IMG/VR virus record: IMGVR_UViG_3300022187_000170
Location: 1 to 28,291 of that record
Length of the DNA: 28,291 nt
Reading direction: 5' to 3' (one strand)
From: a virus
Shown: positions 1 through 28,291 of the stretch, in pieces
Numbering within the stretch: position 1 is the first letter of the stretch
Layout of the letters: every line of letters begins with the position of its first letter
Notes under the pieces: model-generated
What the model was told of the DNA's origin: nothing
Database searches by the model: none
The model's input: the letters and a program-made list of their open reading frames with translations, nothing else
Made by a program: the position numbers and the translations under genes

Positions 1-509
1 CTGTTAACGATGCAGGCAACGCTGGTGCCAACATGAACGTTGAAGTTCTTCGTCGCGCTAAAGAGATTTTGGATGCAAACGACGTTGATGAGATGATTCC
101 TCGATATTGTGCAATCAACGCTTCTGCTCTTCAAAGCCTATTGGCTGAGACAGAAGTTACTAGCTCTGATTACAACGTTGTTAAGGCGCTTGTTCAGGGA
201 CAGGTTGACACTTTCCTCGGGTTCAAGTTCATTCGACTAGAGTTGCTTCCTGCAACTAGCTTGACTTCAAGCTTTAGTTATACAGACGGTTCGGTTGGAT
301 CAGGTTCTGGAACACTTGATAGCACTTACAAGTCAATGATTGCATGGGCACAAGACGGCCTATTGCTTTCTATTGGTAAGGACATTGAGACCAAGATCAG
401 CGAGCGAGCTGACAAGTCTTACGCTAATCAGGTTTATTCTAGAATGAGCATCGGAGCTACTCGTTTGGAAGAAGAAAAGGTTGTAGAAATTTTCTGCAAG
501 CAATCATAA
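1..509 (+). CDS. Major capsid protein, C-terminal part
   Basis: The frame is open to the left edge, so this is the last ~169 residues of a longer protein; the ATG at 33 is an internal methionine. Visible features match the C-terminal half of HK97-fold podovirus capsid proteins: a helix beginning at VEVLRRAKEILDANDV, the pattern SSDYNVVKALVQGQVDTFLGFKFI, and the closing RMSIGATRLEEEKVVEI, which is typical of this family. The protein forms the icosahedral shell. The next gene starts 14 bases downstream with its own ribosome binding site. The assignment rests on remembered family patterns plus the T7-like gene order that follows; the N-terminal part is outside the window. Confidence 0.85.
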   Translation, partial: VNDAGNAGANMNVEVLRRAKEILDANDVDEMIPRYCAINASALQSLLAETEVTSSDYNVVKALVQGQVDTFLGFKFIRLELLPATSLTSSFSYTDGSVGSGSGTLDSTYKSMIAWAQDGLLLSIGKDIETKISERADKSYANQVYSRMSIGATRLEEEKVVEIFCKQS

Positions 510-523
510 GGAGATAGACGAAG

Positions 524-1000
524 ATGGCAACATTATACGGAGTAAACGCAGATAAAGCATTAGTTGACGTTCCTTCAGCCAAGGCTGGAGTTGGTGAGCA
601 AGGCGGCCGAGTTCGATGTATTTATGATACATACGAGCTTACTGCTGACATGAGTGCAGCCGATGTCATTCTTATGGGTGGACTCATCCCTAAGGGTGCG
701 CGAGTTCTTAACGTTCATTTGTTCTTTGACGCTTTGGGCGCAGGAACATTGGATGTTGGTTGGCAGGCGTCTGCTGAATTGTCTGGCGGATCAGCTGTTG
801 AAGCTGCATCTGCTGATGGTTTTATTGATGGCGCTGCAGTGACCAACCAAGGTCACGAGTCCATGCAAGAAGATCATTTTGCAGAAGCTGGAATGTTCAA
901 GAAGTTCGACGCTGCTGTACAGCCAGCGGTGACTGTAGCTACCGACACTTCTGCTACTAGCGGAACAATCGGCTTGTACATTCAGTACGTACTAGATTAA
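524..1000 (+). CDS. Head structural/decoration-type protein
   Basis: A 158-residue protein directly after the capsid gene, with a strong ribosome binding site (AAGGAG at 509-514) before the ATG. It has no signal peptide. The sequence is rich in Ala, Gly and Val, with short beta-like segments such as GARVLNVHLFFDALG and GTIGLYIQYVLD. Small proteins of this type, ending in an aromatic-rich strand, commonly sit beside capsid genes in short-tailed phages and are annotated as head decoration or minor structural proteins. The position between the capsid and tail tubular A supports a virion role. The exact role (decoration or head completion) is inference. A protein of similar layout but with an export signal is encoded at 15642-16166. 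Confidence 0.6.
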   Translation: MATLYGVNADKALVDVPSAKAGVGEQGGRVRCIYDTYELTADMSAADVILMGGLIPKGARVLNVHLFFDALGAGTLDVGWQASAELSGGSAVEAASADGFIDGAAVTNQGHESMQEDHFAEAGMFKKFDAAVQPAVTVATDTSATSGTIGLYIQYVLD

Positions 1001-1018
1001 TTTAGGAGGGAATGATTC

Positions 1019-1615
1019 TTGGCGATCTCAAAGGTAACTATATGCAACTCTGCTTTAGCGAAATTGGGAGCGTCAAGGATCAGCTCTCTTACAGAAGCCA
1101 ACAAAAACGCCCGGCTTTGTAAGGAGCTTTACCCGAGGCTTGCTCAGGCTCTACTTAGGGCGCATCCTTGGAACTTTGCAATTGATCGAGTTCAGGTGGC
1201 AAAAGACGCAACGGCCCCAGAGTATGGGTATTCATCACGATTCGCAATTCCTGAAGATTGTCTTAGGATTTTAAATGTAGATGCTGAATACCATGATGAG
1301 AGCAATGGCGGAACATTCTTTGCATGGAAGCGAGAGGGTGATTACATTCTTGCTAATTCAAGCACACTAGAAATACGTTATATAAAGGATATTAGTGAAT
1401 ATCCTGATGATTTTGATGCAAACTTTGTAGAGGCTTTGGCTTACTACTTAGCATCTGATTTAGCTTATCCAATCACTGGTTCTAGGACGTTAAGTGTAGA
1501 TATGTATAACAAGTATAAAGAGCAGCTATCGCTTGCTCGCAGCTACGATGGACAGGAGGGAAGCTCTGATCGCATCGGTGCTACAAGCTGGCTAGATGCG
1601 AGGTATCAGGAGTAG
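1019..1615 (+). CDS. Tail tubular protein A (T7 gp11-like)
   Basis: 198 residues; the start is TTG, chosen because AGGAGG at 1004-1009 lies 9 bases before it and the nearby ATG at 1012 is in another frame. The N-terminus (KVTICNSALAKLGASRISSL) and the later pattern LYPRLAQALLRAHPWNFA are hallmarks of the gp11 family, whose members form the ring joining the portal/head to the tail nozzle. The length matches T7 gp11 (about 196 residues). The C-terminal part LSLARSYDGQEGS also fits the family. The stop codon overlaps the start of the nozzle gene by one base, indicating translational coupling with the protein it binds in the tail. Confidence 0.88.
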   Translation: MAISKVTICNSALAKLGASRISSLTEANKNARLCKELYPRLAQALLRAHPWNFAIDRVQVAKDATAPEYGYSSRFAIPEDCLRILNVDAEYHDESNGGTFFAWKREGDYILANSSTLEIRYIKDISEYPDDFDANFVEALAYYLASDLAYPITGSRTLSVDMYNKYKEQLSLARSYDGQEGSSDRIGATSWLDARYQE

Positions 1616-4149
1616 TGTCCCGCTTTAGTTACATTGTTAATGATTTCACAGGTGGTGAGATCAGCCCTAAGTGGCGTGGAAGAACCAATCTAGACTCCTA
1701 CCGCAATAGTTGCGATATTATTATCAACGGTATTCCAACAAGAGATGGTGGCGTTATGAGGCGTGGTGGAACTGAGTTCATTCAGTTTGAAGACACGTTT
1801 GCTGATGACAATTCTAGTTCAAACGCATGGAATAATGCTGCAACATCTGTGGGCAACAGGGATGATTTAGCGTCTGGCAAAGGGTTTAGGATGATCCCCT
1901 TTGTTTTCTCTAAGGATGAGGCTTATGTAATTGTTCTTGGAGTTAAGGGGACTGCGACGTCTAATAATTATCCATGTAAGATCATAAACGTATCCGACAC
2001 TAGTCAGTATGTAAGTTTAGACAATGGAACACCTGCAGGTATTGATACGCTTATTATTGGGGGGCCGCCTACCGGCAGCCCGCCTGTAAAATCTCCTTTA
2101 GGGATAGATGAGAGTAAAAAATGGGGTCTTTTTACTGGTGTTGAGAATAGAGAAGAGCTAGCTGAGATTCAGTATACACAGGTAAACGATTTGTTGTTTA
2201 TCTGTCATCCTAACTACCCTCCGGCTATTTTTGGTAGAACGGCTGAAAACAGTTTTAGAAGATTCTTCTTACCGGAGCTTGTAGGAACCGATGTTACTAA
2301 CTCAACAAGTGGTAGTTCTCCTGTGTCTGTTGAGATAGCGCTTGGTTTTCCTTTTAGGGATATTGTTACAAGTGGGGCTACGATGACCCTTAACACCGCA
2401 ACACGTGGCGAGGGGAGGACTCTTACAGCTAGCAGCACTGATGGTTGGGGTGGTTTCACATCTGATCATGTGGGCGCTTACTTTCTTATGACGGTTAGTG
2501 GCAAGACAGGTCTTGTGGTTGTAACGGCAGTAGGCAGTACGACAAGCGCTACGGTTAACGTTCTTCTAGATGTAGGAGGAACAAGTGCTACAACAAACTG
2601 GCGAGAGTGCGCTTGGAGTAACGCAAGAGGCTGGCCAAGAACAGTGGTAGCTCATCAGAATAGGATTGGTTTTGGTGGAAACGCTGCTCAGCCTAACACT
2701 ATATGGTGGTCACAGACTGCTGACTTTTCGGAGTTTAATGGATCAAAAGCGATCAATGATTTAGGGGCAACTGGGTGGACTAATACTTCCTCTACGGCTG
2801 TATCTTCTGATCCTTTCAATGCAACTATTCTCTCTGGGCAGGCTGATAACATTAATTGGATAGTGTCTGATAAGAATTTAACTATAGGAACAGAGGGTAG
2901 GGAGTATATAGCAGACTTTGTTATAGGGACCTCTTCTACCACTCTTAGTGTTCAGCCTCAGACAAGTTTTGGATCTGCTTTTGTTCAGGCAAAAAAGGTT
3001 AGTAACGCCATTACATTTATTGATAGAAGTAATATCTCAACTAGAGAATTCGTGTTTAATTTTAACGAAGACAATTTCAGGTCTGAAGATATATCCTTTA
3101 AAGCTAAGCATCTTCCAGTTCACAGTGAGAGTCTTGAGGTATGGACGGAGCTATCATCTGCTTTAAGGAATAAACCAAAGATAGTAGAGTTTCAGATACA
3201 GAATACTCCATATGCACAGATACTGTGGTTTAAAGATCGCAACGGCTACCCGTTTATTTGTTCTCGTGATCGTGAGCTAGGGATTAACGGTTGGGCAAGA
3301 ATGGACTTTAGCCATGATGTGAGTTTTTCATCTATTAATAAATCTAAGGCTTCACCAATTGAGACAATGTGTTCTATTCCGTCGGCAAATGGAACAGGTG
3401 ATGATTTATTTATAATGACTAAAAGGACTTTAAATAGCTCAACTGTGTTTACAGTAGAGCGGTTGATAGGCACTGAGAGTTTTCATGATTCTAGATATCC
3501 TGCACCTGAAGGGTCGTTGTCTAGCCTTGACGACCCGATAGATTATCTGGGTCTTCATATGGACATGATGTTCTCTGATACTAGTGGTTCTGACACGTTA
3601 ACTCTATCTACTAATCTTGAGGGTGAGACAGTACATGCTTGGAGAAGTGGCGTTTATCAGGGGGAGTTTACTGTAAGTGCAGCAGGTGAGATCACATTAG
3701 ATTCTTCAGGCTTTTCTGGGGAGTTAGCTGTTGCTGGATTAAAGCACAACTTTATGGTTCAGCCAGTAGTTGTTGAGGCCGGCTCTGTGTATGGTAATGC
3801 TCAGGGCACGATTAAGTATGTAGAAGAGATTGTGGCCAAGCTTTATCAGACTCTTGGATTAAGAGTTGGTTATGTACGCGGGCCAGAGCCTATCTATATA
3901 TCGACAGGTGGTGGCACACCTGATGATGCTAAAGTAGATTTTGATTACTCTGATGTGACACTTGATTATCTTCTGTTTAACTGGAATGAGCTGCCTATAA
4001 ATCTAGAAACTCCTTTCTTTAATGGTAATAAGAAGATTGAGTTTGATGGCGACTACGATGATGATGGAAGAGTGGTTTTCTTTAATGATAGTGTTTATCC
4101 AACTTACATAGCAGCATTAATTTTTAAGGGGTCTACTTATGACCGTTAA
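1615..4149 (+). CDS. Tail tubular protein B / tail nozzle (T7 gp12-like)
   Basis: 844 residues with a GTG start overlapping the preceding TAG. The N-terminus contains NDFTGGEISPKWRGRTNLD followed by a Cys-Asp-rich segment and GGVMRRGGTEFI, the signature of the gp12 nozzle family (the usual form is GGELSP..RGR.D...Y..GC...N....GG..RRPGT.F). The middle includes RGWPRTVVAHQNRIGFGGN...IWWSQTADF, another family hallmark. The protein forms the distal tail tube through which DNA leaves. It follows gp11 and precedes the internal virion protein genes, as in T7. Its end overlaps the next start by 11 bases. Confidence 0.9.
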   Translation: MSRFSYIVNDFTGGEISPKWRGRTNLDSYRNSCDIIINGIPTRDGGVMRRGGTEFIQFEDTFADDNSSSNAWNNAATSVGNRDDLASGKGFRMIPFVFSKDEAYVIVLGVKGTATSNNYPCKIINVSDTSQYVSLDNGTPAGIDTLIIGGPPTGSPPVKSPLGIDESKKWGLFTGVENREELAEIQYTQVNDLLFICHPNYPPAIFGRTAENSFRRFFLPELVGTDVTNSTSGSSPVSVEIALGFPFRDIVTSGATMTLNTATRGEGRTLTASSTDGWGGFTSDHVGAYFLMTVSGKTGLVVVTAVGSTTSATVNVLLDVGGTSATTNWRECAWSNARGWPRTVVAHQNRIGFGGNAAQPNTIWWSQTADFSEFNGSKAINDLGATGWTNTSSTAVSSDPFNATILSGQADNINWIVSDKNLTIGTEGREYIADFVIGTSSTTLSVQPQTSFGSAFVQAKKVSNAITFIDRSNISTREFVFNFNEDNFRSEDISFKAKHLPVHSESLEVWTELSSALRNKPKIVEFQIQNTPYAQILWFKDRNGYPFICSRDRELGINGWARMDFSHDVSFSSINKSKASPIETMCSIPSANGTGDDLFIMTKRTLNSSTVFTVERLIGTESFHDSRYPAPEGSLSSLDDPIDYLGLHMDMMFSDTSGSDTLTLSTNLEGETVHAWRSGVYQGEFTVSAAGEITLDSSGFSGELAVAGLKHNFMVQPVVVEAGSVYGNAQGTIKYVEEIVAKLYQTLGLRVGYVRGPEPIYISTGGGTPDDAKVDFDYSDVTLDYLLFNWNELPINLETPFFNGNKKIEFDGDYDDDGRVVFFNDSVYPTYIAALIFKGSTYDR

Positions 4150-4570
4150 GTTTAGAGAATTCAGACCTCTAGACGCTGATGAATTCAGTCCGTTCGACTT
4201 CTTTGATGACGGCGCTAAGCAGAGAACTATTATGTCAAGTCAGTATGGTAGTGACGTGTTTACTATCTATGATGAAGAGGGTGTTATGGGGGTTGTTGGC
4301 TGCACTCCAATTTGGGAGGGTGTTGCTAATATGTGGACGCTTCTTGGTGAGGGGATTTACAGAGAGCCTAAGGCTTTTAGTTTGCTTACTGGTAAGCTTA
4401 TAGAAGAGATGTTCAACAAGTACGGGTTAAGAAGAGCCGATGCACATGTTAAAATGGGGCATGATAAAGGGGTTGAGTGGATAGAGCGGTTTGGTTTTGT
4501 TCGAGAAGGTATTATGAGGCGATACTTACCTGATGGCAGTGATGCTTATTTATATGCGAGGTATTTGTAA
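4139..4570 (+). CDS. T7 gp13-like protein, GNAT-like fold
   Basis: 143 residues, about the length of T7 gp13 (138). The sequence has a GNAT acetyltransferase-like layout: an N-terminal FREFRPLDADEF, a central strand (VMGVVGCTPIWEGVANMWTLLGEGI), then a helix and the C-terminal pattern GVEWIERFGFVREGIMRRYLPDGSDAYLYARYL, which resembles the end of a GNAT domain (GF..EG..R.......D.Y.Y). T7 gp13 (DUF2833 family) is needed for virion assembly; no acetyl acceptor is known. A clear acetyl-CoA loop (Q/RxxGxG/A) is not evident, so enzymatic activity is doubtful. The gene overlaps tail nozzle upstream and shares TAATG with the next gene. Confidence 0.72.
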   Translation: MTVKFREFRPLDADEFSPFDFFDDGAKQRTIMSSQYGSDVFTIYDEEGVMGVVGCTPIWEGVANMWTLLGEGIYREPKAFSLLTGKLIEEMFNKYGLRRADAHVKMGHDKGVEWIERFGFVREGIMRRYLPDGSDAYLYARYL

Positions 4571-5127
4571 TGGGAGCAGCGGCAGCACCAATAGCTATAG
4601 GGGCATCAATTGTAGGCACTGGATTTAAGTTATATGGGCAGAAGAAGGCTGAGGCTGCTCAGAAAGCAGCGCTTGAGCGAGAGAAGCAGGCAATTCAGGA
4701 AGAAGTAGCTTTTATTAAACGTTCTGAGCAGGAGCAGCTTGAGATCTTTGATGAGCAGACGGCTGAGCTGTTTGGCAATCAGGTATCAGCTTTTGCGGCT
4801 AATGGAGTAGATTTTAGCGGATCAGCTCTTGCTACAGCTATTGATGATCAGATGAAGGCAGAAGATCAGAGGGGCTTCATGAAGGAGCAGTTTAGATACA
4901 ACAGGCGTCGGGCAGAGTTGGGTATAGAGGCAAGAAACATGCAGATAGCATCCATTAATAAAATGAGTGGGTTTAATACTATGACAACAATACTTGGCGG
5001 AATAGGTGGGGCAGCGGGTAGGATGAATTTTACTGGTGGTGCTCAGGCTTCGTCTATTGGAGATGTTAGTGGTGGTAGTGCTAGCCAACCCTTTTCTGGT
5101 GGGCCTGATGTTGGGAGTATAGCGTAA
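4570..5127 (+). CDS. Internal virion protein B (T7 gp14-like)
   Basis: 185 residues, close to T7 gp14 (196). It begins with a hydrophobic Ala/Gly segment (AAAAPIAIGASIVGTGFKLYG), followed by a long charged helix with many Glu, Gln and Lys residues (about 25-60), then the segment FAANGVDFSGSALATAI, a typical gp14-family pattern, and a Gly/Ser-rich tail. In T7 gp14 is ejected into the outer membrane and forms part of the DNA-translocation channel. The gene is flanked by gp13-like and gp15-like genes in the canonical order and is coupled on both sides by one-base overlaps (TAATG). Confidence 0.75.
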   Translation: MGAAAAPIAIGASIVGTGFKLYGQKKAEAAQKAALEREKQAIQEEVAFIKRSEQEQLEIFDEQTAELFGNQVSAFAANGVDFSGSALATAIDDQMKAEDQRGFMKEQFRYNRRRAELGIEARNMQIASINKMSGFNTMTTILGGIGGAAGRMNFTGGAQASSIGDVSGGSASQPFSGGPDVGSIA

Positions 5128-7343
5128 TGCCAAAGATACCATCGTTTAATAGGAGCCCCAGTCTTTCTCCAAGAACTGGCACGCAATCTTTTACTCAAGG
5201 TGCAACAGCTGAAGGAGAAGCTGTAGCAAGGTTTGGTGAGCAGTTCTCAAGAGTTGTTGGCGGAGTGGCTGATAAGATTGATAAAGCCAATGATGCAGTT
5301 AATGAGGCTGAGCTTAGAACTGAGTTTAGATCGCGCCTAAATCAGGCGTCGAAAGAGATATCTCTTCAAAAGGATGAAGATGCAGCCGATGGATCTGATG
5401 TTGTGGCGAGGGCAAGCCAAGCTTTCACATCAATCCAGGATGATATTTTATCAAAAGCTAGATCTTCTAGGGTAAAAGAAAGTCTTATTTTACAGGGGCA
5501 GAGACTAGCTTCTAGTTTTGAGTCAGCCTCTATGGATATTGCTCAAAAAAGATACCAGACCCATTTGCTTGAGGGGCAAGAGAAGTATTCAAACGAGTTG
5601 TCTAAAAGAGTGATTGAGGACCCCACCAGTATTAAAGAGGTGATGGAAGAGTATGACGAATTCTTGAGCCCTCAAGAAGATGATGTTTTAGGTGTTGAGC
5701 TTAAAAAGAAATCTCGTAGGGCGCATGTTGCTAACATTCAGAGGGCATTTGAAGCAGCTCATTTTGCAAACAATGGAGAGACGGCAAATGAGTATAAAGA
5801 TGCTTTAATGGGCAAGTCTAAGGACGAGGCGGCCAATGAGTTGTTTAAAAATATGAACGCTGCTCAAAGACAGTCTGCCTTAAATAGGGTTGATTCTAAG
5901 ATTAAGCAAAGAGCTAGAATAAACATGAGTAACACAAATCTCATGTTAGATGATTATGTTTCAGAGATTATCAGAACTGGTAATGCAGATGTTAATAAAT
6001 TTCAGAGCCTACTACCAAAGCCTGGAGAGCTTGATGGCCTCAGGCCAGAAATAAGGAAGAGACATGTTGATAACATTAAGGGGTGGGCAGAGGCTGCTAA
6101 AAACTTTTCTGATAGCAGAAGTAAGAGTCTTCAAGAGCTGCGTGCTATGTCGGCTAATCCGTTTTCTAATTTAATAACTGTTAGTGAATACAATAGTGCT
6201 CAAAGATCAGATATAGCTGGGAAGCTAAAAAAGATTATTGACTCAAGAATAGAGAAAATAGAAGAAGATGTTGTTGGAGTTATTCATTCTGACAACCCAA
6301 CGCTTCTAGGTAATAGAAATTTAGAAAACCCAGATGAGATGAAAAAGTATCTCCAAGATCTTAGGGCTCACAAGGAGGCTATGGGAGTTGAAAACTCTAG
6401 TGTGATCTCCCATTCTGAAGCAATGGGAATAGGCGCGGAGCTAAACGAAATAAAGGGCATGGAGAACAAGGGTCTTTATATGGATAACCTCGTTAAGGCG
6501 TATGGTGAAGATAGTAGTTATTTACTTGAGGATCTTAAAAAACGTAACGTTGTGTCTGGCCAGATGCTCTCATATGTTTATATGGGAAGAGACAATATAT
6601 CCAAGCAGAAAATCATAAGAAACGAAGAGCTATTTAAAAGAGGCGATCTGACAGAGCAGAATTTGAAGGATAAAGGAAAAGATGTTGCCTCTATAGAAAA
6701 GTCTCTAACTATGGAGCTAGATTCTAAATGGGACATGCTCCAGGGCAACTCTGGTCTAGCTCCTTTGTTTGATCAAATAAAAGAGTCTGTTCGTAGGGAG
6801 GCGTACCACCAAGTTCTTTTTGAGGGTAAATCAGAGTCAAAGGCTGTTGCTAACGCAGTGGAAGCAATGATGGGCTCTGATAAGTTTATCATTGAAGAGA
6901 TGGGGGCGTCTAAGATTTTTGCTCCTAAGCCTGCTAACTACAATAAAGAGAGGGTGGAGGAGTTTTTCGATTTAGCTGAAGATGAAGATTTTATCATGAA
7001 GATGAAGCTAGATTACGATAATAAAGACTTTGAGTCATATGAACAGTTTGTAGAGCAAAATATTGATAACTTGTTTTTTCAGACTGATCCAAAGGACACT
7101 AACTATGTTCAAATGTTTATTAGAACACCTAGCGGTGGAATTAATAGGGTCACTCGTGGTGGCAATCAGGTAAGAATATCTATTGAAGATATTTCAAAGG
7201 GCGCCGACGAATTCGCTGGAGATATTGATGAAGAGGTTAGGCCATGGTTGTCGGCTATTATTTCTAGCAGATCTAATAACAGATTCCAGAATACTTTCTC
7301 TAATAGAATAAATATGTTTACTGGTGAGGAGCGCAAGAGATAA
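5127..7343 (+). CDS. Internal virion protein C (T7 gp15-like)
   Basis: 738 residues, nearly all helical and charged, about the size of T7 gp15 (747). The N-terminus is disordered (Pro/Ser-rich, PKIPSFNRSPSLSPRTGTQ), followed by GEAVARFGEQFSRVVGGVADKI and long predicted helices. No enzymatic motif is visible. Identity is inferred from size, composition and position between gp14-like and gp16-like genes. In T7, gp15 forms part of the internal core stack and, after ejection, the periplasmic part of the DNA tunnel with gp16. The stop is immediately followed by the next ATG, without a gap. Confidence 0.7.
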   Translation: MPKIPSFNRSPSLSPRTGTQSFTQGATAEGEAVARFGEQFSRVVGGVADKIDKANDAVNEAELRTEFRSRLNQASKEISLQKDEDAADGSDVVARASQAFTSIQDDILSKARSSRVKESLILQGQRLASSFESASMDIAQKRYQTHLLEGQEKYSNELSKRVIEDPTSIKEVMEEYDEFLSPQEDDVLGVELKKKSRRAHVANIQRAFEAAHFANNGETANEYKDALMGKSKDEAANELFKNMNAAQRQSALNRVDSKIKQRARINMSNTNLMLDDYVSEIIRTGNADVNKFQSLLPKPGELDGLRPEIRKRHVDNIKGWAEAAKNFSDSRSKSLQELRAMSANPFSNLITVSEYNSAQRSDIAGKLKKIIDSRIEKIEEDVVGVIHSDNPTLLGNRNLENPDEMKKYLQDLRAHKEAMGVENSSVISHSEAMGIGAELNEIKGMENKGLYMDNLVKAYGEDSSYLLEDLKKRNVVSGQMLSYVYMGRDNISKQKIIRNEELFKRGDLTEQNLKDKGKDVASIEKSLTMELDSKWDMLQGNSGLAPLFDQIKESVRREAYHQVLFEGKSESKAVANAVEAMMGSDKFIIEEMGASKIFAPKPANYNKERVEEFFDLAEDEDFIMKMKLDYDNKDFESYEQFVEQNIDNLFFQTDPKDTNYVQMFIRTPSGGINRVTRGGNQVRISIEDISKGADEFAGDIDEEVRPWLSAIISSRSNNRFQNTFSNRINMFTGEERKR

Positions 7344-9074
7344 ATGTCGGCACCATTTAAAGGGCAGGACTTAGCAGTTGTTGGGGGGACAAGTGCTGAT
7401 GTTTATAGAGAAAGAGGAACTCTAGAAACTTTAAGTAATACCATATCTTTAAGTGCAAAAGATATGGAGACTGCCTCTCTAATGAGGCTGATGAATTTAT
7501 CAACTCTCGATCCTGATGGAGAGCGACTTCCTCCTGAGCAACTTAGAGATAAGTTCCCAGAGCATAGAGATTTATTCAACTATGAGATGAGTGAGATTCA
7601 GGCTCAAGAGGTTATTAAAGAGGCAAACTCTAGACGGAATTTGGAGATGGAAATTGCCAAAGGTCCTCAAGGCGTTGTTCAGACTGGGCTTAATTTTGCA
7701 GCTAGCATGATACCTCATGCACTCGATCCTATTGGGTGGGGCGTGGGAATGGCAACTGGTGGTATTCTTAAAGCTAGTAGTTTTGGTGCTAAAATGTATA
7801 AGGCTATATCGGCAATGAAAGAAGCTGGTAAAGTAAGGAAGGCTGCAGCGGCTGGCCTTAGTTTACAGATGGCAGAAAACGCTGTTGGCAACTTACTTGT
7901 TGAACCAATTCCTATGACCGTAGCTAATCTTGAGGGGCGCGAATATGGAGCGGCAGAGGCTTTTACTAATGCCGTTGGCGGGGCAATTCTTGGTACAGCA
8001 GTAATTAGAGGAATAGGCGGCGGAGTTAAATTTGCATGGAATAAGATTAACCCACAAGCTGGTAAGGTGGGTAGTAAGAGTCCAGCGGCAGTTGGATTAA
8101 CTCTTGATATGGTAACTAATCAGCTTAAGGCAGGGCGAAGGCCAGATGTCTCTAGGGTTATAAGAGACATGGTTCAAGAGACGGCGCCATCTAGAGAGTT
8201 TAAGCGAATTAATCCAGCAGATGTAGCTTCTGGTAAAGTTTATGCACCTAAGAACAAAAGGTCTAAACCGGCGCTTGGAAATGCTAGAGCCATTGGTGAT
8301 AACTACGGAGACAATGCTATCTATCTTAGTTTTGACGAGGGGTCTGCCAACGGAGCGGCGGCCTCTAAGTATTCAGATAGACTTGGGGCTGTAGAAGAAT
8401 TTGAGATCTCTGAGAAGATGAACCTTCTTGATTTAGATGAGCCGGCCCCATCTAACTTTAGATCTATAGCTGAAGAGTTTTCTCCAACTGTTGCAGCACG
8501 TGGAGCAGACGCCACTGTTAGCAGCAGACAGTTATTAGAAGATGTTAAGACAGATATTCGAGAAGGTAAGTTGGAGCCTGAGGCTCTTGATCAACTCAAC
8601 GCCCGCATGGCCGAAGAAGGTTATGATGGTTACTACCATGATAATAGAGTTGAGCTTGGCGAAGAAGGCAATCGAAACAACGTTATGGTGTTGTTTAATG
8701 ATTCTAAGCTTAAGAGCAATGGTGTGAGGGCTGGAGATAGATCTAGGTTAAAGCTTCCAACGCAAGAAGAGCTTGTTGAGATGAATAGGGCTGAGTCCAC
8801 AAGAGATGATAGTCCTTTTGAGTTAAGACAAGAAGATCTTGATCCGACATCTAGGCAGATTGTTGAGAGAGAGTTTGAGCCAGATGATGTCGAGACAAAG
8901 GTTGATAAGGATTATGAGGATCTTCTTGCACGCGCAGAGGAAGAGCATAGGGCAGGGATATTAACTGATGAACAATTGAAGGCTGTTAGGGACAGCAATG
9001 TTAACCCGACTCAACTAATGGATATAATGAAGGCTGGAACGGATTGCCTTATTAATGGAGCGCTGAACGTATGA
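7344..9074 (+). CDS. Internal virion protein with membrane segment and ART-like domain
   Basis: 576 residues. Residues ~1-110 are helical and charged. Residues ~112-145 form a hydrophobic segment with the pattern NFAASMIPHALDPIGWGVG, often seen in internal core proteins of podoviruses. A second Ala/Gly-rich stretch follows (~205-225). Residues ~290-460 resemble the ADP-ribosyltransferase-like domain of large phage polyvalent proteins: GDNAIYLSFDEGSANGAAASKYS, then LLDLDEP, then EEGYDGYYHDN and NVMVLFNDSKLKSNG. The C-terminus ends CLINGALNV. Together with the following gene (4-base ATGA overlap) it occupies the place of T7 gp16. No lytic transglycosylase motif was recognised. Whether the ART-like domain is active cannot be told; a clear catalytic triad is not obvious. 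Confidence 0.62.
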   Translation: MSAPFKGQDLAVVGGTSADVYRERGTLETLSNTISLSAKDMETASLMRLMNLSTLDPDGERLPPEQLRDKFPEHRDLFNYEMSEIQAQEVIKEANSRRNLEMEIAKGPQGVVQTGLNFAASMIPHALDPIGWGVGMATGGILKASSFGAKMYKAISAMKEAGKVRKAAAAGLSLQMAENAVGNLLVEPIPMTVANLEGREYGAAEAFTNAVGGAILGTAVIRGIGGGVKFAWNKINPQAGKVGSKSPAAVGLTLDMVTNQLKAGRRPDVSRVIRDMVQETAPSREFKRINPADVASGKVYAPKNKRSKPALGNARAIGDNYGDNAIYLSFDEGSANGAAASKYSDRLGAVEEFEISEKMNLLDLDEPAPSNFRSIAEEFSPTVAARGADATVSSRQLLEDVKTDIREGKLEPEALDQLNARMAEEGYDGYYHDNRVELGEEGNRNNVMVLFNDSKLKSNGVRAGDRSRLKLPTQEELVEMNRAESTRDDSPFELRQEDLDPTSRQIVEREFEPDDVETKVDKDYEDLLARAEEEHRAGILTDEQLKAVRDSNVNPTQLMDIMKAGTDCLINGALNV

Positions 9075-11767
9075 GCTTTAAAGAAAATTGTTCTAAGCTT
9101 TTAAAGCAAGCTAAGAATGTTCCCAAGGTATTTAAAGATATTACCTCTGATTTTCTAGATGACTTAGAGGTCGTGTATAGAGAGGCTGGCACGGTTGAGG
9201 GCTTTAGAGCTAGGGCTCAGCAGCTGCAGGCTGATAAGATTCTTGAGATTAAGTCTCTTCGCAACGAGGCGATTGGTGCTGTGTTTAGGGCTGAGAGAAA
9301 CAGAAACGTATTATCAAAAGGGATTGAGCAGAGGGTTCAGGCTCGTGTTGGTAATACAACAGATGCTGCTAAGATTCGAGACATAACTAAAGAGGCGGCA
9401 CGCGAGGCCCTTAAGGCTACAATCTCTGATACCACTGATGTGACCTTTGGCGGAAAGTATTCCTTTGAAGTTCGTAAGAAATCATTCTTAAGCTCTATGA
9501 TCAGCGTCGTGAAGAAGCTTGATAGGATTGAGACCAATGAGTCTAAGATGATTTTCTTTAAGAAAAGCGCGCGTGATATTTTTGAAGATGGAACTAAAGA
9601 CAAGCAGATTTTCATGGAGATGTTTGAGCTGTCTCAGGGTAGGTCAGGCGGTATTAGCAATGACCCGCTGGCTTTAAAGATTGCCAAGGTTTTACATGAA
9701 GATTTTAACCCGACAGAGCTTAAGATCAAACAGCAGGCAGGCATTTCTGTAGGTAAGAACAAGCTTTATATTACTGGTCTAGATTATTCTAAGGACATAA
9801 TAAAGAACTTGGGCAAGACGCGGTCGGAGTCTAAAGAAATATTTGTCAATATAATGAAGGATAACATTGATCTTGAGGAGAGCTTTACTACATCTAGGTC
9901 AATAGATAACTCTTTAAGATATATGTTTGATGCCATATTAGACGGCAGAAACTTTGATATGTTTGATGAGCTTGATCCAGCTGTTAAAGAAACTTTTAAC
10001 CCTGCAGTGGTTAATAAGGGGAGGTTGTCTAATAGGTTTAATAAGCCAAGAAAGATTGTGTTTAAAGACGGCGAGTCTATGTATAAGATCTTTGACAAGA
10101 TGACCGAGGGTAATCTTGCTAAGAACGTTTACAGTAGGATGATGAGAACGGCTAAGTCTGCTGCGATGATTGATACTTTTGGTCCCAACCCAGAGCTTGG
10201 GTATGCTAACTTAAAGAAGTTCTTAGCAAAGCAGTATGATCTTGATGAATCTGATTTAACAGGTGGTGTACTTGATAGGGCTGATGATATTTTTGAGACA
10301 GCTCGTGGAATCCTTCCTGAAGAGGGTTTTGCCAGTAAGTCCACCAATGGGTTTATTGCGTGGCAGGTTTTCAAGAGGCTAGGTGTCGCAGTTATATCAG
10401 CTGCGAACGACTACCCCATGGCCATTGCAACTATTAGAAGTCGTACAGGTATGGGCTATGTAGAAGCGATGAGCAGTTTGTTTGAGGAGTTTAAAACAAC
10501 TTTTAAGAGCAAGGCTCAGCAACGAGAGTATGCTGACTACTTAGAGATCTTGATGGAAAACGAGATGGGTCATATGTATAACATGTTTGCCGATGCAGCG
10601 GGAGGAAGCCCTAACAGGATAATTAAGTATGCAGACTGGGTTTTATCTGCTACAGGTTTTCACAGGCAGATCTTTTCAGCCAGGCATTCGGTTGCAGCCG
10701 TAGCGTCTAGGTTTACGGCTAAGGCTGCTCGCGAGGGGTTTGAGAATGTTGATCCTAATCTTAGGCTTCATCTTGAGGGTTATGGATTTAACTCAAAAAC
10801 TATTAATTTATTAAAAGCTGGCATTGAAAAAATTCAAGGTCCTAACTCTGTTAAAGAGATGGTTACTCCTAGAGCTATAAGAAATGGGCTAAAGCAGCTT
10901 GGAGACCTTAAGGGGTTTAAAGAAGAGTTTGGATTTAAAGGGACTGATGACAAGTTTATAGAAGAGGTTGTCAGTAGATATAAGTCTTTTCTTGGAGACG
11001 TTGCTGAGATTGGCTCTCCTAACACTACTATAAGAGATAGAGCTGCAATGAAGTTTGGCGTTAAGTCAGATTCTCAGATGTTAAACGCAGTGAGGGTTAT
11101 GACACTATTTAAGTCATTCCCTTTTGCCATGAGCCGTAAGGTATCTCATATTGCTAAAGGGAATCCAGCTTCAATGAATAAGACTTTTGCGCAGGCTATA
11201 GGACCCAATGGTGGTGGTTTTAAATCTTTAGCAGAGCTTACTGCTGGCATGACCGGAATGGCTATTCTTACACAGCTGGCAAAGGATGCTCTACGTGGAG
11301 AGACGATTGATGTAGAGAAGATGTCTGAGGACCCAATGCTTGGGGCCAAGTTTATTGGAGGGGCTCTACTTAATAGTGGTGTGTTTGGTTTATATGGAGC
11401 TGGCATGAGCGCTATATTAAGGGATGGCGTGAAAGAGGGTGGTGTTAAGTTTGTTGGTGGACCTGCTGTTTCAGAGCTTCAAGATATTGATAGGTACTTG
11501 TCAAAGGTGGGAAGAGAACTTGGCGCTGCCGCAGAGGGGGAGCAGGGCTTTGGAGAGGCTGCGACTAAGTCGTTTTCTAAGACTCTAGATTTAGGCTTTA
11601 GGCAGATACCTAATGTATGGTTTGGTGGATCGGCTTTAAAGAAAGAGCTTAACGCAATAAACCAAAGGAATCTCGATCCTGAGATGCATCAAAGAACGCA
11701 AACAAATTTTGAGAGATACCGCGAAGAAGGCGGAAGAACTAGTATATTAGAATTACTTGGGGATTAG
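9071..11767 (+). CDS. Large internal virion protein (gp16 C-terminal-like)
   Basis: 898 residues, starting with ATG in an ATGA overlap with the previous gene; GGAG at 9057-9060 is a suitable ribosome binding site. The protein is mostly helical. It contains WQVFKRLGVAVISAANDYPMAIATIRSR near residue 430, a patch of the kind found in the large ejection proteins of podoviruses, then a region around 510-560 (GSPNRIIKYADWVLSATGFHR). Toward the C-terminus are two Gly/Ala-rich hydrophobic segments (LAELTAGMTGMAILTQLA and GAKFIGGALLNSGVFGLYG) that could enter the membrane. The combined size with the previous protein (1474 residues) is near that of T7 gp16 (1318). The role as an ejected DNA-channel protein is inferred from position and composition. 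Confidence 0.62.
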   Translation: MSFKENCSKLLKQAKNVPKVFKDITSDFLDDLEVVYREAGTVEGFRARAQQLQADKILEIKSLRNEAIGAVFRAERNRNVLSKGIEQRVQARVGNTTDAAKIRDITKEAAREALKATISDTTDVTFGGKYSFEVRKKSFLSSMISVVKKLDRIETNESKMIFFKKSARDIFEDGTKDKQIFMEMFELSQGRSGGISNDPLALKIAKVLHEDFNPTELKIKQQAGISVGKNKLYITGLDYSKDIIKNLGKTRSESKEIFVNIMKDNIDLEESFTTSRSIDNSLRYMFDAILDGRNFDMFDELDPAVKETFNPAVVNKGRLSNRFNKPRKIVFKDGESMYKIFDKMTEGNLAKNVYSRMMRTAKSAAMIDTFGPNPELGYANLKKFLAKQYDLDESDLTGGVLDRADDIFETARGILPEEGFASKSTNGFIAWQVFKRLGVAVISAANDYPMAIATIRSRTGMGYVEAMSSLFEEFKTTFKSKAQQREYADYLEILMENEMGHMYNMFADAAGGSPNRIIKYADWVLSATGFHRQIFSARHSVAAVASRFTAKAAREGFENVDPNLRLHLEGYGFNSKTINLLKAGIEKIQGPNSVKEMVTPRAIRNGLKQLGDLKGFKEEFGFKGTDDKFIEEVVSRYKSFLGDVAEIGSPNTTIRDRAAMKFGVKSDSQMLNAVRVMTLFKSFPFAMSRKVSHIAKGNPASMNKTFAQAIGPNGGGFKSLAELTAGMTGMAILTQLAKDALRGETIDVEKMSEDPMLGAKFIGGALLNSGVFGLYGAGMSAILRDGVKEGGVKFVGGPAVSELQDIDRYLSKVGRELGAAAEGEQGFGEAATKSFSKTLDLGFRQIPNVWFGGSALKKELNAINQRNLDPEMHQRTQTNFERYREEGGRTSILELLGD

Positions 11768-11770
11768 ATT

Positions 11771-13747
11771 ATGGCATTGACAGACACAGACGTTAAACAG
11801 GTTTTTACAGGGGATGGCAGCACAACAACTTTTGCTATTCCATTCTCCTTTGATTCATCAGATACCTCAACAGTTAAGGTTTATCTGGTAGACACCACTG
11901 CTGATCCAGTTACTGAGACTCTACAGACTGAAGGCGGCGGCAACGATTATACTATTAGTGGAACAAATGTTGTCATGAACACTGCTCCGACAAGTGACGA
12001 GAAGCTTGTTATTATCAGAGTCACTCCTATTACTCAGGTGTTTGACAACGGATCTACTGAGAGTCTTGATGTTGATGGTCTTGAAGAAGAGATGGATAAG
12101 ATCGTTGAGCAGGTTCAAGAGCTTGACGAGCGTATTGATAGAGCTGTTCTGTTTAGACTCTCCACTGGGCAGAGCGCTAATGCTATTACAATGCCTGAGC
12201 CCACGGCTGATGGTTTCTTAAAGTGGAATAGTGCAGCTGATGGATTAGAAAACTCTGATGCCATAACAGATCAGGATCTATTCACCACTGATGATGTGAC
12301 TTTTAACTCAGTTACAATCAGTGGCTTGACTGCTAGTCGACCTGTTTTAACAAATGGCGCGAAGGCTTTGTCTAGTGGGCAGATCAATCTAGCTTCTAGT
12401 GATTACGTTACAGGCACTCTTGCTATTGGCAATGGTGGCACTGGACAGACGACAGCCACTGCAGCTTTCGATGCCCTAGGTCCGGGAACAACTAAGGGCG
12501 ATATTATAGTTCATGATGGTACTAATCATATAAGATTACCTGTCGGCACTGATAACCAAGTTCTTGTAGCAGCTAGTGGTGAGGCTAGTGGCCTGCAGTG
12601 GCAGAGTTCGGCTAGTTCAACATTAACAACAAAGGGCGACATCTTCACCTATAGTACAGCGAACGCCCGATTACCTGTAGGAACCGATGGCCAGGTTCTT
12701 GTAGCTGATAGCGGTGAGACAACGGGTCTTGTATGGACTGATGCTACAGCCCTAGGTTCTGATCCTCTAACCACTAAGGGTGATTTGTTTACCTTTGATT
12801 CTGATGCCGCTAGATTAGCGGTGGGCACCAATGGACAGGTTCTTGTAGCTGATAGTGGTGAGGCAACAGGCTTGTTGTGGCAAGATGCTACAGCCTTAGG
12901 TTCTGATCCTCTAACCACTAAGGGTGATTTGTTTACCTTTGATTCTGATGCCGCTAGATTAGCGGTGGGCACCGACGGACAGTTCTTAGTGGCAGATAGT
13001 GGTGAGGCAACAGGTCTTGTATGGCAGACATTAAGTGTTGATCTAACCGCTGATGTAACTGGAGCGCTACCCATTGCTAACGGTGGAACAGGGCAAACTA
13101 CACAGACGGCTGCCATGGATGCGCTCTCTCCCACAACCACTAAGGGTGACTTGCTTGTTGATGACGGCACTAATGTTGTCAGGGTAGCTGTGGGGACTAA
13201 TGATCAGATCTTAGTGGCTGACAGCGGAGAAGCGGCAGGCGTTCGGTGGGCTGATAATACTGCCGGTGGTGGCGGTGGAGGCGGTGGAGGCTTCACATGG
13301 TTTAACGACGATGGTGACGCCCCACTAGATCAGGTTAAGTATAACAATAAGGTGTGGACTTTCTCAGATGGCTTGGCTCAGTATTTGTACACCACAGTAA
13401 AGGTTCCTCAGACCTATATCGCAGGGAACCAGATTAAGATGTTTATTACGCACTTTCATGAGGCGGCAAGTGCTACGCAGCTTCTTCAAGCGCAAGCGAC
13501 ATTGATTGAGCCAGGCGATGCTTTTGATGACACCACAGATCAGAGGACTACCACGAATACGGCGACAGCTGGTGGTGATAAGGTTACAATTCAGGCTGAG
13601 TTAGACCTTACTGATAGCAGTGGGCAGATTAACTCGGTGGCGGTAGCTGCAGGGGATCTAATTAAGGTTAGACTTAGTAGGGGAACAGACACATCAACAG
13701 CTGATGTACATTTTATTGAGAGTTCAACGGAGGTTACATTCTCATGA
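11771..13747 (+). CDS. Tail fibre protein with T7 gp17-like N-terminus and tandem repeats
   Basis: 658 residues, no cysteine. The first ~130 residues (VFTGDGSTTTFAIPFSF...VKVYLVD...DYTISGTNVVMNTAP, then VIIRVTPITQ) match the tail-fibre N-terminal domain that attaches T7-type fibres to the tail. A helical coiled-coil-like stretch (MDKIVEQVQELDERIDRAV) follows. From ~230 to ~500 there are five repeats of the form TTKGDLF...LAVGTNGQVLVADSGEATGLLW, a phage tail repeat, interspersed with two copies of PIANGGTGQTT-type elements. A run of nine glycines (~505-515) joins this stalk to a ~140-residue C-terminal domain, presumably the receptor-binding tip. The gene overlaps the following signal-peptide protein gene by four bases (ATGA). 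Confidence 0.85.
   Translation: MALTDTDVKQVFTGDGSTTTFAIPFSFDSSDTSTVKVYLVDTTADPVTETLQTEGGGNDYTISGTNVVMNTAPTSDEKLVIIRVTPITQVFDNGSTESLDVDGLEEEMDKIVEQVQELDERIDRAVLFRLSTGQSANAITMPEPTADGFLKWNSAADGLENSDAITDQDLFTTDDVTFNSVTISGLTASRPVLTNGAKALSSGQINLASSDYVTGTLAIGNGGTGQTTATAAFDALGPGTTKGDIIVHDGTNHIRLPVGTDNQVLVAASGEASGLQWQSSASSTLTTKGDIFTYSTANARLPVGTDGQVLVADSGETTGLVWTDATALGSDPLTTKGDLFTFDSDAARLAVGTNGQVLVADSGEATGLLWQDATALGSDPLTTKGDLFTFDSDAARLAVGTDGQFLVADSGEATGLVWQTLSVDLTADVTGALPIANGGTGQTTQTAAMDALSPTTTKGDLLVDDGTNVVRVAVGTNDQILVADSGEAAGVRWADNTAGGGGGGGGGFTWFNDDGDAPLDQVKYNNKVWTFSDGLAQYLYTTVKVPQTYIAGNQIKMFITHFHEAASATQLLQAQATLIEPGDAFDDTTDQRTTTNTATAGGDKVTIQAELDLTDSSGQINSVAVAAGDLIKVRLSRGTDTSTADVHFIESSTEVTFS
12740..13027 (+). 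repeat. Two near-identical 144-bp tandem repeats in the tail fibre gene
   Basis: Units 12740-12883 and 12884-13027 are head-to-tail copies with a period of 144 bp (48 codons). They share long identical stretches, including the segment from GATGCTACAGCC to the GGTGGGCACC block; differences are concentrated near the end of the second unit. More diverged copies lie on both sides (about 12492-12610, 12615-12739 and 13136-13258). The period is a multiple of three, so unit loss or gain would keep the frame. The near identity suggests recent duplication or gene conversion. Confidence 0.9.
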
Positions 13748-15609
13748 TCAGAGCAATTCTATTAACACTTCTAAGTATCACAGCACTGGCGTTAACTGAT
13801 GTTGAGCGAGCAGAGCTTATAGCTAAGAACCTTATGACTAACCCTGGTGGAGAGAGGGTCACTCAAGGCTGGGCTAATGTGGGTGGAACGTTTACTCACA
13901 CAACAACCGCAGCACAAGTGGCAAGTGGCAATGCAGCACTTAACTTTGATGCTGATGCCTCTGGGGACGCTCTTGACTACACTCCTGTTGCGATTCCTCA
14001 GGGAGCCTATAAAAACGTGGGTGTAGCTAGATGTTACTTTAAAGGAGCATCAGCCATCACTCATAAGTTTCAGGTTCATGATGGTACTAACATCTTAGCT
14101 GAGGACGATGTTACAAGCTCTACTGATAAGTTCACAGCTACTTCGCTGTATTTTAGCTTCCCAAATTCGGGCAGCGTTGGGTTATCTATTGTAGCCCAAG
14201 CCGATGAGGCGGCCACATATATTGATGATTGTTACATCGGGTTAGCCAGTGGCGCTGGCATGAGTGAAGTCAGCCAGGCTGAGCTTTACACTTATGCAAC
14301 ACAGGCTTTCACATCAGCGTCATGCTCTTACTCAGGTGGCTCAGATACATTAGCCTCGTTTGGGGCTGACACAGATTGCGCCGGATTTAGCGCAGACATT
14401 GGGAAGGGTGAAGCTCCGGCAACAAAAATATTAGGTTGGAAATATGCAACCCTACCTCCAGGTAGATACAAAGTTACCTTTGCTTTCCCATCAAACCACG
14501 ACACTAATGGTGGTAAGTGTGCCTTTAGAATCAACGATGGGACTGATTCAAAAGGAGCAACGAGTATTAGATATGCTGCTACAAGTGACTTTATTCCAAC
14601 TGTAACAAGTGCTGTTTTTGAATATTCGACAGCTCAATCTGATTTAACTTTTGAACTTTTCTACTTGGAGCCAGATGCAGGGAACTGCCTTGTATCACTT
14701 GATGCTGCTTATAGAGAGGCTTCAATTATAGTTGAGAAACTTCCCACATCCTCGCAGACGGCGTTTAACTTTGATAACACCTCTGCTTTTTGGACAGGCT
14801 ACCATGACACTGATTGTTCTTGGTCAACAACAAGCTCTACTTACACCGACTTATCGGACGATGCTAGTTGTACGTTCACAGAGCGGTTTAATAGAAATAT
14901 GGGCACAGTGACCACGTTTGGAGCAAGTCAACCAGGTATCGTCTTTACCCCGCCACGAGCTGGAGTTTATGAAGTTTGCGCAAACGTGGCTCTGTATAAT
15001 TCTACAAATGCAAACTTTGCAGCCATACAATTATTAGATGGTGACAATAATGAATTAGACGAGAAGCCTTATAATGGATCTAATAACAGGATTGTGTATC
15101 AAAAAACGTGTGGGTTTTTAACGGCAGACGGCGTAAGTTCACACACTGCTAAAATAAGGCTGTCTAATCTGACATCCGGGGGGACGGCGTACATTAATAG
15201 GACTGTCCAAGGTGACACAATTACCTGGACAATTAAATCGATGGAACAAAGCCACCCAGCGCCAGTGATCAATAACTCAGTGACCTCAAACGGCGATGGG
15301 CCTTTTAGGATTGAAAGTGCGTATATTGATAATGGAGCAGGAGCAGCGTGTAGCTCTAACCCTTGTACAGTTTCTCAAGAAACAGGGGATTGGCTAGGCG
15401 TTGCTGATCGAGATGGTACGGGTGACTATGGGTTGAACTTACAGCCTGGAATTTTCTCATCCGCCCCAAATTGCATAACCACCTCTACTCAAGCCAGGAT
15501 TGTTACAATTGGATCTGCGGATACGTCATCAATAGAGCTACAAAGTTTTAATACTTCTGCGGGCGGTGCGGATGCAGCTTTCTATATCATGTGCATGGGG
15601 CCGCGATAA
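13744..15609 (+). CDS. Exported cysteine-rich fibre-like protein (signal peptide)
   Basis: 621 residues. The ATG overlaps the fibre stop (ATGA). The N-terminus, MIRAILLTLLSITALALTDV, has a basic start, a hydrophobic core and an Ala/Leu end typical of a Sec signal peptide. The mature part begins with NLMTNPGGERVTQGWANVGG, a pattern typical of jelly-roll carbohydrate-binding modules in phage tail proteins. There are 14 cysteines, against none in the adjacent fibre, which suits an oxidising extracytoplasmic site. The C-terminal ~200 residues contain beta-rich segments (GVYEVCANVALYNSTNANF, then TAKIRLSNLTSGGTAYINRT). Position suggests a structural or adsorption role, but export suggests a protein placed in the host envelope. 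No enzymatic motif is seen. Function is unknown. Confidence 0.7.
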   Translation: MIRAILLTLLSITALALTDVERAELIAKNLMTNPGGERVTQGWANVGGTFTHTTTAAQVASGNAALNFDADASGDALDYTPVAIPQGAYKNVGVARCYFKGASAITHKFQVHDGTNILAEDDVTSSTDKFTATSLYFSFPNSGSVGLSIVAQADEAATYIDDCYIGLASGAGMSEVSQAELYTYATQAFTSASCSYSGGSDTLASFGADTDCAGFSADIGKGEAPATKILGWKYATLPPGRYKVTFAFPSNHDTNGGKCAFRINDGTDSKGATSIRYAATSDFIPTVTSAVFEYSTAQSDLTFELFYLEPDAGNCLVSLDAAYREASIIVEKLPTSSQTAFNFDNTSAFWTGYHDTDCSWSTTSSTYTDLSDDASCTFTERFNRNMGTVTTFGASQPGIVFTPPRAGVYEVCANVALYNSTNANFAAIQLLDGDNNELDEKPYNGSNNRIVYQKTCGFLTADGVSSHTAKIRLSNLTSGGTAYINRTVQGDTITWTIKSMEQSHPAPVINNSVTSNGDGPFRIESAYIDNGAGAACSSNPCTVSQETGDWLGVADRDGTGDYGLNLQPGIFSSAPNCITTSTQARIVTIGSADTSSIELQSFNTSAGGADAAFYIMCMGPR

Positions 15610-15641
15610 TGTTTAACAACTTCCAAGAGGAGGGAAGATAA

Positions 15642-16166
15642 ATGAAGAAACTATTAACCTTAACCCTATTACTATCAACAGTGGCTTTTGCTAAAGCGCC
15701 ATATCAGCCCGAGGTTCACAAGCGCTTCTTGGAGATCGAGAAGTTTGTAACCAAGGATGTCGCAAGCTCTGGTGACGGTCGATATGCAGGCAAGTATTTT
15801 GCTGCTGAAATTGATTACACCGACATTGAGGCACAGTCTGATGTAGCTATTCAGATCAACGTTCCTGATAACGCTATCATCACCAACTGCTTTTATGACG
15901 TACACACCACGTTCACAAGCTCAAGTGATGCTGCCACAATCGGGTTTCAGATTGAATCTAGTGAAGATCTGTTTGCTCCAACCGCTATCTCTTCAGGGAC
16001 CACTTGGGATGCTGCTGGACCTAAACAGATGATCCCAGACTGGGCGACAGTTGGAGATCAAATTAAACTAACCGCAGCTCGTGACATAGAGGTCTTAAGA
16101 GGTGGCGGAGAAGATCTAACTGCAGGAGCAATGACTGTATTCTGCAACTACTTCGTTGCAAAGTAA
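15642..16166 (+). CDS. Exported homologue of phage head-decoration protein
   Basis: 174 residues; the ATG is preceded by GAGGAGGGA at about 15628. The N-terminus MKKLLTLTLLLSTVAFAKAP is a textbook Sec signal peptide with a probable cleavage after AFA. The mature part (DIEAQSDVAIQINVPDNAII, FYDVHTTFTSSSDAATIGFQ, SSEDLFAPTAI, IKLTAARDIEVLRGGGEDLT, MTVFCNYFVAK) follows the pattern of small phage structural proteins found next to capsid genes (IPDNAII...YDV.T...S...AATI....E...DL......LTAG...V...Y). Two cysteines could form a disulfide. The reason a virion-type protein should be exported is not known; coating of the host envelope or a host-interaction role is inference. Confidence 0.7.
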   Translation: MKKLLTLTLLLSTVAFAKAPYQPEVHKRFLEIEKFVTKDVASSGDGRYAGKYFAAEIDYTDIEAQSDVAIQINVPDNAIITNCFYDVHTTFTSSSDAATIGFQIESSEDLFAPTAISSGTTWDAAGPKQMIPDWATVGDQIKLTAARDIEVLRGGGEDLTAGAMTVFCNYFVAK

Positions 16167-16177
16167 GGAGATAAGAC

Positions 16178-16495
16178 GTGCAAAAAGGAATTAAAGAATC
16201 ACAAGAAATGTTGGCAGCTATTCTAGAGGTAGCTGTAGTGCTTGGCCCCATCCTTCGAGATGGCTTTCAAGCAGGGCAAGATCTATCAGCTATCTTTGCT
16301 CAGCTTTCAGGAAATGAAGCATTGAAGGCTAAGATTGCAGCGGCTGTTGAGAAGGCTAATGAAGTGCCAGCTGAGCTTAAAGATCTTGACTTGAATGAGG
16401 GATTGCAGCTTCTTATCGTGGCTGTGCCTGAGATTCAGCGAGTGCTTGATGCTTGGAAAGAGGTTGAGGCTCCAGCGCCTGCAGTTAAAGCATGA
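16178..16495 (+). CDS. Small conserved phage protein, possibly lysis-associated
   Basis: 105 residues with a GTG start preceded by AAGGAG (16166-16171). Residues ~9-27 (EMLAAILEVAVVLGPILRD) form a hydrophobic, possibly amphipathic helix. The C-terminal half has the pattern EVPAELKDLDLNEGLQLL, seen in small phage proteins of unknown function, and an Ala/Pro tail. The stop overlaps the next start (ATGA), so it is translated with the small membrane-associated gene that follows. Its neighbours suggest a place in the lysis region, but no specific function can be assigned. Confidence 0.6.
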   Translation: MQKGIKESQEMLAAILEVAVVLGPILRDGFQAGQDLSAIFAQLSGNEALKAKIAAAVEKANEVPAELKDLDLNEGLQLLIVAVPEIQRVLDAWKEVEAPAPAVKA

Positions 16496-16674
16496 GTTGG
16501 ATAGCTCTTATACCTGCTATCATCAAGGCGATACCTGAGGTGATTAAACTCATCAACGCCTTGTTGAAAGTTAATAAAGAGAAAGAGGCGCAGCGAGAGC
16601 GAGATCGCGCCAGAGACGAGTGGGATGACTATGAGGACAGATACCGTGAGAAAAGCGACCCTGATTCTAAGTAG
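16492..16674 (+). CDS. Small protein with N-terminal hydrophobic helix (holin/spanin candidate)
   Basis: 60 residues, coupled to the previous gene by ATGA. The first 25 residues (WIALIPAIIKAIPEVIKLIN) form a hydrophobic, partly amphipathic helix; the remainder is strongly charged (EKEAQRERDRARDEWDDYED). Its 3' end contains the start of the next lipoprotein gene in another frame, an arrangement often seen for inner-membrane and outer-membrane spanin pairs (Rz/Rz1). At 60 residues it is short for an i-spanin, and a pinholin- or holin-like role is equally possible. Confidence 0.5.
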   Translation: MSWIALIPAIIKAIPEVIKLINALLKVNKEKEAQRERDRARDEWDDYEDRYREKSDPDSK

Positions 16675-16933
16675 CCTACTAATCGCTGTTGCGTGCAGTT
16701 CTTTTTCTTATAAGTGGTGGGGGGCAGACATGTCAGATCTGTCCCCTGCTGAATTGGAAGAGATAAGACTTGTTGCAGGTAATCGCGGTGGGCGCAATAC
16801 CTCAGGGAGAATGTGCTTTCACCTACCCGATCAACTACCCCGCTGTGTTGTTATGCGGGATGTAGAATTTAGAGACTTGATGCTTGAGTATGCTGAGATG
16901 AAAGAGCGTTTAAAGAATTGTGAGGAACCATGA
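16646..16933 (+). CDS. Small lipoprotein, start nested in the preceding gene
   Basis: The GTG at 16646 is chosen because GAGG (16633-16636) lies 9 bases upstream and it yields a classical lipoprotein signal (VRKATLILSSLLIAVACSS) with the lipid-modified Cys after AVA. An in-frame ATG at 16625 would add seven residues and weaken the signal. The mature part (~75 residues) contains WWGADMSDLSPAELEEIRLVAG, two cysteines (CFHLPDQLPRC) and a charged C-terminal helix. The first 29 bases overlap the previous gene. Function unknown; the outer-membrane half of a spanin system is a possibility because of the overlap and the lipobox. Confidence 0.6.
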   Translation: MRKATLILSSLLIAVACSSFSYKWWGADMSDLSPAELEEIRLVAGNRGGRNTSGRMCFHLPDQLPRCVVMRDVEFRDLMLEYAEMKERLKNCEEP

Positions 16934-17151
16934 AAAAACTAATAGCAATTTGTAGTGTATTTGTACTTGCTGGATGTGGCTGGTTTGGTGGAGAGCCTGA
17001 TAAGCCAGTAGACCGAGGTGTTTGTTGGAAGATGCCAGAAGACTTTGACAAGCTACCAGAAGAGGCACCTAAGGACTGTAAAGCAGGTGACGTTGTTTGT
17101 GGTAACGATATGAAGTGCCATAGCTCATGCTCTAAGTGTCCAAAGAGCTAA
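16930..17151 (+). CDS. Small cysteine-rich lipoprotein
   Basis: 73 residues; the ATG overlaps the preceding stop (ATGA). The N-terminus KKLIAICSVFVLAGCGWFGG has a perfect lipobox (LAGC, Cys15). The mature peptide of 59 residues is Pro/Glu/Asp/Lys-rich with six further cysteines, including CHSSCSKC at the C-terminus, so disulfides or metal binding are possible. Small proline-containing lipoproteins in phage lysis cassettes are often o-spanins (Rz1-like). The Cys-rich end is unusual for that group, so the role is left open. Confidence 0.65.
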   Translation: MKKLIAICSVFVLAGCGWFGGEPDKPVDRGVCWKMPEDFDKLPEEAPKDCKAGDVVCGNDMKCHSSCSKCPKS

Positions 17152-17154
17152 GCG

Positions 17155-17223
17155 ATGCATTGGCTATACCGCTTATTCTTCTGGTTTGAAGAGAAATACA
17201 GAAAGAGAAAAGACAAGAAATGA
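17155..17223 (+). CDS. 22-residue micro-ORF upstream of the endolysin
   Basis: An ATG at 17155 opens a 22-codon frame encoding MHWLYRLFFWFEEKYRKRKD plus two lysines, whose stop TGA overlaps the endolysin ATG (ATGA at 17220). The peptide has an aromatic, hydrophobic N-terminal half (three Trp/Phe clusters) and a strongly basic C-terminal half, like a small amphipathic membrane peptide. The ribosome binding site is poor (AAAGAG about ten bases upstream). It fills the space between the lipoprotein gene and the endolysin with the same ATGA coupling as the other genes in this cluster. It may be a real peptide or a translational coupling leader. Confidence 0.4.
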   Translation: MHWLYRLFFWFEEKYRKRKDKK

Positions 17224-17921
17224 ACAGAGAGTATTTATACACACTCAGATGGTATGTTAATAACAAAGCTAGCTGGGAGGCAGATTCTAAAGAAAAGGTT
17301 CTTGATCTTCTCTCAAAACTATTGGAAGAAAAGCCTGATGAGCCTGAGCTACCTGGCATTGATGATCCTAATGCTCTACATATAGGACTTATTGTAGGGC
17401 ATGAGAAGCGAGCCCCAGGTGCTAGTTTTAACAATGAGGCATTCAAGCACGAGTATGACTACAACACTGCTGTTGCTGCTGCTGTCGCTACCATTGCTGA
17501 GCAAATGGGAGTTAAGACCTCAGTGGTTTTCAGAGATGGCATTGGCATCAGTGGAGCTTATCGCGAGATGCGCAAGATCGCTCCTGATTGCTGTATTGAA
17601 TTGCATTTTAATGCTTACAACGGCAAGGTGACTGGCACTGAGACCCTTTGCACAACGGACGCTAATGACAAAGAGCTGGCTAATATGGTACAGAGTTTTG
17701 TCTGTGCTGCTTTTGGCAGAGAAGGGTTCTCTCGTGGAGTTAAGGTTTTGTCTCGTAGTTCTCGCGGTGGTGGTAATGTCTATTCTGGTTATGGCTTTGC
17801 TAACTGTTTAGTTGAGCCATTCTTTGGAGACAATGCCGGCGAGGCTAAGATGGCTGCAGGTAACATTGACAAGTATGCCAAGTCATTAGTTGAAGCGTGT
17901 CTTAACTGGGCAGCTAGTTAA
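17220..17921 (+). CDS. N-acetylmuramoyl-L-alanine amidase (Amidase_3 endolysin)
   Basis: 233 residues. After a ~50-residue helical N-terminal part, the Amidase_3 domain begins at HIGLIVGHEKRAPGA. Probable zinc ligands are His61 (GHEK), Glu78 (HEYDYN) and His129 (ELHFNA); Glu199 in VEPFFGDN is the likely catalytic acid. The enzyme cuts the bond between MurNAc and L-Ala in peptidoglycan and would release progeny phage. No export signal is seen, so it needs a holin or a similar partner from the small membrane genes upstream. The N-terminal segment might bind cell wall but matches nothing recognised. Confidence 0.88.
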   Translation: MNREYLYTLRWYVNNKASWEADSKEKVLDLLSKLLEEKPDEPELPGIDDPNALHIGLIVGHEKRAPGASFNNEAFKHEYDYNTAVAAAVATIAEQMGVKTSVVFRDGIGISGAYREMRKIAPDCCIELHFNAYNGKVTGTETLCTTDANDKELANMVQSFVCAAFGREGFSRGVKVLSRSSRGGGNVYSGYGFANCLVEPFFGDNAGEAKMAAGNIDKYAKSLVEACLNWAAS

Positions 17922-18174
17922 TAAAATTATCAGAGCGAAGAGCTTCCATCATGCCGAACTTGTCTTGGAAGTTCTCCCTAAATTCTTCACAGAAACTCTC
18001 AACAAACGTCAACTCATTGACGGATGGATTCATAATCTTATAGCTAACCATAAGTCCGCATAATGCTTCAGAGAATATCTCAAGCATAAGATCATCTCGC
18101 TCAGAGTCCTCAATATGATCAAGTTGCTCCCAGCAGTATTCAACAAGTAGGCCTGCAAACTCTTTTATATCCAC
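17914..18174 (-). CDS. Hypothetical small acidic protein
   Basis: 86 residues with a GTG start at 18174. AAAGGG abuts the GTG directly, so there is no normally spaced ribosome binding site; no better in-frame start exists, because an upstream TGA closes the frame. The protein is helical and acidic (EYCWEQLDHIEDSERDDLML) with several cysteines, and matches no family I recognise. It is the only minus-strand gene in this part, running against the endolysin (8-base tail overlap) and divergent from the metallophosphoesterase. It may be expressed from the overlapping promoter described at 18181-18213, giving a nearly leaderless mRNA. Confidence 0.6.
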   Translation of the reverse strand: MDIKEFAGLLVEYCWEQLDHIEDSERDDLMLEIFSEALCGLMVSYKIMNPSVNELTFVESFCEEFRENFQDKFGMMEALRSDNFIN

Positions 18175-18180
18175 CCCTTT

Positions 18181-18213
18181 ATTGTTGCACGATTTTCCAA
18201 ATCACGTAACAAT
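18181..18213. promoter_or_regulatory. Imperfect inverted repeat with overlapping divergent promoter-like elements
   Basis: Arms 18181-18194 and 18200-18213 pair at 11 of 14 positions around a 5-base spacer, in the only gap (18175-18233) between the divergent genes. Rightward, TTGCAC (18185-18190), 17 bases, AACAAT (18208-18213); leftward, TTACGT (18209-18204), 17 bases, AACAAT (18186-18181). The two promoters would occupy the same DNA, and the symmetry would also suit a dimeric repressor. The promoter reading is inference from weak consensus matches; the symmetry is visible. Confidence 0.45.
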
Positions 18214-18233
18214 AAACATGAGGGGATTCATCA

Positions 18234-18905
18234 TTGGGAAAACATCGAGTTCTTGTAATTCCGGATCTGCACGCGCCATATCACCACCCAGACGCACTAG
18301 ACTTTTTATCAGATGTAGCAAAAGAATACAGACCTGACAGGATAGTATGCTTAGGTGATGAAGTAGACTTTCACGCATTAAGTTTTCATGAACATGAAAC
18401 TGATTTATATTCTGCTGGGCATGAATATGATGCAGCTTTGGATTTCTTAAAGAAGCTCTACAAACTATTTCCTAATGTTGATTGTTGTATATCGAATCAT
18501 ACAGCTAGGCCATATCGAGTGGCCAAGAAGGCTGGGTTGCCGTCGAGAATGGTTCTCGACTATTCACGCCTGTTAGAGGCGCCCAGGACATGGAGGTGGC
18601 ATGATAGATTCGTCTTAGATAATGTGGTGTATGAGCACGGAGATCCTGGTAGTGGGAGAAACGCAGCTTATAAGGCTATGACAGAGAATAGAATGAGCAC
18701 TGTGATTGGTCACGTTCATGGCTGGGCTGGAGTGCAGTATTCTAAGAGTCCGTTTAACCAGACATTCTGGATGAACTGTGGATGCCTGATCGACACTGAA
18801 AGTTTAGCATTTGCTTATGGTAATAAATATAGGAATAAGGCGACGCTCGGTTGTGGAATAGTTATTGAAGGGGTGAGCGCTTACTTTGTGAGAATGCCAA
18901 CATGA
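18234..18905 (+). CDS. Calcineurin-like metallophosphoesterase
   Basis: 223 residues with a TTG start; AGGGG at 18221-18225 is a suitable ribosome binding site. All the metal-binding motifs are present: D11-x-H13 (IPDLHAPYHH), GD42xxD45 (CLGDEVDFHAL), N88-H89 (ISNHTARP), H135 (VYEHGDP) and G159-H160-x-H162 (IGHVHGWAG). The family hydrolyses phosphomonoesters or phosphodiesters using a two-metal centre. Phage members include nucleotide or protein phosphatases and nucleases; the substrate here cannot be told. The gene is the first after the divergent promoter region and is followed by a hypothetical gene. Confidence 0.85.
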   Translation: MGKHRVLVIPDLHAPYHHPDALDFLSDVAKEYRPDRIVCLGDEVDFHALSFHEHETDLYSAGHEYDAALDFLKKLYKLFPNVDCCISNHTARPYRVAKKAGLPSRMVLDYSRLLEAPRTWRWHDRFVLDNVVYEHGDPGSGRNAAYKAMTENRMSTVIGHVHGWAGVQYSKSPFNQTFWMNCGCLIDTESLAFAYGNKYRNKATLGCGIVIEGVSAYFVRMPT

Positions 18906-18926
18906 TAGAGGGGTTTGAAACTGGCC

Positions 18927-19196
18927 ATGCCTAAAGCTTTAAAGATTCACCATGATCTTTTTGACAAGACTCGTGAAGAAAAGATCGTTTTCTGGGATCA
19001 TTCTAACAATGATAGATATCCAATGAAGGCAACTATTTGGGGGTTGAACGTGCTTGAGACCGATCTATATGTAGTGATGTGTTGGTGGGACCCAGATATT
19101 GACGACGCGCACGAGAGGGAAGAGAACGCGGAATTTATAACCATTCTCAAGTCAGCTATAATAAATAGATACAAGCCAGAATGGAAGACTTATTAG
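18927..19196 (+). CDS. Hypothetical protein
   Basis: 89 residues from the ATG at 18927. Alternatives in frame are a TTG at 18915, too close to AGAGGGG (18907-18913), and a CTG at 18921, so the start is uncertain by a few codons. The sequence KIHHDLFDKTREEKIVFWDHSNNDRYPMKATIWGL... contains several Trp and ends EWKTY. It has no signal peptide or membrane segment and no family is recognised. It overlaps the next gene by 16 bases in another frame, so the two are probably co-translated. Confidence 0.6.
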   Translation: MPKALKIHHDLFDKTREEKIVFWDHSNNDRYPMKATIWGLNVLETDLYVVMCWWDPDIDDAHEREENAEFITILKSAIINRYKPEWKTY

Positions 19197-19447
19197 ACAG
19201 ATACAAGCTTGGGATAAAGGAGACAGTGTGGTTTGTCTGCTGTGTTGTTGTCCCTCTTACCGTCTGGTTTATGGTGATTAAATCAGAGCTTGGCCAGGCT
19301 AACGCGAAGATTGTTATCGTAGAAGAAAACGAGCAAAAGCTTGCGCAAGAGATTGATATTCTTAAGACCAGGATGAATGATAAGCTTGAGGCTATCCATA
19401 AGGATGTTGGCGAGATTAAGGGTGAGTTGAAGCGTATTCGGCGGTAA
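19181..19447 (+). CDS. Membrane-anchored coiled-coil protein (i-spanin-like candidate)
   Basis: 88 residues. A 15-residue N-terminus precedes one strong transmembrane segment (VWFVCCVVVPLTVWFMVI, residues ~17-34), then a charged heptad-like helix to the end (EENEQKLAQEIDILKTRMND, LEAIHKDVGEIKGELKRIRR). This layout, N-terminal anchor plus periplasmic coiled coil, is that of i-spanins (Rz), and the position near the endolysin is compatible. It is separated from the lipoprotein genes, so pairing with them is uncertain. Its end overlaps the convergent minus-strand gene by 32 bases. Confidence 0.6.
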   Translation: MEDLLDRYKLGIKETVWFVCCVVVPLTVWFMVIKSELGQANAKIVIVEENEQKLAQEIDILKTRMNDKLEAIHKDVGEIKGELKRIRR

Positions 19448-20138
19448 GAAGCCTATAGGGATGATAAGGGTCCTTATAATACTGAGCGCATTCATGGGCA
19501 AAGCGAGGATAGCCACCCCATTTTTTAAACCAATAGGTTAAAATACCAGCAAGAAAAGATCTGTGGGCGCTCATTTTCACAGACTCCATTCGAAGCCTCA
19601 TCATGCGCTTGTGCTTGCTCTTTGTAAACACTGATAGAACAAGCCAAAACCACTGCAGGGGGCTTATTCTACCCCATACAGCTAGATCAATAAGTGCAGT
19701 GTCTCGTGGTAGAAGCCATGTTTTAGGGTCGAGGACTCGTCTGGGCTCTAAGTTGTTATAGCTACGAAAGGGGCCTACGGAATGGATTTTGCCCCATTCC
19801 CAGATGCTATACAGGATGTCAGAAAAGCCAAAAAGCTGGCAGAGGATGACGATTCCGATCATGTTATCATGGGAGTTGTGCAGATTCCTATCGGCAGGCC
19901 TTCGATTAAAACACCAGGCTCCTTCAACCTTTAACATATCAAGGGTCTGCCAAGCCCTAGCTCTATGTATTGAAATATCGTAACCATTTAGCTTGAGCTG
20001 CAACAGCATTTCGGCTAGAAAGAGTACACCGTTTTCGTTCTGGACGGTCGCTGGGTAAGCTGGGTCGAATGAATCCCTTTTATCATCCACGCTCAGTTTA
20101 CCCAGTCCGTCTGGAGCGATATAATCCTCGATATTCAT
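19416..20138 (-). CDS. Unknown phage protein with SHDN motif
   Basis: 240 residues, coupled to the upstream exonuclease gene by TAATG at 20138. The sequence has ENGVLFLAEMLLQLKLNGYD near the N-terminus and RPADRNLHNSHDNMIGIVIL in the middle, followed by a Trp-rich region (SIWEWGK, LQWFWLVLSVF) that may be membrane-associated or buried. The order E-N-G ... S-H-D-N resembles conserved phage proteins of unknown function; no enzyme family can be named. It is the last gene of the leftward unit that begins with leader B. The open frame runs 32 bases into the convergent gene. Confidence 0.6.
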   Translation of the reverse strand: MNIEDYIAPDGLGKLSVDDKRDSFDPAYPATVQNENGVLFLAEMLLQLKLNGYDISIHRARAWQTLDMLKVEGAWCFNRRPADRNLHNSHDNMIGIVILCQLFGFSDILYSIWEWGKIHSVGPFRSYNNLEPRRVLDPKTWLLPRDTALIDLAVWGRISPLQWFWLVLSVFTKSKHKRMMRLRMESVKMSAHRSFLAGILTYWFKKWGGYPRFAHECAQYYKDPYHPYRLLTAEYASTHP

Positions 20139-20989
20139 TACTTCAGTTTAACAGTAAACACCTTTGTTGGCTTGCCACGATACGGCTCAAGATCAACTCC
20201 CTGTAACTCAGGGATTTTCTTATAGTTTACATTACCCTTGCGCTCAAACTGAGTGAGTTTCATGGTGCCACATTTGGCACGCGTACGATCTCCCATAGCC
20301 TCTCTAAGGGCTGCTTTAGTGAGCTTAAGCTTACTCTCAAGCTCATCAAGCTGTGTCTTAGTTTCTGTATATACACTACAAAGCTCTTTAAAATGAGCAT
20401 CTTTACTCATATCTTCAAAGTCTAGATCTGTCAGCTCTGGAGGGTTTCTTGTCTGAACCCTCTCCCAGAAGTCAGTGGCAGCCTTTAATATCTCTTCTTG
20501 CCTTTTCTTATCTGCTTTCATGGGGACAATGAATAGGGTGCCATCTTCTGGTCGGTAGCTAGTGAAATAGCATTTATCAATTTGTGTAATATACATATTC
20601 CACTGGCATTGTGCTTGATAGTGTTCTGGAACAATCCCCTTAGCTGCATTCTCGTGGGCCTGTTTACCCATGCACTTAACTTCTGCAATCACAAGTGGAT
20701 TGTGGCCATCAACCTCACAAGCCTTCCAGCCATCAATGGTGAACACAACGTTATTTTTAAACTGCAATCCAGTTTCGTCTTCTAATTTCTCAATGGCTAC
20801 TGGCTCATTATCTGTGCCACGTTTCACGTGAAACTCTTCGCTAATATCTTTAGGCTCTACATCTCCCACCTTCTCAAGGTATAGCTGGTGTGGACTCTTG
20901 TGTGGAGACAACCCCATGATAATAGGAATATCAGATCCACCAATAAACTTAGTGCGATCACGTTTAGGTTTTTCATCTAAGAAACTCAT
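20138..20989 (-). CDS. YqaJ-type viral recombination exonuclease
   Basis: 283 residues. The N-terminus IGGSDIPIIMGLSPHKSPHQ is the hallmark of the YqaJ family, followed by E62 (TDNEPVA), D94 (CEVDGHNP), E103-x-K105 (IAEVKC), which form the PD-(D/E)XK centre, and Q125/Q127 (YQAQCQW). The C-terminal ~90 residues form a coiled-coil helix (ELCSVYTETKTQLDELESKL) and a small tail. Enzymes of this group resect double-stranded DNA 5' to 3', like lambda exonuclease, to leave single strands for annealing. With the Sak4-like ATPase and DUF669 protein upstream it forms a phage recombination module. It has its own leader (20990-21061). Confidence 0.87.
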   Translation of the reverse strand: MSFLDEKPKRDRTKFIGGSDIPIIMGLSPHKSPHQLYLEKVGDVEPKDISEEFHVKRGTDNEPVAIEKLEDETGLQFKNNVVFTIDGWKACEVDGHNPLVIAEVKCMGKQAHENAAKGIVPEHYQAQCQWNMYITQIDKCYFTSYRPEDGTLFIVPMKADKKRQEEILKAATDFWERVQTRNPPELTDLDFEDMSKDAHFKELCSVYTETKTQLDELESKLKLTKAALREAMGDRTRAKCGTMKLTQFERKGNVNYKKIPELQGVDLEPYRGKPTKVFTVKLK

Positions 20990-21061
20990 ATGTCTGTCCT
21001 TCTTTCTGTAGAGATAACCTCTACTGATTGCTACTATGACACGATCATCGAACCATGTCTA
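20990..21061 (-). promoter_or_regulatory. Leader B: promoter-like element plus 5' hairpin before the YqaJ gene
   Basis: On the minus strand TAGACA (21061-21056), 17 bases, CATAGT (21038-21033), 8 bases, then the perfect hairpin GTAGAG-loop-CTCTAC (21024-21008, 6-bp stem, 5-nt loop), then AGAAAGAAGGA and exactly 18 bases to the ATG. Leaders A and C have the same design. The -35 lies in the end of the VRR-NUC gene, whose stop is at 21034, so this may be an internal promoter or an intercistronic processing hairpin. Confidence 0.6.
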
Positions 21062-21459
21062 GCAAAATATTCAAGGTGCTTTATGGCTTCATCTAAGCTT
21101 CTGGCAACAAAAGCGATTCCGCCCTGGCTTTTGACCTTATCAATGAAAGCCTTCTGCTCAGCGCTGACTCTCCCCCTAGCGGTCTTAACCTCAATAGCTA
21201 AGAACTTATCATGCCACAGCCCTAAGATGTCGCTAGTTCCCTTTAGCGTGTATTTACCAGTCTTCCTATATCCTCCGATAGAGGCGTCATAGATACCCAC
21301 TGTATTAACTTTAAAAGCAAAACCCCTTGGACGCAGATTAATCCAATCAAGAATAGTATTCTCAATGTTTTTCTCTAGCTCCTTATCTCTGTTGGCTAGT
21401 CTCTGCTTAGCTGTTGTCGCCTTCTTCTTAGAAGTTGTCTTCTTCTTCCGTGCTGCCAT
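21034..21459 (-). CDS. VRR-NUC domain nuclease
   Basis: 141 residues. A very basic N-terminal tail (MAARKKKTTSKKKATTAKQR) may bind DNA. The VRR-NUC fold (PD-(D/E)XK superfamily) is shown by GTSD77 (KGTSDILGLW), E90-x-K92 (AIEVKTARGR) and Q102 in the following helix (SAEQKAFIDKVKSQGG), then IAFVARSLDEAI. Phage members are stand-alone nucleases often placed in replication/recombination clusters beside a superfamily II helicase, and some cut branched DNA; the helicase here is two genes upstream. The start overlaps the preceding gene by 32 bases. Confidence 0.82.
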   Translation of the reverse strand: MAARKKKTTSKKKATTAKQRLANRDKELEKNIENTILDWINLRPRGFAFKVNTVGIYDASIGGYRKTGKYTLKGTSDILGLWHDKFLAIEVKTARGRVSAEQKAFIDKVKSQGGIAFVARSLDEAIKHLEYFARHGSMIVS

Positions 21460-21640
21460 ATTCCCCTAGAGCCTCCAGAATTTTATCTATAGCCCAGTCG
21501 ACAGCCTCCTTGCAAGCCCTGTCCATATGTGCAGGTTTGTCATTATTAGCCTCAAAATGCTTCGCCCTCTGAGCATAGTAATCTGAGATGCTCTCAAGTC
21601 TCTTTAGCTTCTTACGCTCTGGATACGTTAAATTGCTCAT
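21428..21640 (-). CDS. Small hypothetical protein between helicase and nuclease
   Basis: 70 residues, starting 29 bases before the end of the helicase gene and ending 32 bases inside the VRR-NUC gene. The protein is helical and charged (ERKKLKRLESISDYYAQRAK, then RACKEAVDWAIDKILEALGE), without recognised motifs. It is accepted because it bridges two real genes in the same operon with the compact overlaps seen elsewhere here. Confidence 0.55.
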   Translation of the reverse strand: MSNLTYPERKKLKRLESISDYYAQRAKHFEANNDKPAHMDRACKEAVDWAIDKILEALGEYGSTEEEDNF

Positions 21641-23237
21641 CTCTTACAAACTCTACTATCTGTGGATACTTACCCCTGTGATCCACCTTTATTTTCTTAA
21701 TCCTAGAGAGCATATGCTGCTGGATAATCTCTCTCTCATACTCTTCTGGGGTGACTGCTGATACGATCTCTCCTACAACCTGATGTACGTTCTGTGGAGC
21801 CCTTCTATCAACAAAAGAGTTATCTGATTTAATCACTACAAACTTATTAAACGTGCGTAAGTTAAGATAGTTCTTGGGTCTAAACGTAAATTTCAAACAC
21901 ATATTCCCACTTCTAGACTCATATACACTCACATTACTTCGCTCTGGATTAACCTCTATCCATTCGAACCTGGGCTTATCAGAGCTTAACACTGCCGCCA
22001 CTCCACTCTTATCACTCAAGCCGCTCATGTAATCGCGCTCTACCTTAAACTTATGACCACAAGCATGACATTCCATCGTAGAGGATTTTAAATACTCTAA
22101 ACAGCTAGGACAGAACTTCATTGGAATAGGCTTAACCTTAGTCCCGGATCCCTTCTCTCTAACAATAGGGTCATCAAGGGGTCCACAGTTGGCCACAACT
22201 TCACCGTAATCTAGAACAAGACAATCCTTCTTGCCTAATGAGGTCCTAAGAGCGCGGCCTACACACTGAATGTATAACAATGGTGACTTTGTTGGGCGCA
22301 TTAACACCACCGCACTAATAGGTGGGAAGTCATACCCCTCTGATACGATCATAACAAACACCAAGTGGCGTACGTTACCATCCTCAAATTTTGATAATTG
22401 TTTTTTGCGCTCCTTTATATTCATTTTAGAATGAATCACAATGGCTTCTTCTGGTATGGTCTCTGCTACAAGCTCAGCATGTTCAATACACGAGCAGTGC
22501 CAGATGATCTTATTTCTCCCCTCTAGCTGAGGCATGGCATCATCAATCTGTCTTTGAACCTTAGGGCGATCAACCGTGAGATTCCTAACCTCGCGAGAGT
22601 CAAAGTCTCCCATGCGTGTGTGCAAACCTGTAGTCAAGAATCTCTCTTTAGTGTGCTTCATAAAGGGGCGAACAAGCCAGCCCTGATCTATGGCCCACTT
22701 AACATCTTTGCAATAAGTGATACTATCAAAGATCTTATCTGGACCATAAATATATCCATCATTACGAAAAGGGGTGGCAGTTAATCCAACTATCTTCAAT
22801 TTTTTGTTTACAGATAACAGTTTACTGTAAACTTTCATGTATTGAGATCCCTCTCTCTGATCAAGACGGTGGGCCTCATCAACAATGACTAGGTGATAGT
22901 TATCAAGATCAGCGCGAACAAGCGATTGGATACTAGCTACAGTGAAACGCTCTTGGGAGTAGGAGTTTAGTGAGCCGCAAAAAACTCCAACACCATCTAT
23001 TAATCCAGAGAAAACCTTAGCTGTTTGAGTCGCTAAAGATACCTTATTAACTAGAAACAATACTCTAGCATCAGGCTTGGCCTTGTAAACCTTCTCGCAG
23101 AAGCCTGCAATAGTGAGCGTTTTACCAGCGCCGGTCGGCAAGACAAGAAGAGCGTTGTCCTTATCAAACAACGCCCTCCATACTGCCTCAATGGCTTCAA
23201 GCTGATAATCACGAAGATCAAAATGGGACTTGGTCAT
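21612..23237 (-). CDS. Superfamily II DNA helicase with zinc ribbon
   Basis: 541 residues from the ATG at 23237; a longer frame to 23303 exists, but those extra residues lie inside the preceding gene and do not resemble a helicase. Motifs: LRDYQLEAI (Q-like, residue 8), Walker A LPTGAGKT (33-40), DEAH (120-123), TATP (153-156), the SEGYDFPP region (299-306) and motif VI QCVGRALR (324-331). A Cys4 zinc ribbon follows (C376, C379, C390, C393). Enzymes of this kind unwind or remodel branched DNA during phage recombination and replication. The gene overlaps the DUF669 gene by 20 bases and the next small gene by 29. Confidence 0.88.
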   Translation of the reverse strand: MTKSHFDLRDYQLEAIEAVWRALFDKDNALLVLPTGAGKTLTIAGFCEKVYKAKPDARVLFLVNKVSLATQTAKVFSGLIDGVGVFCGSLNSYSQERFTVASIQSLVRADLDNYHLVIVDEAHRLDQREGSQYMKVYSKLLSVNKKLKIVGLTATPFRNDGYIYGPDKIFDSITYCKDVKWAIDQGWLVRPFMKHTKERFLTTGLHTRMGDFDSREVRNLTVDRPKVQRQIDDAMPQLEGRNKIIWHCSCIEHAELVAETIPEEAIVIHSKMNIKERKKQLSKFEDGNVRHLVFVMIVSEGYDFPPISAVVLMRPTKSPLLYIQCVGRALRTSLGKKDCLVLDYGEVVANCGPLDDPIVREKGSGTKVKPIPMKFCPSCLEYLKSSTMECHACGHKFKVERDYMSGLSDKSGVAAVLSSDKPRFEWIEVNPERSNVSVYESRSGNMCLKFTFRPKNYLNLRTFNKFVVIKSDNSFVDRRAPQNVHQVVGEIVSAVTPEEYEREIIQQHMLSRIKKIKVDHRGKYPQIVEFVRDEQFNVSRA

Positions 23238-23643
23238 CTCCACTATCTTTCTTAGCAAAGCTTGTAATACGGTTAGAGTCACCATATTCCTCACTCTTCT
23301 CAACCTTAACGTTAGCCATAGACTTTAAACCCACCATATCGTCGGCTCCTTTAAGCTCATCGGGGGTGGTGTAGTTAGCGTGAGTTAAGAAGCTCTTAAC
23401 CTGCTGCAGGCCAATGCGCTGAACCTTATCGTTTGTGTGCTCGATGTTAAAGTAGTGCCACATCTTACGACCTTGATAGTCGCCTTCTTCAACGCGAAAT
23501 TCAGCTTTGATATAGCGGCCATTACCTTTCTTATTCTGAGACACTTCAGCTTTAAGACACTTGATAAGATACTTCCCAGCAGGAATAGCATCACTTCCGC
23601 CGCCATCACTTACACTTACGTCACTTAAATTTAAAAAACTCAT
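23218..23643 (-). CDS. DUF669-family ssDNA-binding-like protein
   Basis: 141 residues, coupled to the preceding ATPase gene by TAATG, with AAGGAG before the ATG. It has the DUF669 pattern: AIPAGKYLIKCLKAEVSQNK, GNGRYIKAEFRVEEGDYQGR, MWHYFNIEHTND, then a helical segment. The C-terminal end DSGDDQVPF resembles the acidic tip of single-stranded DNA-binding proteins, which recruits partners. DUF669 proteins usually sit next to Sak4-like ATPases in phage recombination operons. ssDNA binding is inferred from this context and the tail. Confidence 0.75.
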   Translation of the reverse strand: MSFLNLSDVSVSDGGGSDAIPAGKYLIKCLKAEVSQNKKGNGRYIKAEFRVEEGDYQGRKMWHYFNIEHTNDKVQRIGLQQVKSFLTHANYTTPDELKGADDMVGLKSMANVKVEKSEEYGDSNRITSFAKKDSGDDQVPF

Positions 23644-24368
23644 TATTTATTCTCCTTCTTTATAATCTTATCGAAAATAGCCTGTAGATCAGGCTTCTCA
23701 ACCATCTCTAACCCCTTACTTCTATTCTTAGCAATGTTCTTATGAGTCTGCTTTGTAACAAGAATCCTTTGATCATTATCATTCTGCGTATAAAAGTAAA
23801 TCTCATCGAGTGCTGGCCTAAGAACCTTATCTCTAGGTGTTTTACCAGTTACAACTGGCAACCACTGACCAAAAGTCTTAGAATCCTCATCACCATCTTG
23901 TGCGGCAAGCGCTACAAACACCACATTGTAAAATGGAATATCACGGAAGTTATGCAAGAATGAGGTAAATACCTGCGCGTACTTAGTCCACTTCTCAAAC
24001 TTATTCTTACTATCCTTAGTTTCTTTCTCTGCCCAACGCTGCAGAATATCTGCCATATCAGTAATCGAATCTAAGAAGATATTATCGTATGTTTGCCTTA
24101 ACTTCTTATCTTCCTTGAGCGCCTTACAGATCGTGTGCATCTTCTGCACCTTGCCTGTATCATCAAGCATCTCACCGTTGTCATCTAAATTAATATCAAT
24201 AAAGTCAACGTCAGTATCTTTCAAACTCATAAGGCCCGACTCACTACTAATAATAAGAGTCTTACCCTTAAGCGTTGAGGCAAGTGTTGTCTTGCCCACT
24301 CCACTCTCGCCATACACAAGACACTTAATCTTATGCACGCTAATATCCTTTGTGCTTTGTATCTTCAT
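23643..24368 (-). CDS. Sak4-like RecA-fold ATPase (AAA_24)
   Basis: 241 residues. Walker A is VYGESGVGKTTLA (residues 18-30), the sensor region is TLIISSESG (37-45), and Walker B is NIFLDSITDMADIL (96-109). The middle contains KTFGQWLPVVTGKTPRDK and VTKQTHKNIAKNR. These are the features of the AAA_24/Sak4 group, short RecA-like ATPases that assist strand annealing with an SSB partner. It is the first gene of the leftward operon, downstream of leader A. Beside it are the DUF669 protein, helicase, VRR-NUC and YqaJ nuclease. Confidence 0.83.
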   Translation of the reverse strand: MKIQSTKDISVHKIKCLVYGESGVGKTTLASTLKGKTLIISSESGLMSLKDTDVDFIDINLDDNGEMLDDTGKVQKMHTICKALKEDKKLRQTYDNIFLDSITDMADILQRWAEKETKDSKNKFEKWTKYAQVFTSFLHNFRDIPFYNVVFVALAAQDGDEDSKTFGQWLPVVTGKTPRDKVLRPALDEIYFYTQNDNDQRILVTKQTHKNIAKNRSKGLEMVEKPDLQAIFDKIIKKENK

Positions 24369-24440
24369 CTTATTTTCCTTCTTTCTGCAGTCACTATCTC
24401 GACTACACTTAAAGCTACTCTGCCATAACCTATCTGTCTA
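24369..24440 (-). promoter_or_regulatory. Leader A: promoter-like element plus 5' hairpin before the Sak4-like gene
   Basis: On the minus strand TAGACA (24440-24435), 17 bases, TAGCTT (24417-24412), 5 bases, then a hairpin GTAGTC-8 nt-GACTGC (24406-24387, five Watson-Crick pairs and one G-U), then AGAAAGAAGGA and exactly 18 bases to the ATG. A TTGACC (24446-24441) adjoins the -35 but has no good -10 at the right distance. The same hairpin-plus-18 design occurs in leaders B and C. Confidence 0.55.
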
Positions 24441-24520
24441 GGTCAACACCATTCGTTTAAGTGGTTGATTCTACAGGTGGTGCCATATGTGACCATACGT
24501 TGCCATATATGGCATGACCA
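24421..24520. promoter_or_regulatory. Operator-like cluster of TGCCATA sites with a 14-bp palindrome
   Basis: TGCCATA occurs at 24421, 24481 and 24501, in inverse at 24508-24514, and as the variant GACCATA at 24491. The 24501-24514 element is a perfect palindrome (TGCCATATATGGCA). The sites at 24481, 24491 and 24501 are one helical turn apart. They lie between the leftward recombination operon and the rightward primase gene, so binding by a regulator, or use as iterons of a replication origin, is plausible. Confidence 0.55.
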
Positions 24521-24549
24521 GATGCTCTCGGGAGGCCACTTCCAAGCCC

Positions 24550-24600
24550 TTGAGATCAGGGATAGACTAGAATATCTCATACAAATTCAGATTTAGGAGG
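24550..24600 (+). promoter_or_regulatory. Possible rightward promoter and strong ribosome binding site before the primase
   Basis: TTGAGA (24550-24555) and TATCTC (24573-24578) are separated by 17 bases, a weak sigma70-like match. AGGAGG (24595-24600) lies 4 bases before the ATG at 24605. Together they place transcription and translation start of the primase gene; the -10 is poor, so the promoter call is tentative. Confidence 0.35.
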
Positions 24601-24604
24601 ATGG

Positions 24605-26884
24605 ATGTTCGGAGAAAATGCAGAGAAGCTTGTACAGCATGGGCTTTCGATTATCCCTACTAAGGGTAAGATTCCACAGGTAAAAAAATGGCAAAACTAC
24701 TGCTCAAAGATAGTAGATGAGCAAACACTAGAAGAGTGGGAAGAGAAATATGCTTCACTAAACATAGGCCTTTGCACTGGGGAAGCAAGTGGAGTTATCG
24801 CACTTGATATAGATACAGACGATAAAGCTGTTCTTGATATCCTACCTAAATCAGCAATCGTAAAACGCGGTCAAAAGGGTGAAACAAGATTCTTTAAATA
24901 CAATCCAAAATACAAAAACATCACAGTTCAAGGCGTTGTAGAATTACTAACAAATGGCAGACAAACAATCATTCCACCAAGCATTCATCCAGAAACAGGT
25001 GAATCATACGTGTGGGTAGATCAAAGCTTAGAAAATAAAGACGAATTAGAAGAACTTCCAGGTACTATACTAACTATATTAGAGTCTTTAAAAAACTGCG
25101 AAAAGCCAGAGAGCATAGGACGTAAAGTTAAGCTCTTCACCATGATCTCTCAAGCAGTTCAAGAAGGTGAAACCGACGATATGATATTAGAATCAATCGT
25201 CAACTATGATGACAAACACCATTCGCCCCCATGGTTTAAAGACTCAAATGAAAAGACAAGAGTTTCTCCACAACAGTTTATTAATAACGTGAGAGAAAAC
25301 CACGGTATACCCAACCCCAACGTATACAAACTCACAGATGTTAGCGGTGCTCTTGCCAAAGAAGATGAAAGATTAGAGCAAGAAAAGGAAGAATACTACA
25401 AGCAAACAGAGCTTATGGCAGCAGAGCTTGCCGAAGCAGATCAAGACACCTGCCCATTCCCCTATGAGCCACTGCCAAAACCTGCTGCTGGCAGTATGCT
25501 TGACCTACTCTATCGCTATGTGATGAGTAAAACTTATAAAGAAATAACTGCCATTGCTGTAGCTGGTGCCACAGCTATCACCGATCTTATCTTCGCTCGC
25601 AAGTTTCGATACATGAGAAAAGCCACTCCAGATGTTCTCCTAAGAGAACTAAACATCTGGCCACACTCCTATAACATCTGTTTCGCTAGATCTGGAAGAG
25701 GTAAAGATGCTCCCACTAACGTACTAGATGAACTATCAAACCAAATAGAACAGTTTAGAAGCTACATAGGCTTGTGCGGAACCATATCCACGGCCGCAGG
25801 TCTCTACAGACAACTACAAGATAACAACGTCACCTTGTTTAAGGATGATGAGATAGGTAATCTCTTCCACTCTATTAACGAATACAAACGAAAAGACTTA
25901 GCCCTTGCCCTATGTGATGCGTTTACTAAATCTAAAAGCACGCTCCATGGCAACGTCACCAAAGAATCTAAGAAAGATGGCGTAGTTCTTGTCCATAATC
26001 CAGCTCTTATCATGCTTGGTTTCACCACCAAAGAAGCCTTTGAAAAATCAGCAGGCAACGAGATCAACGAGTGGGGCTTGATACCTCGTATGAATATCTT
26101 CACCATGGGTAATGAGAAGCTAAAAAACCAAGAAGAGCGCATAGTCTTAAGCGATAAAGAGATTTTTGATATACAAGCCATGGTTAGAATAGCAACCAAT
26201 GAAGTGCCGTGTCTGACCGCAAGAGAAGTGGACGGCAAATGGATGAGAGAGGCTCAAGATAGCCTTGGTCTTGAGCTAGATGACGATGCGATTATTCCTC
26301 ATGAAATGGGCATGGATGAGCAGCTTGTTCGAGATGTTCTAGCCCCCTTTGAACTATGGGCCGATGAAATCTCAGAAGAGATGAGTGATGATCATATAGC
26401 TCAAAGAACTATGATGAGAGCTACAGAGAAAACCCTGCTCCATGCTCTAAGACATAGGCTCTCACGCTTTGATTGGCTGCAAGACGATGGAATGAAAGCT
26501 CGATACCTGTTTGATAACAAGTATCCAAACACGGACTCCATTAACATCGAGGAGCAAGACCTAGACTATGGCATTAAGATGTTTAAACATTCAGTGTGTA
26601 ATCTGTGCGTGGAAGGTGGCACTCTTAAGATAGACTCACCTTATGCAAGACTCTTTGAGAAAATTAAAGGCATGATCTATGAAGCAGGTTCAGATGGACT
26701 AATGCATGGGACTATAACTAATAGAGTTCGCAATAGAGAGCGCAATATGGTTTTGCAAGATCTTATTAGCTCAGGACAAGTGCTTGTGTATAAAGATACC
26801 AATCACGGCAGGCGCCGAAGGTATGTTTGGAGTGAGTTTATTAGAACTTTTGAAAAGAAATGGAGTAGTTATGCAAGATTATGA
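24605..26884 (+). CDS. PrimPol-domain primase with DUF3987-like ATPase
   Basis: 759 residues. Residues ~8-160 form an archaeo-eukaryotic primase (PrimPol) domain: SIIPTKGKIPQVKKW, NIGLCTGEASGVIALDID with D68 and D70, and TIIPPSIHPETGESYVW with H128. The middle (~285-530) resembles DUF3987-type helicase/ATPase: a Walker A-like loop at 361-369 (ARSGRGKDA) and acidic residues DDE at 414-416 (LFKDDEIGNLF). The C-terminal ~70 residues look like a winged helix (GLMHGTITNRVRNRERNMVL). An ATG at 24601 is out of frame. It likely primes, and perhaps helps unwind, phage DNA at the start of replication. It is divergent from the recombination operon. Confidence 0.8.
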   Translation: MFGENAEKLVQHGLSIIPTKGKIPQVKKWQNYCSKIVDEQTLEEWEEKYASLNIGLCTGEASGVIALDIDTDDKAVLDILPKSAIVKRGQKGETRFFKYNPKYKNITVQGVVELLTNGRQTIIPPSIHPETGESYVWVDQSLENKDELEELPGTILTILESLKNCEKPESIGRKVKLFTMISQAVQEGETDDMILESIVNYDDKHHSPPWFKDSNEKTRVSPQQFINNVRENHGIPNPNVYKLTDVSGALAKEDERLEQEKEEYYKQTELMAAELAEADQDTCPFPYEPLPKPAAGSMLDLLYRYVMSKTYKEITAIAVAGATAITDLIFARKFRYMRKATPDVLLRELNIWPHSYNICFARSGRGKDAPTNVLDELSNQIEQFRSYIGLCGTISTAAGLYRQLQDNNVTLFKDDEIGNLFHSINEYKRKDLALALCDAFTKSKSTLHGNVTKESKKDGVVLVHNPALIMLGFTTKEAFEKSAGNEINEWGLIPRMNIFTMGNEKLKNQEERIVLSDKEIFDIQAMVRIATNEVPCLTAREVDGKWMREAQDSLGLELDDDAIIPHEMGMDEQLVRDVLAPFELWADEISEEMSDDHIAQRTMMRATEKTLLHALRHRLSRFDWLQDDGMKARYLFDNKYPNTDSINIEEQDLDYGIKMFKHSVCNLCVEGGTLKIDSPYARLFEKIKGMIYEAGSDGLMHGTITNRVRNRERNMVLQDLISSGQVLVYKDTNHGRRRRYVWSEFIRTFEKKWSSYARL

Positions 26885-27020
26885 CAAGTTAGTCGCTAAA
26901 ACAGTGTTGGAAGTGCTGGAAGAAGCCGGAGAACATGGAATAGAGGAAGAACAAATGTGGATAGAGGTTGAGAAAAAACTTAAATCTAAAGAATTAAAGC
27001 TCGATGAAAGTCCAAATTAA
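26871..27020 (+). CDS. Small acidic protein coupled to the primase gene
   Basis: 49 residues from the ATG at 26871, with GGAG at 26862-26865. A longer frame from 26784 would begin inside the primase without such a site and is not preferred. The sequence (QDYDKLVAKTVLEVLEEAGE, then EEEQMWIEVEKKLK) is acidic and helical with no recognised family. It overlaps the primase end by 14 bases and the convergent GIY-YIG-like gene by 4 bases. Confidence 0.55.
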   Translation: MQDYDKLVAKTVLEVLEEAGEHGIEEEQMWIEVEKKLKSKELKLDESPN

Positions 27021-27739
27021 AGCTTATCTATATTATATTTAAATCCCTCGTCTGATAAAACGCTTGCAAGAAAATCTTCAACAAGCGTTTTTCTCCAGGT
27101 TTTATCACTATATAGATTATCTAATGAGTCTTTTAACCTATCAGCCTCTCTCCAATCTGTTCTACTCCAATCAAGAGAGTCAATAATAAAATCCCTGATT
27201 TCTTTTCTAAGCTCATTATGCAGATTAATATAAGCTTGGTTTTCTTTAAGCTCGTTATTAAGCCTATCAAAAAAACTATTAGTTCTATTCAAAAAACACA
27301 AAACGTTTTGCACATATAAACAAGCTATATATTTTTTAAACTTATCCTCTGTTAAGTCTACAAGTTTTATCTTTTTAAGTTCTTCTGCCATTAGTAAAAC
27401 AGGTTCTTTATGACTCTCTTCTTCTTCAATTTTTTCAGCAGCTTCACTGATATTCTTATATGCATTAAAAGAAATACAATTCTGCTTTATATAGTGCCTT
27501 ATATGAGGTGTTAAGTGAAACCATTCACCCATCTCTGTCCTATACTTAGAAAACTTCTTATGTAGTGATCCTTCGCTTTCAACGATCTCAGGAAGGACCC
27601 CTAAAACCTTAACTGGCGTTGGTGATGAAGTTTGAAGCCCCTTAACCCTTGAGCTAACATCAAACGCTTTGCCTATTTTAACATAGCGCCCTTCATGTTC
27701 TGGGAAAGTTATAAAGTATACAAAGTTAGCCCACTTCAT
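27017..27739 (-). CDS. T5orf172/MUG113-type (GIY-YIG-like) protein
   Basis: 240 residues from the ATG at 27739 (MKWANFVYFI); a longer frame to 27772 lies inside the preceding gene. The N-terminal ~80 residues match this family: NFVYFITFPEHEGRYVKIGK, R29, LQTSSPTPVKVLGVLPEI, E-x-x-LHKKF and GEWFHLTP. Related GIY-YIG domains are nucleases, but the catalytic role in this branch is unproven. The remaining ~150 residues are helical and unrecognised. The codons are more AT-rich than in neighbouring genes, which could mean separate acquisition. It is coupled to the small gene upstream by a 14-base overlap. Confidence 0.7.
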   Translation of the reverse strand: MKWANFVYFITFPEHEGRYVKIGKAFDVSSRVKGLQTSSPTPVKVLGVLPEIVESEGSLHKKFSKYRTEMGEWFHLTPHIRHYIKQNCISFNAYKNISEAAEKIEEEESHKEPVLLMAEELKKIKLVDLTEDKFKKYIACLYVQNVLCFLNRTNSFFDRLNNELKENQAYINLHNELRKEIRDFIIDSLDWSRTDWREADRLKDSLDNLYSDKTWRKTLVEDFLASVLSDEGFKYNIDKL

Positions 27740-27989
27740 CTTCAAACAGCTCCCGATACCGATGATCATCACCCATCCACTGGAAGAACTTAGTGCTACG
27801 CGCTTTAAGCTCCTCTAAGCGCTCCCGGGTTTCAGGGCGCTCGTCGATGCCGTCTAAGATTTCTTCAGCTAGCTCGCGGATAGCCTCAACGTGATCAAGG
27901 ATAGAGTCAGTGGTTTCAGCCTCATAATCAGGTTCAGAGTTATCCTGTAGGTGTAGTGGTGGGTTCACTGGTAGTTCTGGTAGTCTCAT
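27726..27989 (-). CDS. Small acidic hypothetical protein
   Basis: 87 residues, with a proline-rich start (MRLPELPVNPPLHLQ) and an acidic helical remainder (ILDHVEAIRELAEEILDGID, then RERLEELKARSTKF). No domain is recognised. It is the first gene of the leftward unit controlled by leader C and is followed by the GIY-YIG-like gene with a 14-base overlap. Coiled-coil character suggests a binding protein, which is inference only. Confidence 0.6.
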   Translation of the reverse strand: MRLPELPVNPPLHLQDNSEPDYEAETTDSILDHVEAIRELAEEILDGIDERPETRERLEELKARSTKFFQWMGDDHRYRELFEDEVG

Positions 27990-28059
27990 GACTTGTTCTC
28001 TCTTTCTGTAGCTACAAGCTACAACAACCAGTGTATATGAGGCTGGTCAAACTAGTCAA
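27990..28059 (-). promoter_or_regulatory. Leader C: sigma70-like promoter plus 5' hairpin
   Basis: On the minus strand TTGACT (28059-28054), 16 bases, TATACA (28037-28032), 9 bases, then the hairpin GTAGC-5 nt-GCTAC (28022-28008), then AGAAAGAGAGA and exactly 18 bases to the ATG. This is the best promoter of the three leaders. Transcription would start at or just before the hairpin. Confidence 0.65.
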
Positions 28060-28076
28060 GAATAATCTGTGTGGGA

Positions 28077-28103
28077 GAAAAGGGAGAGTGTTAGGCTCAC
28101 TCT
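28077..28103 (-). terminator. Possible terminator downstream of the hammerhead ribozyme
   Basis: Read on the minus strand, AGAGTG (28103-28098) pairs perfectly with CACTCT (28090-28085) around a 7-nt loop AGCCTAA, followed by CCCTTTTCT. A weak U-tract makes this only a moderate terminator. A second small hairpin (GATAG/CTATC, 28121-28133) lies just upstream. The loop contains the same GCCTAA as stem I of the ribozyme. Confidence 0.4.
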
Positions 28104-28146
28104 TACCCCTTCTGGTGTATGATAGTTTCTATCCGCTTACGTTCAT

Positions 28147-28196
28147 GCCTAAGACTCCTCACGGAGTTTCGCCTATTCAAGGCTCATCAGTTAGGC
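28147..28196 (-). ncRNA. Hammerhead ribozyme, type I
   Basis: Read on the minus strand: stem I 5' strand GCCTAA (28196-28191), core CTGATGA (28190-28184), stem II GCCT/AGGC with loop TGAAT (28183-28171), core GAAA (28170-28167), stem III CTCC/GGAG capped by GTGA, a GNRA loop (28166-28155), UH as T28154 C28153, then stem I 3' strand TTAGGC (28152-28147). All three stems are perfectly paired (6, 4, and 4 plus the A-U of the core). Cleavage is expected between C28153 and T28152. Stem I is the open one, so the type is I. Hammerheads are known from bacterial and phage genomes. No functional test is available here. Confidence 0.9.
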
Positions 28197-28291
28197 TTGT
28201 CTAAGACGTCCTCAAGGCTTCCTGCCCAGACTTGTCCGTCGGCAGCAATGAACGCTGGAAGACCTCGGATACCATGCTGCTGCATGAGCTG
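28187..28291 (-). CDS. Thioredoxin-fold protein, C-terminal end
   Basis: The last 34 codons of a minus-strand gene whose 5' part is outside the window. The residues HGIRGLPAFIAADGQVWAGS match the strand plus cis-proline loop of thioredoxin, glutaredoxin and DsbC/DsbG-like proteins (G.RG.P.....DG.V..G). The catalytic Cys pair would be upstream and cannot be seen. The stop codon TGA (28189-28187) lies inside the hammerhead core CTGATGA, so the last three codons contribute to the ribozyme. The exact subfamily is uncertain. Confidence 0.55.
   Translation of the reverse strand, partial: QLMQQHGIRGLPAFIAADGQVWAGSLEDVLDKPN

Follow-up and report, generated by a model that had tools for sequence, protein, structure and literature searches.

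Known hammerhead ribozymes

Hammerhead ribozymes are already known from phages. According to the accessible parts of the survey of Perreault et al. (PMC3088659), prophage hammerheads flank genes and are active in vitro and in E. coli. The same parts describe the HHphage hammerhead of haloviruses HF1/HF2, which is located 13 nt before an early phage gene and for which the 5' end of the transcript lies at most 3 nt from the cut. What hammerheads do in prokaryotes is acknowledged to be unsettled (PMC6155905). Crystal structures of two unlike hammerheads have a single tertiary pair in common, of the A-U Hoogsteen type, formed by an A at the last position of loop II and the U adjoining residue 1.6 (PMC2553840).

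The DNA analysed here (the window) is a stretch of 28,291 nt from an uncultured phage, and it carries a hammerhead belonging to a phage family. The family resembles the prophage and phage hammerheads in the accessible parts of Perreault et al. 2011 (PMC3088659) and the review of de la Pena (PMC6155905) in being of a self-cleaving type, in often having several copies per phage and in flanking single genes; processing of long transcripts was proposed for those ribozymes, some of which are active. The hammerheads of types I-III in these parts have loop-loop or pseudoknot contacts, often of at least four pairs, whereas in the present family stem I is open, with 6 bp, and the covarying contact is between single nucleotides. 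HHphage, as far as the available text describes it (PMC3088659), differs by a variant core and by its archaeal virus host type. The Rfam family Hammerhead_1 (RF00163) agrees with the phage family in topology, core, order of the stems and length of stem I (6 bp) and stem II (4 bp), but its model stops at stem I and does not include the flanking contact nucleotides. In Schistosoma Sm-alpha and in sTRSV (PMC2553840), as is predicted for the phage ribozymes, the last nucleotide of loop II contacts the nucleotide adjoining residue 1.6. Unlike these, most phage copies have the two bases swapped and have neither a bulge in stem I nor a closed loop I. RAGATH-1 (RF03152) is also of type I, but differs by a shorter stem I and an additional hairpin upstream, which are unsupported in the window.

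Structure of the window ribozyme

The ribozyme is located on the minus strand and is read from 28196 to 28147. The following features were assigned, in the order of the minus strand.

28187..28291, minus strand: C-terminal part of an ORF truncated by the contig end, weakly thioredoxin-like (Pfam Thioredoxin_2, E 0.086, 34 aa); its stop is inside the ribozyme core
28197, minus strand: unpaired A preceding stem I (position -1); predicted partner is the first nucleotide of loop II, U28179
28147..28196, minus strand: type I hammerhead ribozyme with entire core and stems I-III (sequence, fold, Rfam match, leave-one-out model)
28191..28196, minus strand: 5' arm of stem I, GCCUAA, paired over 6 bp to 28147-28152 (6-bp stem I in 269 of 287 family matches)
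28184..28190, minus strand: core CUGAUGA, containing the UGA stop of the upstream ORF (28189-28187)
28171..28183, minus strand: stem II, 4 bp, GCCU 28183-28180 with AGGC 28174-28171, pentaloop UGAAU 28179-28175 (family consensus UNRRU)
28168..28170, minus strand: core GAA, with G12 at 28170
28154..28167, minus strand: stem III, 5 bp, ACUCC 28167-28163 with GGAGU 28158-28154, GNRA-type loop GUGA (fold)
28153, minus strand: cleavage-site nucleotide C17, from its position in the core; predicted cut between 28153 and 28152
28147..28152, minus strand: stem I 3' arm UUAGGC, which would form the 5' end (5'-OH) of the downstream RNA
28146, minus strand: unpaired A following stem I (position +1 = 1.7); predicted partner is the last nucleotide of loop II, U28175
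28085..28103, minus strand: weak terminator-like hairpin of 6 pairs, with a GCCUAA copy in its loop (1 found, 0.3 expected)
28030..28059, minus strand: weak sigma-70-like promoter match before the next ORF (1 found, 0.3 expected)
27726..27989, minus strand: next downstream ORF, 87 aa, start codon 157 nt past the ribozyme

An earlier note on this DNA had proposed a whole type I hammerhead at 28147-28196, and its cores, perfect stems and GUC cleavage site were all confirmed. The CUGAUGA and GAA core, the A15.1-U16.1 pair and the GUC (NUH) site are present, and stems I, II and III have 6, 4 and 5 pairs with zero mismatches. The minimum-free-energy fold of the 50-mer is exactly the proposed structure (-16.9 kcal/mol). 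The ends of the motif are in stem I, as in type I (the RF00163 criterion), and the 6-bp stem I, the 4-bp stem II with a UNRRU loop and the A on both flanks fit the design of the family. By every criterion of sequence and structure that computation can test, the window ribozyme is a type I hammerhead, and its cleavage is predicted.

A covariance model (R2) was built from 38 relatives with the window sequence excluded. This leave-one-out model scored the window ribozyme at 65.1 bits (E 3.9e-15), with the rest of the window at noise level. A default Rfam scan of the window was empty, the Hammerhead_1 match being below the gathering score. The check with the Rfam type I model that the earlier note had proposed gave an end-to-end match to 28147-28196, but at 24.4 bits (E 0.001) it did not reach the gathering score of 34, and for this reason the ribozyme is filed as a type I hammerhead by its features and not as an Rfam member. 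RAGATH-1 matched weakly at the same place (23.1 bits, gathering score 56.3). Rfam thresholds recover one of about 20 family copies in eight loci, and the sub-threshold score reflects a gap in the Hammerhead_1 model rather than absence of a ribozyme.

That the window copy is a chance resemblance or a decayed copy is hardly credible. The Rfam score below threshold and the position of the ribozyme at a contig end, in a locus without a covering relative, would favour this explanation. Against it stand the E value from a model that had not seen the window and the agreement of the window with the family consensus at every core position, every pair and both contact positions. When the fetched loci (1.26 Mb) were scanned with a type I descriptor, 287 matches resulted, and three Markov-shuffled versions of these loci gave zero. 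It is the zero that is informative, the loci having been chosen by core match. A chance origin had already been judged very unlikely from the sequence, and these results agree.

The phage and the neighbourhood of the ribozyme

The window encodes T7-like tail proteins, a RecE-type exonuclease, a Sak4-like protein, a helicase and a prim-pol primase. The virus record upholds the placement of the ribozyme in a phage. With its best named relatives, which include pelagiphages, the tail protein shares about 25% identity. Searches with the primase, the tail protein, the helicase and the 87-aa ORF gave no relative that covers the ribozyme end and a single 4.1-kb fragment matching the other end of the window. 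The region from 24 to 28.3 kb had no match to named phages at the nucleotide level.

The upstream gene had been called thioredoxin-like; a match exists, but it is a weak one to a truncated ORF. The hairpin and promoter that had been described downstream were each found once, but both are weak. The window copy is typical in its 5' register, with the upstream UGA stop in the core, and atypical on its 3' side, where no gene starts within 60 nt and the weak terminator-like site follows. The 87-aa ORF is weakly similar to the Acb2/Tad1 hairpin domain of anti-CBASS/anti-Thoeris sponges (E 0.023, below the Pfam cut-off). Another ORF near the ribozyme region (27017-27772, minus strand) has a T5orf172/MUG113 (GIY-YIG-like) domain. 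A mini-ORF directly after the ribozyme (MNVSG and a stop) was taken as chance; its GGAG would fall inside stem III.

Occurrence and conservation in phages

A pattern with 23 fixed bases, in which stems I and II were unconstrained, was found in 32 other viral contigs; nearly all of these have a 6-bp stem I and most have a 4-bp stem II. A second pattern, which put no constraint on stem II pairing or on the outer half of stem I, was found in at least 120 viral contigs, as against three places in 257 Gb of bacterial genomes (Mucilaginibacter, Aquimarina and a Bacteroidia MAG). By our own estimate, fewer than 0.001 matches to the second pattern would be expected by chance in either collection. The second pattern yielded 140 distinct sequences; their free pairs include many pair types and are complementary in 98.6-100%, and at position 7, outside stem I, A is opposite A in 139. 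Over both patterns, the pattern-free pairs are 93-100% complementary. Changes on both sides occur at 13 of the 15 stem pairs of the family alignment; this count and the model R1 come from sequences picked by a descriptor that requires stems, and the pattern-free pairs are the less biased test. The three helices are preserved by compensatory change among the relatives, and a stem I of exactly 6 bp with one unpaired A on each side is the family design. Family counts are shaped by the finding of loci with patterns and descriptors and by shared ancestry, which least affect the free positions, the advance prediction for loops ending in A and the within-contig comparison described below.

The predicted ribozymes form a large, mostly unannotated family in phages. 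The 50 carrier contigs have between one and 14 copies per phage. In the phage with 14 copies (G001), hammerheads alternate with small genes on one strand. The pelagiphages Eistla EXVC025P, HTVC168P and MedDCM-OCT-S35-C6 have one or two hammerheads each, located before the RNA polymerase gene. Both G001 (loci L180/L181) and G027, which has 13 hammerheads, are phages with a T7-like RNA polymerase, and in places they carry about one hammerhead per gene. The idea that such phages are the sole carriers, with the ribozyme replacing RNase III sites, was rejected, the polymerase being present in three of the 50 carrier contigs, many of which are fragments. One 63-kb phage (G017, record L013) has eight divergent hammerhead-like matches along its length, those listed scoring 30-39 bits, and the L013 copy has a 3-bp stem I. 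This set is perhaps a further subfamily.

Predicted contact between loop II and the flanks of stem I

Across the family, both ends of loop II covary with the flanks of stem I: the last loop nucleotide with the one that directly follows the stem, and the first with the one that precedes it. Five-base loops with U at both ends have A opposite A on the flanks in 194 of 194 cases, as against 16 of 41 for other loops. The nucleotide at +1 and the last loop nucleotide (n = 265) are A-U in 210 cases, U-A in 38, C-G in one and other combinations in 16. The contact rule is followed by 54 of 59 clusters below 80% identity (p 5e-9) and, within phage contigs that hold both loop classes, by 16 of 18, a count that excludes C opposite U in three 6-nt loops; the contigs L057 and L117 break the rule. 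Phylogeny is handled in these statistics by the 80% clustering and the within-contig comparison only. An advance prediction, that a loop ending in A would be accompanied by U after stem I, was true in 19 of 20 new cases, fetched in two subsequent viral scans. In these loci, U follows stem I in nine of nine GNRA loops and 10 of 11 UNRRA loops, and A follows it in 141 of 141 UNRRU loops. Exceptions to the rule (L057, L002, L027 and L102) have TGAAA or TCATG loops with A opposite A, and TCATG or TAATG loops with A opposite G; they may use another contact.

Compared by sequence, the covarying phage pair is the predicted counterpart, at the same position, of the A-U Hoogsteen pair of the solved hammerheads. 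The minority phage classes with GNRA or UNRRA loops retain A in loop II and U in the flank. The majority of phage copies have the swapped form, with U in loop II and A at 1.7; in the window these are U28175 and A28146. The window therefore does not have the classic pair of sTRSV and Sm-alpha (A in loop II, U at 1.7), and a swapped-type pair fits the covariation.

The earlier note had suggested that CTTA/TAAG or ACGT/ACGT pairings could extend the helix past stem I. This suggestion found no support: of 223 members, 19% have a 4-bp outer helix, and the figure is 21% after shuffling of the flanks between members. With no enrichment over shuffled flanks, the outer helix was rejected as the stabiliser of the family, and the 4-bp option of the window itself is at chance level. 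By the same family flank test, the internal loop in stem I with an outer helix, which is classic for natural type I hammerheads, is likewise unsupported.

Position relative to genes

A long ORF ends at the 5' side of the ribozyme in 242 of 252 members, compared with 279 of 786 random places on the same strand. The stop codon of this ORF is most often within or touching stem I or the core. In 128 of 252 members, the 60 nt downstream contain a Shine-Dalgarno sequence and an ATG, compared with 72 of 786 random places and none of 252 on the opposite strand. The leader from the cut to the ATG has a median length of 26 nt (interquartile range 22-31). The downstream ORFs number 195 in 159 sequence families (median 82 aa), and 29 of 224 members have no ORF of at least 40 aa starting within 80 nt downstream. 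The spacing of about 26 nt to a gene start is absent from the window, where the distance of 157 nt after stem I is a minority arrangement. The neighbouring genes have little in common except position, which fits a general role as putative mRNA punctuation.

The same register bears on a regulated switch or mRNA stability element, in which terminating ribosomes would delay folding and cleavage would report upstream translation. Many members have the upstream stop inside stem I or the core, which agrees with such an element, as do the stop codons in the 5' arm and core by which two of the three frames are closed in 202 of 223 members; regulated cleavage in phages is also discussed in the accessible parts of Perreault et al. 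(PMC3088659). A switch is nevertheless unlikely, given that no conserved ligand-like domain or alternative fold is attached, that stem III loops are short and variable, and that the very diverse downstream gene families fit a general rather than a gene-specific role.

The ribozymes could instead be passengers of small mobile gene cassettes, their self-cleavage aiding movement or doing little harm, in a phage that needs no processing. Near-identical ribozymes do occur beside different genes, copy number ranges from 1 to 14 between phages, and a link between ribozymes and mobile elements appears in the available text of the 2011 survey (PMC3088659). The precise register to the stop codon and the next start, and the diverse ribozyme sequences that keep pairing and contact within one genome, make this origin quite improbable.

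In L143 (8787-8845), L144 (488-551), L145 (19996-20056), L034 and L099, the 5' arm of stem I is repeated a few nucleotides downstream. This repeat could pair with the freed 3' arm and form a hairpin at the extreme 5' end of the cleaved mRNA. A copy of the 5' arm within 20 nt downstream was found in eight of 255 members, with 1.2 expected. As a general feature this hairpin was rejected, being limited to pelagiphages and to L034 and L099. In the window, the GCCUAA copy lies at a distance of about 50 nt and may be a chance occurrence.

Proposed mechanism and role

Most probably, the window contains one member of a large family of self-cleaving phage hammerheads of type I, which punctuate polycistronic mRNA at gene ends and are held by a contact between loop II and the stem I flanks. 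This best explains what was observed, namely the sequence and structure, the covariation, the family and the context; cleavage, the chemical ends, the effect on the mRNA and the biological role we infer from published precedents and from what is established of hammerhead chemistry. Self-processing of an mRNA had been proposed earlier, and processing at gene ends would still be the best functional reading, judging from the anatomy of the locus and the same precedents.

After synthesis of the minus-strand mRNA, the RNA would fold where the upstream gene has its stop codon, and would cut itself between 28153 and 28152. The active fold would be kept without a loop or an outer helix on stem I; it would be held by pairing of U28175, the last nucleotide of loop II, with A28146, and probably also of U28179, the first, with A28197. 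Cleavage would give the upstream mRNA a defined 3' end, which would carry a 2',3'-cyclic phosphate and be shielded by stems II and III, and would leave a 5'-OH on the downstream RNA. The window copy would mainly set the 3' end of the upstream mRNA rather than the 5' end of the next gene, because the latter is 157 nt away, behind the weak hairpin and promoter-like site. Across the family, cuts at the boundaries of small phage genes would provide host-independent punctuation of polycistronic mRNA.

Significance

In relation to the accessible parts of the 2011 survey (PMC3088659), which possibly includes some of the sequences, the new part is the swapped, covarying contact between loop II and the flank of an open stem I. 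Current Rfam thresholds overlook almost all of these phage ribozymes. The covariation points to a minimal natural hammerhead. A minimal hammerhead engineered by O'Rourke et al. in 2015 is reportedly fully active. The covariation between loop II and the flanks also makes the tertiary pair shared by the solved hammerheads testable by compensatory mutation. The family is a large, well-registered set that includes the cultured pelagiphages Eistla EXVC025P and HTVC168P, in which cleavage and its effect on mRNA are directly testable. In a broader proposal, to which we give even chances, many phages would use arrays of open-stem hammerheads as host-independent mRNA punctuation, these natural ribozymes would reach full speed with no more than two isolated pairs joining loop II to the flanks, and the universal A-U tertiary pair would be invertible to U-A.
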